Shown here: in pieces, positions 1 to 64,000 of the stretch
How positions within the stretch are numbered: position 1 is the first letter of the stretch
Layout of the letters: every line of letters starts with the position of its first letter
Assembly: GCF_011492945.1 (NCBI RefSeq)
Contig: NZ_CP045119.1
Coordinates: 620,001 to 684,000 of the forward strand
Source: Rubrobacter tropicus
GTDB taxonomy: Bacteria > Actinomycetota > Rubrobacteria > Rubrobacterales > Rubrobacteraceae
Direction: 5' to 3'
Length of the DNA: 64,000 nucleotides
The notes under the pieces: generated by a model
The model's input: the letters and a program-made list of their open reading frames with translations, nothing else
Told to the model about the DNA's origin: nothing
Databases searched by the model: none
Program-made: the position numbers and the translations under genes

Positions 1-663
1 ATAGATTACGGCAAGAACATCCTCGGCACGGTCGGCGAGGTGCGCCAGAAGGTCACGGAACGCATCCACAGTCTCACGGGCCTGAACGTAACCGAACTCA
101 ACGTGACCATAGCCGACGTCGTCTTCCCGGAAGATAGCAAAGACGCCGGGAACGGCAGCCGGCAAGAATCCGGCGCGCGTTCCGGCCCCCAGTTCGAGAC
201 GCGCACGATGCCCCGCAGGGAACTCCGCCCCGGCGCCAGCGAGCGCGAGTCCACCCCCGTGGAGCCCCGCAGCCGGTCCTACACGGAGGGCTCAAGCGGC
301 CCGGTCCCGGAGGAGGAGGTCCGCGCCGAGGGTACGCCCGTCGAAGAAGACGAGACCCGCAGGCTAAGGGTCGGCGACGAAGCAGCGTCGAGCGACGACG
401 CCCGGCCGGCCCGCCGCGAGGAGGCCGAAGCCCCGGCGTCCGGCGCCCCCGAGTCGGAGACGCCGAGGGCCGAGGCTCCCACGGACGAGACCACCCTCAC
501 CGGCGGAACATCCTCGGGCGAGAGGGCCGCGCGCGAGACCGCCTCGAACGAGGGAGCCGTGGGCCAGACGGACGACAGGACGCAGGAGATCAACCGCGAG
601 CGGATCTCTGAGGGCGAGGAGCGACGCTCCCGCCGGCGCAGGCGCCGCGGCGAAGACAGGTAG
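1..663 (+). CDS. Asp23/Gls24 family envelope stress protein (5' end outside window)
   Basis: The reading frame is open from base 1, so the N-terminus is missing. The first 43 or so residues match the C-terminal part of the Asp23/Gls24 (alkaline shock) domain, with a segment resembling 'VTERIHSLTGLNVTELNVTI' followed by a short VxDVxF-like strand. After that the protein becomes a long low-complexity acidic and Arg-rich tail of about 160 residues (many E, R, P, S), ending in a run of arginines (RRSRRRRRRGEDR). Family members are cell-envelope-associated stress proteins of Gram-positive bacteria. The long disordered tail is longer than in typical Asp23 proteins, and its role is unknown. The downstream mug gene follows after 26 bases and may be co-transcribed. 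Confidence 0.75.
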   Translation: MDYGKNILGTVGEVRQKVTERIHSLTGLNVTELNVTIADVVFPEDSKDAGNGSRQESGARSGPQFETRTMPRRELRPGASERESTPVEPRSRSYTEGSSGPVPEEEVRAEGTPVEEDETRRLRVGDEAASSDDARPARREEAEAPASGAPESETPRAEAPTDETTLTGGTSSGERAARETASNEGAVGQTDDRTQEINRERISEGEERRSRRRRRRGEDR

Positions 664-689
664 GCCCGGCAGAGGCCCGGACGGACGTC

Positions 690-1199
690 GTGGCGACCGA
701 TCTCCTCCGCCCCGGCCTGAGGCTCCTCTTCTGCGGGTACAACCCGTCGCTTTTGTCCGGGACGACGGGCCGCCACTACGCCCACCCCGGCAACCGATTC
801 TGGCGCGTTCTGCACGCGGCCGGCATCACCGAGCGGCTACGGAAGCCGGAAGAGGACGAGGCCCTGCTGGACGAGGGCATCGGGTTCACCAACCTCTGCC
901 CGCGCCCGACGCGCAGGGCCGACGAGCTCTCGCGGGAGGAGATCCGGACCGGCGCCGAAGCGCTCGAAACCAAGCTTGAACGCTACAGACCCGCCACCGT
1001 GGCCTACACGGGCATAGGCGTCTATAAGTGGTTCAGGGCCACCTCCAAGGCCGGGTGGGGCGTGCAGCCCGAACCGGCCGTGCCCGGCGTCGCCGACGTC
1101 GTCGTGCCCTCCCCCTCGGGCCTGAACCGGATGCGCTTCGAGGAACTGGTAGAGCACTACCGGGTCCTGAAACGGTTTGTAGAGGGATCGAGGCCATAG
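690..1199 (+). CDS. mug: G/U mismatch-specific uracil-DNA glycosylase (Mug/TDG type)
   Basis: This 169-residue protein has the hallmarks of the Mug/TDG branch of uracil-DNA glycosylases. These are FCGYNPS at about residues 14-20 (family GINPG motif, with Asn as the catalytic residue), a GxxYAxPGNRFW segment at about 30-38, and a later GIGVYKWF and PSPSGLNRMRFEE region matching the C-terminal DNA-intercalation motif. The family excises uracil or thymine from mismatches with guanine, a base-excision repair step relevant to a high-GC genome. The GTG start at 690 follows the Asp23-like gene by 26 bases. The stop codon TAG occupies 1197-1199, and its last base is the first base of the target duplication of the IS element that follows, so the insertion leaves the gene intact. 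Confidence 0.85.
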   Translation: MATDLLRPGLRLLFCGYNPSLLSGTTGRHYAHPGNRFWRVLHAAGITERLRKPEEDEALLDEGIGFTNLCPRPTRRADELSREEIRTGAEALETKLERYRPATVAYTGIGVYKWFRATSKAGWGVQPEPAVPGVADVVVPSPSGLNRMRFEELVEHYRVLKRFVEGSRP

Positions 1200-1232
1200 T
1201 GAATAGGACAATGACGTAGTTGACTCACCAAA
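1199..1232 (+). repeat. Left end of IS1595 element: target duplication plus inverted repeat
   Basis: GTGAATAG (1199-1206) is the target duplication. The terminal inverted repeat follows at 1207-1232 and contains ACGTAGTTGACTCACCAAA. It differs from the right repeat at its 2nd and 7th positions only. Confidence 0.93.
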
Positions 1233-1401
1233 GTCGGGTGACAAGTTGCTAGCATCCGGTAGTCGTTCGGTTGTCATTGAGTAGACATCTTATGTACATC
1301 TGTGCGGAAGATCCCGCTACAATACGGAAAGCACGGCTGGCGTTTTAACAACAAGGCTGACGGTTTAACAGCGCGTCTAACGCACAGGAAGGACGGCTGA
1401 C

Positions 1402-1563
1402 GTGCAAGACGAGAGGCCTAACCGGGAACGCAAAGAGGACGAGAACGGCGAGCAATTCGACCGCTTTGAGGAAACGCTGCGGAAGCTGGTCAAGGTTCCC
1501 AAAGAGGAAGCCGACGAAGAACGAGAGCGGGAGAAGCGAGAGCGGGAGAAGCGGGCCGGCTAG
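1402..1563 (+). CDS. IS passenger gene: small highly charged protein (53 aa)
   Basis: A GTG start at 1402 preceded by GGAAGG gives a 53-residue, very charged protein rich in Glu, Arg and Lys. Its centre reads FEETLRKLVKVPKEEADEER and its tail is (ERE)KRERE-KR. The F..(T/L)RK(L)xxVPKEE pattern resembles small uncharacterised proteins found next to toxin-antitoxin and phage genes. I recognise no named family and assign no function. It lies inside the IS element, convergent with the membrane-protein gene; the two stop regions overlap at 1560-1563. Gene status is supported by the ribosome binding site and by the intact frame. Confidence 0.5.
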   Translation: MQDERPNRERKEDENGEQFDRFEETLRKLVKVPKEEADEEREREKREREKRAG

Positions 1564-2405
1564 TTGTCTTCGGGGTCGCGGATTATGCCCCAAACGGCCA
1601 ACAAAATCAGCAGTGTTTGGAGTAACCCTGAGTCGCTCGCCGCATCCATCTGTGGTTCGTTGCGGCCGTCTGCTGTTGGAATTTTGAACCAATCCTGGTT
1701 CACACGAGCAGAGAACAGGTTGACGGTGACAATTTGTTCCAGAGGTATCGCAATTTCGAAGTCACGGGCCTTCAGCGTGTAATCTGGATCTCGACTTCGA
1801 CGCCTCTTGATTAGCGCATAAACGCGATTGTAATCCGTCGTCAGTTGAAGACCCATCGTATCTTCAAGCCGATGCCCGCTCAATGAGGGCAGAATCCTGA
1901 AGTCTTCGGTGTTGTGCCTGGGGTCTGGGGTGAAGACGGGCCAGCCAATGTACGCCTTTCGGTTTTCCAGCGTTATAGAAACCAGAAGTTCTTCGTCCAT
2001 GGCCCGGTACAGGAGTTTCTCTAGTTCCCCGCCATGCTTTCTTATGGCGCGAGCCGACGCCCGACCCTTCCTGTAAACCGCGTTGATTAGGGAAGGTAGC
2101 AGGAGCCCCCACAAGAAAGCCACGAAGAAAGTCGCCAGAGCGGGTGTGTGTAGCGGGCCGGTGACATATTGCCATTGTTCGGAGATTGACATTTTTTGGT
2201 TTTCTGAAAGCCGGTTCTCTACCAGCAGTATAGAAGCACGCGACAAAGCGAGCAGACCGATAGCCCAGCTGGCAGCAACGAACAGTAACCGTTGCCCTTG
2301 CACCCTGGCGGCCTGATAGCTCGTGTAGTGGCATCGATAAGAGAACACGAAAGCGCCCGCCAAGGCAAGCAGAAACAACACCGATGCAGAAGCGGCCCCC
2401 GCCAC
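1560..2405 (-). CDS. IS passenger gene: two-TM membrane protein of unknown function (281 aa)
   Basis: The N-terminal third holds hydrophobic segments at about residues 3-22, 40-60 and 90-110 (LATFFVAFLWGLLLPSLINAVY), so the protein is probably anchored by two or three helices. A cytoplasmic domain of about 170 residues follows. This domain contains 'SITLENRKAYIGWPVFTPDP', 'DFRILPSLSGHRLED' and 'LQLTTDY', a pattern seen in uncharacterised membrane proteins, and ends with 'IPLEQIVTVNLFSARVNQDWF'. I do not recognise a named function. The GTG start at 2405 lacks a convincing ribosome binding site, so the true start may differ. It is the largest passenger gene of the IS1595 element and is transcribed in the same direction as the transposase. 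Confidence 0.65.
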   Translation of the reverse strand: MAGAASASVLFLLALAGAFVFSYRCHYTSYQAARVQGQRLLFVAASWAIGLLALSRASILLVENRLSENQKMSISEQWQYVTGPLHTPALATFFVAFLWGLLLPSLINAVYRKGRASARAIRKHGGELEKLLYRAMDEELLVSITLENRKAYIGWPVFTPDPRHNTEDFRILPSLSGHRLEDTMGLQLTTDYNRVYALIKRRRSRDPDYTLKARDFEIAIPLEQIVTVNLFSARVNQDWFKIPTADGRNEPQMDAASDSGLLQTLLILLAVWGIIRDPEDN

Positions 2406-2445
2406 AATCCGTTAGCTGGCGCTCAAAATGAGTCGGAGTAGACTA

Positions 2446-2634
2446 CTAAATTCCCAGTCTTCCCTTGTGCGATTTGGCAAGCCTGCTCATCTGTCTCATT
2501 TGCTTTTCGACGTGGGGAAGCTCGATAAACTCGTCCGACTTGATGTACTTCCTGCCGTCGGCCGTCGTGGTGTATATATAGGGCTTCTCGCCTGAGGTTT
2601 TCCTTCTCTTGGTTCGACGCTCACCTAAGGCCAT
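2446..2634 (-). CDS. IS passenger gene: small basic protein (62 aa)
   Basis: The protein starts MALGERRTKRRKT and contains KPYIYTTTADGRKYIKSDEF, then a predicted amphipathic C-terminal helix (VEKQMRQMSRLAKSHKGRLGI). I chose the ATG at 2634, preceded by GGGTGGG, over an upstream in-frame start at 2706 that would add 24 residues of ordinary intergenic translation. It is highly basic and has no recognised family. It sits 40 bases upstream of the 281-residue membrane protein on the same strand, so the two may form a passenger operon. Confidence 0.5.
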   Translation of the reverse strand: MALGERRTKRRKTSGEKPYIYTTTADGRKYIKSDEFIELPHVEKQMRQMSRLAKSHKGRLGI

Positions 2635-2752
2635 CGCGTACCCACCCTTCCCCAACGCTACGAATAGAGAACCTACACGCCCTATCCTGCCAGCCAAGCT
2701 TAACACGACGTTCCTTCCATTAGTACGGTTTTTTTACCCACTAGTTGCGTTT

Positions 2753-3703
2753 TTACTCAAGAACCGCCTTGCCCGTTAGCTCGTCATACGTGAGCCGACG
2801 CCCCGCCACGCTCCCGAGCGCTTTCTGGAACCTCTCCCCGTCCACGCCCTCACGCTCGTTGAACCTGAAAGCCTGCTCGTCCAAGTACCTGAAAAGGTGG
2901 TACGGCTCGACGCTGACGTAAGTCCCCTTGATCCCGCGCTTTAGCAAGCTCCAAAAGTTTTCAAGCCCGTTCGTGTGAACGTGTCCGTCAACGTATCTCT
3001 CGGCGTGGTCAACGACGTTGTGGACGTACTCAGGGTCCAACCCCCGGTAGGACTTGAGCGCGTCCGTGTGGACCTCCGAGCCCGGCTCGACGTTCTCCCG
3101 AACCTCGACTTGCAGGGTGCGGCTCCTGGTGTCGGGAACCACCTTGGTCCTCACTTCGCCGTGGCGCTCCAGGAGGCCCATGACCGCCACCTTGCCCGAC
3201 CCGCCCGTGCCCGTTATCTTCTCGGCCCGCTTGCTCTTGTGCATGTTGCGGGCCTTGCCGCCGATGAACGTTTCGTCGGCCTCGACTTGACCCGACAGCT
3301 TCTCAAACGTCCCGGTCTGCATTGCGAGCCTGATGCGGTGCAGCATGAACCACGCGCTCTTTTGCGTGACCCCGAGATCCCGCGCCAGTTCGTAGGAGCT
3401 TATGCCGTTCTTGCAGTTCGCGATGAGCCACACGGCGGGCAACCACTTGTCCAGGCCGAGCGGGGAGTCCTCGAAGATCGTCCCGACCTTGACGCTGAAT
3501 TGCTTCTTGCAGGCGCGGCACTTCCACACGCGCCGGGTCTTTAGGAAGTAGTGCTTGGGGTCAACGACGCCGCACTTCGGGCAGACCGGACCTTCGGGCC
3601 AGCGAAGCTTCGCGACGTACTCCGTGGCAACGTCCAGATCCGCAAAATACCGTATCGCTTCTAGTAACGTTTTCGGCTGTTTTGCAGGGCTTTCCATGCC
3701 CAT
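2753..3703 (-). CDS. IS1595-family transposase (ISXO2-like)
   Basis: The protein of about 316 residues opens with a zinc ribbon (CPKCG at about residue 41, with a second pair CRAC at about 62). A helix-turn-helix follows (ISSYELARDLGVTQKSAWFMLHRIR), then an ISXO2-like DDE-type catalytic domain with VEADETFIGGKARNMHK, a second acidic site at HTDALKSY and the terminal HTNGLENFWSLLKRGIKGTY block. Length and domain order match intact IS1595-family transposases, and no frameshift is present. In-frame ATGs occur at 3715, 3703 and 3697. The first lies against the inverted repeat and a TATACT sequence follows it, so I prefer 3703. It catalyses cut-and-paste movement of 1207-3741. Confidence 0.93.
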   Translation of the reverse strand: MGMESPAKQPKTLLEAIRYFADLDVATEYVAKLRWPEGPVCPKCGVVDPKHYFLKTRRVWKCRACKKQFSVKVGTIFEDSPLGLDKWLPAVWLIANCKNGISSYELARDLGVTQKSAWFMLHRIRLAMQTGTFEKLSGQVEADETFIGGKARNMHKSKRAEKITGTGGSGKVAVMGLLERHGEVRTKVVPDTRSRTLQVEVRENVEPGSEVHTDALKSYRGLDPEYVHNVVDHAERYVDGHVHTNGLENFWSLLKRGIKGTYVSVEPYHLFRYLDEQAFRFNEREGVDGERFQKALGSVAGRRLTYDELTGKAVLE

Positions 3704-3715
3704 AGTATAGCACAT

Positions 3716-3749
3716 TTTGGTGAGTCAACTACGTTATTGCCGTGAATAG
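3716..3749 (-). repeat. Right end of IS1595 element: inverted repeat plus target duplication
   Basis: The inverted repeat spans 3716-3741 and is the reverse complement of the left end with two mismatches. The second copy of the GTGAATAG target duplication is at 3742-3749. Confidence 0.93.
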
Positions 3750-3900
3750 ACCAAGGGCTATGGAGTCTTTGGGCTTTTAGATTCTGGAGGCTTCGAGGGG
3801 CGGGGGATGATTCTTGCCTATCAGCCCGCTGCGGCTTCGCCTCCGCTCTCACCATCTGCTTTGTTGCTCCTGGCTGAAAGCTGACCGCTTCAGGTTCAGT
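3750..3900. repeat. Intergenic repeat fragment (GCTGAAAGC family)
   Basis: This gene-free stretch contains the repeat words CGGCTTCGCCTCCGCTCTCA and GGCTGAAAGCTGACCGCTTC, which recur elsewhere in the window. The first part (3745-3818) has the same length and roughly 60 percent identity to 57012-57085, including AATAG at the start and GGGATG..TCTTGCC at the end. It is a degenerate copy of the dispersed repeat family. Confidence 0.55.
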
Positions 3901-3916
3901 TCTCAAGCGAGCCGCT

Positions 3917-4558
3917 CTAGAGCCTTTCGTCGTGTGAAGTAGAATTTTCCACGTCCTTCGGGCCCGGGCTCGGGATGTGCAGGTCGAGGCGGAGGGCGGT
4001 GAGGCGCAGGAGGAAGACCGTGGAGATGGTCAGGAGGGCCACGATGGCGCCGTCGACGCCCGCGTTGGTGAGGAGGACGTAGACCGTGGCGCCGGCTATG
4101 GCTGCGGTGGCGTAGACCTCGCGGCGCAGGACCAGGGGCACCTCCGAGCAGAGCACGTCGCGCATCATCCCCCCGGCGACGCCGGTTATGGTCCCCATCA
4201 GGACGACTATGGGGGCCGGGACGCCGGCCTCGTAGGCCGTCGTGGCCCCGATGAACGTGAAGACCGCGAGGCCGAAGGCGTCGGCGACCAGCAGCGAGTA
4301 TCGTGGGGGTCGCAGGAAGCGGGCGTAGGCGAGGGTAGCGGCGGCGGCGAGGACGCTGACCAGCAGGTAGGTCGGGTCTTCTATCCAGAAGATCGGACGC
4401 CGGTCGAGAAGCAGGTCGCGCACGGTCCCGCCGCCGATGGCGGTGATGACGGCCACGACGAGGACGCCGAAGAGGTCCATCCTCTTGCGGCCGGCCGTCA
4501 ATGCCCCGCTGATGGCGAAGACCGCGACCCCGAAGAGGTCTACGACGTAGAGCGCCAT
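3917..4558 (-). CDS. TRIC-type cation channel family membrane protein (UPF0126)
   Basis: This is a 213-residue polytopic membrane protein. It shows the duplicated three-helix layout of the bacterial TRIC/UPF0126 (YicG/YadS-like) family, with a glycine-rich TAIGGGTVRDLLL motif at the end of the second helix of repeat one and the matching TGVAGGMMRDVL motif in repeat two. These Gly-rich kinks form the ion path in TRIC channels, which conduct monovalent cations. The ATG at 4558 starts MALYVVDLFGVAVFAISGAL, the usual N-terminus. An upstream in-frame start would add 43 unrelated residues. The start overlaps the 3' end of the phosphoesterase gene by 19 bases, so the two are probably translated from one mRNA. 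Confidence 0.88.
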   Translation of the reverse strand: MALYVVDLFGVAVFAISGALTAGRKRMDLFGVLVVAVITAIGGGTVRDLLLDRRPIFWIEDPTYLLVSVLAAAATLAYARFLRPPRYSLLVADAFGLAVFTFIGATTAYEAGVPAPIVVLMGTITGVAGGMMRDVLCSEVPLVLRREVYATAAIAGATVYVLLTNAGVDGAIVALLTISTVFLLRLTALRLDLHIPSPGPKDVENSTSHDERL

Positions 4559-5925
4559 GCGGGTAGCTCGGAGGCCGCCAGCAGGCGGGCTTTGGCGTCG
4601 GGGGCGGGTTGGGAGGGCCTGCGCCCCAGGGATACGAGGCGTTCCAGCCGGGTAAGTCTCTGACGCGCGGGCTTCGGCTTTTCCCACAACTCCGCGCGAA
4701 GGACGCCGTCTTCCGCCATGACCCTTACGTGCGTGAGCACGAACTTCGAGACGAAGACCGGCGGGCCCTTAAGGCGCGGTGAGACAGGCTGCAGCTGGCG
4801 CAGCCAGCACCCCGAGTTGACCAGCGCGCAACGCCGGCCGCCGGGGCGTTCGATCTCGTGGAGGGAAGGCAGGTGCGTGTGACCAGAGACGAAGACGTCC
4901 ACGGTGGCCGGGTCCAGAGACGGGGCCATCGGCGGCCTCGCTTCTCCCTTCGCTATCCCCTCGATCTTCTTCCGGGATGCCTCGGCCGGCGAATAGTGGG
5001 GCCCTCCGCCTTGAGCCCCCTTGCCCGGGCTCACCGCGTTCAGGGTCCTGCGCACGACGTGCCGGATCACCAGGAAAAAGACGGCGAAAACGAGCAAGAC
5101 CACGAGCCCGAAGACGGCGAGGTCCAGGAAGAGCTCGTGTATCCGGGGCAACTCGCCCGAGGCCCCCAGAAACCCGCCTCCCTGGGAGAGGGCCAGCAGG
5201 TAGGCCGCGGTCCTGTAGAGGGCGTAGGCCACGAGCAGGGGCAGGAGCAGGTAGGAGATCACCTTCCCGACAAAGTCGTAGAAGTAGCGCCCGGCGACCC
5301 AGCCCGGTATCGCGACCAGCGGGTAGACCATCTTTATCTCGGAGAGGTCCAGGCCCGGAGACACCTCGCCATAGGGCGCCACGCGCCGGGTGAAGTCCAT
5401 GACCACGTGGTGCCCGAGCGGCGTATCTAAACTGTCCGAGTAATCCTCGACGACGTTGACCGGGTCCAACTGGTTGCCGTGCTCGCAATAAACGACGCGC
5501 CGTTCTCCGCCTACCTCCATCGAAGCCAGGTAGCTGTAGGCGAACTCGTCCACGAGCCCGACCGCCTTCAGGGTCTCCTGGATCTCCGGGTTCCACCACG
5601 CCTCGGCGTCGTGGTTGCCCGGCAGGTAGACCACCCGCTTTCCTTCCCGGGACCTGAAATTCTTCAGGGAGTCGAAGAGGTCGAGGTACTCCGGCCGCGA
5701 CATGGTCAACGAGGCCCGGTTCGTCCCCTCGGGCACATCGCCTATCTGAAGGAAGTCGAAGAAGTCCCCGGCGAGTATCAGCTCGACGGGACGGTTGAAT
5801 GCCGCCAGCTCCTCGAAAAGGGTTTCGAGCTCCGCGGGCGACTCGAACCCGTCGCACCCGGGGTCCCCCCCGATGTGGGAGTCCGAGACGAAGACCATCA
5901 CCGTGTCTTCCGGCAGCTCTGGCAC
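4540..5925 (-). CDS. Membrane-anchored calcineurin-like metallophosphoesterase
   Basis: The 461-residue protein carries the full set of metallophosphoesterase motifs. These are FVSDSHIGGD at about 12-21, GDFFDF at about 53, LPGNHDAEAWW at about 104, and VSGHTHLPSL near 370; together they supply the Asp, Asn and His metal ligands. Two transmembrane helices interrupt the domain at roughly 215-245 and 255-285. The catalytic part therefore probably sits at the cytoplasmic membrane face, as in UDP-diacylglucosamine-hydrolase-like or cyclic-nucleotide phosphoesterases; the substrate cannot be told. I place the start at GTG 5925 (VPELPEDTVMVFVSDSH). A TATACT -10 hexamer lies only 6 bases upstream, so the mRNA is probably leaderless. 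Longer in-frame starts run into the divergent reductase gene. Confidence 0.8.
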   Translation of the reverse strand: MPELPEDTVMVFVSDSHIGGDPGCDGFESPAELETLFEELAAFNRPVELILAGDFFDFLQIGDVPEGTNRASLTMSRPEYLDLFDSLKNFRSREGKRVVYLPGNHDAEAWWNPEIQETLKAVGLVDEFAYSYLASMEVGGERRVVYCEHGNQLDPVNVVEDYSDSLDTPLGHHVVMDFTRRVAPYGEVSPGLDLSEIKMVYPLVAIPGWVAGRYFYDFVGKVISYLLLPLLVAYALYRTAAYLLALSQGGGFLGASGELPRIHELFLDLAVFGLVVLLVFAVFFLVIRHVVRRTLNAVSPGKGAQGGGPHYSPAEASRKKIEGIAKGEARPPMAPSLDPATVDVFVSGHTHLPSLHEIERPGGRRCALVNSGCWLRQLQPVSPRLKGPPVFVSKFVLTHVRVMAEDGVLRAELWEKPKPARQRLTRLERLVSLGRRPSQPAPDAKARLLAASELPAWRSTS

Positions 5926-5931
5926 GGGCCA

Positions 5932-5937
5932 AGTATA
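5932..5937 (-). promoter_or_regulatory. -10 hexamer of leaderless phosphoesterase mRNA
   Basis: On the minus strand, TATACT ends 6 bases before the GTG start codon at 5925. That places the expected transcription start at or next to the start codon, and no Shine-Dalgarno sequence is present. Confidence 0.5.
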
Positions 5938-6025
5938 TCTAGCACGAACCCCGCGGGTTCTGGCTTCGGTGGCCCGTCGTGCTAGGCTAGCGCTCGTCTC
6001 GGAGGCTAGATCCCAAGGAGGACTT

Positions 6026-7075
6026 ATGGAGTACCGGCGTCTCGGGCGTTCCGGATTGTTCGTCTCGTCGCTCACCCTCGGCACGATGACCTTCGGCGGC
6101 AGCGGGCCTTTCAGCAAGGTCGGCTCGACCGACGTGGCCGGGGCCACCCGGCAGGTGGACATGTGCCTCGATGCCGGGGTCAACCTCTTCGACACCGCGG
6201 ACATCTACTCCTCGGGCGAATCCGAGGAGATCCTGGGCCAGGCCATCTCGGGCCGCCGCGACCAACTGCTGCTCGCGACGAAGGCGCGTTTCCGAACGGA
6301 CGAAGGCCCGAACGGGGCGGGCCTCTCGCGCCACCACATCATCCGCGCCTGCGAGGAGAGCCTCAGGCGCCTGGGCACGGACCACATCGACCTCTATCAG
6401 GCCCACGAGTGGGACGGCGTGACCCCGCTCGAAGAGACGCTCGAAGCCTTCGACACGCTCGTCCGGTCCGGCAAGGTGCGCTACGTCGGCTGCTCCAACT
6501 ACGCCGGCTGGCAACTGATGAAGGCGCTCGGGGTGTCCGAGAGGCACGGCTACCAGCGGTACGTGAGCCAGCAGATCCACTACACCCTCGAAGCGCGCGA
6601 GGCCGAGTACGAACTCCTCCCGCTCTCCCTCGACCAGGACTGCGGCATCCTCATCTGGAGCCCGCTCGCTGGCGGTCTTCTCTCCGGCAAGTACCGCCGG
6701 GACCAGGATGCCGCCGAGGGCCGCCGCTTCGAGGGCTGGGACGAGCCCCCCATCCGCGACGAAGCCCGCCTCTACGACATCATAGACGCCCTCGTCGAGG
6801 TCTCCGAAGGACGCGGCGTCTCCGCTGCCCAGGTCGCCCTCGCCTGGTTGCTCGGCCGTCCCGGCGTCTCCTCGCTAGTCGTGGGAGCCCGCACCGACGA
6901 GCAACTCGCGGACAACCTCAAGGCCGCCGACCTGAAGTTGTCCGACGAAGAGCGCAAGCGTCTCGACGATGTCAGCGCCCCGCCGCTCATTTACCCGTTC
7001 TGGCACCAGCTAAAGACGGCTTCGGACCGCCTCGGCCCGGCCGACATGCCGCTAATGGGACCGTATCTGGATTAG
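6026..7075 (+). CDS. Aldo/keto reductase
   Basis: This 349-residue NADPH-dependent oxidoreductase starts MEYRRLGRSGLFVSSLTLGT, as is typical for the family. The catalytic tetrad is visible: Asp and Tyr in FDTADIYSSGESEE, Lys in LLLATKARF and His in LYQAHEWDG. Two further family motifs are KVRYVGCSNY and the C-terminal PGVSSLVVGARTDEQLADN (cofactor 2'-phosphate loop). The start at 6026 has a strong AAGGAGG eight bases upstream. The protein resembles the YdhF/AKR11-type general stress reductases; its natural substrate is unknown. It is divergently transcribed from the phosphoesterase, from an intergenic region of 100 bases. Confidence 0.9.
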   Translation: MEYRRLGRSGLFVSSLTLGTMTFGGSGPFSKVGSTDVAGATRQVDMCLDAGVNLFDTADIYSSGESEEILGQAISGRRDQLLLATKARFRTDEGPNGAGLSRHHIIRACEESLRRLGTDHIDLYQAHEWDGVTPLEETLEAFDTLVRSGKVRYVGCSNYAGWQLMKALGVSERHGYQRYVSQQIHYTLEAREAEYELLPLSLDQDCGILIWSPLAGGLLSGKYRRDQDAAEGRRFEGWDEPPIRDEARLYDIIDALVEVSEGRGVSAAQVALAWLLGRPGVSSLVVGARTDEQLADNLKAADLKLSDEERKRLDDVSAPPLIYPFWHQLKTASDRLGPADMPLMGPYLD

Positions 7076-7163
7076 CTTTCGACGTTTGGTTATCGGTTCT
7101 CGGCAAGAAACGAACGCGACCTGACCCTTCGAGGGGGATGCGCGTCCCGGGCGGCGGACTCTC

Positions 7164-7568
7164 TTATTTGTTGGTCTGGGATCGGGGCCTGACGAGCCTG
7201 ACCTCGACTTCCAGGTCGAGGTCCTTCCAGGCTCCGTCCGTGGTCAAGACGGGGAGTTCTAGCTGCCGTCCCAGGGCCAGGCATGCCCGATCCGCCAGCG
7301 AAAGACCCCTGGATTTCGTCAGGGGACGCAGCATCCCTGCCCGGAACGCCAGTTCCCGGTCGAAGTCGCGTATGTCCAGGCCCAAACCCCCGACCGCTTC
7401 CCTGATGGTCTCTTCGGGCATGCCCGCGTCGGCGAGCTTCGCCGCCACTTCGGACAGGTTGACCGCGCCCATCGCGGCGCTGGGCACGACCCGGGCTACC
7501 TCCTCGTGCCCGCGCTCCTGCTGCAGCAACGCGAGCAGGGCCGAAGCGTCCAGAACGACCTCACTCAC
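7164..7568 (-). CDS. vapC: PIN-domain toxin, VapC type
   Basis: The 134-residue PIN-domain protein has the conserved acidic cluster that binds Mg/Mn: Asp in VVLDASALLALLQQE, Glu in NLSEVAAKL, Asp in LSLADRACLALG and Asp in LPVLTTDGAWKDL. VapC toxins are ribonucleases that stop translation by cutting tRNA or rRNA. The start overlaps the end of the upstream antitoxin gene by 8 bases, the usual antitoxin-first arrangement, so translation is coupled. Toxin activity is expected to be neutralised by the neighbouring AbrB-type protein, with the pair autoregulating its operon (family knowledge). Confidence 0.88.
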   Translation of the reverse strand: MSEVVLDASALLALLQQERGHEEVARVVPSAAMGAVNLSEVAAKLADAGMPEETIREAVGGLGLDIRDFDRELAFRAGMLRPLTKSRGLSLADRACLALGRQLELPVLTTDGAWKDLDLEVEVRLVRPRSQTNK

Positions 7569-7809
7569 GCGCGGCCTGCGCTCTTCTCTCCGAGATCAAC
7601 TCGTCCGAGAGGTTGCGCGCCGCCGGAACGTAACGCCGCACGAGAGCCTGCGCCCGCGCCACGGCCTGGGCGGGCGTAGAGATGTGCAAGCCCTCCTCAT
7701 CCAGACGCACCAGTACCTCGTCGCCGGGCTTCAACCCCAACCGCCGACGGTACTCCGTAGGTATGACCAGTCTGCCACCCTGTCCCAGTTTTGTCTTGAT
7801 CTCACTCAT
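7561..7809 (-). CDS. vapB: AbrB/SpoVT-type antitoxin, VapB
   Basis: The 82-residue protein starts MSEIKTKLGQGGRLVIPTEY and continues RRRLGLKPGDEVLVRLDEEGLHI, a textbook swapped-hairpin AbrB/MazE DNA-binding domain. The C-terminal 35 residues (QALVRRYVPAARNLSDELISERR) are of the kind that wraps around the PIN toxin. I use the ATG at 7809 rather than an upstream start at 7827 because the domain begins there. It is immediately upstream of and overlapping vapC. It should bind the operon's own promoter, in the 79-base gap before corA. Confidence 0.88.
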   Translation of the reverse strand: MSEIKTKLGQGGRLVIPTEYRRRLGLKPGDEVLVRLDEEGLHISTPAQAVARAQALVRRYVPAARNLSDELISERRAQAARE

Positions 7810-7884
7810 GCGCCATCTTTGCGACACTCTACCACGAAAACATGACTTGCCACCGGCGAGAAAAAGTGGCCATCACCGCAAGCG

Positions 7885-7890
7885 TATAAT
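7885..7890 (+). promoter_or_regulatory. TATAAT -10 element overlapping the annotated corA start
   Basis: TATAAT at 7885-7890 overlaps the ATG at 7889-7891. Transcription would begin about 7897-7898, exactly at the in-frame GTG 7898. The mRNA may therefore be leaderless and the protein may start three codons later than the ATG. Confidence 0.5.
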
Positions 7891-8866
7891 GCCGGCTGTG
7901 ATCGTGGACAGCGCCATCTACGTCGACGGCAAGCGGGCCGTCGAGCCCGGGTCTCTGGAAGAGATCTACGACGCCTGCCGCAGCCGGGAGGGCATAGCCT
8001 GGATCGGCCTGTACAAGCCGACGGCCGAGGAGTTCGAGTCCGTGGCCGAGGAGTTCGAGCTGCACCCGCTGGCCGTGGAGGACGCGCTCGACGCCCACCA
8101 GCGGCCGAAGCTCGAGCGTTACGGCGAGACGCTCTTCGTCGTGCTCAGGCCGGCGCGTTACGTGGACGAGAGTGAGACGGTCGAGTTCGGGGAGACGCAC
8201 GTCTTCGTCGGCAAGAGCTTCGTCATCACCGTGCGCCACAGCGAGGTGCCGGACCTCAGCGAGGTGCGGCAGCGGCTCGAGGAGGACCCCGAGCTGCTGC
8301 GGCGGGGGCCGGAGGCCATACTGCACGCGATCATGGACCAGGTGGTCGACGATTACGGCCCCGTCGCGGACGGCCTCGAGAACGACATACAGGAGATAGA
8401 GTCCCAGGTCTTCGGGGGGAGCGCCGACGTTTCGCGTCGGGTGTACGAGCTCTCGCGGGAGGTGATTCAGTTCCAGAGGGCGGCGGACCCGCTCAACGAG
8501 GTGCTCGGTGCCCTTATGCGGGGTGAGATCATAGACGTAGACTCCGAGGTCGGCCGCTACCTCCGCGACGTCCAGGATCACGCCCAGCACGTCTCGGACC
8601 GCCTCTCCGGCTACCGCGAACTCCTCCAGAGCATCCTGAGCGTCAACCTCACGCTCGTCAGCCTCTCCCAGAACGAGCAGGTAAAAAAGATCTCGGCCTG
8701 GGCCGCCATCCTCTTCGCCCCAACCCTCATAGGCACCGTCTACGGCATGAACTTCGACCACATGCCGGAACTCCACTGGCTACTCGGCTACCCCTTCGCC
8801 CTCATGCTCATGGTCCTCACCTCGGTGCTGCTCTACTTCGTCTTCAAACGCCGCGGCTGGTTGTAG
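7889..8866 (+). CDS. corA: CorA family magnesium/cobalt transporter
   Basis: This 325-residue protein has a large N-terminal cytoplasmic domain with long helices rich in charged residues. Two C-terminal transmembrane helices follow, the first ending in the signature YGMNFDHMPELHW (the GMN motif that forms the selectivity loop of the CorA pore). The last residues KRRGWL are also typical. CorA pentamers import Mg2+ driven by membrane potential. ATG 7889 gives MPAVIVDSAIYVDGK. However, a TATAAT hexamer overlaps it and no ribosome binding site precedes it, so GTG 7898 is an equally good start on a leaderless mRNA. Confidence 0.9.
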   Translation: MPAVIVDSAIYVDGKRAVEPGSLEEIYDACRSREGIAWIGLYKPTAEEFESVAEEFELHPLAVEDALDAHQRPKLERYGETLFVVLRPARYVDESETVEFGETHVFVGKSFVITVRHSEVPDLSEVRQRLEEDPELLRRGPEAILHAIMDQVVDDYGPVADGLENDIQEIESQVFGGSADVSRRVYELSREVIQFQRAADPLNEVLGALMRGEIIDVDSEVGRYLRDVQDHAQHVSDRLSGYRELLQSILSVNLTLVSLSQNEQVKKISAWAAILFAPTLIGTVYGMNFDHMPELHWLLGYPFALMLMVLTSVLLYFVFKRRGWL

Positions 8867-8986
8867 AGGCTCCAGGCAACAGGTTTCAGGATGTTCCGGG
8901 TGCCCGTAGGCCGGCGCGTGTTCTCTTGACCGTTTGGGCGGGCAGACCGCCGCTGGTACGGGATGGCTTCATCTCCTGGCGGCACG

Positions 8987-9012
8987 AAAAAGCGGCCCCT
9001 TCGGGGGCCGCT
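8987..9012 (-). terminator. Rho-independent terminator after the Arg-rich miniprotein
   Basis: A perfect 9-bp stem (AGCGGCCCC / GGGGCCGCT) with a TTCG-type tetraloop is followed on the minus strand by a run of T (8987-8990). It lies 23 bases after the stop of the small gene at 9035-9169. Confidence 0.85.
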
Positions 9013-9034
9013 TCGCTTCGAACGCTTCGGCGCT

Positions 9035-9169
9035 TTAGGTGTTGCGGCGCCTGCGGTTGCGACGCCTGCGCCGACGACGCCTCTTGCCGCCGCCGGAGTT
9101 GCTGTCGCCGCTCTTGCTGCCGTCCCGAGCGCTGGTCCGGGCCGGGGCCATCTGCGTGAACTTGGCCAT
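9035..9169 (-). CDS. Arg-rich 44-residue miniprotein
   Basis: The gene has a strong AGGAGGT ribosome binding site five to six bases before ATG 9169 and its own terminator downstream, so it is very likely expressed as a single-gene transcript. The product begins MAKFTQMAPARTSARDGSKS, then a Gly/Ser linker, and ends in KRRRRRRRRNRRRRNT (12 Arg in the last 16 residues). Such a tail should bind nucleic acid or acidic surfaces. The size and charge recall small ribosome-associated or nucleoid proteins, but I recognise no family. It is too short for many gene finders and would easily be missed. Confidence 0.7.
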   Translation of the reverse strand: MAKFTQMAPARTSARDGSKSGDSNSGGGKRRRRRRRRNRRRRNT

Positions 9170-9258
9170 TACTCTCACCTCCTGGGTGCTGGTACTCGGT
9201 TAACCTTACGAACCCTATGATGCCGGCCGGACATTAGGCGTCCATTACAGGAGGGTGA

Positions 9259-9332
9259 GGGTTCTCTCATCCGCAAAATATGGGAGAACCCGACGAGTTC
9301 GAAGACATGGGGTCGCAAAATATGACCCCATG
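9259..9332. other. Twin hairpins with the same loop sequence
   Basis: Two adjacent inverted repeats are present. The first pairs GGGTTCTCTCAT (9259-9270) with ATGGGAGAACCC (9280-9291) over 12 bp, including one T-G pair. The second pairs CATGGGGTC (9306-9314) with GACCCCATG (9324-9332) over 9 perfect bp. The stems differ, but both present GCAAAAT in the loop. They lie in the 197-base gap between the Arg-rich gene and the lipoprotein gene, whose stop is 36 bases away. Neither is followed by a T-run, so they are not ordinary terminators. Confidence 0.6.
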
Positions 9333-9367
9333 CCCGCCGCAGGAAAGCACCGATCTCTAAAGGCTGG

Positions 9368-10225
9368 CTAACCGCCTTTGGAGTAATCGACCAGCGCCGC
9401 ACGGCCGCCGGCGCCGTCGGTGTGGACGCTAAGCAGTGGCCCGACGTTCGGGGCGTAGAATTTCAGCTCCTGGACCTTCGGCTCGGTCGGGACCAGGTCG
9501 CGGGTCATAAGGACGTCCTTGTCGAAGAAGCCGTAGGGGACCTGGACCTGCTCCTCGCCGACGGTGATGACCGAGGCCTTGTCTTCGGCCTCGCCCTCGT
9601 AGTACTCCTGACGGTAGGAGAGGCCCGGCTCGGGATTGGCCGGCATGGCTATACCGGGCTGCGCCCCGTCTACGCCGGCCTCGAAGGAACCCGAGTGGTC
9701 CGCGACCTTGCCGTTCTTGTAGTTGGTGACGTACTCGCCGAGGTACCAGATGTTGCCGGCCCTGTCCTGGGCATACCAGTCGTCCGTGATCTCGACCGGC
9801 GTGCCGTTCTCGGTGACCGTGTCGCGGATGACACGGGCCTCTACGCCGTTTGCGATCATCTTCGTCTCGTCCGTGACCTCGACGACGACGTGCTCTTTCG
9901 TGCCCTCTGTGTCGGTCTCGCTATAGACCCACTTGTTGCCCGGGGCCATCGGCCAGTAGGGGTTGTCTATGTTGATGGAGAAGTCGGCCGGGTCGAGCTT
10001 CACGGGCTCGCTTCCCCGGGGCAGACCTCCCCGGCCGCCGGGTTCCGGGGCCGTGGCGGCCGGTGCCGACTTGCCCGGGCTCTCGTCCTTCTCCGACGTC
10101 GTCGACGCATCGGCCCCGCACGCGCCCGTCGCGAGTGCCGCCGATAGGCCGATACCGAGCAGGGTCGCGGCCAGCAGGCGCCTCGACCCGGGGTGTTGGG
10201 CAGGGGCTTCTAGGCGGCGTCGCAT
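9368..10225 (-). CDS. Putative lipoprotein of unknown function
   Basis: The 285-residue product has a basic start, a hydrophobic stretch and a lipobox-like LATGAC at about residues 31-36, which predicts lipid attachment at Cys36. A Pro/Gly/Ser-rich linker of about 40 residues follows, then a soluble domain starting FSINIDNPYWPMAPGNKWVY. It contains 'VVVEVTDETK' and 'EITDDWYAQDRAGNIWYLGEYV', and looks like a beta-rich domain of a common but uncharacterised secreted actinobacterial type. No enzyme motif is visible. It shares its strand with the PepSY gene upstream (35-base gap), so the two may be co-expressed at the cell surface. Confidence 0.75.
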   Translation of the reverse strand: MRRRLEAPAQHPGSRRLLAATLLGIGLSAALATGACGADASTTSEKDESPGKSAPAATAPEPGGRGGLPRGSEPVKLDPADFSINIDNPYWPMAPGNKWVYSETDTEGTKEHVVVEVTDETKMIANGVEARVIRDTVTENGTPVEITDDWYAQDRAGNIWYLGEYVTNYKNGKVADHSGSFEAGVDGAQPGIAMPANPEPGLSYRQEYYEGEAEDKASVITVGEEQVQVPYGFFDKDVLMTRDLVPTEPKVQELKFYAPNVGPLLSVHTDGAGGRAALVDYSKGG

Positions 10226-10259
10226 GTCGTTCTCCCGTGTTCGGTGCCGTCAGGTGGGA

Positions 10260-10601
10260 TCAGTCGTCGCCGGGCCCGTCTTCGTCGTTCGGCCCGTCGT
10301 CGTCGGCCTCCTGACCGATCACGTTATGGTCGCTGTCCAGATGCACCTCGACCTGGCTGCCGTCGTCGCGCCTGACCTCGACCTCGAAGAGACCGGCGCC
10401 GCCCTCATCCTCCCGCTCGACCCCGGTGACGGTCCCGCCACCCACGGCCTCGAGCGCCGCGCCCTTCGCATCCTCGGCTTTCGGCCCCGTTACCTGCTCC
10501 CCGGCGTCGCCCCCGGTGGCGTACGCGATCCCGGCCCCCCCGCCGACAACCAAGACGGCCACGGTCGCCGCGCCGGCGACTAGTTTCTTCCTGTCCACCA
10601 T
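10260..10601 (-). CDS. PepSY domain-containing secreted or membrane-anchored protein
   Basis: The 113-residue protein starts at ATG 10601, with GGAG six to nine bases upstream; an in-frame GTG two codons earlier is less well placed. An N-terminal hydrophobic segment (LVAGAATVAVLVVGGGAGIAYA) is a signal peptide or anchor. It is followed by a PepSY-type domain (AKGAALEAVGGGTVTGVERE..LFEVEVRRDDGSQVEVHLDSDHNVI), and the tail is acidic (DDDGPNDEDGPGDD). PepSY domains are found in protease inhibitors and in cell-surface sensors. It is followed by the lipoprotein gene on the same strand. Confidence 0.8.
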   Translation of the reverse strand: MVDRKKLVAGAATVAVLVVGGGAGIAYATGGDAGEQVTGPKAEDAKGAALEAVGGGTVTGVEREDEGGAGLFEVEVRRDDGSQVEVHLDSDHNVIGQEADDDGPNDEDGPGDD

Positions 10602-10685
10602 CTCCACTCCGTTCGTCGTGTGCCTGCGGAATAGAGTATGGCGCCCAAACCTGAGCGGGGCCTGAGAGGCGGCTTAGAGGAGCAT

Positions 10686-10851
10686 TAAAGCGGGTTACGG
10701 AGGCATAAAGCCTCCGCAACCCGCGCGGCGGTCAGTAGTCAGCGCGCTCCGGCTTCGCCTCCGCCCTTAGCCTTCGGCTTTTCTTGCCCTTGCTGAAAGC
10801 CGACCGCTGACAGCTGAAAGCTCTGCAGAGAGGTTCATCCTCTCTGCAAAA
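10686..10851. repeat. Structured intergenic repeat, full copy 1
   Basis: The order is TAAAG, then hairpin I (10690-10704 with 10710-10724; 15 bp with one mismatch; loop ATAAA). The centre contains GGCTTCGCCTCCGC and GCTGAAAGCCGACCGCTGAC. Hairpin II follows (GCAGAGAGG 10825-10833 with CCTCTCTGC 10839-10847; perfect; loop TTCAT). It abuts the ferredoxin stop codon, so on the minus strand hairpin II may also act as the ferredoxin 3' end. The same plan recurs near 56791 and 62924. Confidence 0.8.
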
Positions 10852-11121
10852 TCAGGCGTCGAGCACCACGTCCGAGAGGGGGCTGCCGATGCAGATCAGG
10901 CGCAGGCCCTTCTCCAGTTCCTCGTCGCCGATGGCGAAGGCCATGTCCTGGTCGATCTCACCTTCCAGGCACTTCTGGATGCACGTCGTACACGTGCCGC
11001 TGCGGCAGTCGTAAGGAAGCGTGAGCCCGGCCTCCTCCGCCGCTTCGAGGATGTACTCGTCCTCCGCAACGTCGATGGTGAGGCCGCTCTTCTTGAAGGT
11101 GACTTTGTGCATTTTAGCCAT
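10852..11121 (-). CDS. Plant-type [2Fe-2S] ferredoxin
   Basis: The 89-residue protein contains the chloroplast-type [2Fe-2S] binding pattern C-x4-C-x2-C (CRSGTCTTC at about 40-48) plus the distant Cys in LRLICIGSP near residue 78. Fold strands (MHKVTFKKSGLTIDVAEDEYILEAAEEAG) are as in the family. It would be a soluble one-electron carrier. The next gene upstream on the same strand encodes the USP/PCP-reductase/rubredoxin fusion, another iron-binding electron-transfer-like protein. A functional pairing is possible but unproven, and a repeat fragment of 145 bases separates them. Confidence 0.9.
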   Translation of the reverse strand: MAKMHKVTFKKSGLTIDVAEDEYILEAAEEAGLTLPYDCRSGTCTTCIQKCLEGEIDQDMAFAIGDEELEKGLRLICIGSPLSDVVLDA

Positions 11122-11266
11122 CAGCCGTCAGCTTTCAGCTCTTGCCGTCGGGGAAGAGCTTGGTTGGTTACGACGACGAGATGAAAGGAGGCCCCCACCG
11201 GAGGACCTCCCACACCGGAATAGAGTTCCGAGCCGAGACAACTTGCTGATAGCTGACCGCTGAAAG
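11122..11266. repeat. Repeat fragment between ferredoxin and USP fusion
   Basis: The gap holds CAGCCGTCAGCTTTCAGC near 11123, GCTGATAGCTGACCGCTGAA near 11245, and between them a GGAGGCCCCC...GGACCTCC imperfect hairpin. It is a degenerate member of the dispersed repeat family. No gene is seen. Confidence 0.55.
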
Positions 11267-13600
11267 CTACCTCTGCTCGAACTCTTCACCGGGTGCGCCG
11301 CAAACCGGGCACTCCTCGGGGGGCTGTATGCCCTCCATCTCCTCGCCGCAGGTGCCGCAGATCATCGTTACGGTCATGGGCGGGTGCGGGGCCTCGCCGT
11401 TCTCGGCCTCGATCTTCTCGCCGGTGTCTTTGGCGAGGTCCGCTATGGAGACCTTGCCGGTTATGACGTCTTCCATAGTGGTGCGGGCGCCGCTGAGGGA
11501 GTCCTCGACGAGGGGGAGGTCTATGTGGGTGACGCCTCGCTCGCGGGCGAGCTTCTCGGTCATGTTGCGCGAGATGTTCCGCATGAAGCCCTTGGGCGCC
11601 CGGTCGAGGCGATCTATTGCCTCCTGTGTCCAGGTGAACTCTTTCGAGCCGCCCTCGGGAACCAGCGCACCAGCCTTCTGGAAGGCGGAGTGGTCGATGG
11701 GGCACTTGGCGCCGGTGGTCTCCTGGACCTGTTCTTTGGCGTGGGAGACGGGGCAGCCGCCGGATTTGACCTCGGGGGCCTCGCGGCCGGTCTCCTCGCG
11801 GTACTGCTGCTCGACGTACTCGCGGGTGATGGTCGAGTAGCCCTTCTTGAGCGCGCTCTTCTCTACACGCGCCCTTACGCGGCGCTTCTCCTGCCACTCT
11901 TCGAGGGAGTCGAGCAGGGCCGTCGCGTCCTCTGTCCAGTGGAGCTCGCGGCCGTCGTAGACCTCGGAGAGGTTCATCGTCTCGTCGCCCGCGGTCGTGG
12001 CTATCTCGGCGTCCACCGCGTGGAAGTGGGTGGGGCCGGAGCCGCAGACGGGGCACCTGGCCGGCTTGCCCTTCGCCACGTAGCGGCAAACGTCGCACTC
12101 GAAGCGGTCCTGGCCCTGGGCTGCGCGGTGGATCTCATCCTGCACGTCGGCGGAGACGCCTTCGATGTCGCCCTGGTCCTCTGACTTCCCGAACCCGCCG
12201 CGGCCGGCTTCGAGGATCTCGTCCTTCGTAACCTCGCCGTTGCCGTTCTTGTGACCGTTGCCGTTGGCCTTGCCGTTGGTGGCGCTGTTGCCGTTTGCCT
12301 TATCGGCGGTGCGCTCGTCGAAGTCCTTGAAGAGCGAGTCGATGGGCTTCTCCTCGCCCATTGCCTCGGCCTCGCGCATCTGGTCGCCGATGGCGCGCAT
12401 GGACTCCATGGCGCCGGGGGGGAGGATGCTCTTTATTACCTCGTCTATAACGCCCGTTGTGATTACCGTGTAGCCCTTCTCGATGGCGTAGCGGATGATC
12501 GCGCCCGTCGCCATCCCGACGACGAAGCCCGGGATGCGGTCGAGGCGCTGCAGGGCCTCGTCGGTCCAGGTCATGTGCTCTTCGGCGGTGTAGAGGTCGG
12601 GGGCCTGGTACTCGTAGTTGCCGATGAGGACGTTCGTCGGCAGGTAGCGCATCATGTTCTCGGTGTTGCCGCCGATGTCCATCTCGTCGTCGGAGTGGTA
12701 GCCGATGCGGCCCATCACGACCAGCGTCGGGTTTACCTCGTTCACGTACTTCATGGTCTGCTCGAAGGGCTTGCCGGCCAGCAGCGTCGTCTTGAGCTCG
12801 ACGCCCTCGTCCTCGGCTATCTTCTTGGCGACCTCGAGGTGGGCGGTGTAGATCTTGGCGAGCCCGGAGTCGATGATCTCCTCGTGCAGCTTCTCCTGCT
12901 CCTTGAACCGGAACACCTTCTGGGCCTTGGAGGAGAGAACGCCCGCTATGGAGTGGAACATCGCGTAGTGGAAGTACGGGTCGAAGACCGAGATGGCCTC
13001 GACGGTGCCGCCGAACTCGCGCGCAAGCTCGATGGCCCGCTTGAGGCCGCCGAGCGACTTGGCCGAGCCGTCCACGGCGACGACTATGTGCTCGAAGGGA
13101 CTACGGTCGAGGTCCTTGACGATCAGGGTGTCCGCCTTGGTGAGGCGGCGGACGACGCGCTCGGTGACCGTGCCGAGGACCGTGTCCTTGACGGCGGCCA
13201 TGCCCATCGCGCCTATGACGACGAGGTCGAAGTCGTTGTCGTTTACGTCCTCGACTATGACCTTGAAGTTCTTGCCTTCGAGGGAACGACGGACCAACTC
13301 CACGTCGTACTTCTCGCAGAGGGGCTCCAGCACGTCGATGTAGGAGTCGGTGATTATCTCCAGGCCCTTGGTTATGAGCTGGTCGTGGATCTTGCGCTGC
13401 CGCTTCATCTCGTCTTCGTCCCGGAACTCCTCCGGGAGGCCCGACTCCATCTGTCTGAAGCGGACGTCGTGCATCTTGGCGGCGTAGGCGTGGCAACCCG
13501 CGACCCTGCCCCCGAACTGCCGCGCAACGTCGACGCCTATGACGCACGCCTGGTTGGAGTAGTCCGAGTTGTCGACCGGGACGTAGATCTCTTTGTACAT
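11267..13600 (-). CDS. Multidomain fusion: two USP domains, three PCP-reductase-type domains, two rubredoxin-like domains
   Basis: The 777-residue protein has seven recognisable modules. Universal stress protein domain 1 covers about 1-150 (MYKEIYVPVDNSDYSNQA..., VVIGAMGMAAVKDTVLGTVT). USP domain 2 covers about 168-335 (FEHIVVAVDGSAKSLGGL..., with a modified nucleotide loop MGRIGYHSDDEMDIGGNT). A PCP_red-type helical domain lies at about 345-400 (WTDEALQRLDRIPGFVVGMATGAIIRYAIEKG). After a low-complexity NG-rich linker comes a rubredoxin-like knuckle at about 505-535 (CDVCRY...CPVCGSG). Two further PCP_red-type domains lie at about 555-610 and 665-715. A second rubredoxin-like motif (CGTCGEEME...CPVCGAP) closes the protein. 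USPs bind ATP or are stress-induced, and rubredoxin knuckles carry one Fe. Joining them suggests a stress-linked redox role (inference). Confidence 0.88.
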   Translation of the reverse strand: MYKEIYVPVDNSDYSNQACVIGVDVARQFGGRVAGCHAYAAKMHDVRFRQMESGLPEEFRDEDEMKRQRKIHDQLITKGLEIITDSYIDVLEPLCEKYDVELVRRSLEGKNFKVIVEDVNDNDFDLVVIGAMGMAAVKDTVLGTVTERVVRRLTKADTLIVKDLDRSPFEHIVVAVDGSAKSLGGLKRAIELAREFGGTVEAISVFDPYFHYAMFHSIAGVLSSKAQKVFRFKEQEKLHEEIIDSGLAKIYTAHLEVAKKIAEDEGVELKTTLLAGKPFEQTMKYVNEVNPTLVVMGRIGYHSDDEMDIGGNTENMMRYLPTNVLIGNYEYQAPDLYTAEEHMTWTDEALQRLDRIPGFVVGMATGAIIRYAIEKGYTVITTGVIDEVIKSILPPGAMESMRAIGDQMREAEAMGEEKPIDSLFKDFDERTADKANGNSATNGKANGNGHKNGNGEVTKDEILEAGRGGFGKSEDQGDIEGVSADVQDEIHRAAQGQDRFECDVCRYVAKGKPARCPVCGSGPTHFHAVDAEIATTAGDETMNLSEVYDGRELHWTEDATALLDSLEEWQEKRRVRARVEKSALKKGYSTITREYVEQQYREETGREAPEVKSGGCPVSHAKEQVQETTGAKCPIDHSAFQKAGALVPEGGSKEFTWTQEAIDRLDRAPKGFMRNISRNMTEKLARERGVTHIDLPLVEDSLSGARTTMEDVITGKVSIADLAKDTGEKIEAENGEAPHPPMTVTMICGTCGEEMEGIQPPEECPVCGAPGEEFEQR

Positions 13601-13809
13601 TTACCGCTCCCCTTACCGTAAGGACGCCGGACGCGATCTTTTTGACAGGCAGCACAAAAGCGCCGCCTTCCTGTTCGCGTAATGTACCGTTGTAGAGCCT
13701 GTACCGCAAATAAAAGCGTTCACACGGCCAAAAACCCGGCCCCGCTGGAAAACCTGCCCCGCCTGCCCGAAGATGGCCGAATTGACCGAAGCAGGGGAGG
13801 CCAGCAAAG

Positions 13810-14751
13810 ATGGGCGCCGACGCGATGAAACGGGGCACTAGTAGAAGCGGGGACAGGGGGGCGTACGCGGAAGGAGCGGCCTTCGTCGAAGGCGAGTTCG
13901 TGCCGGTGGACGAGGCGCGCATCCCCATCCTCGACTGGGGCTTCCTGCGCTCCGACGCGACCTACGACGTGGCCCACGTCTGGCGGGGGAGCTTCTTCCG
14001 CCTGGAGGACCACCTCGACCGCTTCGAGAGGGGAGTGGCGAAGCTGCGCCTGCGCCTGCCCTTCGGGCGGGACCGCATACGCGAGATCCTCGTGGAGTGC
14101 GTGCGCCTGAGCGGGTTGCGTGACGCCTACGCGGAGGTCATCTGCACCCGCGGGATACCGAAGCCCGGCTCCCGCGACCCGCGCGACTGCGAGAACCGCT
14201 TCTACGCCTTCGTCGTGCCGTTCGTCTGGATCTCCACCCCCGACAAACAGACCCAGGGCCTCCACGCCACCATCAGCCGCGTCGAGCGCATACCGCCAGG
14301 CTCGGTCGACCCGACCGTCAAGAACTACCACTGGCTCGACCTCCAGGCCGGCCTCCTCGACGCCTACGACCGGGGCGGGGAGACCGCGATCCTCGTAGAC
14401 GAGAACGACAACGTCGTCGAGGGACCCGGCTTCAACGTCTTCGCGGTGAAGGATGGCGCCATCGCCACCCCCGACGGCGGCGTCCTGGAAGGCGTCACCC
14501 GCAGGACCGTCATGGAGCTGGCCGCGGACCTGAACGTTCGGCTCGAAAGGCGGCCCGTCCCCGCCGAAGAGCTACGCCGCGCCGACGAGGCGTTCGTCAC
14601 AAGCACTGCCGGCGGCGTGATGCCCGTGACGGCCGTGGACGGTTCGCCGCTGGGCGACGGGAGACCCGGTCCCGTCACCTTGCGGTTGCGCGGGGCGTAC
14701 TGGGGCCTGCACGAAGACCCCCGCTTCTCGCTCCCGGTCCGCTACGACTGA
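13810..14751 (+). CDS. Class IV aminotransferase (branched-chain / D-amino acid type)
   Basis: This 313-residue PLP-dependent enzyme contains AFVEGEFVPVDEARIPILDWGFLRSDATYDVAHVWRG, typical of the N-terminal domain. The PLP-binding lysine is in PTVKNYHWLDLQ near residue 160. Further on are ETAILVDENDNVVEGPGFNVFAV and VLEGVTRRTVMELA, which contact the cofactor phosphate. The DxxG..R and E...N motifs place it with BCAT/DAAT/ADC-lyase proteins; the substrate cannot be fixed. An ATG at 13825 is an alternative start. It is convergent with the next gene, and their 3' ends overlap by 10 bases. Confidence 0.88.
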   Translation: MGADAMKRGTSRSGDRGAYAEGAAFVEGEFVPVDEARIPILDWGFLRSDATYDVAHVWRGSFFRLEDHLDRFERGVAKLRLRLPFGRDRIREILVECVRLSGLRDAYAEVICTRGIPKPGSRDPRDCENRFYAFVVPFVWISTPDKQTQGLHATISRVERIPPGSVDPTVKNYHWLDLQAGLLDAYDRGGETAILVDENDNVVEGPGFNVFAVKDGAIATPDGGVLEGVTRRTVMELAADLNVRLERRPVPAEELRRADEAFVTSTAGGVMPVTAVDGSPLGDGRPGPVTLRLRGAYWGLHEDPRFSLPVRYD

Positions 14752-17438
14752 ACCTCCGCGGGCTTCCCGAGGGTTATCGTCCCCAGGGACCCGTCGACCG
14801 TCACCTCCTGGCCCGTGATGATGCGGCCGGTGGCGTCCGGTACGCCGACGACGGCAGGTATCCCATACTCGCGGGCGACGATCGCGCCGTGGGACATCGG
14901 GCCGCCCATCTCCATGACGAGGCCGCCGGCAGTGAGAAAGAGGGGCGTCCAGCCGGGATCGGTCGAGGGGGCGACCAGGATCTCACCCGGCTCGAGGCCA
15001 GCGCCCGCCGGGTCGAGCACGACGCGCGCCGCTCCGACCGCCACGCCCCCGGACGCCGGGGTACCGTTCAAGTCTCCGGTCGTCTTTCCCGGGACCCCCG
15101 CGTCCGGCTCGGTGCCGTCCGAGAGCAGGACGCGCGGGATGTGCCTGCGGCGCGTCTCCCTGTCGTGGTCGGCGCGGCGCTCGCGGACCAGTTCGCGCAG
15201 GTCTTCGCCCGCGGCGGCGGCCCGCGCCTCGGGCAGCGTGAGGAAGAAGACGTCGTCTGCGTCCTCCAGGCGTCCGGCCTCCGCCAGCTCCCTGCCCACC
15301 GGCAGAAGGAGGGACCGGACCCGCGCGAAGAGCAGGATTATGCAGAACTTGGGCATCTCCCTCATGCCGAGCAGGGCCCGCGCCCGGTTCAGGAAGAACG
15401 CGACGAGCCGTCCGCGGAGGCGGCCCCGGCGGTATGCGCGGCGGGACAGCTCCTCGACCATGGCTTCGGCTTCGAGGGCCGCCCGGCGGAACTGGATGTC
15501 CGGCGCCCGCGCCGGGTCTTCGAGGCGGAGGTAGTTCGAGATCACGCCCAGGACGTGCGTCGGGTTCTCGGACCACCGCGGCAGACCGAGGTCGATCTCC
15601 GCCACCGCCCGATGCCCGTAGACGCCCAGGAACCGCGCTAGGCCCTCCTGGAGCGTGCCCGGCAGCGCGCCGTCTTGGTAATTCCTCGCAAGCTCCGGCG
15701 ACGGCGTGTCGCGCGTGGCCCCGGCGGCGTCCGGATCGGCGCGCACCCGCTGGGCGAGGTCCCATAATGCGAGGTCCATCTCCGTGGTCGGGTTGTGCGG
15801 CAGCGCCCGCAACGCGACCCGCCTTTCGTCCCCGGTGGCGAGCCCCCCGAGCAGCCTGCCAGCCAGGGCGCTCGCCACGAGGCCGGCGCCGAAGGCCGGG
15901 GGGACGTCGGGGAGCAGGCGCGGCGGGCCGCTGAGCAGGATGCGCCCGGCCTCGTCGAGCCGCGCCACGGTGGTCGGGGACACGTCGTCCGCCGCGCGGA
16001 AATCAGCCGCGAGCTCTAGCGCCCGGTTCCGGGCCTTCGCCGGGTGGAGGAGGGCCAGGATCAGGCGCTGCGGGACGCCTACCCGGAGTAGTGTCGGCAG
16101 GACGGCCCGGATCGCGGGCCACGGGGACGTGGTGGTGGGGGAGAGGCGTGGGTCGTCAGCGAGGTGCCGGAGGATCGGGGCGGTCCGCGCCTCCATGTTG
16201 CGCGTCGCGAGGTCGAGCAGGCCGCGGCCGAACGTGCTGCGCAGCGCCGGCGTGACGTCCACGAAGAGGCGGCCCGCGGCCTCGGCGTAGGGGGCCGGGC
16301 CGGCGAACGGGTCGGGCGGCCCGTACCCGAGAAGCGTCGAGATCGACGACCCGAGAAGCCGGAACGCCTGCCGGCCCATCGGCGTCAGCGGCTGGTAGAC
16401 GCCCTGGGCCACGCTGGCCGAGAAGTAGACGCGCAGCTCGTCGTCGGGGGCGCAGGCCGGCAGGGGAAAGAGCGTGGTGATCGGCCGCGCCTGGAGTAGC
16501 CACGTCGTCCCCCCGGCGTCTATCGCCCACTCGGTGTCCTGCGGCGCGCCGTAATGCTCCTCGACGCGCGCCCCGAGCCGCGCCAGGGCGCGAACCTGCT
16601 CGTCCGTGAGGGAGGCCTCTTCTCCACCACCGAACCCTTCTATTCGCCGCGTGCCGCCCCCCTCTTCCGCCACGACGGCGATCCGCTTGTCGCCCGGGCG
16701 GCGCTCCAGGATCCTGCCCGTGGCGGTGTCGACGACGAAGTGGTCCGGGTTGACCGCGCCGGAGACGATGGCCTCGCCCAGGCCGACGCTGGCATCGATG
16801 ACGGCCTGGCGGCGCCTCCCTGTTATGGGGTTCGCGGTGAAGAGGATACCGGAGACCTCGGCGGCGACCATCCTCTGCACGACGACGGCGAGACGCACGG
16901 CGCGGGGGTCTATGCCGTTCGTGGCCCGGTAGCTGACGGCCCTCTCCGTCCACAGCGACGCCCAACAACGCCGCACCGCGTCCAGCACGGCTTCCGGCCC
17001 GATTACGTTGAGGTACGTGTCCTGCTGGCCTGCGAAGCTCGCCTGCGGCAGGTCCTCTGCCGTCGCCGAGGAGCGGACGGCCACCGGGGCGTCGTCCCCA
17101 AGCCCCTCGTAGTTTGCGGAGATCTCACGGACCAATTCGTCCGGGACCGGGGCTTCGAGCAGCGCGAATCTCGCCACCTCCGCTAGCTCCGCCAGGCGCG
17201 CCGCGTCTTCAGGCGTTGTCTCGGCCAGCGCGGCGAGCGTCCCATCCAGGCCTGCCCCGGCCGCCACGAGGTCGTAGGCCGCCGTCGTCACGCAGAACCC
17301 TCCGGGTACCGGCAGCCCCGCCCGTATCATCTCCCCCAGGTTCGCCGCCTTGCCCCCGACGGCCGGCAGCATGGTCCGGTCCACATCCACAAAATCCAGC
17401 GTCAGCGGGACGACCGGGACTTCTCGCGCGCGCTCCAT
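14742..17438 (-). CDS. PEP-synthase-like dikinase, rifampicin phosphotransferase (RPH) type
   Basis: The 898-residue protein opens with the ATP-grasp PPDK N-terminal domain (VGGKAANLGEMIRAGLPVPGGFCVTT; VAVRSSATAEDLPQASFAGQQDTYLNV; ASVGLGEAIVSGAVNPDHFVVD; WLLQARPIT). A long helical middle region follows and includes YGHRAVAEIDLGLPRWSENP, similar to the EIDxxxxRWSExPT block of RPH enzymes. The C-terminal swivelling domain has the phosphohistidine motif GGPMSHGAIVAREYGIPAVVGV. Order and length (RPH is about 860-870) fit the RPH group, which uses ATP to phosphorylate rifamycins, better than classical PEP synthase, which has a C-terminal PEP-binding barrel. It lies 61 bases after the FAD monooxygenase and is the third gene behind a TetR regulator, a context that also suggests drug or metabolite inactivation. 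Confidence 0.8.
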   Translation of the reverse strand: MERAREVPVVPLTLDFVDVDRTMLPAVGGKAANLGEMIRAGLPVPGGFCVTTAAYDLVAAGAGLDGTLAALAETTPEDAARLAELAEVARFALLEAPVPDELVREISANYEGLGDDAPVAVRSSATAEDLPQASFAGQQDTYLNVIGPEAVLDAVRRCWASLWTERAVSYRATNGIDPRAVRLAVVVQRMVAAEVSGILFTANPITGRRRQAVIDASVGLGEAIVSGAVNPDHFVVDTATGRILERRPGDKRIAVVAEEGGGTRRIEGFGGGEEASLTDEQVRALARLGARVEEHYGAPQDTEWAIDAGGTTWLLQARPITTLFPLPACAPDDELRVYFSASVAQGVYQPLTPMGRQAFRLLGSSISTLLGYGPPDPFAGPAPYAEAAGRLFVDVTPALRSTFGRGLLDLATRNMEARTAPILRHLADDPRLSPTTTSPWPAIRAVLPTLLRVGVPQRLILALLHPAKARNRALELAADFRAADDVSPTTVARLDEAGRILLSGPPRLLPDVPPAFGAGLVASALAGRLLGGLATGDERRVALRALPHNPTTEMDLALWDLAQRVRADPDAAGATRDTPSPELARNYQDGALPGTLQEGLARFLGVYGHRAVAEIDLGLPRWSENPTHVLGVISNYLRLEDPARAPDIQFRRAALEAEAMVEELSRRAYRRGRLRGRLVAFFLNRARALLGMREMPKFCIILLFARVRSLLLPVGRELAEAGRLEDADDVFFLTLPEARAAAAGEDLRELVRERRADHDRETRRRHIPRVLLSDGTEPDAGVPGKTTGDLNGTPASGGVAVGAARVVLDPAGAGLEPGEILVAPSTDPGWTPLFLTAGGLVMEMGGPMSHGAIVAREYGIPAVVGVPDATGRIITGQEVTVDGSLGTITLGKPAEVQS

Positions 17439-17499
17439 CAGCCTCTCCTCTCCGGGCCGGTGATGCCCGGCTCTCTTCGGCCCCCTCCGGCGTCCCTAC

Positions 17500-18777
17500 C
17501 TAGCCCTTTACGCGCACCCGCCAGAGGCCGAAGCCGACGAGGCGGCCGGGGAGGTCCCGCAGGACCGGTATGCGCGGCAGAAGCTTCAGCAGCAGCGGGG
17601 GGGAGAACGGCCGGCTCGACCCGAGGGCGGGTGCCAGGACGTTTTTCTGGATCTGGGCCTGTAAAGCCTGGATCACCCTGGTGGGCAACTCCCGCCGCCG
17701 CTGCACCGCCGCGAGGTGCTTCTCGTCCAGGGCGACCAGCCGCCTCTGGCTCTCCGTGAGCGGCCCGTCGAGGACGTTCGCCGCCGACACGGCGTCCTGG
17801 ATCGCGTAGTTGATGCCCACCCCCGCTACGGGGCTCATCACGTGGGCCGCGTCCCCGATGAGCAGAAGCCCCGGTTTGTGCCACGTCGGGCAGCGGCTCG
17901 ACTCGACGGAGAGCAGCGAGACCTCGCGCCAATCCGTGAGATGGGCTAGCCGATCCGCGAACTCGGGGATAAGCCCGGCGAACTGCCGCTTGAGCTCCCC
18001 GATGCCCTCGTGCCGAAGCTCTGGAAAGGTCCCCTTGGGGATGACGTACCCCGCCTGCCAGTAATCCTCCCGGTCCAGCATGACCGCGATGTGCCCCCGC
18101 CCGAACCGGCCGACGATCCCCTCCTGGTCCTCCGGCTCCCTCGGCAGCTTGAACCACAGCACGTCCATCGGCGGCGAGGTCTTTATGGGCTCTATCCCGG
18201 CGAGCCGGCGTACCCGGCTCCCGCGCCCGTCCGCCCCGACCACGAGCGCCGCCCGAACCTCGCGCGGCCCGTCTTTGCCCTCGTAACGCACCCCCCGTAC
18301 CCCACCGTCTTCTTCGACGAGCCCGCGGACCCGCGCCCCCATAACGAGCCGGAAGTTCGGGTATTTCTCTGCCTCACCGACTATGAACTCGAGGAAGCTC
18401 GTCTGGGGCATGACGGTTATGTAGGGGAACTTCGTCCTGAGCCGCGAGAGGTCTATGGGCGAGAACGGCCCCTCGTCGGTCTGGATGGTGAATGTCGAGA
18501 TCTTGCTGTGACGACGTTCGAGCAGTCTGCCGGCGAGGCCCAACTGGTCCATGATCTCCATGACCGAAGGGTGCAACGTGTCACCCCGAAACTCCCGGTC
18601 GAAGTCCGGGTGCGCTTCGAGAAGCGTCACGTCCACGCCCTTGCGCGCCAGCAGCAACGCCAGCACCGCCCCGCCCGGACCCCCGCCGACGACCGCGCAG
18701 GCCGTGCGCGTCACCCCGGAAGCCCCGCGGGGCTCCGCAGCATCGGCGCTCGCCCTCTTCTGCGTTGTCTCCGTCAC
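17500..18777 (-). CDS. FAD-dependent monooxygenase / oxidoreductase
   Basis: The 425-residue protein has the Rossmann FAD motif VVGGGPGGAVLALLLARKGVDVTLLE at about 28-53, the middle DG-type motif ALVVGADGRGSRVRRLAG at about 163-180, and the second FAD motif PGLLLIGDAAHVMSPVAGVGINYAIQDAV near 300. This is the layout of class A flavoprotein aromatic hydroxylases (PHBH/UbiH/Rox fold). It ends with a basic helical segment (LLPRIPVLRDLPGRLVGFGLWRVRVKG) that may touch the membrane. Located between tetR and the RPH-like gene, it may oxidise a toxic aromatic compound; a rifampicin monooxygenase role is only a context-based guess. Confidence 0.85.
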   Translation of the reverse strand: MTETTQKRASADAAEPRGASGVTRTACAVVGGGPGGAVLALLLARKGVDVTLLEAHPDFDREFRGDTLHPSVMEIMDQLGLAGRLLERRHSKISTFTIQTDEGPFSPIDLSRLRTKFPYITVMPQTSFLEFIVGEAEKYPNFRLVMGARVRGLVEEDGGVRGVRYEGKDGPREVRAALVVGADGRGSRVRRLAGIEPIKTSPPMDVLWFKLPREPEDQEGIVGRFGRGHIAVMLDREDYWQAGYVIPKGTFPELRHEGIGELKRQFAGLIPEFADRLAHLTDWREVSLLSVESSRCPTWHKPGLLLIGDAAHVMSPVAGVGINYAIQDAVSAANVLDGPLTESQRRLVALDEKHLAAVQRRRELPTRVIQALQAQIQKNVLAPALGSSRPFSPPLLLKLLPRIPVLRDLPGRLVGFGLWRVRVKG

Positions 18778-18802
18778 GGCGGGACCTCCTTCGTCGCCTT
18801 CT

Positions 18803-19408
18803 CTAATCCTTCGGCCTCAACCCTTCGAGAAAGATACCGATGGCCGTCTTTAGGTGTTCTTCGTCGGTGAGGTCGTCCTCGCGCAGGGCGGGGAAGACGA
18901 TCTTGCCCGCCGCCTGCGGGATGAGCATCCCGACGAAGGCCCGCGCGCCCGAGCGCACGTCGTGGGGCCGCAGCCGCCCCAACTCGACCTGACGCGACAG
19001 GTACTGCTTGAGGAAGCCGAGCACCTTCGCCGCCGTCGCCCTGCCCAGCATGTCCGCCAGCCCCGGACGCCTCATGGCCTCCCCTACCAGAAGCTTCATC
19101 ATGCGCTGGCTGACAGGGTTATTGACGGTCGCGAAGTAAGCTCGCGCGATCTCCGGCAAAACCTCCTCGGGCGGACGGTCCATCATCGACGCCGGATCAT
19201 CCACCGTGGTCCGCAAGGGAGCGTGGGTGTGCAAGACCGCGTCGAAGAGGGCCTCCTTGTCCGGGAAGTACCAGTAGATCAGGGCCGGAGACTGCAACCC
19301 CGCAGCCCCCGCTATGCTCTTGATAGTCGCCCCCTTGAACCCCTTCGTCGAGAACTCCTCGAACGCCGCGTCCAGGATCTGACCCCGCCTGTCTACCTCC
19401 TCAGCCAA
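18803..19408 (-). CDS. TetR family transcriptional regulator
   Basis: The 201-residue regulator has a clear N-terminal helix-turn-helix domain: RRGQILDAAFEEFSTKGFKGATIKSIAGAAGLQSPALIYWYFPDKEALFDAVL. A divergent ligand-binding region with LVGEAMRRPGL and FVGMLIPQAAGK resembles the AefR/TetR_C-like groups. It is the first gene of a three-gene minus-strand run (tetR - FAD monooxygenase - RPH-like; gaps of 25 and 61 bases) and probably represses that operon. Two palindromic GAAC-n-TTC sites lie directly upstream and are the natural operator candidates. Confidence 0.92.
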   Translation of the reverse strand: MAEEVDRRGQILDAAFEEFSTKGFKGATIKSIAGAAGLQSPALIYWYFPDKEALFDAVLHTHAPLRTTVDDPASMMDRPPEEVLPEIARAYFATVNNPVSQRMMKLLVGEAMRRPGLADMLGRATAAKVLGFLKQYLSRQVELGRLRPHDVRSGARAFVGMLIPQAAGKIVFPALREDDLTDEEHLKTAIGIFLEGLRPKD

Positions 19409-19424
19409 CCAATCCTCCTTGATC

Positions 19425-19464
19425 GAACATTCAATGAACCCACGTTACTCCTGATTGAACGTTC
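19425..19464. promoter_or_regulatory. Candidate TetR operators
   Basis: GAACATTC (19425-19432) and the perfect palindrome GAACGTTC (19457-19464) start 32 bases apart, three helical turns. They lie just upstream of the tetR start at 19408 and 56-95 bases before the divergent gene at 19520. Similar flanks (TTGATCGAAC / TGATTGAAC) support them as repeated operator half-sites. The spacing suggests control of both directions. Confidence 0.55.
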
Positions 19465-19519
19465 TGTCAAGCGTGATGTAAGGGGTCGCCACGTCGCGTT
19501 CCGGGTTAGACTCTCGAAG

Positions 19520-20062
19520 ATGGACCGTCCGTATCGCACCAAGTCTCGAAACCTGTTCCGATTGTGGACGGAGCACGACCTCGCGGACCACGGGCCGGAG
19601 TTCGGCAGTTACCGTCCCGCCTTCTACGAAGGGCTTAGGCGGGAGGACGAGCCGGTAGTGTGGAAGTTCATCGAGGAGAACTATCTACGGAAGTACAGGT
19701 GCTTCGTCAGGGTCGGCTTCGACTGGATGGCCGACGGTCTGTGGGAGATCCCGTTCCCCGGTTCCGTTTCGATGGGTTTGTCTTCGTCTCCGGAAAACTT
19801 CGGGATGCCCGAACCGCTGTCCGCGAGGATCCACGCGTGGCAGGCCAACCTGGATTCACGGGAACCGGGCGCGGAACCGGAAGAAGAGGACTTCGACTAC
19901 AGGGCGTCCGATGCCGAAGGCGTCGAGATAGCCGGGGAGGTCATGCTGTTCCTCGGTAGCGGCTATTACGTCGAGTATCGGCCTTTTCGGGAAGTTTCGA
20001 TCAGGGACGGCGGTGCGGTCGAGCTCGAAGTGCCGGCGTTCATCACAGATTTGACGCGATGA
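19520..20062 (+). CDS. Hypothetical protein (180 aa), upstream partner of DUF4385 gene
   Basis: The soluble 180-residue protein starts MDRPYRTKSRNLFRLWTEHDLADHGPEFGS. It contains VVWKFIEENYLRKYRCFVRVGFDWMADGLWEIPFPGSVSMG, an acidic mid-region (EPGAEPEEEDFDYRASDAEG) and ends PFREVSIRDGGAVELEVPAFITDL. I recognise no family. No ribosome binding site precedes the ATG. TAGACT sits about 7-12 bases upstream, which would again give a leaderless transcript. Its stop codon overlaps the start of the DUF4385 gene by four bases (ATGA), so the two are translationally coupled. Confidence 0.75.
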   Translation: MDRPYRTKSRNLFRLWTEHDLADHGPEFGSYRPAFYEGLRREDEPVVWKFIEENYLRKYRCFVRVGFDWMADGLWEIPFPGSVSMGLSSSPENFGMPEPLSARIHAWQANLDSREPGAEPEEEDFDYRASDAEGVEIAGEVMLFLGSGYYVEYRPFREVSIRDGGAVELEVPAFITDLTR

Positions 20063-20478
20063 GCTATCCGTACGACGGCGTGGATCTTCGGGCGCATCCC
20101 GAGGCGTACAGGGTCGGCCGCGGGGAGCAGGGCGTCTTCCACGCCGAGCCGTACAAGGGCGAGTTGTTGCCTCTCTGGAGCTTCAAGACCGAGGAGGCCG
20201 CGCGGGAGTCGTCCGAGAAGATCTACGCGAAATTCGAGGAGTACAGGGCCGAGGGCGACTTCGTCGGCATGGACGTCGCCAGAAAGTACTTGCAGATGGG
20301 ATGGACCAGGGCGAGGCGCTACGCGAAGTACGAGGGCGGCAAGAAGAGCAAGCCGCGCGAGGAAGAAGACCCGGAGAAGGCCCGGGCGGCCGAGGTCTTT
20401 CGGGCGAAGTGGCGGGCCGCGGCCGAGGACGAGGAGTATTCGAGGCTCAAGGAAGAGCACCGGCGGCGAAACGAGTAG
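20059..20478 (+). CDS. DUF4385 family protein
   Basis: The 139-residue product matches the DUF4385 pattern: DLRAHPEAYRVGRGEQGVFHAEPYKGELLPLW near the N-terminus and DFVGMDVARKYLQMGWTRARRYAKYEGGKKS in the middle, then a Lys/Glu-rich tail. The family is widespread in bacteria and some eukaryotes and has no established biochemical role. Frequent Arg/Lys and the conserved RARRYA motif hint at nucleic-acid contact, but that is speculative. It starts in the stop codon of the previous gene. Confidence 0.85.
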   Translation: MSYPYDGVDLRAHPEAYRVGRGEQGVFHAEPYKGELLPLWSFKTEEAARESSEKIYAKFEEYRAEGDFVGMDVARKYLQMGWTRARRYAKYEGGKKSKPREEEDPEKARAAEVFRAKWRAAAEDEEYSRLKEEHRRRNE

Positions 20479-20525
20479 TGGGTTCGGGCGTATACCGTTG
20501 TGAGAGCGAAGAGAAGGAGAGAGTC

Positions 20526-20756
20526 ATGCGCAATCCCCTGATCGCGGCCATCCTCAGCGTCATCGTCGCGGGTCTCGGCCAGATCTACAACGGCCAGATA
20601 GGCAAGGGCGCCGTCTTCATAATCCTCCAGCTAATCAACGGCGCGTTGACGGTGGTCCTGATCGGCTGGGTCCTGATGCCCATCGTTGGACTGTGGGCCA
20701 CCATCGACGCCTACCTCGTCGCCAAGCGCAACAACGAGAGGTACGGCTTCAGGTAA
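20526..20756 (+). CDS. Small membrane protein, TM2-like
   Basis: The 76-residue protein has two hydrophobic helices (PLIAAILSVIVAGLGQIYNGQIGKGAVFIILQLINGALTVVLIGWVLMPIVGLWATIDAY) separated by a short turn. The GLGQIYNGQxGKG motif is characteristic of TM2/DUF5683-type small membrane proteins. GAAGGAGAGAG six to nine bases before ATG 20526 is a good ribosome binding site. No specific function is known; many TM2 proteins lie next to signalling or envelope genes. Confidence 0.82.
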   Translation: MRNPLIAAILSVIVAGLGQIYNGQIGKGAVFIILQLINGALTVVLIGWVLMPIVGLWATIDAYLVAKRNNERYGFR

Positions 20757-20766
20757 CATCCCGTAT

Positions 20767-20958
20767 ATGGACCAACGAGATTTGCTGACCCTGGAGAGCG
20801 CCGTAACAGCCATCGACGAGGCGGCCTCGGCCGTCGCCCGCGAGGTCGAGCGCGACCGCCTGCGCGAGACATCCCTGGCCCGCCTCGCCACAGTCGAAGC
20901 CGAACTAACCCGAAGCCGCATCGCGGTCGAGAAGATCATCAAAGAAGAGACCCGCTAG
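20767..20958 (+). CDS. Small coiled-coil protein (63 aa), hypothetical
   Basis: A 63-residue, almost entirely helical acidic/basic protein starts MDQRDLLTLESAVTAIDEAASAVAREVERD and continues with heptad-like spacing to KIIKEETR. It begins 10 bases after the membrane-protein gene. No ribosome binding site is seen. TAACAT lies 7 bases upstream of the ATG, which would fit an internal leaderless promoter. No family recognised. Confidence 0.55.
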   Translation: MDQRDLLTLESAVTAIDEAASAVAREVERDRLRETSLARLATVEAELTRSRIAVEKIIKEETR

Positions 20959-21225
20959 CGAGCCGCGAAGCGACTCGCGCACGCTTCGGCTTGCGCCTCC
21001 GCTTTCAGCACGGCGCTTCGCGCCTTTCAGCTAGTCAGCATTTCAGCACGCCTCCTTCGGAGGCTTCCAGGAAGTCATCCGTACGCGTCACGTCCCACGG
21101 CACCCGAACCGTCGCGCGATGCGCGGCCCGGTAGGTCTTAGCGCGGCAAGAAGCTGACAAGCTGAAAGCGAGGCCCGCGAAGCAGGCCGAAGCGTGCGCG
21201 ACGACCGTAGGGAGGAGCTTGCGTG
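20959..21225. repeat. Repeat-rich gap before marP 3' end
   Basis: This 267-base stretch has no gene. It contains CACGGCGCTTCGCGCCTTTCAGC (21014-21036 region), CTCCTTCGGAGG, AAGCTGACAAGCTGAAAGC near 21152, and finally GGGAGGAGCTTGCGTGCTAAC (21211-21231). That last word recurs at 22500-22520 on the other side of marP. The marP stop codon lies within this repeated word. Confidence 0.6.
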
Positions 21226-22380
21226 CTAACCTGCGCATCCTCCGGTGCTTACCGGGTTGGTGCGTCCGGTGGCGAGTTGCAGGTGGCGGCCGACGAGTTG
21301 GGAGGGGATGCCGAAGCCGGCGTTGGAGGAGTCGGCGCGGCTGGCGAAGATGGTGGAGACTACTTCGCCCTCGGCGTTGACGGCCGGGCCGCCCGAGTTG
21401 CCCGGGCGGACGAAGACGCGGAAGCCGGTGACTACGCGTTCGACCGGGCCCTCGTTGTAGGCGTCGCCGGAGATCACGCGTTCGGTCTCGCCGGTTCGGG
21501 CCGGTTGGATGTCGAGCGGGCCGTTCTGGGGGAACCCGATCACGGCCGCCGCCTCGCCCTTGCGGGGCGGCGCGAGCGGGATGGGGGAGAGGCCTAGTTT
21601 CCTGACGCGCAGGACCGCCACGTCGTTCTTCTCGTCGAAGAGGACCACCTCGGCCTTCAGGCTGCGGCCGACGCCCCTGGGCTGCACCCTCGTCACGGCC
21701 TCGCCGGCGACGACGTGGGCGTTGGTGACGACGAGGTTTCTCCCGGCGGCCCAACCCGAGCCCTCGACGCCGTAGCCGCAGGCCACCCCGGTTACGCGCA
21801 CGGTCCTCATGGACGCCGCCCGCACGTCGGGGTCCGAGACTATGCCTTTCTCCGGGGGGGCGACGTCGGGGCTGGGGCCCTGAATCTTGGGCAGCGGGTC
21901 GATCTTGGCGACCGCCCGGGTGAGCATCCCCGAGGGCATCCGCTCGTTGAGAGAGCTCAGGATCTTCGACTCCTCGACGGCCGGATGCAGCCCGGCGAGC
22001 GGGGGAGACTGCAGGGCAAAAACCCCGACGGCCCACACCAGAACGAGCGAGAGCGCAAGCCCCAGAACGCCACCCCCCAGACCGTCCAGGGCCGCCGAGG
22101 TCGGCCCCGTGAGCCGGTTTCTCAAGGAGCCCCCGACGATGCGGGCCAAAATCTCCCCAAGAACGGCGAAGCCAACGATGCCAATAAGGGTAATACCCAA
22201 CTCATAAATAGGGTTCCCCCCCTCCGGCGCGAGCGAGGGCGCCACCCTCGACCCGACCGAAGCCCCCACAACCACCCCGACGAGCGAAAAGACGCCAGCC
22301 AGAAAGCCGGTGCGCGCGCCGCGCAACACCGCCAGCAAAACGAAGAGGGCTATGAACACATCGAGCGCCACCATCCGCAA
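21226..22380 (-). CDS. marP: MarP-type membrane serine protease (CvpA domain plus trypsin-like domain)
   Basis: The 384-residue protein starts with four hydrophobic segments typical of the CvpA/colicin V production domain (to about residue 125). An extracytoplasmic linker and a chymotrypsin-fold protease domain follow. The catalytic triad is visible as His in VVTNAHVV (about 215), Asp in KNDVAVLRV (about 245) and Ser in RPGNSGGPAV (about 325). This architecture equals mycobacterial MarP (Rv3671c), which is required for acid and oxidative stress resistance and cleaves cell-wall hydrolases. The start MRMVALDVFIALFVLL follows normal CvpA N-termini. Its stop codon lies in a repeated sequence shared with the region upstream of rlmN. 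Confidence 0.88.
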   Translation of the reverse strand: MRMVALDVFIALFVLLAVLRGARTGFLAGVFSLVGVVVGASVGSRVAPSLAPEGGNPIYELGITLIGIVGFAVLGEILARIVGGSLRNRLTGPTSAALDGLGGGVLGLALSLVLVWAVGVFALQSPPLAGLHPAVEESKILSSLNERMPSGMLTRAVAKIDPLPKIQGPSPDVAPPEKGIVSDPDVRAASMRTVRVTGVACGYGVEGSGWAAGRNLVVTNAHVVAGEAVTRVQPRGVGRSLKAEVVLFDEKNDVAVLRVRKLGLSPIPLAPPRKGEAAAVIGFPQNGPLDIQPARTGETERVISGDAYNEGPVERVVTGFRVFVRPGNSGGPAVNAEGEVVSTIFASRADSSNAGFGIPSQLVGRHLQLATGRTNPVSTGGCAG

Positions 22381-22389
22381 ATTCTACAT

Positions 22390-22521
22390 TGTTAGCACGC
22401 GCGCTTCGCGAGCTATCAGCCCGGCGCTTCGCGCCTTTCAGCACGCTCCAGCCTTCGGCTTCCGCTCTCAGCCCGCATCGGGCTGACAAGCTGCCCGAAG
22501 GGAGGAGCTTGCGTGCTAACA
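22390..22521. repeat. MITE-like element with perfect terminal inverted repeats
   Basis: TGTTAGCACGC (22390-22400) and GCGTGCTAACA (22511-22521) are perfect 11-bp inverted repeats bounding 132 bases of repeat words (CCGGCGCTTCGCGCCTTTC, CTTCGGCTTCCGCTCTCAGC). No coding potential is apparent. Half of the element (the GGGAGGAGCTTGCGTGCTAAC end) recurs at 21211-21231. No clear target duplication was found. Confidence 0.6.
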
Positions 22522-22528
22522 TCTGCGC

Positions 22529-23578
22529 ATGAGAGTTGCCGAGTTTTTGCCGGAAGTAAAGAAGACGCTCGAGGAGCGCGGGGAGCCGCGTTACCGGTTG
22601 GGGCAGGCCTACGCAGCCCTGACGGTCTCCCTGGTGCGGGACTGGGAAGAGGCGACCAGCCTGCCTAAGGGGTTGCGAGAAGCTTTGAACGAGGCTGCTC
22701 CGGCGGCGGTGCTCGACCTTCGGAACGCTTCGATGGCGACCGACGGTACCAGGAAGTACCTCTTCTACACGCACGACGGGCATGCGATAGAGACGGTCAT
22801 GATCCCGGAAAAAGGTCGGCACACGGTCTGCATCTCGACGCAGGTTGGGTGTCCGATGGCCTGCAAGTTTTGCGCTACGGGGCTCATGGGCATCAAGCGG
22901 AACTTGAAGGCGCGGGAGATCGCCGAGCAGGTCCTCGTCGCCGCCCGCGACATCGCCCCTGAGAGGGTCTCGAACGTCGTAGTCATGGGGATGGGCGAGC
23001 CGATGCTGAACTACGGGGAGACGGTGAAGGCCTTGAGGGTGCTGAACGATGGAGAAGGGTTCAACCTCGCCGCAAGGCACATCGCCGTCTCGACGAGTGG
23101 GCTGGTAGACAAGATCCGGCGCTTCGCCGACGAGCCCGAGCAGTTCCATCTGGCGATCTCGCTGCACACGCCGTTTGGGGACGAGCGGGCCGAGATCATG
23201 CCCGTCGCCTCCCGCCACTCCATCCCGGAGCTCATGGACGCGGCCCGCTACTACGTCGACACGACGCGCCGCAAGCTCTTCTTCGAGTACACGCTGCTGG
23301 CCGGCGTGAACGACCAGCCGCGGCACGTGGAGGCGCTCGTGGACCTGCTGGATCACCCCCTCTACCACCTGAACCTCTTGCGCTTTAACTGGACGGACAC
23401 GGGCTTCTCGGCGACGAGCAAGGGGGACGCCAAGGCGTTCTTGCGGTACGCGAGGGAGCTCGGCCTCTCGGCGACGCTGCGGCCGAGCCGGGGGCAGGAC
23501 ATCGACGCGGCCTGCGGCCAGCTCGCGGCGAAGGACCTGCGCGGCCGTCCGGCCATCCCGATGCTCTCCCGCCCTTGA
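22529..23578 (+). CDS. rlmN: Dual-specificity RNA methyltransferase RlmN
   Basis: This 349-residue radical-SAM enzyme methylates C2 of A2503 in 23S rRNA and A37 of some tRNAs. The [4Fe-4S] motif CxxxCxxC is in [16 protein letters not shown] (about residues 110-120). The family blocks [36 protein letters not shown] and [19 protein letters not shown] are present. The methyl-carrying Cys lies near the end ([13 protein letters not shown]), with its partner Cys in the radical domain. ATG 22529 is preceded by TAACAT and only six bases, so a leaderless start is likely. The promoter is partly inside the MITE-like repeat. Confidence 0.95.
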
Positions 23579-24054
23579 AAGACGAGCCTTCGGAGAGGTT
23601 GGATCCGCGGGCAAAGGTCGTTTGGAGGATCTCGGGCGCCCTCAACACGTTGCCCCTCCTGGCCGGCGCCGGGTTCGCGAGCTTCGTCCTGCTGAGGTGG
23701 GTCGAGGTTTCCGTGCTTGTGGGGATCCTTCCCGTTCTTGCCGTGCTCGCGCTGGCTGTCTTCTCCGTTTTCGTGGCGCCGGGGCTCCGGTGGCGGCGGT
23801 GGCGGTACGAGATCCGGCCTGACGAGGTCGACCTGCAGCGAGGGGTCTGGTGGGTGAGCCGCACGCTGGTTCCTCTGGCCCGCATCCAGCACGTGGACAC
23901 GCGGCAGGGCCCCCTGCAGCGGCGCTACGGGCTCTCGACGGTCGTCTTCCACACGGCGGCGGGGCCGAACCAGATCCCCGAGCTCTCGACACCCATAGCC
24001 GCGGAGGCCCGCGACCGCATCGCGGACCTCACCAGGGAGCAGGATGAGCTCTGA
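23575..24054 (+). CDS. Bacterial PH-domain membrane protein (YdbS-like)
   Basis: The 159-residue protein has two N-terminal transmembrane helices ([40 protein letters not shown]) followed by a bPH2 (DUF304) domain: [53 protein letters not shown]. The RIQHVD and GPLQRRYGL pattern is diagnostic of YdbS. The TTG start at 23575 overlaps the rlmN stop by four bases, and the gene overlaps the following YdbT-like gene by 11 bases. In Bacillus, YdbS and YdbT act together at the membrane and are linked to antimicrobial-peptide resistance. Confidence 0.85.
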
Positions 24055-25531
24055 GGCGGAGCCGCTACTCCATCTCCACCCCGCGGCGATGGTCATTGAC
24101 GCCCTGAAGTCCGTCAGGCGCCTGGTGAGCGCCTCGGCCCTGCCCGGCATCATCGTCCTCTTCAGCCAGGGGCTGAGCCCGCTCACGATCTTCCTCGTCC
24201 TGCTCGGCGCGGTGGTCCTCGTCGTGCTCGCGGCGGTCTGGGGCTTTCTCTCCTGGAGGGCGACGAGCTACGGGGTGGTGGGCGGCGCGTTCCGGCTGCG
24301 GCAGGGCGTCTTCCAGAAGAGCGAGCGGACGATTCCGCTGGAGCACGTCCAGTCCGTGGATACCGTTCAGGGGATAGTGCAGCGGGTATTCGGCGTCTAC
24401 GAGGTGCGCGTCGAGACGGCGGGCGGCGGCGCGACCGAGCCGGACGCCTCGCTCCCCGCGCTTAGCCGCGGGGCAACGGAGGCCCTGCGGCGTGAGATCG
24501 AGGGCGCGAGAAAGGAGCCCGTCGATACCGAAGAAGAGGCCGGGCCCGAAGTCCTGCGGCGTCTGTCTGTGCGGGATCTTCTCGTCGCGGGCGCCACCAG
24601 CGGACAGATAGGAGTAGCCCTCTCCCTGCTGGCCGTCGGCTCCCAGGTCTTCGACGAGTTCTTTTCCGAAGCTTTTTTCAGGGATCTGGTAGACAGGGTC
24701 GCGCCGAACGCCCTGGTCGTCGCCCTGATTCTCGTCCCCGCCGTCGCGCTCGTCGCCTGGCTGCTGGCGATAGCCGGCACGGTGCTGGCGCACTTCGGCT
24801 TTACCCTCTCGCGCGACGGGGATTTCCTGTACATCAAGCGCGGTTTGCTGGAGAGGCGCGAGGCGACGATCCCGCTAGGACGCATCCAGGCCGTCCGCGT
24901 CTCCGAGGGCGTCCTGCGCCAGCCTTTCGGCCTCGCCTCCCTGCGCGTCGAGAGCGCCGGCTACGGCGAGGACGCGGGCGTCTCCGCCGTGATGTTCCCC
25001 CTGCTGCCCCGCGACGAGGTGCAGGCGCTCCTGAGAGAAGCCGCGCCCGAGTTCGCGGTCGACCCGCCCCTGAACGCGCTTCCGCGCCGCGCCCTCCGCC
25101 GCTACGTCTTCAGGGCCTGCATCCCGGCCGTGGTCCTTGCCGCCGCCGGGGTGCTCGTTCCGCTGCTGGTCTTCGACGCCTTCTTCGGTCTTTTGTCGGC
25201 GCTTTTGATCCCGGCCTTCGCCGTCTACGGTTGGCTGCGTTTCCGGGCGGCGGGGTGGGCCCTGGAAGGAGACCGTCTGGTGGTCAGATCCCGCAACCTC
25301 GGCCGCGTGACGGTCGTGGCGCCCAGGCGCAGGCTCCAGTCGCGCAGCGTTTTGCAGAGCCCCTTCCAGCGCCGGGTCCGGCTCGCCACCTTCGAGACCG
25401 AGGTGGCGTCGGGGGGAGGCGGTTCGGCCCTGGAGGTGACGGACCTCGGGTTCGAGGATGCCAGGCGCCTGGTAGAGGCACTATCGTCGCGCGTCTCTAT
25501 TAAGAAAAGTGGGGAAGAACGTCCTGCATGA
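24044..25531 (+). CDS. Bacterial PH-domain membrane protein (YdbT-like)
   Basis: The 495-residue protein consists of repeated units of a hydrophobic pair followed by a bPH2 domain. The first is SWRATSYGVVGGAFRLRQGVFQKSERTIPLEHVQSVDTVQGIVQRVFGVYEVRVETAG, the second FTLSRDGDFLYIKRGLLERREATIPLGRIQAVRVSEGVLRQPFGLASLRVESAG. The third is shorter, near the C-terminus (GRVTVVAPRRRLQSRSVLQSPFQRRVRLATFETEV). Three tandem PH units and size match YdbT. It is co-transcribed and overlaps the YdbS-like gene, so the two probably form one membrane complex. Confidence 0.85.
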   Translation: MSSEAEPLLHLHPAAMVIDALKSVRRLVSASALPGIIVLFSQGLSPLTIFLVLLGAVVLVVLAAVWGFLSWRATSYGVVGGAFRLRQGVFQKSERTIPLEHVQSVDTVQGIVQRVFGVYEVRVETAGGGATEPDASLPALSRGATEALRREIEGARKEPVDTEEEAGPEVLRRLSVRDLLVAGATSGQIGVALSLLAVGSQVFDEFFSEAFFRDLVDRVAPNALVVALILVPAVALVAWLLAIAGTVLAHFGFTLSRDGDFLYIKRGLLERREATIPLGRIQAVRVSEGVLRQPFGLASLRVESAGYGEDAGVSAVMFPLLPRDEVQALLREAAPEFAVDPPLNALPRRALRRYVFRACIPAVVLAAAGVLVPLLVFDAFFGLLSALLIPAFAVYGWLRFRAAGWALEGDRLVVRSRNLGRVTVVAPRRRLQSRSVLQSPFQRRVRLATFETEVASGGGGSALEVTDLGFEDARRLVEALSSRVSIKKSGEERPA

Positions 25532-25625
25532 ACCCCCCGAAGGCGTGCCCGGGTACTCCGGACGCTGGCAGGGGTGAGATCTTCCCCGGGAAGTGTCTTG
25601 CCGATTACGCCGGTTCGATATTGTT

Positions 25626-25646
25626 GTAGTAAGATTCTGCGCGAAG
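25626..25646 (+). promoter_or_regulatory. Shared promoter block, protease gene 1
   Basis: GTAGTAAGATTCTGCGCGAAG matches 26768-26788 (upstream of the second protease) at 19 of 21 positions. TAAGAT is a plausible -10. The match extends upstream coding similarity into the control region, so the promoter was duplicated along with the gene. Confidence 0.5.
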
Positions 25647-25736
25647 TAGAAGAGCTCCCGAAATCCATCCGCAACGAACCTCGTGGTGGTGAGCGGGGGC
25701 ACACGCATACTGCAAGAAAGCGATGAGGGGGATGGT

Positions 25737-26624
25737 TTGAAGAGCGTGGTCGAGTCGGGCGCGGTAGGGGACAGACAGCTTTTTGGGCGCTACTTTCTCG
25801 CGGTCGTACTCGCACTGGCGATTGGTCTCGGGGTCTCGGTGCCCGCCTTCGCCGCGGAGGGCGAGCCCGAGATCCAGCCCCACATCGTCGGCGGGACAGC
25901 CGTGCCCGACGGCAAGTACAGGTTCATAGCGGCCCTGCGCGACGTGACGAACGGCAGCACGGTCTACCAACAGCAGTTCTGCGGCGCCACCCTTATCGAC
26001 AGTGACAGCGTGCTCACCGCGGCCCACTGCCTGGAAGGGACCACGGCCGCACCGCTGCGGGTTACGGTGGGGATCACCGACCTGAGCAAGCAGCAGGGGC
26101 AGACGCGGTCGGTGGCCGCGATCTTCCGCCACCCGAACTACACCTCGTCGACGGTCAGCTACCGCTACGATGCCGCCGTCCTCAAGCTCAGCAGCCCGGT
26201 CACGGGGATCTCGCCGGTCAAGATACCCGCCACCACCTACAACACCTTCGAAACGCCGGGGCGCCGGGCGACGATCGCCGGCTGGGGCAACACCGTCAAG
26301 CAGCCCCCGAGCGGCGGCGCGGGCAGCAACTACCCTTACAGGATGCGCGAGGCGAAGGTGCCGATAGTCCGTGACGGCGTCGCCAAGGATATCTACGGCT
26401 CGGCCTACGCGACGGGCCTCATGGTCGCCGCGGGCAGGGAGGGCAAGGACACCTGCCAGGGCGACTCCGGCGGCCCGATGTTCGTCTCGACGAGCAGCGG
26501 CCGTTACCAGATCGGCATAACCAGCTTCGGCGCCGGGTGCGGGGCTCAGGGCTTCCCCGGCGTCTACGCCGAGGCCAACTCCGGACCGATCCGCTCCTTC
26601 ATCTACAACGCGGCCAGCCGCTAG
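25737..26624 (+). CDS. Secreted trypsin-like (S1A) serine protease 1
   Basis: The 295-residue preproprotein begins at TTG 25737, behind a purine-rich GAGGGGGATGG. Signal peptide: FGRYFLAVVLALAIGLGVSVPAFAAE. The mature protease starts after IVGGTAVPDGKY, the classical zymogen activation site. Catalytic His is in LTAAHCL, Asp in YDAAVLKL and Ser in CQGDSGGPMF. Cys residues flanking these sites suggest disulfides as in chymotrypsin. It is secreted and would need cleavage before IVGG to be active. A paralogue follows 270 bases downstream; the two share most of their sequence, so this is a tandem duplication. Confidence 0.9.
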   Translation: MKSVVESGAVGDRQLFGRYFLAVVLALAIGLGVSVPAFAAEGEPEIQPHIVGGTAVPDGKYRFIAALRDVTNGSTVYQQQFCGATLIDSDSVLTAAHCLEGTTAAPLRVTVGITDLSKQQGQTRSVAAIFRHPNYTSSTVSYRYDAAVLKLSSPVTGISPVKIPATTYNTFETPGRRATIAGWGNTVKQPPSGGAGSNYPYRMREAKVPIVRDGVAKDIYGSAYATGLMVAAGREGKDTCQGDSGGPMFVSTSSGRYQIGITSFGAGCGAQGFPGVYAEANSGPIRSFIYNAASR

Positions 26625-26644
26625 CCTTACTTCGCCCGATCTTC

Positions 26645-26678
26645 GGGGCCGACGGTTCATTCCGCCGGCCCCGCTTTT
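26645..26678 (+). terminator. Rho-independent terminator, protease 1
   Basis: GGGGCCGACGG (26645-26655) pairs with CCGCCGGCCCC (26662-26672) with one mismatch and is followed by GCTTTTG. It ends the first protease transcript, so the second has its own promoter. Confidence 0.75.
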
Positions 26679-26767
26679 GTCCTCTTTGCAGCCCGTGGGA
26701 GTACGCGAGCGGACCGTCAAGACGTGGTTTCCACCCGGAACTTCCTCTTTCGCCACGGGAGTTTCCT

Positions 26768-26788
26768 GTAGTAAGATGCCGCGCGAAG
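26768..26788 (+). promoter_or_regulatory. Shared promoter block, protease gene 2
   Basis: GTAGTAAGATGCCGCGCGAAG, the counterpart of 25626-25646. It lies 107 bases before the TTG start of the second protease. Confidence 0.5.
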
Positions 26789-26894
26789 AGGGAGACGGTT
26801 CCGCGTTCTATTCGTGGCCGGGCTGGGGCCGGGCTTCTTCGGCGCCCGCTTCGGGGCGCACGCATATCGTTGGAGGGTCGATGAGGAGGTCGGT

Positions 26895-27797
26895 TTGAAG
26901 GTCGGAGGCGGGTCGGACACGGGTAACGCCTTGCGTTACCACACGCGTTATCTGCTGGCGGTGGTGTTCGCGGCGTTGCTGAGCCTCGGGATCGCGGTGC
27001 CCGTGTTCGCCGCCGAGGAAACCACGGGTGGGGGAGATTCCACGACCAACGGTTCCCGAATCGTGGGCGGGACAGCGGTGCCCGACGGCAAGTACAAGTT
27101 CATAGCCGCGCTGCGGGACGTGACCCGGGGTAGCTCCGTCTACCAACAGCAGTTTTGCGGCGCCACCCTGATCGACCGCGACAGCGTGCTCACCGCGGCC
27201 CACTGCGTCCAGGGCACGACCCGCACCCCGCTGCGGGTTACCGTTGGGATCACGGCGCTCAACAAGAAACAGGGACAGACACGGCGGGTGGCCACGATCT
27301 TCCGCCACCCGAAATACTTCCCGAGGCGCAACGAGGCGAACGACGTCGCCGTCCTCAAGTTGAGCAGCCCGGTCAGGAACGTCGCGCCGGTCAAGATCCC
27401 CTCCGTCTCCTTCAACACGTTCGAGCAGCCCGGGCGTACGGCGACCATCGCCGGCTGGGGCAACACGGAGAGGCAGGGGCCGTTCTTCCAGCAGCCCGAC
27501 AACTTCCCGTACCGGATGCGCGAGGCGAAGGTGCCACTGGTCCGCGACGGCGTCGGCAAGCGCGTCTACGGGGACAACTACGTGACGCCCCGCATGGTCG
27601 CCGCGGGCAAGGAGAACAAGGACACCTGCCAGGGCGACTCTGGCGGCCCGATGTTCGTTCCGACGAGCACCGGACGCTACCAGATCGGGATAACCAGCTT
27701 CGGCGCCGGGTGCGGGACTGAGGGTTTCCCCGGCGTCTACACCGAGACGAACGCGGAGGTGATCCGGAACTTCATAGCCACGGCCATGCGCCGGTAG
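26895..27797 (+). CDS. Secreted trypsin-like (S1A) serine protease 2
   Basis: The 300-residue paralogue of the preceding gene starts at TTG 26895 after GAGGAGGTCGGT. The signal peptide (YLLAVVFAALLSLGIAVPVFAAE) is followed by a variable Gly/Thr-rich propeptide and RIVGGTAVPDGKYKF. Catalytic His (LTAAHCV), Asp (NDVAVLKL) and Ser (CQGDSGGPMF) are all present. The Arg before IVGG fits activation by a trypsin-like protease, whereas protease 1 has His at that position. The two may therefore differ in how they are activated. A minimal ORF of six codons (26881-26898) ends in a TGA overlapping the TTG start, as in the paralogue. Confidence 0.9.
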   Translation: MKVGGGSDTGNALRYHTRYLLAVVFAALLSLGIAVPVFAAEETTGGGDSTTNGSRIVGGTAVPDGKYKFIAALRDVTRGSSVYQQQFCGATLIDRDSVLTAAHCVQGTTRTPLRVTVGITALNKKQGQTRRVATIFRHPKYFPRRNEANDVAVLKLSSPVRNVAPVKIPSVSFNTFEQPGRTATIAGWGNTERQGPFFQQPDNFPYRMREAKVPLVRDGVGKRVYGDNYVTPRMVAAGKENKDTCQGDSGGPMFVPTSTGRYQIGITSFGAGCGTEGFPGVYTETNAEVIRNFIATAMRR

Positions 27798-27819
27798 GCG
27801 AACCGAAGAACCTTGCCGG

Positions 27820-27848
27820 GGCCCGCGGCGCTCGCCGCGGGCCTTTTT
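27820..27848 (+). terminator. Rho-independent terminator between protease 2 and sbcC
   Basis: GGCCCGCGGC pairs with GCCGCGGGCC, followed by TTTTT at 27844-27848. It sits between the convergent protease and sbcC genes. Confidence 0.85.
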
Positions 27849-27852
27849 CGTT

Positions 27853-30741
27853 CTACTCCGGTCCCCCGTCCGAACCCAGCAACCCGGCCTCGAGCAGGGG
27901 CTCCGGCGTCCCGCCCAGGGGTGCGTCCATGCGCCGGATCCGGCTCTTACCCTCTTCGTCTTCCTCTATGAGCCAGATCTCGTCGACCAGGGCGGATTCC
28001 TGCACCTCGCCGACGTGGGAGATTATGAAGATTTGGCCGAAGGACCGCTTGAGTCTCTCGACCGCAAGCAACACGTTGTTGCGCCTCCCGGCATCCAAAC
28101 TGCCGAACACCTCGTCGAGCACGAGGAACCCTAGAGTGTTCCCCCCGCGCGCCGCGACGAGCCTGGAGAGCGCGACCCTCGCCGAGAGGCTCGCCACGTC
28201 GGCCTCCCCGCCCGAGAACCGCTCGATGGCGTAGGAGTCGTCGAAGCGGTCGAGCAGCCTGACGCGGTAGTTCTCGTCGAACTCCATGCTCTCGTAGCGG
28301 TTGTCCGTGAGCTCCCGTACCAGGCCCGATGCCTCCGCCTCGAGCATCGGCCTCGCCCGCGCGGTCAGGGAGCGGAAGAACTCGGTGAAGAGCCCGTCCA
28401 TCTCGTCCATGCGCGCCGCCGCCGCAGCCCTCTCGTTGGCGAGCTTCCTGTCGTCGTCGAGGCGCTTGAGCTCCGTCTTCGCCCGTTCTATGCGGTGGTC
28501 GGCGTCCTTCCAGTCGCCGCCGAGCCCCTCCCTCGCGTCCCTGAGCCCCGAGACGCGCTCCTCGGACGACGCCACCCTCCCCGCGGCGGCTTCGTACGCC
28601 TCCTCGTCGAAACCGAGGGCTTTGACCTCCTCGCGCAGCTTCTCCGCAGCTTTCCCGGCTTCTTCGACGCGCCCACGCGCTTCTTCGAGCGTCTCTTCGA
28701 CGCCGGCCCGGGTCTCCAGCCGCCGCTCCAGCTCTTCTACCCGGCCGCGGGCCCGTTCGAGGCGGTCTTTCTCGGCGCTCTTCTCCCGGTGCGCTTCGGC
28801 GTCGTAAGAGAGGTCCGAGAGCTCTTCCAGCCTCGCCAACAGCTCCGAGACGCGCCCCGTCAGCCGCGAGTGCTCGGCGGCCAGGGCCGCCACGGCGGGC
28901 CGAGCGTCCCGCACGCCGCGCAGGCGTGCGCGGCGGTCGCGGGCGTCTTGCAGGTCTTCCCGGGTCGGGGGCCGTGTTCCTTCGAGGCTTTCGCGCCGTT
29001 CGGCCAGTTCTTTGTCCAGCCCTTCGAGCGTCGTCAGCCGGTCGGCGGCGCGGTCTTCGGCCCTCACCAGCGATTCGCGCAGGGACCGCCAGCGGTCGGT
29101 CCTCGCCCGCAGTCTCTGGAGCTTCTCCGCGGACTCCTCGGCAGAGCGGGTCAGCTTCTCGGCCTCCGCTGACTCGACGGCGGCCTGGCGACGGAGGGAG
29201 GCGGCCTGCCGCTTGAGGGTGTCGGAGATCTCCTCCTGCTCCCCGCCGTCGAAGCCCCTGTGGCAGGTGGGGCAGTGGTCCTCGGCCCCGCTGTCTATGG
29301 CCTCCCGCGCCCTGTCCACGTTCTTCGCCTCGCGCTCGTGGGCGTTGGCCCGGCCCCGGTGGAGGGCCGCGAGCTCCTTGAGCCTCTCCTCTTCCCCGCG
29401 GAGCTCCTCCTCGCGCCTCTCCGGGTCCTCGCCGCCGGAGAGGTCTTCGAGCTCCTCCCGCAGCCCCCGCGCCTCTTCTTTCGCCTCCTCGTGCCGGGCC
29501 CTGGCCCTCAGCACCTCCTCCTCGGCGGCCCGGTACGCCTCGTGACGGGCGGAGAGGTCGCGCAACTCTTCGTGCCGCGCCTCCGCCTTCTCGAGCTCGC
29601 CCGTTGCCCCGTCCAGAACCGCGACGGCGCGCTGCAGGAGATCCGGGCCGTCAAGCTCGAAGAGGGCGTCGAAGCCGGGGACTACCTCCCCGTCCCCGCC
29701 GTCCAACCCCTCCAGAACGTCCCAGACCTCGCCCTCGATGTCCGAGACGCGCCGCTGCCCCTGCAGGCACTCCCGACGCCCCCTGTCCCGCTCCTCCGCC
29801 AGCCGCCGGTCCTCCTCCAGCTTCTCGAGCTCCGCCGTTACCTCCGGCAACCTGGCCGTCCGGGGCTTCAGGCGACCTAGCTCCTCCTCCGCCGCCGCGA
29901 GGTCGGCAAGGTCCTTCTCCCCCTCGGCGACCCGGTCCGCCGCCCGGCGCCCCTCGGCCTCGGCCGCCCGCAGGTCCGCGGTCAGGCGCGAGTGCTCGCG
30001 GTAAGACGACTCGAGCGCGTCGCGGGCCGCGCGGGCCGACCGGAGTTCTTCTTCGGCCGAGACCAACTCGGTCGAGACCTTCTCCAGCTCGCCCTCCAGG
30101 CGGTCGCAGGCCTCGCGGGCCTCCTTGAGCTCCGCCTGGAAAGATTCCAGGTCTGCCTCGGCGAGCCGTTTCTCGAGGACCCTCGCCTCCGACCTGAGGG
30201 CGTTCCGGTCCTCGCGCAGCAGGGCCTGTGCCGCCTCGACGCCGCCGATGCCCAGGAGTTTGGAGATGCGGCGGACGCGGCTGATGCCGTCGTCGTTGGC
30301 GAAGAAGCGGAGCTCCTTCTGGCGGGCGTAGAAGGTCGCTTCAAAGGCCGTCCGGTCCATCCCGAGCAGCGTCTCCTCGACCCATCGGATCACGTCGGAA
30401 GTCCCGGTGACGATGGTCCGCCCATCGCCGTCGCGCACCTCCGCGCTCGTTGAGCCGCCCTTGAGCTGACGCCTCACCATATACGATCCGCCGTCCGTGG
30501 CGAGCGTAACCTCGACCACGGACGGGTCCTTCGTGGAACCGCCGCTCCACGGGATAGACTCGTTGGCGAACCGCGGCCCGCCGCCCCTCGAACCGAAGAA
30601 AGCCCACAGGATGCTCTCGAAGAGGGTCGATTTGCCGGCGCCATTTGCTCCCACGACCCCGACGGCTCCCTCCGGCGGAAACAGCTCCACCGGGTCCCTG
30701 AGCTGCTTGTAGTTCTGGATAAAGAGGCGTTCCAGGATCAC
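27853..30741 (-). CDS. sbcC: SbcC/Rad50-type ATPase subunit of DNA exonuclease
   Basis: The 962-residue SMC-like protein begins VILERLFIQNYKQLRDPVEL (GTG at 30741, overlapping the sbcD stop by four bases). Walker A is GANGAGKST at about 32-40. Two long heptad-rich coiled coils flank a zinc-hook CPTCHRG at about residue 490. The C-terminal ATPase half has the ABC signature ERFSGGEADVASLSARVALSRL, Walker B LGFLVLDEVFGSLD at about 870 and the His-containing FIISHVGEVQ. With SbcD/Mre11 it tethers and resects DNA ends and opens hairpins. It is the last gene of the nurA-herA-sbcD-sbcC run. Longer in-frame starts would only translate sbcD sequence. Confidence 0.95.
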   Translation of the reverse strand: MILERLFIQNYKQLRDPVELFPPEGAVGVVGANGAGKSTLFESILWAFFGSRGGGPRFANESIPWSGGSTKDPSVVEVTLATDGGSYMVRRQLKGGSTSAEVRDGDGRTIVTGTSDVIRWVEETLLGMDRTAFEATFYARQKELRFFANDDGISRVRRISKLLGIGGVEAAQALLREDRNALRSEARVLEKRLAEADLESFQAELKEAREACDRLEGELEKVSTELVSAEEELRSARAARDALESSYREHSRLTADLRAAEAEGRRAADRVAEGEKDLADLAAAEEELGRLKPRTARLPEVTAELEKLEEDRRLAEERDRGRRECLQGQRRVSDIEGEVWDVLEGLDGGDGEVVPGFDALFELDGPDLLQRAVAVLDGATGELEKAEARHEELRDLSARHEAYRAAEEEVLRARARHEEAKEEARGLREELEDLSGGEDPERREEELRGEEERLKELAALHRGRANAHEREAKNVDRAREAIDSGAEDHCPTCHRGFDGGEQEEISDTLKRQAASLRRQAAVESAEAEKLTRSAEESAEKLQRLRARTDRWRSLRESLVRAEDRAADRLTTLEGLDKELAERRESLEGTRPPTREDLQDARDRRARLRGVRDARPAVAALAAEHSRLTGRVSELLARLEELSDLSYDAEAHREKSAEKDRLERARGRVEELERRLETRAGVEETLEEARGRVEEAGKAAEKLREEVKALGFDEEAYEAAAGRVASSEERVSGLRDAREGLGGDWKDADHRIERAKTELKRLDDDRKLANERAAAAARMDEMDGLFTEFFRSLTARARPMLEAEASGLVRELTDNRYESMEFDENYRVRLLDRFDDSYAIERFSGGEADVASLSARVALSRLVAARGGNTLGFLVLDEVFGSLDAGRRNNVLLAVERLKRSFGQIFIISHVGEVQESALVDEIWLIEEDEEGKSRIRRMDAPLGGTPEPLLEAGLLGSDGGPE

Positions 30742-31895
30742 GCGCCCGGCTCCTCGCTCGCCGCCCGCGTCAGATAACCGCGCCCCTTCTCCAGAAACTC
30801 CTCCGCGAACGCCTTCTCGAGCTCGCCGCGCTCCCGCCTGGAGTTGACGAAATGGGCGAACTCCTCGCCGAGCGGCCCGAAGACCGCCGAAGGCGGGCCG
30901 TCCTCGCCCGCCGCTTCGGGGCTCTCCTCGGGGTGGATCTCCAGACTGAAGTTCAGACAACGCCGCTGCAGGTCCCGCAACAGTTCCCTGTCCACCCCGC
31001 TCGCGACCCCGCGCCTCACGTCGTAGGCCCGCAGCCGCACGATGGCACCGTCGAGGTCAACATCGGAGACCCGCTTCTGAACCTCTTCCGTCAGCTCCGC
31101 CGAGTCCATCTCTTTCGCGGAAATTTTGGGGAGGTCGATCATGGGCCGCGTCTCTATCTCGACGTGCTCCACGCTCTCGAGACCGTTGCCGTCGAACTCG
31201 ACGACGGCGAAGCCGGCCTTCGAATCGACCTCGCCGAACCCGAAGCGCTCGGTGGCGCCGGAGTAGTACGCGTTCTCCTTATGCTTGTGGAAGTCGTGGT
31301 AGTGGCCCAGTGCTATGTAGTCGAAGGGGGCGGAGATCATGCCCGGCTGCAGGTCCGCCTCGCCCATCTCGTGCTGCCTCGTCTCCAGCCCGTGCACCAA
31401 CCCGTGCGTCACCAGGATATTCACGTCCGCGTCCCGCGCCGGCATCACCGCCCCCGTCCCGAACACGGCCCCATGCGGCACCAGCGTGACCCCGACGTTC
31501 ACCCCATCGAACTCGTCCACCCAATAGTCAAGATCGAACCCGTGCGCCGAATGCACGTTCACCAGGTTCGCGTACTCTAGAGCGGCCGTCGTCGTCCGCA
31601 GCCGCGGCGTCTCGTGGTTCCCGGCCGCCACGACGTAGGGGATGCCGGCCCGTGCCGTAATGCGGGCCGTCTGCTTCAGGAAGCCGATGATGACGTGCGT
31701 CGCCGGCCGCACCGAGTCGAAGACGTCGCCCGAGTGAATAACGACGTCCACGTCCCGCTCCAGGATGGCATCCACGGCTCGCCCGTAGGCCTCCTGGACG
31801 TCGACCTCCCGCTGATTGCGGTTGGACTCGGGATCGAGCCGCGCGTACCGCGAGTACCCGAGATGCGTGTCCGAGATGTGGGCGATCTTTACGAT
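30738..31895 (-). CDS. sbcD: SbcD/Mre11-type nuclease subunit, with abnormal start region
   Basis: The metallophosphoesterase core is complete only if translation includes the region upstream of the first in-frame ATG (31775). That region reads IVKIAHISDTHLGYSRYARLDPESNRNQREVD and carries the metal-binding DxH. Further motifs are HSGDVFDS, AAGNHETPR, LVTHGLVHG and GHYHDFH. No ATG, GTG or TTG occurs in frame between the upstream stop and ATG 31775. Family alignment puts the start at or just before the ATC codon at 31895. Starting at 31775 would delete the catalytic Asp/His. Near the front, an out-of-frame GTG/ATG (31924 and 31915) would connect to this frame by one inserted base (MxSRKPDIVKIAH), so a one-base deletion, a frameshift or a non-standard start are all possible. 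It pairs with the downstream SbcC. Confidence 0.85.
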   Translation of the reverse strand: MVKIAHISDTHLGYSRYARLDPESNRNQREVDVQEAYGRAVDAILERDVDVVIHSGDVFDSVRPATHVIIGFLKQTARITARAGIPYVVAAGNHETPRLRTTTAALEYANLVNVHSAHGFDLDYWVDEFDGVNVGVTLVPHGAVFGTGAVMPARDADVNILVTHGLVHGLETRQHEMGEADLQPGMISAPFDYIALGHYHDFHKHKENAYYSGATERFGFGEVDSKAGFAVVEFDGNGLESVEHVEIETRPMIDLPKISAKEMDSAELTEEVQKRVSDVDLDGAIVRLRAYDVRRGVASGVDRELLRDLQRRCLNFSLEIHPEESPEAAGEDGPPSAVFGPLGEEFAHFVNSRRERGELEKAFAEEFLEKGRGYLTRAASEEPGA

Positions 31896-31976
31896 GTCAG
31901 GCTTTCTAGATTCATCGCATGCACACCTAGAATATACTTCGCCTACGACACGCTAACCATCATCATCGTCTTCTTG

Positions 31977-34022
31977 CTAATCACGCATCCGGTCCAGGCC
32001 GGAGAGGATCTGGGACGACTCTCGCCTCCTCGCGGGCCGGTTGTTGCGGGTGAGGTTCCAGCGGAAGTTCTTGTACGGGTCGGCTGCGCCGTGGCCCGTG
32101 CGGTGGGCGGCCTGGACGGCGTCGAGTGCCTCGTAGACCTGCTCTTCGGGGACGCCTTCTATGTCGCCCCTTATAGCCGTGATGGCGGGGGGCTTGCCTG
32201 TCTTTATGAGGCCGCGCATGACGGCGAGGACGGAGGTTGCGGCGTCGCCCTTGCGCTCGCCGAAGATGTCGGTGCCCTGCTTGCCCATCAGGACCATCGG
32301 GCGCGGGAAGGTGCCGAAGACGGGGACCGCGTAGTGGGCGTGGCGCAGGAGGAGGCGGCCCTTTTCTAGCTGGAGGAGCTCCTCGCGGGTCGTGCCGGAG
32401 AAGGAGCGGTAGCTGGAGTTGGTGAGTTCTTCGTCGCCTATGCGACCGTAGAGGCTTGTGGCTGCGTTGCCGACGACCTCGTCGTCTACCTTGGAGCGGA
32501 ACTGCTGGGCGCCGAAGAGGGTGAGGTTCAGGTGGCGCCCACGGGCACTTATGTCCACGAGGGTGTCTTTGAGGCTGCTGGTCTTTGAGCCCGAGGGGGC
32601 GTACTTGTTCAGCTCGTCGACGAAGATGACGAGCTTGTCTACGCCGAGGCGGCCCTGCTCTGCCATCTCCCAGACGCTGTTTATGACCTTGGTAACGACG
32701 AGGTCCTGGGGGACGCCGGAGAGGTGCGAGATGTCGACGACGCGCATCTCCCGATCCTGGAAGGGGCCGTCGACCTGCGGGGAGTCGCCGTACTCGACCC
32801 GGCCGTGGACGAGGAGGCCCGCGCACTTGCTCGGGAGGACCCCGAAGCGGTTGCGGACCTTGGCTATGGTGGCCTGGTGGTGGCCGTTCCAGTAGGAGCT
32901 GTCGCTCTCCTCGAAGTACTCGAAGGCCTCATCTAGCTGCGAGTGGAAGCCGCGCATGGTACGGACGGGGACGGACCTGAGGTACTCGACGAAGCCCTTG
33001 AACTTGTCGTCGTAGTCGGTCGGGTCGAAGATGCGGCCGGCGTGGGGGAGGACGTCTTCGAGGTCCCACACGATGGGGTGGACGCAGGTGTCCTCGCCGC
33101 GGGCGTTGCGCAGGGTGTTCAGGTCCTTGGTGCGGAGGTCGGCGGCATGAACCATACCGTCGCCGCCGTCCTTGCCGAAGGCGAGCGGGGCGAAGATGCG
33201 GAGGTTCTCGAAGGGCTTTATTTCGAGGCCCAGAGACTCGTACATCTCGCGGTCCTCGGGGGGGAGGCCCTTCTGGTTCGCCTTCTTGTAACGCTCGGCG
33301 AGTTCGGGGTCCTTTTCGGAGTCTACTTCGACGGGCTTGTCCAGGAAGAGGAGGTCGGCGCCTTTTACGTTGAACATGAGGGCGGCGACTTTCTTGTCTT
33401 TTACGGTCTGGAAGGTGCTCGCGATGGTGAAGAGGGCGTGGCTGGTCTTGGTGGAGAGGCCGCTCATGCCGGTTATGTTGAGGTGGCCCGCTTCGGGGCC
33501 GAGGAGGTAGTCGCCGTCGACGAAGAGGGGGGTGCGCTGGGGGGAGCCGTCCTTCTCGTTGCCGTTCTCGTGGAGTAGCATCGGTATTTTGTGCCCCGCG
33601 AAGTCGTCCGTGCCGAGCGCGTACTCTATGGCCGCGCTCGTGGCGAAGAAGACGGGGCCCGTGCGGACGGGTCGCTTTGACTTCTTCTTCTCGTGGCGGT
33701 GCTTGGTGGCGAGGACGCGGGCTTTGAAGACCAGTATCTCGACGCGCTCGGAGAGGGCTTCGAGGGCCGGATCTCCGTCGTAGGCGTAGAAGTCGTCCAG
33801 GAAAGACTGGAGGTCCGAGTATCTTCTCGGATCGTCCAGGACGGCGACGGCGGTCGCGTCTTCAGCTTCGGCGGCTACGATGTGGCCGATGTCCAGGTTC
33901 TGGGCGGCTTCGGTCTCTGCGGTCCAGAAGAAGAACTCGTGGGCGGTTGCGGGGCTGTCCTCGCTCGTCACGACGCGGCCTATGGGGCCGAGTTCTTTAT
34001 CCAGGAAATGGTCGTGAAGCAT
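31977..34022 (-). CDS. herA: HerA/DUF87-type DNA translocase ATPase
   Basis: The 681-residue protein has an N-terminal HAS-barrel-like beta domain (about 1-150: MLHDHFLDKELGPIGRVVTSED...). A RecA/FtsK-like ATPase follows. The P-loop is unusual: ITGMSGLSTKTSHAL at about 180-195, in place of the usual GxTGxGKS. Walker B is LVIFVDELNKYAP near 465, and further motifs are DISARGRHLNLTLFGAQQF and NAATSLYGRIGDEEL. HerA hexamers pump DNA and activate NurA nuclease. The start touches the end of the nurA-like gene without a gap, and sbcD-sbcC follow. Together they form the end-resection set described in archaea. Confidence 0.85.
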   Translation of the reverse strand: MLHDHFLDKELGPIGRVVTSEDSPATAHEFFFWTAETEAAQNLDIGHIVAAEAEDATAVAVLDDPRRYSDLQSFLDDFYAYDGDPALEALSERVEILVFKARVLATKHRHEKKKSKRPVRTGPVFFATSAAIEYALGTDDFAGHKIPMLLHENGNEKDGSPQRTPLFVDGDYLLGPEAGHLNITGMSGLSTKTSHALFTIASTFQTVKDKKVAALMFNVKGADLLFLDKPVEVDSEKDPELAERYKKANQKGLPPEDREMYESLGLEIKPFENLRIFAPLAFGKDGGDGMVHAADLRTKDLNTLRNARGEDTCVHPIVWDLEDVLPHAGRIFDPTDYDDKFKGFVEYLRSVPVRTMRGFHSQLDEAFEYFEESDSSYWNGHHQATIAKVRNRFGVLPSKCAGLLVHGRVEYGDSPQVDGPFQDREMRVVDISHLSGVPQDLVVTKVINSVWEMAEQGRLGVDKLVIFVDELNKYAPSGSKTSSLKDTLVDISARGRHLNLTLFGAQQFRSKVDDEVVGNAATSLYGRIGDEELTNSSYRSFSGTTREELLQLEKGRLLLRHAHYAVPVFGTFPRPMVLMGKQGTDIFGERKGDAATSVLAVMRGLIKTGKPPAITAIRGDIEGVPEEQVYEALDAVQAAHRTGHGAADPYKNFRWNLTRNNRPARRRESSQILSGLDRMRD

Positions 34023-35168
34023 CTAGCTCCCTCCGTTGAGTGCGAGTTGGCGTTCGAGTTTCGAGTAGGACCGCTCCGAGCTCTGTACCAGGGGCTTCAG
34101 GATCTTCTCGACGTAGTGGATCGGGTAGATCATGGCGGGCCACCTCGGGTCCGGCTTCGCCAGCGGCGCCCGCTCGGCGATGACCCAGCGGCTGATCTCG
34201 TCCACGGTCTCGGGCTTCGTGTCCCTGGGCGCCTCGATCCTCATCAACGAACCCAACGCGTCGGCGCCCTGCTGGGGCGGCCACATTCTCAAGTACCAGG
34301 AGGTGCGCCGCTCGCTGAGGTCTCGCCGGAGCTGCCAGTCTGGGACGAAGCTCGTCGTCCTCATGCCTGGCTCCAGGTCGAGCAGCATCGCGACGTCCCT
34401 GCCGACGAACTCGGGGCGGGCGACGCTCTTTATGAGGCCGACGGCGCGCCGGTTGGACTCCCTGATATCCCTGAGCTGGCCGTCCACCGCGATCCAGGCC
34501 TCCGAATCCGCGAGCGTCCTATCGTCGAGCTCCCACCGGCGCAGCATCTCGCCCTCCAGCCGCTCCCTGAGCGTGCGCACCCGCGAGCGGGCCATCTCGC
34601 GCATCCCGACGTAGTCCGAGGGGTCCGCGCCGGGCACGTACGCCGCCGAGTCTACGACCAGGTGCGGGGAAGAGGGGACGTCCTCGACCCCGAACTCGGA
34701 GAAGCCGGCCCCGATGAGCAGGTCCCAGAACGCCCCGACCTTCTCGTCGCCGGCGCTGCGGGGCAGGATCACGGCCTGCACGACCGTCGGCGGGTCCTCG
34801 AGCGGCATCCGGGAGAACCGCCTGTCGCAGCGGTTGACGATAGCGGCGGCCACCGTTGCAACGATCACGGGCGACATCTCTATGCGCCCGATCTCCCTTG
34901 AGCTCTGGACACCGTCGAGAAAGTAACAGAGCCGCGAGGTGCCGTCGGACCGGCCGATGTCCCGCGGCCCCGGTGGCTCCTCCAGGTGGAAAGGACGCCC
35001 CGGCGGTGCCCCGTCTTCCTCGTCCTCGACCGGACGGTGGGCGAACTGCTGGCCCTCCAGGTGAACGGTCCCGGCACCCGCGGTTACATGGATGCCCTTT
35101 CGCCCGGCGTCGTCCAATGCCTGGCTTATCTTCGTAACGAAATCTTTAGAAGCGCTCCCCGCCAGCAT
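34023..35168 (-). CDS. nurA: NurA-domain 5'-3' nuclease (probable)
   Basis: The 381-residue protein contains LCYFLDGVQSSREIG at about 80-95, in which the Asp fits the first catalytic acid of NurA domains (FVDG-like). The second motif is EAWIAVDGQLRDI near 228-240. The C-terminus has WPAMIYPIHYVEKILKPLV, as in NurA proteins, where a late His/Asp completes the site. Overall similarity to archaeal NurA is low by eye, so the call leans on motif order and on its position directly upstream of and abutting herA. NurA resects DNA 5'-3' as a dimer bound to the HerA hexamer. It is the first gene of the four-gene run; a 270-base gap separates it from the divergent gene at 35438. Confidence 0.72.
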   Translation of the reverse strand: MLAGSASKDFVTKISQALDDAGRKGIHVTAGAGTVHLEGQQFAHRPVEDEEDGAPPGRPFHLEEPPGPRDIGRSDGTSRLCYFLDGVQSSREIGRIEMSPVIVATVAAAIVNRCDRRFSRMPLEDPPTVVQAVILPRSAGDEKVGAFWDLLIGAGFSEFGVEDVPSSPHLVVDSAAYVPGADPSDYVGMREMARSRVRTLRERLEGEMLRRWELDDRTLADSEAWIAVDGQLRDIRESNRRAVGLIKSVARPEFVGRDVAMLLDLEPGMRTTSFVPDWQLRRDLSERRTSWYLRMWPPQQGADALGSLMRIEAPRDTKPETVDEISRWVIAERAPLAKPDPRWPAMIYPIHYVEKILKPLVQSSERSYSKLERQLALNGGS

Positions 35169-35437
35169 GGCCGGAAGTATACGCGCGACGCCAGCCGAAG
35201 ACTAACCGCCTAACCCTGAGCCTCGTTATCAGGTTCATACACCGACGTACCGAACCGCCCCGCCGCCGTCACCGCTTCGGTTTCCTCCGTCGAGCGGGAA
35301 CCACCAGGCCCCCGCTTTGTAGGGCGTCCGTGCGACCAAAGTCCCGCATAGATTTGGGTCCTCTGGCCGGTTCGCCCTCTCCCCGTCGCCGTTACAGTCG
35401 TGGTGTAAGGAGATCCGTCCAGCGAAAGGAGAAAACC

Positions 35438-36454
35438 ATGGCACAGAGAGCCACGTCCGTTATCGGGTCCCCCGAACATCCTGGGAGGGCGTCCTCAAAC
35501 GAACTGCGGCCCTTGCCCTACAGCGCCTATCCGGGAGCCGGCGACGCCGACCGGCACGGGTTACAGCCCCTGCCGGCTTCCCTGCCGGCCGCTGATTTCG
35601 CGCGGGCCCGGCCCCACCGCGGCAGCAGATACTCCACGGTCGTCGCGGCGGACCTGACGCAAGACCAGCTCTTGCAGATGGCGCGGGTGGTGGCAGCCTC
35701 GTTCGCCCGCCGGGAACCGCAGGCCCGCCACCTCCAACCCCCGAAGAACCCGCCCGCGGGACTCATGGAGACGCTCCACACCGATCCGTTCGGCACCGAC
35801 CCGTTCGGTTCGTGGGACGCGGAGACGCATCTGTACTGGATAATACGTCTCTTCGCCCTGACGGACCCCACCAGCCCGCGGGACGCCATCGAGATCAACG
35901 AGGAGGTACTGGCGCAATCCGTCGCCGTCGTGGACGGGGAGGGACGCGTCATCGGCGGCGCGTTCAACGAGACGATGCCGCCCTTCGACGTGGAGCCGCC
36001 GTTCCGGCAGGACGATCCGTTTCTCGACACCGTCGTGGCGGTCTGGGAGCCTGTCTACGCCGCGCTGGGCGCCCAGGACGCCGAGGCACTGACGGCCCTC
36101 TCCGAACGGTACCCGGCTTTCCGGGAGGCATACGGCGGGGGTAGGGTTGGTCACCACCTTCTGGTTGCCCGCTCCGACGATCTCCCGACAGAAGACGCCT
36201 TCGAGCTAGTGGCCGCGAGCGCGGAGCGCTACCTGGCGCTCGGCTATTCGTACATGGTCACAGAGGCCACCAACCAGTGGACCGGGGCGGCCTTCGAGGC
36301 CCTCGGCGGGGTGCGCGTGCACTTCGCCCCCTTCCAGGCGCGTCAGGCCGTTCGCAAGAGCGGCGAGCCGCTCGAGGGCATCACGACGAGCCCGAACGGG
36401 TTCCTGTCGGACAAGGACAGCGGGGGCATGTTCTACGTGGTCCGTCTCTCCTAG
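35438..36454 (+). CDS. GNAT-like acetyltransferase fold protein (putative)
   Basis: The 338-residue soluble protein starts at ATG 35438 with AAAGGAG well placed upstream. Its first 70 residues are Pro/Ala-rich and probably disordered. The rest contains DQLLQMARVVAASFARREP, then SVAVVDGEGRVIGGAFNETM, a strand-turn-strand that resembles GNAT acetyl-CoA-binding cores, and later AERYLALGYSYMVTEATNQWTGAAFEALGG and GFLSDKDSGGMFYVVRLS. The call is tentative; no catalytic residue can be named. A bidirectional-looking hairpin follows the stop. The upstream 269-base gap shows no gene. Confidence 0.5.
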   Translation: MAQRATSVIGSPEHPGRASSNELRPLPYSAYPGAGDADRHGLQPLPASLPAADFARARPHRGSRYSTVVAADLTQDQLLQMARVVAASFARREPQARHLQPPKNPPAGLMETLHTDPFGTDPFGSWDAETHLYWIIRLFALTDPTSPRDAIEINEEVLAQSVAVVDGEGRVIGGAFNETMPPFDVEPPFRQDDPFLDTVVAVWEPVYAALGAQDAEALTALSERYPAFREAYGGGRVGHHLLVARSDDLPTEDAFELVAASAERYLALGYSYMVTEATNQWTGAAFEALGGVRVHFAPFQARQAVRKSGEPLEGITTSPNGFLSDKDSGGMFYVVRLS

Positions 36455-36481
36455 AAGGCCATCCCGACGTTCCGCGCGGTC

Positions 36482-36507
36482 GGGGGCCAGACGACGGTCT
36501 GGCCCCC
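36482..36507. terminator. Hairpin terminator after 35438-36454
   Basis: A perfect 11-bp stem (GGGGGCCAGAC / GTCTGGCCCCC) with loop GACG follows the stop by 27 bases. The T-run is weak (TCCCCTT), so efficiency is uncertain. Confidence 0.55.
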
Positions 36508-36675
36508 TCCCCTTGACCAGATAGAGACGGCGCGAGAGGTCCGCCCGGGGTGGCGGCTTCACCCTCTTCGACGCTTTACCCGCTAGCCGGAGGAGGCTGC
36601 ATCCGGTTCTCGTGCCGGACACGCGGGCGCCTGACCCGGGTCGTCGCAACCCATACAAGAATACGTTGCCCAGTA

Positions 36676-37263
36676 CTAGAGGTCTTCCCGGTCCTCGGGT
36701 TCGGAGACGACCGACTCGAACTGCCTCTCGGCGAGGCCGACGGCCGAGCGGAAGCTGCGGCGCTGTTCTGGTGTTTCGGCGTAGGCGTCGCGGGCCATCT
36801 TGAGGATCTTCTTGGCCTCGTCGCGTTGCCTCTCCCCGTTTGGGATCTCCTTGGAGAACGCGTAGGCGAGGTCGCCTTCTTCCTCGTAGTAGAAGTGGAA
36901 GAAGACCTCCCTCTGCCGCCCGAGGCCCGAGAGGGCCGCGTCGCCCGAGACCTGGCTCACGTTCAGGAGCGTCGCCGCCGAGAAGGGTTCGCCGTCCATC
37001 GGGTAGACGGTGAAGGCGAGGCGCACGACGGGGCCGTAGAACGTCTTGTAGAACTCGAGTTGGCGCACGATGCGGGCGGGGCCCCTGATCCCCTCGATCT
37101 CCCTCCACGACGCCGCCGTGACCACGTGACCCTTGGGCGGCCTCATCGACTCGCGACCCCGCGTCGAGACCATCCTCGCCTGCGCCCCCCGTTCGAGCAC
37201 GGCGGAGGCGAGGCTCTTTCGGACGTTCTCCGGGAGATCCAGGCCCCTCCTCTCCTCCGTCAA
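36676..37263 (-). CDS. Hypothetical protein (195 aa) coupled to M20 dipeptidase
   Basis: The product begins LTEERRGLDLPENVRKSLASAVLERG and contains WREIEGIRGPARIVRQLEFYKTFYGPVVRLAFTVYPMDGEPFSAATLLNVSQ, then FFHFYYEEEGDLAYAFSKEI and a Glu/Arg-rich helical tail. No family recognised; it looks soluble with an alpha/beta core. The TTG start at 37263 overlaps the stop codon of the upstream dipeptidase by four bases (TTGA). The ATGs at 37172 and 37148 are alternatives within the same frame. The tight overlap argues for translational coupling with the peptidase. Confidence 0.7.
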   Translation of the reverse strand: MTEERRGLDLPENVRKSLASAVLERGAQARMVSTRGRESMRPPKGHVVTAASWREIEGIRGPARIVRQLEFYKTFYGPVVRLAFTVYPMDGEPFSAATLLNVSQVSGDAALSGLGRQREVFFHFYYEEEGDLAYAFSKEIPNGERQRDEAKKILKMARDAYAETPEQRRSFRSAVGLAERQFESVVSEPEDREDL

Positions 37264-38624
37264 GACGGGTACCCTTCGCGGCCGAAGCGCTCGAAGAAGC
37301 GGGCGAAGTAGCCGACGGCCTCGAAGTAGTCGGCGAGGCGGACCGACTCGTTGGGGGAGTGGATGCGGCTCTCCGCGTTCGCGACGTTGCCGGTCATGAT
37401 GGTCGGTATACCCAGCTCCGTGGCGAAGAGCGAGGTCGGCCCGCTGCCGCCGATGGTGGGGAAGACCACGGCGTCGTCGCGCCCGAGATCCTCCCAGGCC
37501 CCGACGGCCGTTTGCACGACGGGCGAGCCGACGGGCGTCTTGGCCGCCTCCACCCCGTGCAGGTCTACTACTTCGACGTCCCCGAAGCCGCGCCGGTCCA
37601 GGTGGGCGCGCAGGAGCTCGAGCACCGGACCCGGGCTCTGGCCCACCACGAGCCGGAAGTCCATCTTCACGAACGCCTCGGACGGGACTATCGTCTTCGA
37701 CCCGGGACCCGTGTAGCCGCCCAGGATTCCTGCGATGTTCGCCGTGGGACGCAGGAGATACTCCCGAAGGGCCGCCTCGCCGGTGAGGTTTCGGTCGAGG
37801 GCTTCGACGCCCCAGAGTTTTCTCAGGGCGGCGTCGTCGAAGGGGATCTTCCGTATGGCTTCGAGCTCTTCGTCGGAGGGAGGCTCTATTAGATCCTCGA
37901 AGCCGTCGAGCGTGATCTCCCCGTTCTCGTCCTTGATGGTCCTCAGCGCCTGCACGAGCCGCCACACCGGGTTGGGCGCCACGCCGCCGTACATGCTGTG
38001 CAGGTCGTGGGAGGCGCCGCGGGCGCGGAGCTCGACGTAGGCCATCCCCTTCGTGCCGCACTCGATGCTGGGGCGCCCGGCCTCGTCTTTCATGGCGCCC
38101 TCCCACAGGCAGGCGTCGGCCGAGAGGAGGTCCGCGTTCGCCCGGACGAACGCGGCCAGGTTCGGGCTGCCCACCTCCTCCTCGCCCTCGATCAGGAACT
38201 TGAGCTTGAAGGGGAGCGGGCCGTGCTCCTGTATATATAGGCGCAGCGCCTGGATGCGCGCCAGCACGTCGCCCTTGTCGTCCGCGACGCCCCTGGCGTA
38301 GAGGGAGCCGTCCCTGACCGTCGGCCCGAACGGGTCGCTCTCCCAGAGGTCCAGCGGCTCCGGCGGCTGCACGTCGTAGTGGCCGTAGGAGAGGAGGGTC
38401 CGGCTCCCTTCCCCTATCTCGGCGTAGACGACCGGCTGGCCTTCGGTCTCCATGATGCGGGCCTCGGCGCCCGCGTCCCGCAGTTTGTCCGCAACCCATT
38501 CCGCGCAGGCCCGGAAGCCGCCGTCATCTTCCGGGCGGGCCGAGATCGAGGGCATCCTCAAGAACTCTTTTAGTTCTTCGAGCAGGGCGTCCTTCGACCC
38601 CTCTATCCGTCTCTCTGTCTCCAT
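37260..38624 (-). CDS. M20 family metallopeptidase (dipeptidase)
   Basis: The 454-residue enzyme has the M20 active-site layout: first metal His and catalytic Asp in LLSYGHYDVQPPE (about 80-92), bridging Asp in YARGVADDKGDVLA (about 112), general base and ligand Glu in LIEGEEEVGSPN (about 145), further ligands later, and a central dimerisation (lid) domain of about 200-300. It begins METERRIEGSKDALLEELKEFLRMPSIS, a typical N-terminus. These cytosolic di-zinc enzymes cleave dipeptides or related amides; the lid sequence resembles the CNDP-type subfamily. The next gene overlaps its stop codon. Confidence 0.92.
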   Translation of the reverse strand: METERRIEGSKDALLEELKEFLRMPSISARPEDDGGFRACAEWVADKLRDAGAEARIMETEGQPVVYAEIGEGSRTLLSYGHYDVQPPEPLDLWESDPFGPTVRDGSLYARGVADDKGDVLARIQALRLYIQEHGPLPFKLKFLIEGEEEVGSPNLAAFVRANADLLSADACLWEGAMKDEAGRPSIECGTKGMAYVELRARGASHDLHSMYGGVAPNPVWRLVQALRTIKDENGEITLDGFEDLIEPPSDEELEAIRKIPFDDAALRKLWGVEALDRNLTGEAALREYLLRPTANIAGILGGYTGPGSKTIVPSEAFVKMDFRLVVGQSPGPVLELLRAHLDRRGFGDVEVVDLHGVEAAKTPVGSPVVQTAVGAWEDLGRDDAVVFPTIGGSGPTSLFATELGIPTIMTGNVANAESRIHSPNESVRLADYFEAVGYFARFFERFGREGYPS

Positions 38625-38738
38625 CTAAAATCCTCCGTTCGACTCAGTGGCAGGTTAGCATCTGGACGGGCTTGCGCCATCCGGGTTGGGCGTAGTCTCC
38701 CGCGGGACCCGCTGTTATATTGAGGCCGGAGGTTGCCC

Positions 38739-39266
38739 TTGGAGCAGAGGCCGGATCGCGAACTCGAGAAGAGGCGGACGCGGCACGCCCGCCGAAGCTC
38801 GGACGCGGACGAGTTCTGGGACGGCATCGGTGTGGACGTCGAGGGCATGAGCCCGAGGGCGCAGGTCATCACCTCGCTTGCTGTCCTGATCCCCGTGTTG
38901 CTTGGCGCTGCCTCGGTGTTGTTCTTGTTCACTAACTTCTGGTGGCTCGTCTTCGTTTTTGGATGGACGGTCTTCCCAGGCTTCAGCCTGTTGTTGAGGG
39001 GCATCGCGGGGCTCTCCGACAGCGAAGGGCGCAAGGAAATCCCCGGCGGCAGCAAGGAGCGAGAGTTGCTCTCCGTGCTGCGCGAGCACGAGGAGATCTC
39101 GCCGACCCGGGCCGCGATGGAGACTTCGCTGACGGTCGAGGAGGCCGACAACATGCTCAAAGAACTCGCGGCCAAGGGCCACCTCGACGTGCGGGTGCGC
39201 GGTGGCGGCATCTTCTACGGTCTCTGGAAAGGCGAAAGTGACCGGGAGCTCGAAGAAGGCCGCTGA
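38739..39266 (+). CDS. Membrane protein with C-terminal winged-helix domain
   Basis: The 175-residue protein has a charged N-terminus and two transmembrane helices (VITSLAVLIPVLLGAASVLFLF; FWWLVFVFGWTVFPGFSLLLRG). A C-terminal winged-helix-like domain follows: ERELLSVLREHEEISPTRAAMETSLTVEEADNMLKELAAKGHLDVRVRGGGIFYGL. A membrane-tethered DNA-binding or sensor protein is possible, but the wHTH may serve protein contacts. TTG 38739 has CCGGAGG at the right distance; the TTG at 38733 is too close to that site. It is divergent from the dipeptidase, with a TATATT sequence in between. Confidence 0.7.
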   Translation: MEQRPDRELEKRRTRHARRSSDADEFWDGIGVDVEGMSPRAQVITSLAVLIPVLLGAASVLFLFTNFWWLVFVFGWTVFPGFSLLLRGIAGLSDSEGRKEIPGGSKERELLSVLREHEEISPTRAAMETSLTVEEADNMLKELAAKGHLDVRVRGGGIFYGLWKGESDRELEEGR

Positions 39267-39280
39267 GGCGTCGCGAGGGC

Positions 39281-39320
39281 AACAAGCTGACCGGCTGAAG
39301 TGCCGACCGGCCGACAAGCT
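39281..39320. repeat. Short repeat fragment
   Basis: AACAAGCTGACCGGCTGAAG and the following CCGACCGGCCGACAAGCTC use the dispersed-repeat vocabulary in the gap after the membrane wHTH gene. No gene is seen here. Confidence 0.4.
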
Positions 39321-39416
39321 CTTTCCAGTGTCGTGGGGGGATACCCGCGTGTTATTATTCAGGGCCCGGAAGGGGTTTCGGAGCGTGAGATCGAGAGCTT
39401 AGGGTAAACACGTTTT

Positions 39417-40154
39417 ATGGAAGAGCGCAGGATACCGGAGACGCTCGAAGAGGCCTACAGGCTGCGCGACTCGGCCGGCTCCTTGCAGGAGCGGGACTTC
39501 TACCAGGAGCAGGTCTACGCGCTCCGGCGAGAGGAGTACCGTTCGCGCGGTATTCGGACCGAGATCTCCTCCCGCCGCCGCGAACGCCAGAGCGCCCTGG
39601 AATTTTCCCGCGAGATGTTCTTCCTGGAGGTGGCGGAGATCTCGGGCCGCTCCGGGAGCCGCGAGGCCCGCGCCGCCCAGCACGAGGCCCGGCGCTACGC
39701 CACCCGCCTCGACACCCACGCCTTCCTGAAACAGCTCGCCTCGCCCCACTCGGGCGCCGTCGAGCTCTACCGGCGCAACTACCTGGAGTTACTGAGGATG
39801 GGCAAGCCCCCCGCCGAGGCCTACTACCTCTCGCGCGTCATAGGGTTGGCGGGCGAGGGCGAGTTCCGGCGGGCCGCGGAGAGCGTGCGGGAGTCGGGCT
39901 ACCCGACCAGGGGGAAGCTCGCGTACACCGTCGAGAAGACGGCGATCCAGATAAGGGATTTGCCCGGGGGCATGATCCTGATCCTGCTAACCTTCTTCGC
40001 CTCCCTCTTCGCCTTCGTGTGGGCCACGCAGACCTGGGACCAGGCCGGGGCGGGCACCATCTTCTTCGTCTCTTTGGGCCTGATCGCCGCGGGCGGCCTC
40101 ATGTTGATCTCGGCCATCTTTATAGTTACCTTTATCCGGTCGATAAACAAGTAG
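39417..40154 (+). CDS. Hypothetical membrane protein (245 aa)
   Basis: The first 170 residues are soluble, Arg/Glu-rich and predicted mostly helical (MEERRIPETLEEAYRLRDSAGSLQERDFYQEQVYALRR...). Two transmembrane helices follow near the C-terminus (GGMILILLTFFASLFAFVWA; TIFFVSLGLIAAGGLMLISAIFIVTFI), ending RSINK. No known family is recognised. The N-terminal cytoplasmic helical domain plus C-terminal hairpin anchor would suit a scaffold or regulatory protein. It is followed closely by the beta-lactamase-fold hydrolase. Confidence 0.7.
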   Translation: MEERRIPETLEEAYRLRDSAGSLQERDFYQEQVYALRREEYRSRGIRTEISSRRRERQSALEFSREMFFLEVAEISGRSGSREARAAQHEARRYATRLDTHAFLKQLASPHSGAVELYRRNYLELLRMGKPPAEAYYLSRVIGLAGEGEFRRAAESVRESGYPTRGKLAYTVEKTAIQIRDLPGGMILILLTFFASLFAFVWATQTWDQAGAGTIFFVSLGLIAAGGLMLISAIFIVTFIRSINK

Positions 40155-40310
40155 CCCCGGCGCACGTGCGCCGGATACGGGGGGACAGCAATCTACGCGC
40201 CATCACCCAGACCGGATACGCCCGAGGAGACGGGGCTGTCCCGCCGCGAGCGCAGGCAACGCCGCAGGCAACTGCGCAAGACCCGCCAGCGGACCTTCAG
40301 ACGGCGCCTC

Positions 40311-41279
40311 TTGTTGGTCCTTCCCGTCTTCGTGCTTCTGGCCGGGCTACTCTTCTTCCTGGCCTCCGCCACCGAGGACCCCGTCACCCGCGCCCAGACG
40401 CCCACCGCCGAACCCCGCCTCCAACCGCCGGACGCGGACGATGAGGGGGCGCCTCCCGGCGCCCGGGCCGGGGCCCAGCCCATTGCGCGGGCCGGGATCT
40501 CCGGCGCGGAGAAAGGAGACCTGCACCAGAAGCTGAAGAGGATAGCCGACGCCTACCCCGGCAGGTATGGGGTCGTCGTCTCCGACCCGTCCACCGGCCA
40601 GACGGTCTCGATGGACCCCGACGGGCGTTTTCTGGCCGCGAGCCTAAACAAGCTTCCGGTGCTCATGACGCTCTACCGGTCCGCGGCTGCCGGAACCGTC
40701 GATCTCGACGACGAGATCTCCATGCAGGCCTCCGACGTTCAGGCCTACGGGACGGGCTCCCTGTACACGAAGCCGATCGGCTACACCCTGACGTTGCGCG
40801 AGTGCGCGGCGTTCCTCATAAAAGAGAGCGACAACACGGCCTGGAAGATGCTCGACCGCTACCTTGGCCGGGACTACATCCGATCCGAGCTCCAGCGCGT
40901 GGGCGCCAGCACCACGGAGTACTGGATCCCGAACACCACGACCCCGAACGAGATCCTCATAATGCTGGAGAAGATAGCGGACCCCTCTTACACCAGCCCC
41001 GAGCTCTCCGCCGAGATGCTAGACCTCATGAAGAACACGGACTTCGAGGACCGCCTGCCCCAACCCCTCCCCAAAGGCGCCGAGGTCTCGCACAAGATCG
41101 GCTCCTACGGCGCGACCTTCGGCGACGCCGGCCTCGTCTTCCCGAAAGGCTCCAGCAGACCGGAGGATGCCTACTTCATAGTGGTCATGGTGGACGAGAC
41201 CGGCGAGGGCACCGCCCGGGCCGCCATGCAGGAGATGTCTCTCGCCTCTTACAAAACTTTCGTGGAAGCCAGGCAGTAA
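40311..41279 (+). CDS. Class A beta-lactamase-fold serine hydrolase, membrane-anchored
   Basis: The catalytic domain has the three active-site boxes of the class A/PBP fold: AASLNKLPV (SxxK, nucleophile Ser), KESDNTAWKM (SDN) and SHKIGSYGA (KTG-like, K-I-G). Between the start and the domain lie a transmembrane helix (LLLVLPVFVLLAGLLFFLAS) and a disordered Pro-rich linker. The enzyme is therefore membrane-anchored, facing the wall, and may be a beta-lactamase or a D,D-peptidase-like hydrolase. The KIG change and lack of an obvious omega-loop ExxLN leave activity on beta-lactams open. TTG 40311 has no ribosome binding site. The frame continues upstream with a basic stretch (SRRERRQRRRQLRKTRQRTF), and CTG 40236 has GAGGAG at good spacing, so the true start is probably upstream. 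Confidence 0.82.
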   Translation: MLVLPVFVLLAGLLFFLASATEDPVTRAQTPTAEPRLQPPDADDEGAPPGARAGAQPIARAGISGAEKGDLHQKLKRIADAYPGRYGVVVSDPSTGQTVSMDPDGRFLAASLNKLPVLMTLYRSAAAGTVDLDDEISMQASDVQAYGTGSLYTKPIGYTLTLRECAAFLIKESDNTAWKMLDRYLGRDYIRSELQRVGASTTEYWIPNTTTPNEILIMLEKIADPSYTSPELSAEMLDLMKNTDFEDRLPQPLPKGAEVSHKIGSYGATFGDAGLVFPKGSSRPEDAYFIVVMVDETGEGTARAAMQEMSLASYKTFVEARQ

Positions 41280-41370
41280 GAGAGGCGGCCCTGTGTCACC
41301 TCGCACTGGTGCTGGGCGGGTGATCGGCTAAGATGTACCCACTGTAACGAAGAGCAGGGGGGATTTTTTC

Positions 41371-41922
41371 GTGAGGTACCTGAGCGTTTTGTTTGGTTCC
41401 GTCTTCGTCGCGACGGCGTTTGCGGCCGCCGCCGTCGTAACGGCCCCTCCCGAGGCCGAAGCGGCCACGGGTGGGTACGTGGGCAAGTGCGGAGGGGGCA
41501 AGATCTTCTTGAGCGCCGACGAGAGACAGAGCTTTTATCTCCACAACCAGCAGCGCAAGAGCCACAACCTGAGGCAGTTCTGCGTCCACCCGACATTGCA
41601 GAAGGTAGCCAGGGCGCACTCGAAGGACATGATCCAGCGCGACTACTTCTCCCACACCACCAAGGGCACCAGCCGGCAAGCGTGCGACCGCGTCAAGAAC
41701 GCCGGATACCGCTTCCGCTACTGCGGCGAGAACATCGCGTACGGTTCCGGCTCCTACGGCGAACCGCAGAGCATCATGCGCTCCTGGATGAAGAGCACCG
41801 GCCACAGGCGCAACATCCTCAACGGCAAGTACCGCGAGATCGGCATCGGCGCCTACACCGGCACCTATAAGGGGATGCGGAACACGACGATGTACACGGC
41901 CGACTTCGGAACCCGTCTCTGA
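41371..41922 (+). CDS. Secreted CAP-domain (SCP/PR-1) protein
   Basis: The 183-residue protein has a signal peptide (MRYLSVLFGSVFVATAFAAAAVVTAPPEAEA) and then a CAP domain. Motifs are SFYLHNQQRKSHNLRQFCVHPTLQKVARAHSKDMIQRDYFSH (CAP helix with the conserved His), CGENIAYGSG and IMRSWMKSTGHRRNILNGKYREIGIGAY (second His and the GHxxNIL motif). Bacterial CAP proteins are extracellular, of mostly unknown function. Four Cys could form disulfides. GTG 41371 follows an AGGGGGGAT sequence, with TAAGAT further upstream as a possible -10. Confidence 0.88.
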   Translation: MRYLSVLFGSVFVATAFAAAAVVTAPPEAEAATGGYVGKCGGGKIFLSADERQSFYLHNQQRKSHNLRQFCVHPTLQKVARAHSKDMIQRDYFSHTTKGTSRQACDRVKNAGYRFRYCGENIAYGSGSYGEPQSIMRSWMKSTGHRRNILNGKYREIGIGAYTGTYKGMRNTTMYTADFGTRL

Positions 41923-42042
41923 GCATCAGGTCCGCTGGAGCCCCCGCGCGCTACAGACGGGGCCCCGGTCATTCGGTCCCGTAACTGTTCCGCGTATTGT
42001 TAAGTAATTTTAAGAAATTGGGAAAAAATATGCGGAATGGTG

Positions 42043-42071
42043 TTGACATTAGGGTTCTCGGGTATGAAAAT
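42043..42071 (+). promoter_or_regulatory. Sigma-70-type promoter of the LPETG surface protein gene
   Basis: TTGACA (42043-42048), a 17-base spacer and GAAAAT (42066-42071) precede the gene at 42104. An AT-rich stretch (about 42000-42030, including TTAAGTAATTTTAAG), exceptional in this high-GC DNA, lies directly upstream and could act as an UP element. Confidence 0.65.
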
Positions 42072-42103
42072 GCTCGGCGTAGGTAATTGTCGAACAGGAG
42101 GTA

Positions 42104-42613
42104 ATGAAGTTGAGGAAGGTAATGCTTTTGGCGGCCATGCTCGCCATGGTGCTGGCGGCTGCGGCCCCGGCTCTCGCCCAGGACGCGGTTGCCGTCGACG
42201 AGGGCACCGCTACGGGCGGCGACGTCCAGTACGTGGACTGCTCGCAGGTTCAGGAGCTGACCGTTAACCAGGGTCAGTACGGCGACGCGGTTGCGGCTGC
42301 CGACGACGAGAGCGCCGCGGTTGCTGGCATCGCCCAGGAGCTCGGCATCACCCAGCAGCAGGTCAACGCGTGCCTCGGTGAGGTCGGCGCCGTTGCTGGT
42401 GGCGACATCAACGTTGACGGCTCCGCTGCCGCCGACGAGGGCTCGGCTTCCGCCGCTGCCGACGAGGGTTCGGCTTCCGCCGCTGCCGAGGGTTCCGCCT
42501 CCGCCGCCGCTGAGGGCGAGCTCCCCGAGACGGGTGGCGCTTCGCTGCTCGCGCTCGGTGCTGGCGCCCTTCTGGTCGCCGGTGGCCTTCTGGCCCGCAG
42601 GATCGTTCGGTAA
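42104..42613 (+). CDS. LPXTG-type cell-wall-anchored surface protein
   Basis: The 169-residue preprotein has a signal peptide (MLLAAMLAMVLAAAAPALAQ). A mature region with two Cys contains a low-complexity array of EGSASAAADEGSASAAAEGS repeats. A sortase signal ends it: ELPETGG, then a hydrophobic helix (ASLLALGAGALLVAGGLLA) and the positive tail RRIVR. A sortase should cleave between T and G and attach it to the wall. No sortase gene is in the window. ATG 42104 is almost touching AGGAGGTA, so the in-frame TTG at 42110 may be the true start. A strong promoter and terminator frame it as a single, probably abundant transcript. Confidence 0.88.
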   Translation: MKLRKVMLLAAMLAMVLAAAAPALAQDAVAVDEGTATGGDVQYVDCSQVQELTVNQGQYGDAVAAADDESAAVAGIAQELGITQQQVNACLGEVGAVAGGDINVDGSAAADEGSASAAADEGSASAAAEGSASAAAEGELPETGGASLLALGAGALLVAGGLLARRIVR

Positions 42614-42640
42614 CTAACTAACCGAACGCAGCATCACAGG

Positions 42641-42667
42641 ACGGGCCCCTTCGGGGGCCCGTCTTTT
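42641..42667 (+). terminator. Rho-independent terminator after the LPETG gene
   Basis: ACGGGCCCC / GGGGCCCGT, a perfect 9-bp stem with a TTCG loop, followed by CTTTTT. Confidence 0.9.
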
Positions 42668-42751
42668 TCGTGCCCGGGTTTGTCGCGGGCGCTTCTGCCT
42701 TTCCTTGTATTCGCGGGGGGGAGTGGATATGCTCATGCGCGGTGATCTTGC

Positions 42752-43558
42752 ATGAGCGGTACTATCTTTAGAGTCTCCGTGGGGTTTTTGGTTGGGGTTT
42801 TGGCTTTGATGGCCCTGGCCCTGTGCGCGGCCGACTACTATACGACGGAGCAGCAGCGTCTGGCGGCGGCCGGTGACCCGCGGGGCGCCCTGGAGGCCTC
42901 GAGGCTGGCGCTTCGGCTCGACCCCTTCGAGACCGACGCCCTGGAGGCGCAGGCCCGCGCTTTGCAGCAGCAGCAGAAGTACGAGGAGGCGGCGGCGGCG
43001 CTGCGGGAGGCCATAGAGCGCGACCCGAACAATTACCTCCCGTACCTGCTCCTCGGAAACCTGCAGCTCGCCATGGAGGATCGGGATGCCGCGGTGGAGA
43101 GCTACAGGGACGTGCTGGAGCTCAACCCCAAGGCGACGACCGCCAGCACCTACATGGCCCAGACCCTGGTCGTTCAGGGCAAGCTTCGGGAGGCGAAAGA
43201 AGAGTACCTGAAGCTTGAGAGGGAGGACCGGATTCCCTACGACGCGCTCTACAACCTCGGGAGGATCGAGGTCCGCACCGGCGAGGCCGAGGAGGGCTTG
43301 AAAGACATAAAGAGCGCCAGGCGCCAGGCGCGTTCGGGCCTGGAGGACCTCGAAGGGCCGCTCGCGAGGCAGCGCGAGGAATTTATACGCGGGATGGATC
43401 TCGCCGTTGCCGACGCGATGGTGGTGGCTGGCCGCGAGTCGGGGGCGCGTAGGATCCTCTCCAACAGCCCCTCCGAGCAGGCCCCGTCGCTGCTGCAGCT
43501 TCTAGACTCCGACCCTGACGCCTACCGCGAGCAGGTGGTGAACAGTGACATCTACTGA
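42752..43558 (+). CDS. Membrane-anchored TPR protein, first gene of EPS locus
   Basis: An N-terminal membrane anchor (VSVGFLVGVLALMALALCAADYY) is followed by about five tetratricopeptide-like helical hairpins: GDPRGALEASRLALRLDPFETDALEAQARAL, KYEEAAAALREAIERDPNNYLPYLLLGNLQLAME, DRDAAVESYRDVLELNPKATTAS, and others. TPRs scaffold complexes, and in polysaccharide loci such proteins coordinate assembly. It overlaps the Wzz-like gene by 14 bases, so the two are translationally coupled. Confidence 0.85.
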   Translation: MSGTIFRVSVGFLVGVLALMALALCAADYYTTEQQRLAAAGDPRGALEASRLALRLDPFETDALEAQARALQQQQKYEEAAAALREAIERDPNNYLPYLLLGNLQLAMEDRDAAVESYRDVLELNPKATTASTYMAQTLVVQGKLREAKEEYLKLEREDRIPYDALYNLGRIEVRTGEAEEGLKDIKSARRQARSGLEDLEGPLARQREEFIRGMDLAVADAMVVAGRESGARRILSNSPSEQAPSLLQLLDSDPDAYREQVVNSDIY

Positions 43559-44279
43559 CCGGCAAGGCTGGCAGGACGGTCGCAGGGACGCCACCTCGCT
43601 CGCCGAGGTCTTGCACGTCCTGAAGGGCCGGCGGTTGCTGGTGGTCGGCGCGGTGCTGGTTCTGGCCGGGATCGCCCTGCTCCTCGGGCTTTTCAGGGAG
43701 CCGGCGTACACGGCGGAGGCCGTGGTCGGCTTCGCGCCCAGGGAGGCGCCGGACGACGAGGGCGCGCAGCAGGCCTTCGCCCAGGAGGTGTTCTCGGCCG
43801 CCACCTCTCCGGGGAGTTTCTCCGAGGGCGTAAAGGAAGAAGCCGCCTGGCGCGGCACGGCGGGGGAGTTCAGTGATCGCCTCGACCCTGGCGTCTCCGT
43901 GCTGGGGAGCGGCGGCATGGAGATGAGGGTCTCGTTCTCCGGACGCGAGCCCGAAGAAGCGGCCAGGGTCGCCAACGCCTACGCGGAGATGTTCGCTTCG
44001 GAGGCCGGGCGCCTCGGTGACGAACAGCTCTCCGCGGGGACCGGCGTCGCGGAGGCGGCGGTGATGCGCCGGGCCGTGCCGTCCGAAGACTCCGGCCCGC
44101 CGGCACTGCTCTACGCTGCCGTCGCGGCCGGGGTGGGGCTCCTGCTCGGGGGGGGCGCCGCGCTCTCGTTGGAGGGGAGGTCCGGCGGCTGGCGGGACGT
44201 CCGCGACGCCGAGGTGACCCTCAGGGCCCCAGTCCTCGGGGCCATACCGGACTACTCCCCGACCGAGAACGAGGGTTGA
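43545..44279 (+). CDS. Polysaccharide chain-length determinant (Wzz/YveK/CpsC-like)
   Basis: The 244-residue protein has the typical two-helix layout: TM1 at about 28-48 (RRLLVVGAVLVLAGIALLLGLF), an extracytoplasmic region beginning REPAYTAEAVVGFAPREAPDDE, and TM2 near the C-terminus (ALLYAAVAAGVGLLLGGGAALSL). VSFSGREPEEAARVANAYAEMFASEA matches the helical Wzz region before TM2. Wzz/CpsC proteins control polymer length together with the CpsD ATPase, the next gene. GTG 43545 lies inside the end of the TPR gene; the C-terminus contains EVTLRAPVLGAIPDY, common in this family. Confidence 0.82.
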   Translation: MTSTDRQGWQDGRRDATSLAEVLHVLKGRRLLVVGAVLVLAGIALLLGLFREPAYTAEAVVGFAPREAPDDEGAQQAFAQEVFSAATSPGSFSEGVKEEAAWRGTAGEFSDRLDPGVSVLGSGGMEMRVSFSGREPEEAARVANAYAEMFASEAGRLGDEQLSAGTGVAEAAVMRRAVPSEDSGPPALLYAAVAAGVGLLLGGGAALSLEGRSGGWRDVRDAEVTLRAPVLGAIPDYSPTENEG

Positions 44280-44281
44280 GG

Positions 44282-44911
44282 ATGAGCCTGGAAGCCGTCA
44301 GCGGAAGCGTCGTGCGGTCGCTTCTAGACCCCGGCTCGCCGGTCAGGCCCCATTACGAGGACCTGGCCGCAAGGCTGCTCTCCCTGGAGGAGATCCACAG
44401 CGTCGTCGTGACGAGCTCGGAGCCAGGTGCGGGGCGCACCAGCGTCTGCGTCGGCCTCGCGGGGGCCGTGGCCGGCATGGGGCGGCGGGCCGCCGTCGTG
44501 GACTGCAACCTCGAGGACCCCCAGCTCCACAGGGTGCTCGGCGAGCCCAACTTCGTGGGCCTCACCAGCGGTCTCGAAGGAGACAAGCCCCTCGAACAAT
44601 ACGGCCACGAGGTGGCGCCGGGCCTCCTCGTCGTGCCGACCGGTCTGCTGCCCCCCGACCCCGCCTCCCGCCTCGAACACGAGAGGCTCGTCGAGACCGT
44701 GCGCTCGCTCGAAGGGGGTAGGGATCTGGTCCTCATAGACGGTCCGGTCGCCGGCGGGGTGCTTTCGTCCCCGAACCTCTCGGGCGGCTTCGACGGGGTG
44801 CTACTCGTCGTGCACGCCTCCCGGACGCCCAAGAGCCTGGCCCGCGAGACGACCGACGACCTCCTGGAGGCGGGAACGAACCTGCTAGGGGTGGTGCTGA
44901 ACGGATGCTAG
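44282..44911 (+). CDS. CpsD/CapB-type tyrosine-kinase-like ATPase
   Basis: The 209-residue BY-kinase-like P-loop protein carries a Walker A region SEPGAGRTSVCVGLA, in which the usual GKT/GKS is GRT. The second Walker A' is AAVVDCNLEDPQLHRVLG and Walker B is DLVLIDGPV. It lacks a C-terminal tyrosine cluster. With the Wzz-like protein it would regulate polymerisation. The arginine in place of the P-loop lysine suggests a weak or inactive ATPase. ATG 44282 has GAGGG at six bases; TTG 44276 overlaps the previous stop and is an alternative. Confidence 0.82.
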   Translation: MSLEAVSGSVVRSLLDPGSPVRPHYEDLAARLLSLEEIHSVVVTSSEPGAGRTSVCVGLAGAVAGMGRRAAVVDCNLEDPQLHRVLGEPNFVGLTSGLEGDKPLEQYGHEVAPGLLVVPTGLLPPDPASRLEHERLVETVRSLEGGRDLVLIDGPVAGGVLSSPNLSGGFDGVLLVVHASRTPKSLARETTDDLLEAGTNLLGVVLNGC

Positions 44912-44933
44912 TGGGCGTCAAGGGAGACCCGGC

Positions 44934-46679
44934 GTGAGGGGCATCGAGACGGTCGGGGACCGGCTCTTCGGCGCCGGCGGCCGGGACGAGGGAGGCGAGA
45001 AAGGGCGGCGTCCCGGGCGTTTGCTCGTCGTTTTCAAGGCCTTCGCCGTGCTCTCGGTCGTCGGCGCGACGGCGTTCGGTCTCGTGTCCGACGGCCTCTA
45101 CTACGATACGCTGTGGCTTCTGGTCGCGGCCGGCGTTCTGGGGCTGCTCTTCGTGACCGTGCTCTCGCGGGGCTTCTACGGCGGGGTGTCGCGGGAAGGT
45201 TGGATCCTTGTCTCGCTGCTCGCCCTACTCGTCCTCGTGAAGGGTTTGTCCATGATCTGGACTATAAGCGAGACGGAGACGATCAAGGAGACCCTGAGGG
45301 CCTCGACGTACCTGGCGGCCTTCGCCATCGTCCTGGCCGTCGACGTCGCCGTGCCGCGTCTGGGATGGGCGCTGGTCGTCTCCCTCGCGGTGGCCCTGGG
45401 AGCGCTCTGGGAGAGCTCGTACTGGTTCGCCCTGCTCCTGCTGCTCCTGGCGGCCGTCGTCGGCGCGAGCGCCTTCGCCAGGGGCGGGCCGCCCGGCTAC
45501 CGGCAGGTGGGCGCCCTGGTGGACGGCCTCTGCCTGGCCGTTGTCCCCGTCGCCGGGTACGGGATCCTGCAGAAGGCCTACCCGGCCGATTACGAGATAG
45601 ATTCCATAGACCGCTACAGGGTGGACTCCACCCTGGGGTACCCGAACACCGCGGCCGTCGTCCTGGGCATGGGGGCACTGCTCGCGCTCTCCCGGATGAC
45701 CTCGATGCGCAATCCCCTCTGGCGGGGGCTGTACTCCGTGCTCGTGCTCGGCTCCCTGGTCACGCTCTACCTCACGCTCTCCCGCGGCGGCATAGGTTCC
45801 TTCGGGATAGGCCTCATCGTCCTCTTCGCGCTAGGCAACAACCGCCTGCAGATGCTCGCCAACTTCCTGCTCGTCGGCCTCCCGGGCGCCTGGCTCTGGT
45901 GGCGGATGCAGGACCTCGGGGCGCTCCTGAGCGCCGATGTCCCCATGCGGGAGAAAATCTCTGACGGGACCGCCTTCAGGAACGACCTGATCGCGGCCCT
46001 CCTCGTCGCCTTCGTGCTGCAGGCGGCCTACGCCCTCTTCGTCTCCCGCTACGAGCTGACCTCTATCGCCAGGCGCTACGTCGGCCTCGCCGTCGGCGCC
46101 ATCGGGGCCGTGGCGGCGGTCGTGGTCGCGGTGGTGGTCGTGACGGGGTTCGGCGGAATCGGCCAGACCGCGCGTGCCATCTTCAGCAACCCGGACCAGC
46201 AGGGAAGCGCGGCCGAGAGGCTGGTCTCCCTGGGCGTGGGCTTCAGGGCGGAGTACTGGAAGGTGGCCTGGGAGGCCTGGCTCGAACGCCCCTTCACCGG
46301 GACAGGGGCGGGCACCTTCCAGTACACGTGGCTGGAGAACAGAGATAGTATCCAGGGCGTAAAACAGGTCCACAACCTCTACCTGGAGCAGGGGACGGAG
46401 ACCGGCCTCGTCGCCTTCCTCGCCCTTCTCGCCTTCGCTGCCCTCCTGCTCTTCTACGTCGGCAGGGCCGCCTGGCGGTACGGCCCCGACGGTGAGGGAC
46501 GGCTCCTGCTCGCGGGCCTCCTGGCGGCCGTCACGGTCTACGGGGTCTCGTCCGTCTTCGAGTGGCACTGGTACCTGCCCGGCTCGACGCTCTTCTTCTT
46601 CGTGATCGCCGCCGCGGCTGTACGGCTCGCCCGTACGGAGGACCACCCGAAGGGCGCCGACGAGACCCCCCCCGGCTGA
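44934..46679 (+). CDS. O-antigen ligase / Wzy-type polymerase family protein
   Basis: The 581-residue polytopic protein has about 12 hydrophobic helices and the Wzy_C/ligase motif region. Motifs are STLGYPNTAAVVLGMGALLALSR, SRGGIGSFGIGLIVL in the helix pair, and a periplasmic loop RAEYWKVAWEAWLERPFTGTGAGTFQY..VHNLYLEQGTETGLVAFLAL, where the H-N-x-Y-L and G-G-x pattern matches O-antigen ligases. It probably joins or polymerises lipid-linked repeat units at the outer face of the membrane. It follows the CpsD-like gene by 22 bases. Confidence 0.85.
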   Translation: MRGIETVGDRLFGAGGRDEGGEKGRRPGRLLVVFKAFAVLSVVGATAFGLVSDGLYYDTLWLLVAAGVLGLLFVTVLSRGFYGGVSREGWILVSLLALLVLVKGLSMIWTISETETIKETLRASTYLAAFAIVLAVDVAVPRLGWALVVSLAVALGALWESSYWFALLLLLLAAVVGASAFARGGPPGYRQVGALVDGLCLAVVPVAGYGILQKAYPADYEIDSIDRYRVDSTLGYPNTAAVVLGMGALLALSRMTSMRNPLWRGLYSVLVLGSLVTLYLTLSRGGIGSFGIGLIVLFALGNNRLQMLANFLLVGLPGAWLWWRMQDLGALLSADVPMREKISDGTAFRNDLIAALLVAFVLQAAYALFVSRYELTSIARRYVGLAVGAIGAVAAVVVAVVVVTGFGGIGQTARAIFSNPDQQGSAAERLVSLGVGFRAEYWKVAWEAWLERPFTGTGAGTFQYTWLENRDSIQGVKQVHNLYLEQGTETGLVAFLALLAFAALLLFYVGRAAWRYGPDGEGRLLLAGLLAAVTVYGVSSVFEWHWYLPGSTLFFFVIAAAAVRLARTEDHPKGADETPPG

Positions 46680-46687
46680 GGGATGTC

Positions 46688-47626
46688 GTGGTGTACCCCC
46701 CGCTGGTCGGCGACCGCCTCGGGAGGCTGCTTGGCGGCCTTCACCTAGACCTTGCCAGGGGGGACCATCGCAGAACGGTGTTCCTCGCCGGGACCGGGCG
46801 CAGCGGGACCACCTGGCTCTCCGGGCTCGTCAACCACGACCGGCTTTACCGCAACGTCTTCGAGCCGTTTCACCCCGGCAAGGTCGGGGCCCTTCGGGGT
46901 TTCCGGAGCAAGCAGTACCTCAGGCCCGATGATCGGCGCGAGGAGTTCCTGTACCCGGCGCGAAGGGTACTCTCCGGCGAGGTGAGGAGCTTCTGGACGG
47001 ACCGGGGCGGCGCCTTGCTGGCCCGGCGGCGGCTCGTCAAGGACGTCAGGGCGAACCTGATGCTCGGCTGGATGGCGGACAACTTTCCCGGCATGCCCAT
47101 AGTGCTGCTCGTGCGTCATCCCGGCGCGGTCGTCTCCTCCCGGCTCGCGCTCGAGTGGCGGGACAACCTCGACGAGACGATGGAGCAGAAGGAGTTGGTG
47201 GAGGATCACCTGCTCCCGATGGAGGCCGAGATCCTGGCCTCCACGGAGCCCTTCGAGCGGCACCTCTTCCTGTGGTGCATAGATAACTACGTCCCACTCA
47301 AACAGTTTCGACCAGGCGGCCTCCACCTGTGCTTCTACGAGAACCTGCTCCTCGACCCCGAGACCGAGCTCCGCCGCCTGTTCGGCTTTATAGGCCGGGA
47401 CTTCGACGAAGGGGTTCTCCGTCGGATTGGACGTCCCTCTCCGACGAGCCGGCGGGAAACGCGCGGGGACCACGATGCCGAAGGGTGGGGGCGCGGGACG
47501 ACGGGGCGCCAACTGGAGAGGGCTTCGGAGATACTCGGCCTCTTCGGCCTCGACCGCGTCTACGGCGAGGGGGCCACGCCCGATCCCTCAGGCGCCCGCG
47601 CCCTGATGGCCACGGGCAGTGCGTAA
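46688..47626 (+). CDS. Sulfotransferase family protein 1
   Basis: The 312-residue PAPS-dependent sulfotransferase has the 5'-phosphosulfate loop TVFLAGTGRSGTTWLSGL at about residues 36-53. The 3'-phosphate-binding segment is IVLLVRHPGAVVSSRLALEWRDN near 140. Family features continue with LHLCFYENLLLDPETELRRLFGFIG and the C-terminal LERASEILGLFGLDRVYG. It would sulfate a sugar of the polymer or its lipid intermediate. GTG 46688 has GAGGG upstream and lies eight bases after the ligase stop; the next gene overlaps it by eight bases. Confidence 0.85.
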   Translation: MVYPPLVGDRLGRLLGGLHLDLARGDHRRTVFLAGTGRSGTTWLSGLVNHDRLYRNVFEPFHPGKVGALRGFRSKQYLRPDDRREEFLYPARRVLSGEVRSFWTDRGGALLARRRLVKDVRANLMLGWMADNFPGMPIVLLVRHPGAVVSSRLALEWRDNLDETMEQKELVEDHLLPMEAEILASTEPFERHLFLWCIDNYVPLKQFRPGGLHLCFYENLLLDPETELRRLFGFIGRDFDEGVLRRIGRPSPTSRRETRGDHDAEGWGRGTTGRQLERASEILGLFGLDRVYGEGATPDPSGARALMATGSA

Positions 47627-48743
47627 ACCGCCCGTCGTGGTCCTCTCCGGCGTGCGCTGGGACTTTCTCTGGCAGCGCCACCAGGCGCTCGCCACGCTCT
47701 TCGACCGGGCCGGTTACCCGACCGCCTTCGTCGAGACCACGGGCCTCGCCAACCCGGGCCCGTCCGCCTCTCGCAAGGTCGCGGCCAGGCTGCGGAGGAC
47801 CGGCAGGAAGGATCCGGGCGGCGGACCCTTCGTCTACCCCCCGCTCGTGCTGCCGCCGACCTACCGGGCCTTTAGGGTTGCCAACCGCAAGTTGTTCCTG
47901 CCGCGGGTGGCGCGGGACTTGCGCGGGTTTCTCGGCGAGAGGCCCATAGTCGTCGCCTACCCGCCGACCCGCACGACGCTCGACTTGATCCCGCACCTCG
48001 ATCCCCGGCTCGTCCTCTACGACCTCGCGGACGACTACGAACGCTTCCCCGGCGCCCCGAAGGACATAGCCTCCACCGAGCGCGAGCTCCTGGTCCTTGC
48101 CGACCTGGTCTCCTGCACCTCAGAACCCCTGCTGCGGAAGGCCAGGCGCGTCAGGCCCGACGCCTTCCCGAGCGGTCCTGCGGTCGACTACGAACGGTTC
48201 GCCGCCCTGCGGGAGCATCCACCCGCCCTGCCGGCGCGTACCGTGTGTTTTTTCGGCCACCTGGGCCGGGAGCGCCTGGACTTCGAGGTACTGCGGGCGA
48301 TAGCCCGGGCTGGCTTTCGGGTGCGGCTCTTGGGCAACGCCGAACGCGCCGAGAAGGGCTTTCTCGGAGAGCCGAACGTCGAGTACAGGGGGGAGGTCCC
48401 ACACCACTTGTTGCCCGCGGCCCTCGCCGGTGTCGACGCCTTCATTCTGCCTTACAGAATGGGGGATCTTACACACGCCATCTCCCCCGCAAAGACCTAC
48501 GAGTGCCTCGCGACCGGCAGGCCCGTCGTGGCCTCCCCCTTGCCGGCCCTGGAATCGCTCTCGAAGCACGTGTACCTGGCAGACGGACCGGAGGGTTTCG
48601 TAGAAGCCCTTGGAAACCTGGAGGGCACGGAGACGGGGGAGAGGGTCCGCGCCAGGAACCGGCTTGCGCGGGAGAACTCGTGGGAGGCGCGGTTTCGGGA
48701 GCTGGAGGACGTCATCTCGCGCTCCCTGCGGGACCGGCCGTGA
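47619..48743 (+). CDS. Glycosyltransferase family 4 type (GT-B)
   Basis: The 374-residue GT-B fold enzyme begins VRKPPVVVLSGVRWDFLWQRHQALA, a GT-B N-domain. It contains LVLYDLADDYERFPGAP, a linker with LVSCTSEPLLRKARRVRPDAFPSGPAVDYERF, TVCFFGHLGRERLDFEVLRAIA, and the C-terminal donor site PYRMGDLTHAISPAKTYECLATGRPVVASPLPAL, which holds the E-x7-E like donor-binding region. It adds a sugar to the growing repeat unit; donor and linkage are unknown. It overlaps the sulfotransferase (GTG 47619) and the next gene. Confidence 0.85.
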   Translation: MRKPPVVVLSGVRWDFLWQRHQALATLFDRAGYPTAFVETTGLANPGPSASRKVAARLRRTGRKDPGGGPFVYPPLVLPPTYRAFRVANRKLFLPRVARDLRGFLGERPIVVAYPPTRTTLDLIPHLDPRLVLYDLADDYERFPGAPKDIASTERELLVLADLVSCTSEPLLRKARRVRPDAFPSGPAVDYERFAALREHPPALPARTVCFFGHLGRERLDFEVLRAIARAGFRVRLLGNAERAEKGFLGEPNVEYRGEVPHHLLPAALAGVDAFILPYRMGDLTHAISPAKTYECLATGRPVVASPLPALESLSKHVYLADGPEGFVEALGNLEGTETGERVRARNRLARENSWEARFRELEDVISRSLRDRP

Positions 48744-49522
48744 GCCGTCCGGGCCGGGTCGATGTGTTAGGGGTGGGGGTCGACCCGGTGACGGTGGAAG
48801 GGTTGCACGCGGAGATCCGGCGTCTCGTCCGTCGCCGGGGTGGGGTCGTGCTCAACGTCAACGCCCACTGCCTCAACCTGTGTTACGAGGACCCCGGGCT
48901 GCGACGCTTCTTCGGCGCGGCCGACCTCGTCTTCTGCGACGGGGCCGGCGTGAGGCTGGCGGCGAAGATTCTCGGGGGGAGCCTGCCGGAGAGGATCACG
49001 TACGCCGACTGGCTCCCGCGCCTCGCGACGTTCGCCGAAAGCGAAGGCCTCTCCCTCTTCTTCCTGGGCGCCCGGCCCGGCGTGGCCGAGAAGGCAGCCA
49101 GAAGGCTCCGGAGCACCCGCCCGGGCCTGGAGATCGTCGGCATCCACCACGGCTTCTTCGACCACGCCGCGAACAGCCCGGAGAACGGTGCCGTGGTGGC
49201 GGAGATCAACGCCGCCGGGCCCGACCTGCTCCTTCTCGGCCTCGGAATGCCGCTGCAGGAGCGCTGGCTGATGGAGAACCTGGAGAACTTGAACGTCGGC
49301 GCGGCGCTCACCGGCGGGGCCTTCTTGGACTACGCCGCGGGGAACCTGCGCCGCGGCCCCCGCCTCCTGACGGACAACGGCCTCGAGTGGCTCGCCCGGC
49401 TCCTCGTCGAGCCCCGGCGGCTGTGGCGGCGTTACTTGCTCGGGAACCCCGTTTTCCTGGCCCGCGTCGTCGGGCAAAGGCTCCGCATGGTGGACGGATC
49501 TCGAAAAAGGCAAGAAATGTAA
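48740..49522 (+). CDS. WecG/TagA/CpsF family glycosyltransferase
   Basis: The 260-residue protein starts VSRPGRVDVLGVGVDPVTVEGL and contains VVLNVNAHCLNLCYEDPGLRRFF, DLVFCDGAGVRLAAKIL, LPERITYADWLPRLATFAE, FFLGARPGVAEKAARRL and LLLLGLGMPLQERWL. These are the standard blocks of WecG/TagA enzymes, with the catalytic Asp in NAH..ED and DG. Members transfer ManNAc or ManNAcA to lipid-linked precursors for teichoic acid or enterobacterial antigen. GTG 48740 shares four bases with the preceding stop (GTGA). It may add the second sugar to the polymer unit. Confidence 0.9.
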   Translation: MSRPGRVDVLGVGVDPVTVEGLHAEIRRLVRRRGGVVLNVNAHCLNLCYEDPGLRRFFGAADLVFCDGAGVRLAAKILGGSLPERITYADWLPRLATFAESEGLSLFFLGARPGVAEKAARRLRSTRPGLEIVGIHHGFFDHAANSPENGAVVAEINAAGPDLLLLGLGMPLQERWLMENLENLNVGAALTGGAFLDYAAGNLRRGPRLLTDNGLEWLARLLVEPRRLWRRYLLGNPVFLARVVGQRLRMVDGSRKRQEM

Positions 49523-49597
49523 GCGACAACCCTTAAAGTTTTCGAACTTTTGTTCGATAATGACAAGACAAAGAGCACATCTTCTCTGGAGGGGGAA

Positions 49598-51013
49598 ATG
49601 CGCAACCACCACAACATATTGGGCTTCGTGCTCCTTACACTGGCCGCAGTCATGGGAGTCGTGGGCCCGGGTTCGGGCGCGGAGGCCCGGCAGGCGGACG
49701 GCGCGCCGCCGACGGAGAAGACGGGTGGCGAGGCGGTCGGGGCCTCGGTGGTGCATCCCGAGGAATGGACCGTAGAACGGGAACCCTACACCTTCGACAG
49801 GACGTACGGATACACGTTGTGGTACCCCGACACGGACGAGGCTCACGACCACGGCGGGACGCCCGCTCTGCGGGTCGCGCTCGCCTACGATCTGGAGCCG
49901 GGGGACATCGAAGGCGAGGTCAGGGAGACGATCTCCGCCTACCCGGACCTGCCCATGAAGCGCGAGACCGTGGGCGTGGCCGAGAGAGGCTACGGGGGCG
50001 TCGCGGTCGGTCCCATCCCGGGCAGCACCCCGTTCACCGAGGTGTACGTGCCGGTCAACGGCCGGGTGTACAAGATCAACGCCTACCTGAAGCCGGGGCA
50101 GGAAGGCCTGAGCGCGCAGGACAGGGACCTGCTGTCGGGCGTAAAGTTCGAGCCCCCCTCCCGTTCGGTCGCCTCGCTGGACGTCCCGGCCGCCAACGCG
50201 CCGGAGACGCTCTACGACGCAGGGAACCAGAGGCTGCTCTCGCGAGAGCAGGAGACGCGGGCGGAAGCGCTCTCGTTCGAGCCGGAGCAGTCGAGGGCTT
50301 CGACGGACCCCAAGGCAGCCGGGACCGGAGAGGCCCAGATCTCGGAAGGCTGCTGGAGGGCCAACTCGGACTTCTTCGTGCAGACCCAACACGGCCTGTA
50401 CGCCAACAGCCGCTCCGACGACGGCATACCGACGGGGCGGACCGTCATCGGCAAGCCCAACTACTGGGGGCAGTACACGCACGGCAACCTCGGCTACGGC
50501 CGGTGCGCCTCCGACTACTACACGAACGACAAGTTCGCCGTCGACTACCCCATGAACCGCGGCGACGCCCTGTGGTCGCCCTTCAAGTGCGGCCGGGTAA
50601 CCTTCGCCGGTAGAAACGAGTCGCACAAAAACTACGGCATCTTCGTCGTCATAAAATCCTGCCACAACAAGTACGTGAGTATGTCGGCCCACCTGAACGC
50701 CTTGAAGCGGGGCATCTCCCGGGGAGACAACGTCAGTAACAGCACCGTCATAGGCTTCGCCGGGGATACCGGGGACCCGAGCATCCCGGTCGGGCGGGTG
50801 CATCTGCACCAGGCCTTCTACCGCTACCCGAAATATCTCCAGGATGGTTCGCCTTACGGCGGCAGGGGATTGCAGGTGGTCCGCCACCGCTTCGTTGGCA
50901 CCTCGGTCAACGCTAAGAGCCCGGGGATCTACTCCTTTGGCTGGAAACACGACGATGGGGCGACCTGCCGCAGGGGCATCATTTGCGGCAAGGGGTACAA
51001 GATCAGCAACTAG
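49598..51013 (+). CDS. Secreted protein with C-terminal M23 (LytM)-like domain
   Basis: The 471-residue protein starts MRNHHNILGFVLLTLAAVMGVVGP, a signal peptide, with AGGGGGAA upstream. An N-terminal domain of about 200 residues has YTFDRTYGYTLWYPDTDEAHDHGGTPALRV and a Pro-rich region. The C-terminal 160 residues are LytM-like: KFAVDYPMNRGDALWSPFKCGRV, GIFVVIKS, KYVSMSAHLNALKRGISRGDNVSNSTVIGFAGDTGDP, VGRVHLHQAFY. The HxH and Asp ligands of M23 peptidases are seen, but the first His is not. It may therefore be a degenerate, non-hydrolytic domain used for wall binding or activation. It lies inside the EPS locus and could link polymer to the wall. Confidence 0.78.
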   Translation: MRNHHNILGFVLLTLAAVMGVVGPGSGAEARQADGAPPTEKTGGEAVGASVVHPEEWTVEREPYTFDRTYGYTLWYPDTDEAHDHGGTPALRVALAYDLEPGDIEGEVRETISAYPDLPMKRETVGVAERGYGGVAVGPIPGSTPFTEVYVPVNGRVYKINAYLKPGQEGLSAQDRDLLSGVKFEPPSRSVASLDVPAANAPETLYDAGNQRLLSREQETRAEALSFEPEQSRASTDPKAAGTGEAQISEGCWRANSDFFVQTQHGLYANSRSDDGIPTGRTVIGKPNYWGQYTHGNLGYGRCASDYYTNDKFAVDYPMNRGDALWSPFKCGRVTFAGRNESHKNYGIFVVIKSCHNKYVSMSAHLNALKRGISRGDNVSNSTVIGFAGDTGDPSIPVGRVHLHQAFYRYPKYLQDGSPYGGRGLQVVRHRFVGTSVNAKSPGIYSFGWKHDDGATCRRGIICGKGYKISN

Positions 51014-51071
51014 CGAGGCCGGGGCGCGGACCGGGGATGCCGGGCGGTATACTCCGCCCTCGTAGGTACCC

Positions 51072-52460
51072 GTGCGTTTGTTGAGAGACATTCCGAAAAG
51101 GCTCCTCGGCTTCAAGTTCTTGCGGCGCACCATGAGCGTGGCGGTCCTGGCGGCCATGGACGGCGCTGCCCTCCTCTTCGGCCTGCTCGGGGCGATGCGG
51201 CTCCTGACCGGCGCCGGGGATGGGCGGACGATCTCGCTCGTCCCGCTTCTGGTCGGCGCCTGGGTCGTGGTTTGCGCCGCTTTCAGGCTCTACGACCGGG
51301 CGCCGGTCAGGCGCAACCCCGGGGCTTTGATCGGGGCCTCCGCGTGTTGGGCCGGCCTGACCCTCGTCGGGGCCGCGGTCTACCCCGAGAGTGGCCTGAC
51401 CCTGTCCGGCGTCCTGGTCTCTGCTCTGCTGGCCTTCTTCTGCGCCGGCGCTTTGAGGTTCTTCTTCGAGTGGGGCGTGGCGCGGGTCTACCGCCGCGGC
51501 CTCGGCCAGACGCCGGTCCTGGTGGTGGGCGGGGAGCCCGACCGGGCGCGGGTGCTGCGTACGATGGGGCGGGCTGGTGGGGCCTACGTCCTGGCCGGCG
51601 AGGTCGGCCTGGAGGGCGGCACGGTCGACCTTGCGGCGATGCGGGCCGCGCTCGACACGACCGAAGCCCGCATCGTCGTGCTCGCCGGGGCCGAGCGGCT
51701 GCCGGATGACGAGCTCCTCGAACTGCTCCGCTCCATGCGCCTGCGCGGCGTGCCCTTGCGCGTGGCACCCGGTGCCCTCGCCCTCATGCGTGGCCGGACC
51801 ATCCTCTCCGAGAGCATGGGAATGCCGCTGCTCGAGGTCCGATACCCGCAGCTGGACAACTCCCAGCGGGCGCTCAAGCGGGCCCTCGACGTCGTGATTT
51901 CGTTGGCCGGCATCCTGCTGCTGTGGCCGCTCTTTTTCCTCGTCGCCCTCGCCGTCCGGCTCGACTCGCCCGGGCCGGCGCTCTTCCGCCAAAAAAGGGT
52001 CGGCGCCGACGGAAAGACCTTCGTTTGCCTCATGCTCAGGACCATGCGGGCAGACGCCGAAGTTCTGCAGGAGGAGTTAGAGGCGATGAACGAGGCGCGG
52101 GGCCCGATCTTCAAGATAAAAAGAGACCCCCGAGTGACCCGCGTCGGGGGGTTCCTGAGGCGCTGGAGCCTCGACGAGCTTCCTCAGCTCGTCAACGTGC
52201 TCAAGGGGGAGATGAGCCTCGTCGGGCCGAGGCCGCTGCCGGTACGCGACTTCCTGAGGATGGAAGAGGCCCACAAGCGTAGGCTCGGCGCGGTGCCGGG
52301 GATGACGGGGTACTGGCAGATCAGCGGCAGAAGCGACCTCTCCTTCGAGGACATGGTCCGCCTCGACCTCTACTACATAGAGAACTGGTCGCTCTCTTTC
52401 GACCTCAAGATCATACTCAAGACCCTCGGCGCCGTCCTGCGCCGCGAAGGCGCGTACTGA
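51072..52460 (+). CDS. Initiating sugar transferase (undecaprenyl-phosphate sugar phosphotransferase)
   Basis: The 462-residue polyisoprenyl-phosphate hexose-1-phosphate transferase has N-terminal transmembrane helices and a central variable region with a Rossmann-like patch. The conserved C-terminal catalytic domain reads KRALDVVISLAGILLLWPLFFLVALAVRLDSPGPALFRQKRVGADGKTF..LRTM, then DPRVTRVGGFLRRWSLDELPQLVNVLKGEMSLVGPRP, GMTGYWQISGRSDLSFEDMVRLDLYYIENWSL. This is the WbaP/EpsE-type enzyme that starts repeat-unit assembly. It sits downstream of most of the locus; a 31-bp repeat array follows its stop. Confidence 0.92.
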   Translation: MRLLRDIPKRLLGFKFLRRTMSVAVLAAMDGAALLFGLLGAMRLLTGAGDGRTISLVPLLVGAWVVVCAAFRLYDRAPVRRNPGALIGASACWAGLTLVGAAVYPESGLTLSGVLVSALLAFFCAGALRFFFEWGVARVYRRGLGQTPVLVVGGEPDRARVLRTMGRAGGAYVLAGEVGLEGGTVDLAAMRAALDTTEARIVVLAGAERLPDDELLELLRSMRLRGVPLRVAPGALALMRGRTILSESMGMPLLEVRYPQLDNSQRALKRALDVVISLAGILLLWPLFFLVALAVRLDSPGPALFRQKRVGADGKTFVCLMLRTMRADAEVLQEELEAMNEARGPIFKIKRDPRVTRVGGFLRRWSLDELPQLVNVLKGEMSLVGPRPLPVRDFLRMEEAHKRRLGAVPGMTGYWQISGRSDLSFEDMVRLDLYYIENWSLSFDLKIILKTLGAVLRREGAY

Positions 52461-52645
52461 GAAGCACGCCGGCTTCGCCTCCGCTTTCAGCGCGCTTCGG
52501 GCCTTCGGCCCTCGCTTTCAGCGCGCTTCGGGCCTTCGGCCCTCGCTTTCAGCGCGCTTCGGGCCTTCGGCCCTCGCTTTCAGCGCGCTTCGGGCCTTCG
52601 GCCCTCGCTTTCAGCGCGCTTCGGGCCTTCGGCCCTCGCTCTCAG
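52461..52645. repeat. 31-bp tandem repeat array after the sugar transferase gene
   Basis: Five units with a period of exactly 31 bases span 52488-52642. Each contains CGCTTCGGGCCTTCGGCCCT then CGCTTTCAG. Inside each unit GGGCC TTC GGCCC is a small palindrome. The first unit is preceded by GGCTTCGCCTCCGCTTTCAG, the shared word of the dispersed repeat. No spacers, so not CRISPR. Confidence 0.9.
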
Positions 52646-52776
52646 CCCGTCAGCTCTGCGGTCTTGGATGTTACGGGAAGACCTTTGCGGTCATCTTGCC
52701 GGTTTGATCTAGAATAGGCTGCGGCGCGCCGGCCTTTGGGGCCGGGCGCGGAGACGCTTTTTTCGGAGGTAAGAGC

Positions 52777-54108
52777 TTGAATGTAGTCCTGGTTATCTTG
52801 GACAGCCTGCGCAAGGACCACGTCGGCGTGTACGGCAACGACCGTGTCGAGACCCCGAACCTGGACGCTTTGGCGGGCGAGAGCTTCCGCTTTACGCGGG
52901 CCTACCCGGAGTCCCTGCCGACCATCTGCGCCCGACGCGCGATCCATACGGGCCTCAGGACCTTTCCTTTCAGGAACAGGGTCGAACTGCCGGGGGAGAC
53001 GTTTCAGCCGGCCGGCTGGCAGCCCATTCCCGAGGACCAGGTAACGCTCTCGGAGACGCTGGTGAACGCGGGGTACAACACGGTGCTCTACTCCGACACC
53101 CAGCCGATGTTCCACCCGTCGATGAACTTTCAGCGCGGTTTTCGGGTCTTTGACTGGATCCGGGGCCAGGAGCGCGACCGCTACCGCCCGAAGACCCTTG
53201 CCCCCGAAGACCTCGTCGAGCAGAACACGGTCCCCGGCAACGACGAGGGCATGATCAGCAAGGTCCAGCAATACCTCGCCAACACCCGCACCCGGAAGGG
53301 CGAGGAGGATTACTTCGCCCCGAGCCTCTTCGCCCGCGGTATGGAGTTTCTGGAGCGCTCCGACGAGGGACAGCCCTTCTTCCTGGTGCTCGACTCCTTC
53401 GACCCGCACGAGCCCTGGGACCCGCCCGAGGAGTACGCGAGCATGTACTCCGACGGCTACGAAGGCCGCGACCCCATCGTCCCGAACTACGGCGGCTCCG
53501 AGTGGATCGAAGACGCCGAGCTGGAGCGGATGCGCGCCCTCTACGCCGGCGAGGTGACGATGGTCGACCGCTGGTTCGGGCGCTTCATGGACAAGATGAA
53601 GGAGACCGGAAGGGCGGACGACACCATACTCGTAGTCCTCGCCGACCACGGGGTGGCCCTCGGCGAGCACGGTTACACGGGCAAACCCTTCAACGCGCTC
53701 TGGCCCGAGCTTACGGACATACCGTTCATGATCCGGCACCCAGAAGGTCTCGGCGCCGGCCAGACCAGCGACTACTTCGCCTCCACCCACGACGTGGCCC
53801 CGACCATCCTCGGTTTGCTCGGCCTGCTCCCCCAGGAACGGATGGACGGCCAGTACCTCTCAACCCTTATGGAGGGCGGCGAACTACCGCCCAGAGACCA
53901 CTTCACTTTGGGTTACGCCGACCACGTCTGGGCCCGAGACGAACGTTACCTCATGTTCTCCCGCAACGACCGGTCCGAGCCCCACCTCTACGACCTCCAG
54001 AACGATCCCGGTGCCAGCCGGAACCTGGCCGACAGCGACCCCGACCGCGTCGCGCGCATGTTCGACGACTACGTACTCGCCGACGCCGGCGGTTCATTGG
54101 ATGGCTAG
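52777..54108 (+). CDS. Alkaline-phosphatase-superfamily (sulfatase-like) enzyme
   Basis: The 443-residue enzyme begins MNVVLVILDSLRKDHVGVYGN (first metal Asp) and has LVLDSFDPHEPWDPPEEY and VVLADHGVALGEHGYTGKPFN, the C-terminal metal-binding Asp/His. The segment equivalent to the C-x-P-S-R motif of sulfatases is PESLPTICARRAIHTG, in which the catalytic formylglycine position is Thr and no CxPxR is seen. Thr nucleophiles are found in phosphonate and phosphoglycerol/PEtN transferases of this superfamily. The enzyme may therefore be a phosphotransferase or phosphodiesterase acting on the polymer rather than a sulfatase. TTG 52777 follows GGAGGTAAG at good spacing. It is separated from the upstream gene by the repeat array. 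Confidence 0.85.
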   Translation: MNVVLVILDSLRKDHVGVYGNDRVETPNLDALAGESFRFTRAYPESLPTICARRAIHTGLRTFPFRNRVELPGETFQPAGWQPIPEDQVTLSETLVNAGYNTVLYSDTQPMFHPSMNFQRGFRVFDWIRGQERDRYRPKTLAPEDLVEQNTVPGNDEGMISKVQQYLANTRTRKGEEDYFAPSLFARGMEFLERSDEGQPFFLVLDSFDPHEPWDPPEEYASMYSDGYEGRDPIVPNYGGSEWIEDAELERMRALYAGEVTMVDRWFGRFMDKMKETGRADDTILVVLADHGVALGEHGYTGKPFNALWPELTDIPFMIRHPEGLGAGQTSDYFASTHDVAPTILGLLGLLPQERMDGQYLSTLMEGGELPPRDHFTLGYADHVWARDERYLMFSRNDRSEPHLYDLQNDPGASRNLADSDPDRVARMFDDYVLADAGGSLDG

Positions 54109-54148
54109 GTACTTTTCGCGCCGGGCTTTCCGTTCGGGCGAAAACCCC

Positions 54149-54154
54149 TATAAT
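54149..54154 (+). promoter_or_regulatory. -10 element of leaderless flippase mRNA
   Basis: TATAAT at 54149-54154 lies eight bases before GTG 54163, and no ribosome binding site is present. The transcript should start at or within two bases of the GTG. Confidence 0.5.
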
Positions 54155-54162
54155 CTCCTGCC

Positions 54163-55833
54163 GTGAACGAGGAGAACAAACCCAAACGAGACGAGCTTCG
54201 GCCCACGGTCGGCCAGGGTTCCGCGCCCGAGCCGGAGGCTGAGGCTCCCCCGGTGACGCCACCCGGCAACGCGGACGACGGCCGGCGGGGGGACGACACC
54301 TACGTGGCCCGGGTCGCCCGCGGGGCCGGCATCAGCACGGCTGGGCAGGGCATCGGGCGCGTGCTCGGGTACGTGGCGCAGGTCGCCGTCGCCAGGCTGC
54401 TCGGCGCGCAATTCTACGGCTTCTACACCTTAGGCGTGGCCGTGGTCAACGGGGTGCATATAGTCTCCAGGTTCGGCATGGAGAACGGGGTCGTGCGCTA
54501 CGTGGCGCACCACCGCGAGCACGGGGACGAGGCGAGGGTCCGGGGGACCATCGTCCAAGCGCTCCTGATCACGCTGGCCATAAGCCTCGCCCTCTCCGTG
54601 GTGATGTTCTTCGGGGCCGGCCTGATCGCCGACCGTCTGCCAAAGGACGCCCCCGAGATGGTCATGGTGCTCCAGGCTTTCGCTTTCGTGCTGCCGTTCT
54701 TCGTCTTTATGAGCATGACCGCCTGGGCCACGCAAGGCTTCCAGACCGTCACCTACGCCGCCTACATCCAGCAGTTCATACGTCCCGGCCTGTTCTTGCT
54801 GTTCGTCGGAGCCTGCTACCTGATAGGCGCGGGCATCGTAGGCGTCATAGCCGCCTACGCCCTGGCGATGTTCCTCGCCGGCGTCGCCGGGCTCTACTAC
54901 CTCAAAAAGCTCTTCCCGCCGCTCTTCGACAGGCAGGCTCAGACGAAGTTCGAGACGAAGGCGCTCTTCGGGGTCTCCGTGCCGATGAGCGTCACCCAGG
55001 GGGCGCAGTACCTCAACAACTTCTCGGCGATCCTGATCCTCGGCGCCTTTGCGGCGGGATCTCCGGTCGGCATCTTCAACGCCGCGGCCCGCACGGCCAC
55101 CTTTCTTACTGCCGTGCGCTTCGCGTTCTCCGGCATCTTCTCGCCGATCATCTCGGGCCTCCACGCGAGGCAGGACAGGGAGGAGATGGGCCGGCTCTAC
55201 AAGGACGTCTCGCGCTGGATCTTCACCGGCGCCTTCGTCCTGTTCCTGGTGATAGTGGTCTTCGCCCCGCAGGTGATGTCCGTCTTCGGGGCGAGCTTCG
55301 GCCAGGGCGTTACGGCCCTCGTCATCGTCGCGGTCGCCCAGCTCTACAGCTCCTCCGTCGGTCCCGCGCCAAGGATGCTCGCCATGACCGGCAACCAGAA
55401 CTTCGCCATGATCGCCACCTCCGTGGCGGCCGTTACCGGCGTGGTGGTTAGCCTCATCCTCATACCGCGCTACGAGATACTCGGCGCCGCCATAGGGATG
55501 GCGACCGCCATTATCACGGAGAACACGGGCACGATGGCCGCCGTGAAGTGGCGGCTTGGTTTCTGGCCTTTCAACCTCGCCTGGCTCAAACCGCTCGCCG
55601 CCGGCGCCATCGCGGCCACCGCGACGTACGCGATCACGCTCTTCGTCATCCTCCCCGGCGGCCCGATCCCGAACGTCATGGTCTTCGGCGGCTTTCTCGG
55701 CCTCCTGTTCCTCGCCCTCCTGTTCCTCTTCGGCCTCTCGGACACCGACAAGGAGTTCCTCGGCGCTTTCTGGAACGTCGCCAAACGCTACCTGCCGGCC
55801 CGCTTCCGCGGCGGGGGTGAGAACCGTGGATAG
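54163..55833 (+). CDS. Wzx-type polysaccharide flippase (MATE/MVF superfamily)
   Basis: The 556-residue protein has a hydrophilic N-terminal tail (about 45 residues, charged). A 12-14 helix Wzx transporter follows, with ARGAGISTAGQGIGRVLGYVAQVAVARLLGAQFYGFYTLG, RFGMENGVVRYVAHHR, and later AVPGISMPMSVTQGAQYLNNFSAILILGAFA-like segments (read SVPMSVTQGAQYLNNF). It moves lipid-linked repeat units across the membrane, consistent with the Wzy and initiating-transferase genes. GTG 54163; the 3' end overlaps the next sulfotransferase by eight bases. Confidence 0.9.
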   Translation: MNEENKPKRDELRPTVGQGSAPEPEAEAPPVTPPGNADDGRRGDDTYVARVARGAGISTAGQGIGRVLGYVAQVAVARLLGAQFYGFYTLGVAVVNGVHIVSRFGMENGVVRYVAHHREHGDEARVRGTIVQALLITLAISLALSVVMFFGAGLIADRLPKDAPEMVMVLQAFAFVLPFFVFMSMTAWATQGFQTVTYAAYIQQFIRPGLFLLFVGACYLIGAGIVGVIAAYALAMFLAGVAGLYYLKKLFPPLFDRQAQTKFETKALFGVSVPMSVTQGAQYLNNFSAILILGAFAAGSPVGIFNAAARTATFLTAVRFAFSGIFSPIISGLHARQDREEMGRLYKDVSRWIFTGAFVLFLVIVVFAPQVMSVFGASFGQGVTALVIVAVAQLYSSSVGPAPRMLAMTGNQNFAMIATSVAAVTGVVVSLILIPRYEILGAAIGMATAIITENTGTMAAVKWRLGFWPFNLAWLKPLAAGAIAATATYAITLFVILPGGPIPNVMVFGGFLGLLFLALLFLFGLSDTDKEFLGAFWNVAKRYLPARFRGGGENRG

Positions 55834-56761
55834 CTCCCCCGTAAAGGTCCTCTACGTGGCCGGCCTCGGCCGGAGCGGGAGCACGATACTAGCCAACACT
55901 CTGGGCCAGGTTGACGGCTTTTTCTCCGGGGGCGAGTTGAATTTTATCTGGAAGCACGCCCTGATAGAGAACAGGCTCTGCGGCTGCGGCAGGCCCTCCC
56001 GCGAGTGCCCGTTCTGGGGACCTGTCTTCGACGGGGAGTTCGGCGGGCAGAGCGAGTCCCTCGCCCGCGAGATGATGCGCCTTCAGTACTCGGGCGCCCG
56101 GACCCGGCACATCCCCCTCATGCTCACCGAAGGCGGCAGGGAGAAGATAAGGACCCGCCTCGGCAAGTTCCTGGACAACACCGGACGGCTCTACGGGGCG
56201 ATCCGCTCGGTCTCGGGTAGTCGCGTCGTGGTCGACACATCCAAGGAACCGGCCTACGGCTACGCCCTGGGCATGGTCCCCGGCGTAGACCTGCGGGTCC
56301 TGCACCTGGTCCGCGACCCCAGGGCCGCCGCCTACTCCTGGGCCAAAAAGAAGCCCCAGCCCGACAGCGCCGACCGCGAGTTCATGCACCGGAAGACCCC
56401 CACCCAGAGCGCCGTCTTGTGGGACGCCTGGAACGCCGCCATAGAGGCCCTGTGGCGCCGGTCCCCCGATAAGTACCTCCGCCTGCGCTACGAGGATTTT
56501 ATAGCCGACCCACGAACGAGCTTCGAGGCAATGCTCAAGCTCGTAGGGGAAGAGGGGGCGGAGCTTCCGCTCGTCGGAGACCGCGAGGTCAAGCTCGGCA
56601 TCAGCCACACCGCCTCGGGCAACCCAAACCGCTTCGACACCGGGGCCGTCGAGCTAAAGCAGGACCAGGCCTGGACCGAGAGGATGAACGGACGGGACCA
56701 GAAGCTCGTAACCGCCCTGACCCTGCCGCTACTGGCGCGCTACCACTACCCGCTGACGTAA
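55826..56761 (+). CDS. Sulfotransferase family protein 2
   Basis: The 311-residue protein has the 5'-phosphosulfate loop VLYVAGLGRSGSTILANTLGQV near residues 10-30. The 3'-phosphate segment is VLHLVRDPRAAAYSWAKKKP near 155, and YLRLRYEDFIADPRTSFEAMLKLVG follows. GELNFIWKHALIENRLCGCGRPSRECPFW is a Cys-rich feature common to one bacterial subgroup. GTG 55826 has GGGGGTGA upstream and lies within the end of the flippase gene. A second sulfotransferase in the same locus suggests two sulfate positions or two acceptors on the polymer. Confidence 0.85.
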   Translation: MDSSPVKVLYVAGLGRSGSTILANTLGQVDGFFSGGELNFIWKHALIENRLCGCGRPSRECPFWGPVFDGEFGGQSESLAREMMRLQYSGARTRHIPLMLTEGGREKIRTRLGKFLDNTGRLYGAIRSVSGSRVVVDTSKEPAYGYALGMVPGVDLRVLHLVRDPRAAAYSWAKKKPQPDSADREFMHRKTPTQSAVLWDAWNAAIEALWRRSPDKYLRLRYEDFIADPRTSFEAMLKLVGEEGAELPLVGDREVKLGISHTASGNPNRFDTGAVELKQDQAWTERMNGRDQKLVTALTLPLLARYHYPLT

Positions 56762-56785
56762 GCCTCCGCCGGAAGATCCTTGCAA

Positions 56786-56962
56786 TAAAGCGGATCGCGG
56801 TGGCTACATGCCACCGCGATCCGAACGGTCAGCAGTCAGCCCGCTCCGGCTTCGCCTCCGCTTTCAGCCATCAGCGGCCGGCTTTTTGCCCTTGCTGAAA
56901 GCTGACCGCTGAAAGCTGACAGCCTTCCAAAGAGGCCCAACCTCTTCGCAAACCGCTTTAGG
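56786..56962. repeat. Structured intergenic repeat, full copy 2
   Basis: Plan as in copy 1. ATAAAG is followed by hairpin I (CGGATCGCGGTGGC 56791-56804 with GCCACCGCGATCCG 56810-56823, perfect 14 bp, loop TACAT). The centre has CCGGCTTCGCCTCCGCTTTC and GCTGAAAGCTGACCGCTGAA. Hairpin II is AAGAGG (56930-56935) / CCTCTT (56941-56946) with loop CCCAA. It ends CGCAAACCGC. Confidence 0.85.
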
Positions 56963-57011
56963 TCAGGTCACGTAGCCCTACGGCGGCTTGCAGAAGGACG
57001 GAAACCTTCGC

Positions 57012-57085
57012 GAATAGGCCAGGGGTCGTAGAGTTCTCCAGGTTTTCGGGTTCTTGGGCTCTTGGGGGTGAGGGATGGGTCTTGC
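57012..57085. repeat. Degenerate repeat related to the IS target region at 3745
   Basis: AATAGGCCAGGGGTC at the start and GAGGGATGGGTCTTGCC at the end match the start and end of 3745-3818 over the same length of 74 bases; roughly 60 percent of positions agree by eye. No gene is seen between 56762 and 57131 apart from these repeats. Confidence 0.4.
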
Positions 57086-57131
57086 CCGGAGTTTCGTGAC
57101 GCACCCCTTCAAACCTGAATGCCTCAAAGCC

Positions 57132-57704
57132 TCACGAACCTCCCGGTTCATCTCTTATGCAAGTCGCTCTAACCGACTGCCCGTGGAAGCGCACGCCGCG
57201 CTCGAAAGGTTGCACGAGGATGCCTTCGGGTTTGCGGAGAACCAGCAGCGTACACCAGAAGTTTCCCAGGTAGAACGGCAAGATGCAGGCGAGGACCGGC
57301 GCCGCGGTCGGGAACCTGACGACGTACGCCAGCACCACCGCGCACGAGAGCAAGACCGGTGCGCCGTACGAGATCGCGAACTGCCCCCTGGTAAACCTGT
57401 GATCCGGCGCCCTCCACCAGGCGAAGAGCGGGCCGTTGCCCCGCTCGATCCACCCCACGCGTCGCGGTCGCGCTCCGAAACGGCGCAAGACCGCGTACTG
57501 GGCCAGGTCGGGTAACACGAGCCCCGCCGCGACCGCCGCCAACAGCCAGGACCAGACCGCCTGCCCGGCCACACCCTCCCACCCGGACCACGACGCCACG
57601 TAGAGACCCGCCAGCAACGACGCCACAAGAAAGACGGCGAAGACTGCGTAGAAACGTCGACCCGGAACGTACTCCTCCGTCGCGAATCCTTCGTCGACCT
57701 CCAC
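57132..57704 (-). CDS. Membrane protein of unknown function (190 aa)
   Basis: The 190-residue protein starts GTG 57704, with AAAGGGG upstream. Hydrophobic helices lie at about 17-36, 48-72, 112-135 and 136-155. A conserved-looking hydrophilic segment (GARPRRVGWIERGNGPLFAWWRAPDHRFTRGQFAISYGAPVLLS) lies between helices two and three. The layout is reminiscent of DUF3267-type membrane proteins, but no HExxH zinc-binding motif is visible, so I keep it as unknown. Confidence 0.55.
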   Translation of the reverse strand: MEVDEGFATEEYVPGRRFYAVFAVFLVASLLAGLYVASWSGWEGVAGQAVWSWLLAAVAAGLVLPDLAQYAVLRRFGARPRRVGWIERGNGPLFAWWRAPDHRFTRGQFAISYGAPVLLSCAVVLAYVVRFPTAAPVLACILPFYLGNFWCTLLVLRKPEGILVQPFERGVRFHGQSVRATCIRDEPGGS

Positions 57705-57906
57705 GCCTTAGACCCCTTTCGTGACCTTCGCCAACCCGTTAGGCTCTTCCTGCGGGATCACAGCCTACTTATCGGCAGGGGCCCGATCGCGGTTTAGCGC
57801 AACTATCCGGAGTTCGCCGCACTCCACGCTTTGGCGCACCCGTTGGCGCACGGGCGGGCCGGACCTGTTCCGCGGTCCGGTGTGGACGGGTCGCGGGGGA
57901 CCCGCG

Positions 57907-58524
57907 CTACTTTTTGGGCTTGCGGCCGATGCTGACCATCTCGGGCTGGACGCCTTCGGCCGGTCCGTCGTCGAGTTCCTGATCCCTGTACTGGTAGACG
58001 CCGCGGCAGGTGTGGCCTCCCGTGGTGCGCTTCTCGGTGTAGGACAGCTTCACGTTCGGGTTTATGGCCTCGACCATCGCTTTCTCGTAGGTCGAGAAGG
58101 CCGCGCAGGGTTTCACGTCCCAGCCCGGGACGCCGTCGTGGCCCATGCCGCCGAACCAGGGGCAGCGGTCGGCGTTTATGACGTACTCGCCGTCCTTTGT
58201 CTCGGTGAGCGTGATCTCGATGTCGAAGAAGCGGTTCGCGAGCATGACGACGTCCACGGCGTCCTTCATGGTGGTGACGTCGAGCTGCTCGCGCAGGTCC
58301 GAGCCTTGTTTCTCTCCTATGCGGCTCATGGCGAGCTTGCCGACCTTCTGGCCGTCGTAGCCGAGGTCGTCGGCCGCCCGGATCATCTCGTCGAGGATAA
58401 CCCCGGTACCCGCGCTAGCCGCCTTCCACTTGTACCACGTCGGCCCCGGCAGCCCGAGCTTCATAGCCCACCTCGCGAGGAAGAGCGGTAGGCGGGGCAG
58501 ACCGTAGACCTGGAGCCATTTCAT
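57907..58524 (-). CDS. Putative ATC hydrolase-like (PF14196-type) protein
   Basis: The 205-residue soluble protein starts MKWLQVYGLPRLPLFLARWAMKLG, with GAGG nine to twelve bases upstream. The C-terminal half has NADRCPWFGGMGHDGVPGWDVKPCAAFSTYEKAMVEAINPNVKLSYTEKRTTGGHTCRG, in which Cys/His/Asp spacing (C..H..D..C...H.C) resembles the L-2-amino-thiazoline-4-carboxylate hydrolase-like domain. The family is broad, and many members have no known substrate. A TATAAT lies upstream (58562-58567, minus strand), giving a leader of about 30 bases. Confidence 0.55.
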   Translation of the reverse strand: MKWLQVYGLPRLPLFLARWAMKLGLPGPTWYKWKAASAGTGVILDEMIRAADDLGYDGQKVGKLAMSRIGEKQGSDLREQLDVTTMKDAVDVVMLANRFFDIEITLTETKDGEYVINADRCPWFGGMGHDGVPGWDVKPCAAFSTYEKAMVEAINPNVKLSYTEKRTTGGHTCRGVYQYRDQELDDGPAEGVQPEMVSIGRKPKK

Positions 58525-58642
58525 AGAAAAGATTCCTCTCTCCGCTTCCGACGAACCACCATTATACCCGCCGCCCGACGCGCGACCCCCCTTTGCCCTA
58601 CCATTGGACGGTCCCGCCACGAAGAACGGAGAGGCCGCGCGT

Positions 58643-59470
58643 ATGCCCATACGCAACCCAGAGCCGCTAAGAACCGCAGCCCTCCTCCTTTCCCTGATCA
58701 CGCACAGACCCCGCGAACTCTTCGACAGGGCCGCCGGTTACGCCGACCTCGTCCTGGAACGGTTCGCCGCTGCGCCGCCGGCCCACGAAACGACCACCTG
58801 GGATGAGGCCCTGCGGGACCTCGACGGCCTGTACGGTCGCGCGCGCAGGATACTGGAAGAACCGGCCCTGGAAGAGATCGAAGCCCGCACGCGTCGCCTG
58901 TTGGAGGACATCAGGCCGGACGACGCCTTCAGCCAACGCTGGGCGGCCGACTCCCTCTTCGCCCGCCTCTGTTACCTATCCTGCCGCCTCGTCGAACCCG
59001 TCGTGGTCATCGAGACCGGGGTGGCCTACGGCGTCAGCTCCGCTTTCCTGCTGCAGGCCCTGAACGAGAACGGCCGCGGAACGCTCCACAGCGTGGATCT
59101 CCCGCCCCTCAGGAGGGAGTATGAGCGCCACTGGGGCATCGCCGTACCCGACGCCCTCCGCGACGCCTGGAGCCTCCATCGCGGCGCCAGCAGGCGCATC
59201 CTGCCACCCCTCCTCCAGAACACCGGTCCGTTGGACCTCTTCGTCCACGACAGCCTCCACACCCGCCGCAACATGCGCCGCGAGTTCGAGGCCGTCTGGC
59301 CCCGCCTGCGACCCGGCGGCGTCCTCCTGGCCGACGACGTCGAAAGAAACCGGGCCTTCACCGACCTGCGCCAAAAAGCCCCGACCCTCTGGCGCATCGT
59401 CCGGGACCGGGAGACGGCCCCCCTGCACGGCCCCGCGGCCCCCGTCGTCTTCGGGATGGCGATTAGATAG
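58643..59470 (+). CDS. Class I SAM-dependent methyltransferase
   Basis: The 275-residue protein has a helical N-terminal extension, then a Rossmann methyltransferase domain with VVVIETGVAYGVSSAFLLQAL (SAM motif I, E-TGVAYGVSS), GTLHSVDLPP (motif II acidic), LDLFVHDSLHTRRNMRREFEAVWPRLRPGGVLLADDV (post-motif II, with the metal-type D/H pair). The H-D-x-LH and DD motifs resemble macrocin or cephalosporin-type O-methyltransferases. It may methylate a sugar of the neighbouring EPS locus, but its gene is separated from it by two divergent unknowns. ATG 58643 (MPIRNPEP) is preceded by GAGAGG. Confidence 0.78.
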   Translation: MPIRNPEPLRTAALLLSLITHRPRELFDRAAGYADLVLERFAAAPPAHETTTWDEALRDLDGLYGRARRILEEPALEEIEARTRRLLEDIRPDDAFSQRWAADSLFARLCYLSCRLVEPVVVIETGVAYGVSSAFLLQALNENGRGTLHSVDLPPLRREYERHWGIAVPDALRDAWSLHRGASRRILPPLLQNTGPLDLFVHDSLHTRRNMRREFEAVWPRLRPGGVLLADDVERNRAFTDLRQKAPTLWRIVRDRETAPLHGPAAPVVFGMAIR

Positions 59471-59471
59471 C

Positions 59472-59592
59472 CGTCAGCTTTCAGCCGTCAGCGTTCAGCA
59501 GGTAGGCGTCGGACAAGCTAACGCTGGACAACCGGCAAACCGGACGAACACCCATAGCTGGCGCAAAAGAGTACCGTTGCCGCAAAGCTGAT
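59472..59592. repeat. Repeat fragment before pgi 3' end
   Basis: CCGTCAGCTTTCAGCCGTCA, GCGTTCAGCAGG and the later CAAGCTAACGCTGGACAACC, CAAAGCTGATAGCTAG use the dispersed-repeat words. It lies between the convergent methyltransferase and pgi genes. Confidence 0.45.
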
Positions 59593-59594
59593 AG

Positions 59595-60893
59595 CTAGTG
59601 TCCTGGCCTTCCCATCCTCTTGTACGTGATCTCCTTGCCCGCCTCTACGCCCGGCTGGTCGAAGGCGTTGACGCCGTAGAGGTCGCCGGTGATGGCCGTC
59701 TGGATTTCGAGGGCCTGGAAGAGGTAGCCGAGGTTCTCCTCGTTGACGGCGCCGAGCTTTATTGTCGAGTTGGGGCGTCCGGCTTCGGTGAGCGCCTTTC
59801 TGGTGGCGTCGCACTCGACGTTCAGGAGCTCGGCCATGGTGTGGCCGCCGAGGTATCCGACGCCTTCGAGGTCCTCGTAGGCCTTGGGGATGGACAGGTC
59901 CTTGGGGTGGTCCTCGACCTCTACTATCTCGATCACCTTGTCCTGCGGGCCTTCCATGTAGAGCTGGACCTGGGAGTGCTGGTCGGTGGTGCCGACCGCG
60001 CCGTGGGGTGTCGAGCCCTTGCCCTCCTTGCCGAGCGACTCGGCCCAGAGCTGGACGAACCACGCCGCGAGCCTCTCCAGGGAGTCGGCGTAGGGCATCA
60101 TGACCCGCACGTTGCGCCCGCGCTGCGTGTCCATCAGGTAGTGCATGGCCGCCCCGACTACCGCCTGGTGCTCGGGGCCTTGCTCTTGCACCTCGTCCAC
60201 GCACTGGGCGGCGCCCGCGAGCATGGCCCCGACGTCCAGGCCCGTCACGGCCGCCGGGAGCAGCCCGACCGGTGTCAGCACCGAGAAACGTCCCCCCACG
60301 TCGGCCGGGATGGGGAGGACACGGAGGTCTTCGCGTTCGGAGATCTCCTTCAGAAAACCCTTCTCGGGGTCGGTCGTTGCGACCGTGCGCCCCTGGTAGC
60401 CGAAGGAGCCGAGGGCGTCGACGAGAAAGCCCCGGATGACGAGGAAATTGGCCATCGTCTCCGCGGTCGAGCCCGACTTGGTGACGACGTTGACCCACGT
60501 GCCGCCGGGGTCCGCGACGTCGAGGACGGCCGAGAGGGTGGCGGGGTCGGTGTTCTCCGCGAAGTGGACGCGCGGTCCCCTGCGGGCTTCGCCGGAGAGC
60601 ATGTTGTAGTAGGGATGGTTCAGCGCCCGGTGTACGGCCATCGGGCCCAGGGCGGAGCCGCCGATGCCGACGTGGACGAAGTCGGTGGCCCCAGAACCCC
60701 GGATCTCCTCCGCCAGGGATACCGAAGACTCCGCGTACTCCCGCGTCTTCGGCAGCCTCATAAACCCGGGAGGATCGCCCAGAAGCCCGTCGACAGCCTC
60801 CTTCAGCCGGGGTCTGACCCCGTCGAGGTCCCCGTCCTCCAGGCCCCCTTCCACCCCTTGCAGGTTCTCGTAATCGAAGGTGACTTCGGCCAT
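59595..60893 (-). CDS. pgi: Glucose-6-phosphate isomerase
   Basis: The 432-residue glycolytic enzyme interconverts glucose-6-P and fructose-6-P. Motifs are FVHVGIGGSALGPMAVHRAL (phosphate loop; GIGGS), WVNVVTKSGSTAETMANFLV (second phosphate-binding SGST), the loop GRFSVLTPVGLLPAAVTG, and AYEDLEGVGYLGGHTMAELLNVECDATRKAL with the family Glu/His and Lys (later IQTAITGDLYGVNAFDQPGVE, which contains the QPGVE signature). ATG 60893 has GGGGAG at good spacing. It supplies precursors for nucleotide sugars and lies next to the EPS locus. It is convergent with the methyltransferase and divergent from nth. Confidence 0.95.
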   Translation of the reverse strand: MAEVTFDYENLQGVEGGLEDGDLDGVRPRLKEAVDGLLGDPPGFMRLPKTREYAESSVSLAEEIRGSGATDFVHVGIGGSALGPMAVHRALNHPYYNMLSGEARRGPRVHFAENTDPATLSAVLDVADPGGTWVNVVTKSGSTAETMANFLVIRGFLVDALGSFGYQGRTVATTDPEKGFLKEISEREDLRVLPIPADVGGRFSVLTPVGLLPAAVTGLDVGAMLAGAAQCVDEVQEQGPEHQAVVGAAMHYLMDTQRGRNVRVMMPYADSLERLAAWFVQLWAESLGKEGKGSTPHGAVGTTDQHSQVQLYMEGPQDKVIEIVEVEDHPKDLSIPKAYEDLEGVGYLGGHTMAELLNVECDATRKALTEAGRPNSTIKLGAVNEENLGYLFQALEIQTAITGDLYGVNAFDQPGVEAGKEITYKRMGRPGH

Positions 60894-60945
60894 GCTGGAT
60901 CTCCCCTCTGTACGGGACGCCTTCCGGAGACAGTGTAGTCCAGGG

Positions 60946-60951
60946 TATAAT
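60946..60951 (+). promoter_or_regulatory. -10 element for nth
   Basis: TATAAT at 60946-60951 lies 11 bases before GTG 60963 with no ribosome binding site. The expected leader is 0-5 bases. Confidence 0.5.
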
Positions 60952-60962
60952 CCCCGGCCATC

Positions 60963-61598
60963 GTGAGAGATAGGGCCCCAGTCGAGGAGACCATAAGCCG
61001 CCTGAAGTCCGCCTACCCCGACGCCCGCACCGCCCTGGACTGGACGACCCCCCTGGAGCTTCTCGTCGCCACGATCCTCTCGGCCCAGACCACGGACGTT
61101 CGCGTGAACCTGGTGACCCCGAACCTTTTCGCCAAGTACCCCACCGCCGCCGACTACGCCGGGGCCGACCCTGCGGAGTTGGAGGAGGACATCCGCCAGA
61201 CCGGGTTTTTCCGAAACAAGGCGAAGTCGCTGCGGGGCATGGCCCGCGCTTTGGTAGAAGACCACGATGGCGAGGTCCCGCGCACCATGCGGGAGCTCGT
61301 CGCCCTGCCAGGCGTCGGGCGCAAGACCGCCAACGTGGTGCTCGGCAACGCGTTCTCCATCGACGAGGGCGTCGTGGTCGACACCCACGTCAGGCGCCTC
61401 TCGAACAGGCTGGGCTTCACCACCCACGACGATCCCGAGAAGATAGAGCGGGACCTCATGCAGACGGTCCCGAAGGAGGACTGGACGGTCTTTTCGCACC
61501 TCCTGATCCTGCACGGCCGCGCCGTCTGCAAGGCCCGCAAACCGGATTGCGAGGACTGCACGCTTAACGACCTCTGCCCCTCGGCCTTCCGGGTCTAG
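60963..61598 (+). CDS. nth: Endonuclease III (nth family)
   Basis: The 211-residue DNA glycosylase/AP lyase starts VRDRAPVEETISRLKSAYPDA. The helix-hairpin-helix is ELVALPGVGRKTANVVLGNAF, with the catalytic Lys in it and the catalytic Asp in VVVDTHVRRLSNRLG. The C-terminal [4Fe-4S] ligands are C-x6-C-x2-C-x5-C (CKARKPDCEDCTLNDLC). It removes oxidised pyrimidines. Like mug at the other end of the window, it belongs to base-excision repair. GTG 60963 has a TATAAT box only 11 bases upstream. Confidence 0.94.
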   Translation: MRDRAPVEETISRLKSAYPDARTALDWTTPLELLVATILSAQTTDVRVNLVTPNLFAKYPTAADYAGADPAELEEDIRQTGFFRNKAKSLRGMARALVEDHDGEVPRTMRELVALPGVGRKTANVVLGNAFSIDEGVVVDTHVRRLSNRLGFTTHDDPEKIERDLMQTVPKEDWTVFSHLLILHGRAVCKARKPDCEDCTLNDLCPSAFRV

Positions 61599-61605
61599 TA
61601 GCCCC

Positions 61606-61851
61606 ATGCCCTCGAACGACATCCTCCACGCCCGCCTCCCGCCGGAAGAAGGCTTCGAGCTCTACCGGCACCGGAACGCGGGCGCGATGCGCACCCAGGG
61701 CTGGCACGGTTACTACTGGGCCAGGCCCACCGCGGCGGGCGACTACGAGATCCGGAGCGTCCCTGCCTCGCTCGGCGAACCCTCCACCCACGGCGGCGTC
61801 ATGCCCAAAGAGGCCTTCGAAAGGCTGTACGAGAAAGCCGACCGCGTATAA
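61606..61851 (+). CDS. Small hypothetical protein (81 aa) after nth
   Basis: The 81-residue soluble protein MPSNDILHARLPPEEGFELYRHRNAG..WHGYYWARPTAAGDYEIRSVPASLGEPSTHGGVMPKEAFERLYEKADRV has several His and aromatic residues and no recognised family. It starts seven bases after nth and is probably co-transcribed. The frame is clean and codon use matches the neighbours. Confidence 0.65.
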   Translation: MPSNDILHARLPPEEGFELYRHRNAGAMRTQGWHGYYWARPTAAGDYEIRSVPASLGEPSTHGGVMPKEAFERLYEKADRV

Positions 61852-61869
61852 TGTCTGCTTGTGAAACGC

Positions 61870-61954
61870 GGGGGCATGGCAGAGCGGACGAATGCGCTGG
61901 TCTTGAAAACCAGAGGCGCCAAAACGCCCGAAGGTTCGAATCCTTCTGCCCCCG
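61870..61954 (+). tRNA. tRNA-Ser (anticodon UGA)
   Basis: Acceptor stem GGGGGCA (61870-61876) pairs with TGCCCCC (61947-61953), with G as discriminator at 61954. The anticodon arm is CTGGT-CTTGAAA-ACCAG with anticodon TGA (61904-61906). There is a long class II variable arm (about 61914-61929), and the T arm GAAGG-TTCGAAT-CCTTC spans 61930-61946. The 3' CCA is not encoded. Length 85 bases, standard for serine tRNA. Confidence 0.93.
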
Positions 61955-62113
61955 CCGCCAACTCGAATACGCACTCCACATTAAATTTGTTAAAAATCAT
62001 TAAGATATTGGAGACTTTTGAGTTTCGGTTATGTACACTGTGGGTAACTTCTCATGTGGAGAAGGAAATGCAGGCCGCTTGAGAGACGGAAACAACAGAA
62101 AAAGGAGGACTGG

Positions 62114-62398
62114 ATGAAGAGGGCAATACTCTTGGCCACTGTCGCACTTTTGGCCATGCTAGTCCTGGTGCCGATGGCGATGGCTCAGGACACCACCATG
62201 ATGATGGGTGGCACGACGATGATGATGGAGCAGACGGGCGGCCAGATGATGGGCGGCACGACGATGATGGAGATGACCAGCGGTCAGATGGCTCAGGACG
62301 ATCTGCCGACCAGCGGTGGCCCGGCCATACTCTTGCCGGCGGCCGCTCTGCTCGTGGGTTCGGGCATCTTGACCTACGCGATCCTGCGTCGCAGGTAG
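62114..62398 (+). CDS. Methionine-rich LPTSGG-type surface protein
   Basis: The 94-residue preprotein has a signal peptide (MKRAILLATVALLAMLVLVPMAMA) and a mature segment of about 40 residues with repeats such as TTMMMGG, TTMMMEQTGGQMMGGTTMMEM and MTSGQMAQD, unusually Met-rich. A sorting-like tail follows: DLPTSGG, hydrophobic helix (PAILLPAAALLVGSGILTYAIL), RRR. AAAGGAGGA is five bases before ATG 62114. Met clusters could bind copper(I) or act as an oxidation-sensitive region; this is inference. The sorting signal differs from LPETGG at 42104 in having S after T, so it may use another sortase. An AT-rich upstream stretch is shared with that gene. Confidence 0.82.
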   Translation: MKRAILLATVALLAMLVLVPMAMAQDTTMMMGGTTMMMEQTGGQMMGGTTMMEMTSGQMAQDDLPTSGGPAILLPAAALLVGSGILTYAILRRR

Positions 62399-62415
62399 CA
62401 GATAACGTAACAAGC

Positions 62416-62449
62416 GGGGGACGGACCACCAACAGGTCCGTCCCCCATT
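62416..62449 (+). terminator. Rho-independent terminator after the Met-rich gene
   Basis: GGGGGACGGACC pairs with GGTCCGTCCCCC over 12 perfect bp (loop ACCAACA), followed by ATTT. A second hairpin follows within 10 bases. Confidence 0.8.
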
Positions 62450-62452
62450 TGG

Positions 62453-62486
62453 CCGGGGAAGAGCCTGCACCTCCCCGGTCTTTTTT
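62453..62486 (+). terminator. Second tandem terminator
   Basis: CCGGGGA (62453-62459) pairs with TCCCCGG (62472-62478), followed by TCTTTTTTG. Two consecutive terminators indicate strong isolation of the Met-rich gene. Confidence 0.8.
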
Positions 62487-62917
62487 GTAGCATTTCAGCT
62501 AGTCGGCACGCTTCGGCTTTACGGCCTCCGCTTTCGGCATCTCAGCCGCTTAGATCTTCCCGCACTCGGGTAACGTGTCGCCCCTTGTCTTGAACGCTTG
62601 TAAGAGTAATTGTCTGATGCCCATAGACCGGGAGTTCGAACCGGGTCGGTCGCAGTAACCTCTCCTGACAGGTTGCCCGGACGTTACTCGTTTACATGCC
62701 GGCAGCCCTTATCGTTGGGCCGACGCGGAGGTCCGCGGCGCGGCTCGTCGGCCACGCAAGCCCCGGTTAACAAAACTTAACGTTACTATAATCCGGGATC
62801 GGGCCGATCCTGCGAGGGGTGGGCCGGAGGTTACGGCACGTTCCCGGTCATTTTCCCTGGTCCCGGCCTGGCGCTCTGGGTAGACCACTGTCGCCACCGA
62901 GTCCGACGGCGGGCGCT
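62487..62917. other. Gene-poor intergenic region with promoter-like sequence
   Basis: About 430 bases without a convincing gene. 62490-62552 holds repeat words (CATTTCAGCTAGTCGGCACG and CGGCCTCCGCTTTCGG). Around 62765-62795 a sequence AACAAAACTTAACGTTACTATAAT contains a perfect TATAAT with an AT-rich upstream part. This suggests a promoter directed to the right, but nothing is clearly encoded downstream before the repeat at 62921. A short RNA is possible and is not supported by any recognised structure. Confidence 0.4.
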
Positions 62918-62919
62918 TC

Positions 62920-63092
62920 TAAAGCGGGTTGCGGTGGTATTGAACCACCGCAACCCGCGCTATCGGCTATCGGCTATCGGCTATCGGCTATCGGCTATCG
63001 GCCGTCAGCCATCGGCCAAAGAAAAGGCAGCCGAAAGCTGATCGCTGAAAGCTGACGGCGATTGCAGGGAGGTCCAACCTCCCTGCAATCTG
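62920..63092. repeat. Structured intergenic repeat, full copy 3
   Basis: Plan as in copies 1 and 2. TAAAG is followed by hairpin I (GCGGGTTGCGGTGGT 62924-62938 with ACCACCGCAACCCGC 62944-62958, perfect 15 bp, loop ATTGA). A 7-base repeat CTATCGG comes next, six perfect copies (62960-63001), then CGAAAGCTGATCGCTGAAAG. Hairpin II is ATTGCAGGGAGG 63061-63072 / CCTCCCTGCAAT 63078-63089, perfect 12 bp, loop TCCAA. It ends at the 3' end of the GH5 gene. Confidence 0.88.
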
Positions 63093-63094
63093 CT

Positions 63095-64000
63095 CTAGTA
63101 ACCCTTCGCGGCGTAGTGGGCGTTCTCGTCCTCGTAGGAGCGCACGTAGTTGCCGCCGCCGGTGCCGGACCCCGAGTAGTAGTCGAAGTACTGGTGGGCC
63201 GTGTAGCGGACGTTGGGTATGCTGGTGGGGATCCAGGGTCCGTTGGGGTGGTGGTCCACGCACTCGTCCACGCTGGCCCTGTAGGTGGTGACGGCGATCG
63301 TGGTCCTGTCTCCGCGCCCGCGGATATCGGAGACGACGGAGCGGGTGATCGCCTCCCACGTCTGGCCCTGGGTCTTTCCGCGGGCCGGGACGATGCCCTT
63401 CTTGCCGTTGGGCTCGTTCATCAGGTCGTACACGATGACCGTCGGGTCCGAGCCGAACTGGGCGGAGAGCCTTTTCCACAGGTCCCTGAAGTGGCCCACC
63501 GTGCAGCGGGGGGAGTTGAGGGCCTGTTTGCCGGTGCCGTCGTGGCCGCCGATGGCCGCCGTCCAGTAGCCGCCGTAGTTGTGGCAGTCGAGCACGACCT
63601 TGAGGCCCGCCGCCCCGGCGTTGCGGACCGAGCGCTTCAGCCGCGCGAGCTCGGCCGTCTTCAGGCCGCCCCCGAGCACCGGCTGCAGGCGCTCCCACCG
63701 GAACCCGATCCTGACGATCCCCACCCCCTCGGAGCGCAGGTATCCGAAGGAGTTCATCCCGCCGTTGACCGCCGGGTCCGAGGGGGTGGGGTTGACGGTC
63801 GGGTACCAGTAATCTTCGCCGTAGACGCCTGGTGCCCTGTTGGAGTGGGTGCCCTCTTCCCACCGCTGCCCGCCCGAGAAGTTGACGCCGCGCCACGCCC
63901 CTGGCACGTCCAGGTGCCGCTTCACGAGCGCGGCCTGGTAGCCGGGTTTTGCGACGGCTATGGGGTTGGGGCCGCCCGCCCCCTCGCCCACGCTCATCCA
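63095..64000 (-). CDS. Glycoside hydrolase family 5-type protein (5' end outside window)
   Basis: The frame is open to the last base of the window, so the N-terminus is missing or just at its edge (an internal ATG lies at 63997). It carries WRGVNFSG, GYLRSEGVGIVRIGFRWERLQP, LKVVLDCHNYGGYW, VIVYDLMNEPNG (the acid/base Glu in NEP) and VRYTAHQYFDYYSGSGTGGG (His-Tyr pair). These are in the order of GH5 cellulase-type hydrolases. The nucleophile Glu is not obvious. The C-terminus YVRSYEDENAHYAAKGY resembles the natural end of related actinobacterial proteins, so the protein is probably not truncated, but the repeat copy 3 begins immediately after its stop codon. Confidence 0.8.
   Translation of the reverse strand, partial: WMSVGEGAGGPNPIAVAKPGYQAALVKRHLDVPGAWRGVNFSGGQRWEEGTHSNRAPGVYGEDYWYPTVNPTPSDPAVNGGMNSFGYLRSEGVGIVRIGFRWERLQPVLGGGLKTAELARLKRSVRNAGAAGLKVVLDCHNYGGYWTAAIGGHDGTGKQALNSPRCTVGHFRDLWKRLSAQFGSDPTVIVYDLMNEPNGKKGIVPARGKTQGQTWEAITRSVVSDIRGRGDRTTIAVTTYRASVDECVDHHPNGPWIPTSIPNVRYTAHQYFDYYSGSGTGGGNYVRSYEDENAHYAAKGY

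Follow-up and report, generated by a model that had tools for sequence, protein, structure and literature searches.

ISY100 inserts at TA and duplicates it (PMC2170065), and the target preference of IS630 is for TA within CTAG, going by the title of the work of Tenzen and Ohtsubo (1991) as cited in PMC2170065. The repeat unit of pneumococcus (RUP), a small non-coding repeat of 107 bp present in about 100 copies, with short terminal inverted repeats and a terminal TA, has been attributed to the IS630-Spn1 transposase acting in trans (PMC2229807). Correia/NEMIS, ERIC and other TA-ended bacterial MITEs are shorter than 200 bp, have TA termini and fold into stem-loops, and such elements are mostly A+T-rich; the Caulobacter intergenic repeat (CIR) consists of two long inverted-repeat arms and a linker, lacks a clear terminal inverted repeat and carries a GANTC motif at the loop (PMC2229807). 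Here we describe an apparently undescribed repeat family of small non-coding mobile elements in Rubrobacter tropicus, which resembles each of these systems in part. With IS630 it shares the CTAG target, as far as that title indicates the preference, this being the pattern at the element's clean empty site, but neither the genome nor the relatives' loci examined yielded an IS630-type gene with the element's ends. Like RUP it is a small non-coding repeat of high copy number with short terminal inverted repeats and a terminal TA; however, RUP measures 107 bp and has a known likely source in IS630-Spn1, whereas no source was found for the present element, which is further set apart by AAGCGG ends, GC-richness, two terminal hairpins, a core of heptads and ends that double as stop codons. 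Unlike the Correia/NEMIS and ERIC group, with which a sequence relation was compared through Rfam alone, it is about 60% GC and has a separate hairpin at each end. It shares two arms and a linker with CIR but has terminal repeats and a TA target. It is a new MITE-like family, confined to one lineage and distinguished by unusual terminal hairpins and by its seating at stop codons; a class of transposase can be proposed for it. A literature search found no paper on such a repeat in Rubrobacter.

The 64,000-nucleotide stretch analysed here (positions 620,001 to 684,000 of contig NZ_CP045119.1; the window) contains three copies. A preliminary description had placed them at 10686, 56786 and 62920 and given them a common architecture of TAAAG, a hairpin I of 14-15 bp with a 5-base loop, a centre and a hairpin II with a 5-base loop. 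All three are present at these places and built as it described, their centre words being GCTGA words, and the two compensated differences that it pointed out in hairpin I (G-C in copy 3 and A-T in copy 2 at position 5; T-A and C-G, respectively, at position 7) are correct. What it missed was the inverted-repeat right end, the copies elsewhere in the genome, the coincidence of the right ends of copies 1 and 3 with stop codons, and a fragment of the family at 3823-3889 (plus strand) that comprises core only (model positions 53-119; 45 bits, E 4.5e-12). Copy 1, full length by the covariance model, occupies 10686-10855 of the plus strand (155 bits). Its hairpin I (10690-10724) has 15 positions with one A-C mismatch and the loop ATAAA, and its hairpin II (10824-10848) has 10 bp and the loop TTCAT. 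The right terminal repeat of this copy has decayed, and its right end is the TGA stop (10852-10854) of a minus-strand gene for an 89-aa 2Fe-2S ferredoxin-like protein (10852-11121). Adjoining the latter, at 11267-13600, is a gene for a 777-aa protein in which, by inspection of the translation, universal-stress-protein-like domains and rubredoxin-like metal-binding motifs are apparently joined. Copy 2 (56786-56960, plus strand, 181 bits) is complete with both terminal repeats: the left end, TAAAGCGG (56786-56793, plus strand), is the target TA followed by AAGCGG, and the right end, CCGCTTTA (56953-56960, minus strand), is its inverted repeat. A sulfotransferase-like gene (55556-56761, plus strand; function assigned by eye, start codon uncertain) ends 24 bases before it. 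Copy 3 (62920-63097, plus strand, 150 bits), also complete, has a 15-bp hairpin I with the loop ATTGA (62924-62958) and the right end CTGCTCTA (63090-63097, minus strand), in which CTA at 63095-63097 is the TAG stop of an opposing glycoside-hydrolase-like gene (300 aa, function assigned by eye; 63095-63997, minus strand), which thus ends exactly in the element. The left arm of copy 3 (62960-63002) is unlike that of the other copies in being a tandem run of the 7-base word CGGCTAT, so the core can grow or be replaced by simple heptad expansion. A scan of the window against Rfam at gathering thresholds gave no match to the element; the sole match was a tRNA gene at 61870-61954.

As read from 100 copies, a complete element runs, outer end to outer end, through TAAAGCGG, hairpin I, core, hairpin II and CCGCTTTA. 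It is about 120-185 bp long, has no coding capacity and is dispersed in many copies, in keeping with bacterial MITEs in general, which are shorter than 200 bp. The body extends from AAGCGG on the left to CCGCTT on the right and is flanked by TA on both sides. In intact copies the ends are inverted repeats of each other, as in MITEs, with the consensus CTAAAGCGG...CCGCTTTAG when the flanking base is included; this base is C at 56 of 75 left ends and G at 50 of 71 right ends. One long hairpin lies just inside each end. Hairpin I is about 15 bp long, with a loop of mostly 3-5 bases, and its first GCGG belongs to both the hairpin and the end of the element. Between the hairpins is a palindromic core of 7-base GCTGANN words, in which TCAGC and GCTGA recur at 7-base spacing; it folds back on itself and bears a GGCTTCGCC side hairpin. 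Partial copies have lost hairpin I in some cases (TAAAGCGGTCAGC) and hairpin II in many.

A genome-wide search with a covariance model built from 15 copies gave at least about 145-150 copies, most of which cover all 169 model positions. A DNA search of the same genome listed 308 candidate places, and all 40 that were scored matched. Every copy of the family is on the 4.38-Mb contig (the chromosome). The chromosomal stretch from 3.6 to 4.1 Mb (3600001-4100000) has just two weak copies and the second contig, a replicon of 205 kb, has none, which suggests that these parts were acquired later or that the family is inactive. Rubrobacter marinus is the source of the sole plasmid record with similarity to a part of the second contig; plasmid and phage collections searched with the family consensus gave no match. 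Copies differ from each other by about 20%, and no two of 100 compared are more than about 92% identical, so there is no support for recent movement; given these identities, and with no source transposon found in the searches described below, the family may be inactive in this genome.

Flanking genes in genomes of the same genus are roughly 70-90% identical to those of R. tropicus, which makes the flanks comparable across relatives. Opposite the copy at chromosome positions 2392657-2392810, the same-genus genome G004 is cleanly empty and shows C-TA-G just once: it reads GGTC-C-TA-G-AGGTAGGGG (GGTCCTAGAGGTAGGGG), as against ggtc[TAAAGCGG...CCGTTTCA]gtggtagg in R. tropicus. The body of this copy is AAGCGG...CCGTTT and its right-hand TA is now CA, while the TAG of the empty site is the stop of a convergent gene. 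Target duplication of the kind expected of a MITE is thus seen at this one site, which is clean on both sides, and insertion at TA with TA duplicated and a preference for CTAG is as in IS630/Tc1-mariner elements. At the copy at 936529, the relatives G003, G004 and G005 have C-TAG stops exactly where the element starts, the right side having decayed; at the copy at 473432, the five relatives G002 to G006, which lack the element there, have the end of the gene at an identical codon position, with TAT/TAC-TAG as against TAT-TAGAGCGG in R. tropicus; and the copy at 943630 gave a looser empty-site match. In the relative G005 the gene end matching the copy at 473432 is duplicated in tandem (contig G005:C90; L343, L350). 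Citrate-synthase relatives were also sought in named genomes, with neither a Rubrobacter nor an empty site among the results.

The stop codons at these sites are part of a wider pattern in the family. By a simple coding model, 32 of the 72 intact left ends open with three bases that serve as the in-frame stop of the upstream gene, and 16 of the 46 intact right ends close with the in-frame stop of an opposing gene; at none of the intact ends is a gene interrupted in a different frame. TAA, TAG and TGA are all used, and C or T precedes the stop at 46 of these 48 element ends, compared with 101 of 195 predicted ordinary genes. Seating of this kind involves 45 copies, about half of those that keep an intact end. 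By gene calls that are crude, stop codons account for about 20-30% of the YTAR sites in non-coding DNA, roughly half the frequency at which the element occupies them, so that a true preference, or additional selection against copies in operons and promoters, may contribute. Of 100 copies, 57 are flanked by convergent genes and 4 by divergent genes; an element-poor stretch used for comparison has 47 convergent among 407 gene pairs. The neighbouring genes are varied, and copies occur in either orientation.

We consider it probable that the copies are MITE-like, non-autonomous DNA transposons with the body AAGCGG...CCGCTT, inserted at TA targets by an IS630/Tc1-mariner-type transposase supplied in trans. 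Such a transposase would use the TA within YTAR (often CTAG) as its target and duplicate that TA upon insertion of the element. Where the target is the TA of a TAG or TAA stop, the first A of the element would turn it into TAA and so rebuild the stop, and, because the element starts with A, the protein would be left unchanged; the rebuilt TAA could later drift to TAG or TGA. Copies inside genes, operons and promoters would be removed by selection, which would leave those at stop codons and between convergent genes. The hairpins would matter at the DNA level, for example in recognition by the transposase, and their arms would stay complementary through copying and not through selection on RNA. 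More tentatively, and with somewhat less than even confidence, we propose that the family uses stop codons as a safe landing site, its YTAR target taking in TAG and TAA stops and its first base rebuilding the stop, that it settles between convergent genes with both proteins intact, and that its hairpins are kept perfect by copying or inversion of DNA arms during transposition, mimicking the covariation of an RNA. The family shows a simple route by which a transposon can insert at gene ends at no cost to the protein.

The preliminary description had suggested looking for a transposase with matching ends, and in the loci examined, in this genome and in its relatives, none was found. The single IS630-type gene of the genome has terminal repeats AGATAGCAACTGGC..., unlike the element's ends; among the IS630-type loci examined in relatives there is no pair of ends that matches, and when stretches of this genome, the whole second contig among them, were scanned for pairs of element ends, none enclosed a transposase. 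Since the IS630-type ends do not match, we do not file the element as an IS630 derivative, and that it works like one is our inference. Other routes of transposition fare worse. An element of the IS5 kind, duplicating a 4-bp YTAR target and not the 2-bp TA, is improbable: the target consensus is indeed YTAR and some copies have identical 4-mers at both ends (CTAA/CTAA, CTAG/CTAG), but such identity occurs in 6 of 41 copies where shuffling predicts 4.8, and the commonest combination of ends is CTAA/TTAG. A 4-bp duplication was rejected as not rising above the shuffles. Even less credible is mobilisation by a Y1 transposase (IS200/IS605-like, RAYT), as for palindromic repeats of the REP/BIME type. 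The element does resemble such repeats in its high copy number, intergenic location, palindromic build and hairpin ends; however, it has terminal inverted repeats and TA on both sides, and REPs are 20-40 bp long (PMC3733652). A search of the genome for the Y1 transposase domain (PF01797) gave 0 matches, which contradicts a Y1/RAYT system.

The pairing of the hairpins was said in the preliminary description to be kept while sequence drifts. This holds strongly over 104 copies in an alignment fitted to the covariance model: two-sided changes were found in 15 of 15 pairs of hairpin I and 8 of 8 of hairpin II; cells changed on both sides of a pair numbered 332, far above the 88±8 in shuffles; and 95.3% of cells paired, compared with 30-49% when partners were slid by 1-3 columns. 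A model-free scan found left-end stems of 10 or more pairs in 68 of 100 copies, with 36 different stem words, and stems of this length in 5 of 1,000 random places in the copies' flanks. Neither of the outcomes that the preliminary description had named as refuting, a scarcity of further copies or uncompensated drift of the stems, was seen within the genome, which holds at least about 145 copies. Covariation of this strength, together with the location directly after stop codons, speaks for a functional structured RNA under selection for base pairing, such as a cis-regulatory 3′ UTR element or a small RNA. In a selected one-strand RNA, G-U intermediates should exceed A-C. The counts, which come from copies that share ancestry and are thus not independent events, are equal in hairpin I (G-U 27, A-C 28), so neither strand's RNA is favoured there; they are 36 and 21 in hairpin II and 74 and 41 in the core, the last leaning towards one strand and leaving some room for an RNA role of the core. 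Under the same caveat, the loops of hairpin I occur in both orientations (ATTGA 10, TCAAT 6; AATGA 3, TCATT 1; CTTGA 2, TCAAG 1; TGATC 2, GATCA 1), as expected if the hairpin were inverted as DNA. The varied neighbours, the use of either orientation and the lack of an Rfam match at gathering thresholds also speak against an RNA, as do copies at the same site in the relatives G006 and G008 (L385, L389), presumably inherited from a common ancestor, whose stems differ by single uncompensated changes in this one orthologous pair. Hairpin I stems are about 94-95% Watson-Crick despite the roughly 20% difference between copies, which suggests that the copies diverged for the most part before they inserted, in active lineages whose hairpins were intact. 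The evidence from hairpin I favours a DNA palindrome rather than a functional RNA, and we give the RNA little chance. Of the two possibilities offered in the preliminary description, a functional RNA or a palindromic mobile element, the latter is well supported and the former is not needed; the strand symmetry of hairpin I, its inverted loops and the boundaries at stop codons and TA targets had been overlooked. Strong covariation can mark a DNA palindrome instead of an RNA, and the balance of G-U and A-C together with inverted loops is a test usable by others. Rather more room, though still a minor share, goes to a bidirectional terminator cassette between convergent genes that spread by its usefulness, which would be compatible with a mobile origin. 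The 57 of 100 convergent settings and the long hairpins right after stops fit such a role, and in an intrinsic-terminator scan that covered copies 1 and 2, hairpin I of copy 2 was terminator-like on the minus strand, with a weak CTTTA tail. The same scan found no terminator-like site within copy 1, however, and hairpin I abuts the stop codon without a T run. Long hairpins shortly after the stop are found in 7 of 442 element-less chromosomal genes, several of these being ordinary T-run terminators, and hairpins following stops in general were rejected as an explanation, being this rare without the element.

To return to the putative transposon, the same covariance model found copies in a genome of another genus of the family (G014) and in G006, G008 and G002, with the same ends and plan and with different hairpin sequences. 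No copy scored above threshold in the same-genus genomes G003, G004, G005 and G007, and genomes of other families of the phylum have none by this model. A patchy spread among related species suits a mobile element. This genome-shaping repeat family, absent from Rfam, is thus restricted to one bacterial family among the genomes searched. A second, related-looking repeat, with TCAGC/GCTGA words at 8-base spacing, was seen at L163:2840-3010, and many contigs of the relative G006 contain scattered short matches to it.

Follow-up and report, generated by a model that had tools for sequence, protein, structure and literature searches.

Does the linked set nurA, herA, sbcD and sbcC in Rubrobacter tropicus form a single operon, and where does translation of its sbcD gene begin? 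The set lies in the 64,000-nucleotide stretch of DNA that was analysed, hereafter the window. A sequence-only reading of this DNA had described four consecutive genes, all on the minus strand, with nurA abutting herA and sbcD overlapping sbcC by four bases. This arrangement is borne out: nurA ends in TAG and the herA ATG begins at the next base, 34022, and sbcD ends at 30738 with the sbcC GTG beginning at 30741, the shared bases being GTGA. The span given for the set, 30738-35168, omitted sbcC, which occupies 27853-30741(-). All four gene identities were correct, as judged from family models, HerA homology and the NurA fold (Table 1).

Table 1. Genes of the locus, with candidate promoter and start elements, in window coordinates.
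Feature	Position	Strand	Basis
nurA: RNase-H-like nuclease, 381 aa	34023..35168	-	predicted fold, invariant acidic residues
herA: HerA/FtsK-type DNA translocase, 681 aa, Deinococcus type	31977..34022	-	phmmer, Walker motifs
sbcD (Mre11): metallophosphoesterase-type nuclease	30738..31895	-	Pfam Metallophos, NCBIfam Mre11_Halo/sbcd
sbcC (Rad50): ABC ATPase, coiled coil, CPTC zinc hook	27853..30741	-	NCBIfam Rad50, Pfam AAA_23/Rad50_zn_hook
putative -10 box TATACT, 7 nt before nurA ATG	35176..35181	-	sequence
putative -10 box TATATT for separate transcription of sbcD-sbcC	31931..31936	-	sequence
inferred sbcD start codon ATC	31893-31895	-	no canonical codon, conservation onset, aligned codon in relatives
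small ATG...TAA reading frame that overlaps the start of sbcD	31889..31915	-	sequence; not conserved

The NurA protein has no Pfam or NCBIfam match, and for NurA and HerA together Pfam, NCBIfam and PADLOC returned nothing useful except a weak match to mad8. Since Pfam holds no match for either protein, the two calls rest on a fold and on one PDB relative. The AF2 model of NurA (pLDDT 79, pTM 0.81) was compared with known structures using VIA-align. The best solved match was Deinococcus radiodurans NurA (7f6d_G, Z 18.0), followed by TM1739 (Z 17.3), Sulfolobus solfataricus NurA (Z 14.1) and Pyrococcus furiosus NurA (Z 12.2); Argonaute, EndoV and other RNase-H folds scored Z of about 9-10, below the 12-18 of the NurA structures. 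By this model, 34023-35168(-) has the NurA fold, and the call, drawn originally from two acidic motifs, is now backed by a predicted RNase-H-like structure. A profile built from 20 NurA family members gave marginal matches to D. radiodurans NurA (E 0.0085) and TM1739 (E 0.021). The pairs D85-G86, D229-G230 and D323-E324 are invariant in the 20 sequences, and their acidic residues are candidates for the active site. In relatives that carry both genes on one contig, nurA adjoins herA.

HerA is matched by D. radiodurans HerA (7f6d_B) with an E value of 1.2e-34 in phmmer. Its Walker A segment GMSGLSTKTS aligns to GISGVATKTS, with the Lys and Thr matched, and its Walker B segment VDELNKYAP aligns to LDELNKYAP, with the Asp-Glu pair matched; in the D. 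radiodurans protein the Walker residues are K175/T176 and D487/E488 (PMC9960219). The NurA-HerA complex of that organism (PDB 7f6d; PMC9960219) is the closest known system, with the NurA fold shared over 284 residues at Z 18, identical Walker A and B residues in a HerA of 618 residues as compared to 681 here, and a nurA-herA pair that is regarded as an operon (PMC9960219). The systems differ in that NurA identity is only about 16% and in that the pair described here adjoins sbcD-sbcC.

The other two proteins are recognized by family models. SbcD matches Pfam Metallophos (1.2e-8) and NCBIfam Mre11_Halo (1.6e-21) and sbcd (5.6e-15), and SbcC matches NCBIfam Rad50 (1.3e-49) and Pfam AAA_23 (1e-14) and Rad50_zn_hook (5.6e-4). 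The SbcC sequence contains the CxxC zinc hook as CPTC together with an ABC ATPase head.

The linkage of the four genes was followed in 39 Rubrobacteraceae genomes, 35 of which have sbcD. Wherever contigs span the region, the order nurA-herA-sbcD-sbcC is kept on one strand, and because order and strand recur in relatives the linkage is not due to chance. Absence of an RNase-H-like NurA fold, or of linkage in relatives, had been named as grounds for rejecting the sequence-only reading, and neither was borne out. The same four gene functions are linked in archaea as a herA-mre11-rad50-nurA cluster (PMC2288612 and references therein), which differs from the present arrangement of nurA-herA followed, after a variable gap, by sbcD-sbcC. 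The suggestion that such a module is uncommon in a bacterium proved overstated within the phylum. Of 25 HerA loci sampled in other families, 20 have sbcD no more than about 1.5 kb downstream of herA, and 19 of these 20 carry ATG or GTG directly before the motif (R/K)(I/L/F)LH. Two inspected loci of other actinobacterial families show the order herA-sbcD-sbcC-nurA, and in a third, herA-sbcD-sbcC is preceded by a frame that weakly resembles nurA. Given these counts and the clusters inspected elsewhere, herA-sbcD linkage is widespread in the phylum and not rare.

The genes were originally read as one block, and as four adjoining genes on the same strand they are; they are better read as two units. 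Taken further, the sequence-only reading would make all four genes one operon and a mark of a lifestyle tolerant of radiation or desiccation. The consecutive genes and the herA-sbcD gap of only 81 bp in the window would fit such an operon, and the radiation-resistant R. radiotolerans has adjacent sbcD and sbcC (PMC4148983). Across relatives, however, the herA-sbcD interval spans anything between about 20 and 3500 bp, and in most it holds unrelated genes that differ by species, by eye encoding PIN/RelE/DUF433-like toxin-antitoxin pairs and ASCH-like, RelA/SpoT-like and lipoate-ligase-like proteins. Boxes of the -10 type also stand upstream of sbcD, as TAGAAT or TACAAT some tens of bases before the gene in most relatives. 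The proposed tie to tolerance is non-specific, with similar clusters present in other families of the phylum, and the single-operon view as a whole is unlikely. Because variable genes split herA from sbcD and -10-like boxes precede most sbcD genes, the locus appears to consist of two transcription units in tandem, nurA-herA and sbcD-sbcC, with putative promoters of their own, that have been kept together. Ahead of nurA, most relatives share the TATACT stretch before the ATG, where it would translate as RIL in the frame of the gene, and the nurA transcript is likely leaderless.

The wider repair context bears on what these genes may do. The RecB/AddB nuclease domain (PDDEXK_1) was found in none of nine genomes of the window's genus, and the recB model gave only matches below cut-off in the R. 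tropicus genome; the domain is present in 16/16 outgroup genomes and in some other Rubrobacteraceae. Since no RecB/AddB-type nuclease is detectable in the genus, HerA-NurA and SbcCD may carry more of its end processing, and are perhaps its main end-resection machinery.

The second question concerns the start of sbcD. A frame restricted to ATG, GTG or TTG covers 30738-31775 and lacks the first 40 residues, catalytic motif I among them. The GTG at 31775 is the only canonical start in the window's sbcD frame and lies past SDTHLG, so that this motif belongs to SbcD only if translation begins upstream of 31775. From the upstream in-frame stop to motif I (DTHLG, the DxH of calcineurin-like phosphoesterases, directly after the start proposed here) the window has no ATG, GTG or TTG, and none precedes motif I in 27 of 36 sbcD genes of Rubrobacteraceae. 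The neighbouring genes behave differently, with a canonical start in 58/58 nurA, herA and sbcC genes, although the related sequences are not independent and a Fisher value for the comparison with sbcD overstates its significance. A sequencing error behind the missing start was rejected, as the same feature occurs in many species.

Several observations converge on one codon, located two codons before a conserved Lys/Arg. In the 36 sbcD genes this anchor codon is ATA (18), CTG (6), ATC (5), AGC (3), GCG (2), TTG (1) or GTG (1). One clade of 22 sbcD genes with 100/100 support has ATA in 17 and ATC in 5 and never ATG; the ATC genes are scattered within the clade, requiring five changes on the tree. 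Conservation sets in abruptly at the first base of the ATA/ATC codon: upstream positions carry about 1 bit of information or less, and the first two bases of the codon carry 2 bits. Two genes have a stop directly before the codon (TAG ATC and TAA ATC), and eight have AGGAGG or GGAGG 6 nt upstream; the Shine-Dalgarno match of the window itself, GAAAG, is weak. In a blind coding-potential scan of 464 kb, sbcD came third among 392 genes when ranked by coding signal ahead of the first canonical start, and the scan placed its beginning within one codon of the ATC. By eye, the other top cases of the scan looked like frameshifts, noise or a CTG start. Of the exceptions at the anchor codon, each AGC is preceded by CTG or TTG, and the GCG of G016 and G045 is hard to explain. 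Two lines of argument were set aside: Shine-Dalgarno spacing is too broad in the genome to discriminate between codons, and the preference for AUA is by itself weak evidence, since ATA also predominates at an internal Ile codon close by (13/22).

The main competitor for the start is the next codon, GTA, GTC or GTT, with the AUA/AUC left untranslated. GTN occupies this position in 30 of the 36 genes, aligns with the GTG/ATG sbcD start of other families, and has parallels in the GTC start of Streptomyces sigR (PMC5472188) and in the invariant GTA of the family's infC, which lies at a similar distance from its Shine-Dalgarno sequence. The position nevertheless varies to ATC, ATT, CTC and GCC with free third bases, as an ordinary second codon does, and the codon before it is ATA or ATC in 22/22 genes of the main clade. 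In G054 the codon after ATA is GCC, a poor start, which makes ATA the plausible start there. Because the GTN position varies too freely, GCC included, AUA/AUC is preferred and initiation at GTN is quite improbable. Whichever of the two is used, the sequences indicate a non-canonical sbcD start for most of the family, and as a sequence feature this is well supported.

Far less probable is synthesis of SbcD by way of a short upstream frame, through programmed frameshifting or through termination and reinitiation; the window does have an ATG...TAA frame overlapping the sbcD start, and ATG-AGA-TAG or ATG-TAG occurs just upstream in a few relatives, but in most such frames are absent or different, and the AUA/AUC and a Shine-Dalgarno-like purine run persist. 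A start at a downstream GTG or TTG, giving a shorter protein without IAHISDTHLGYSR, is barely credible: it would use the sole canonical start in the window's frame, and G012 and G024 have, one codon past the anchor, a GTG that could serve as the start and would keep motif I, yet the position of the first canonical codon depends on the species (1 to 65 codons in, mostly 28, 38 or 46, beyond the catalytic DTH), most such starts lose the DTH metal ligands, and the bases upstream are nearly invariant with the third-position variation typical of coding sequence. We therefore prefer translation of sbcD from AUC, or AUA in most relatives, as the exact codon that we infer.

In the R. tropicus genome the only initiator-like tRNAs are two identical CAU genes of the ordinary kind. 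ARAGORN assigned a type to nearly all tRNA matches of this genome, and a search for a special initiator with an isoleucine anticodon came up empty. The ordinary CAU initiator tRNA would then decode the sbcD AUC, a codon that IF3 would disfavour. IF3 represses initiation at codons other than AUG, GUG and UUG, and this is used by infC, which starts with AUU in E. coli and AUC in Streptomyces, and by Streptomyces sigR, which starts with GUC and whose system is deregulated when a canonical start is substituted (PMC5472188). Like these genes, sbcD has a conserved start other than AUG, GUG or UUG; unlike them it encodes a repair nuclease and uses mainly AUA, and control by IF3 is proposed here by analogy. 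A search of the literature turned up no paper that connects sbcD with a noncanonical start codon.

These elements suggest how the locus might work. SbcCD would clip blocked or hairpin ends, after which a HerA hexamer and NurA dimer would pump and resect the end to yield a 3' tail for RecA. With the sbcC start inside the sbcD stop (GTGA), translation of the two genes is probably coupled, and for this reason SbcC is probably held low as well; the level of the SbcCD complex as a whole would be governed by one weak sbcD start. Excess SbcCD is expected to be harmful, as for any nuclease. The weak start may restrain a potentially harmful activity, whose level might go up when IF3 discriminates less strictly. 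By analogy with infC and sigR we infer the IF3 control, the coupling and the dosage rationale. The account that joins the four gene identities, two tandem units and a non-canonical AUC start limiting SbcCD is probably correct and is the best explanation of the locus. The broader proposal, that a clade-wide AUA/AUC start puts the amount of a bacterial Mre11-Rad50 under IF3 activity, and hence under growth or stress state, seems to us evenly balanced between right and wrong.

The gene set belongs to a known kind and sits in a bacterial setting that is conserved, and the sbcD start would be a new variation on a known regulatory device. To our knowledge, few bacterial genes with starts other than AUG, GUG or UUG are documented. 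Start prediction limited to these codons would trim SbcD by tens of residues, metal-binding motif included, in many genomes. Linked HerA-NurA in a genus with no detectable RecB/AddB nuclease offers a bacterial setting for testing archaeal-type end resection. If the proposal is true, the conserved AUA/AUC start of sbcD would tie the dosage of a break-repair nuclease to the fidelity of translation initiation.

At the Rubrobacteraceae infC loci compared (L062-L070 and L074-L078), no ATG, GTG or TTG was found near the start, as was the case for sbcD, and the in-frame codons 3' of AGGAG read TGY-NNA-GTA-GCN, in which the GTA is invariant. On these grounds GUA may serve as the infC start codon in this family, in contrast to several other families, whose infC carries ATA/ATC/ATT-type codons. 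CTG seems to be the start of a dppB-like permease gene.

Two genomes, G043 (loci L131/L094) and G053 (L124/L085), each contain sbcD twice, the G053 pair having ATA in one copy and ATC in the other; mixed bins may account for the duplicates. The nurA mRNA is probably leaderless, and the stretch from TATACT to its ATG is kept in most relatives.

Features and their positions
Feature	Position	Strand	Remark
Two tandem trypsin-like serine protease genes	25683-27797	+	similar to each other; just downstream of sbcC
TATACT, 7 nt, nurA ATG	35166-35181	-	sequence
dppB-like permease gene	G000:C1:883942-884967 (L116-L117)		putative CTG start 3' of GGAGGA

Between herA and sbcD, species differ in the small genes held while the flanking genes are constant (L021-L039). 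Several occupants, judged by eye, are toxin-antitoxin-like. This interval is a turnover hotspot.
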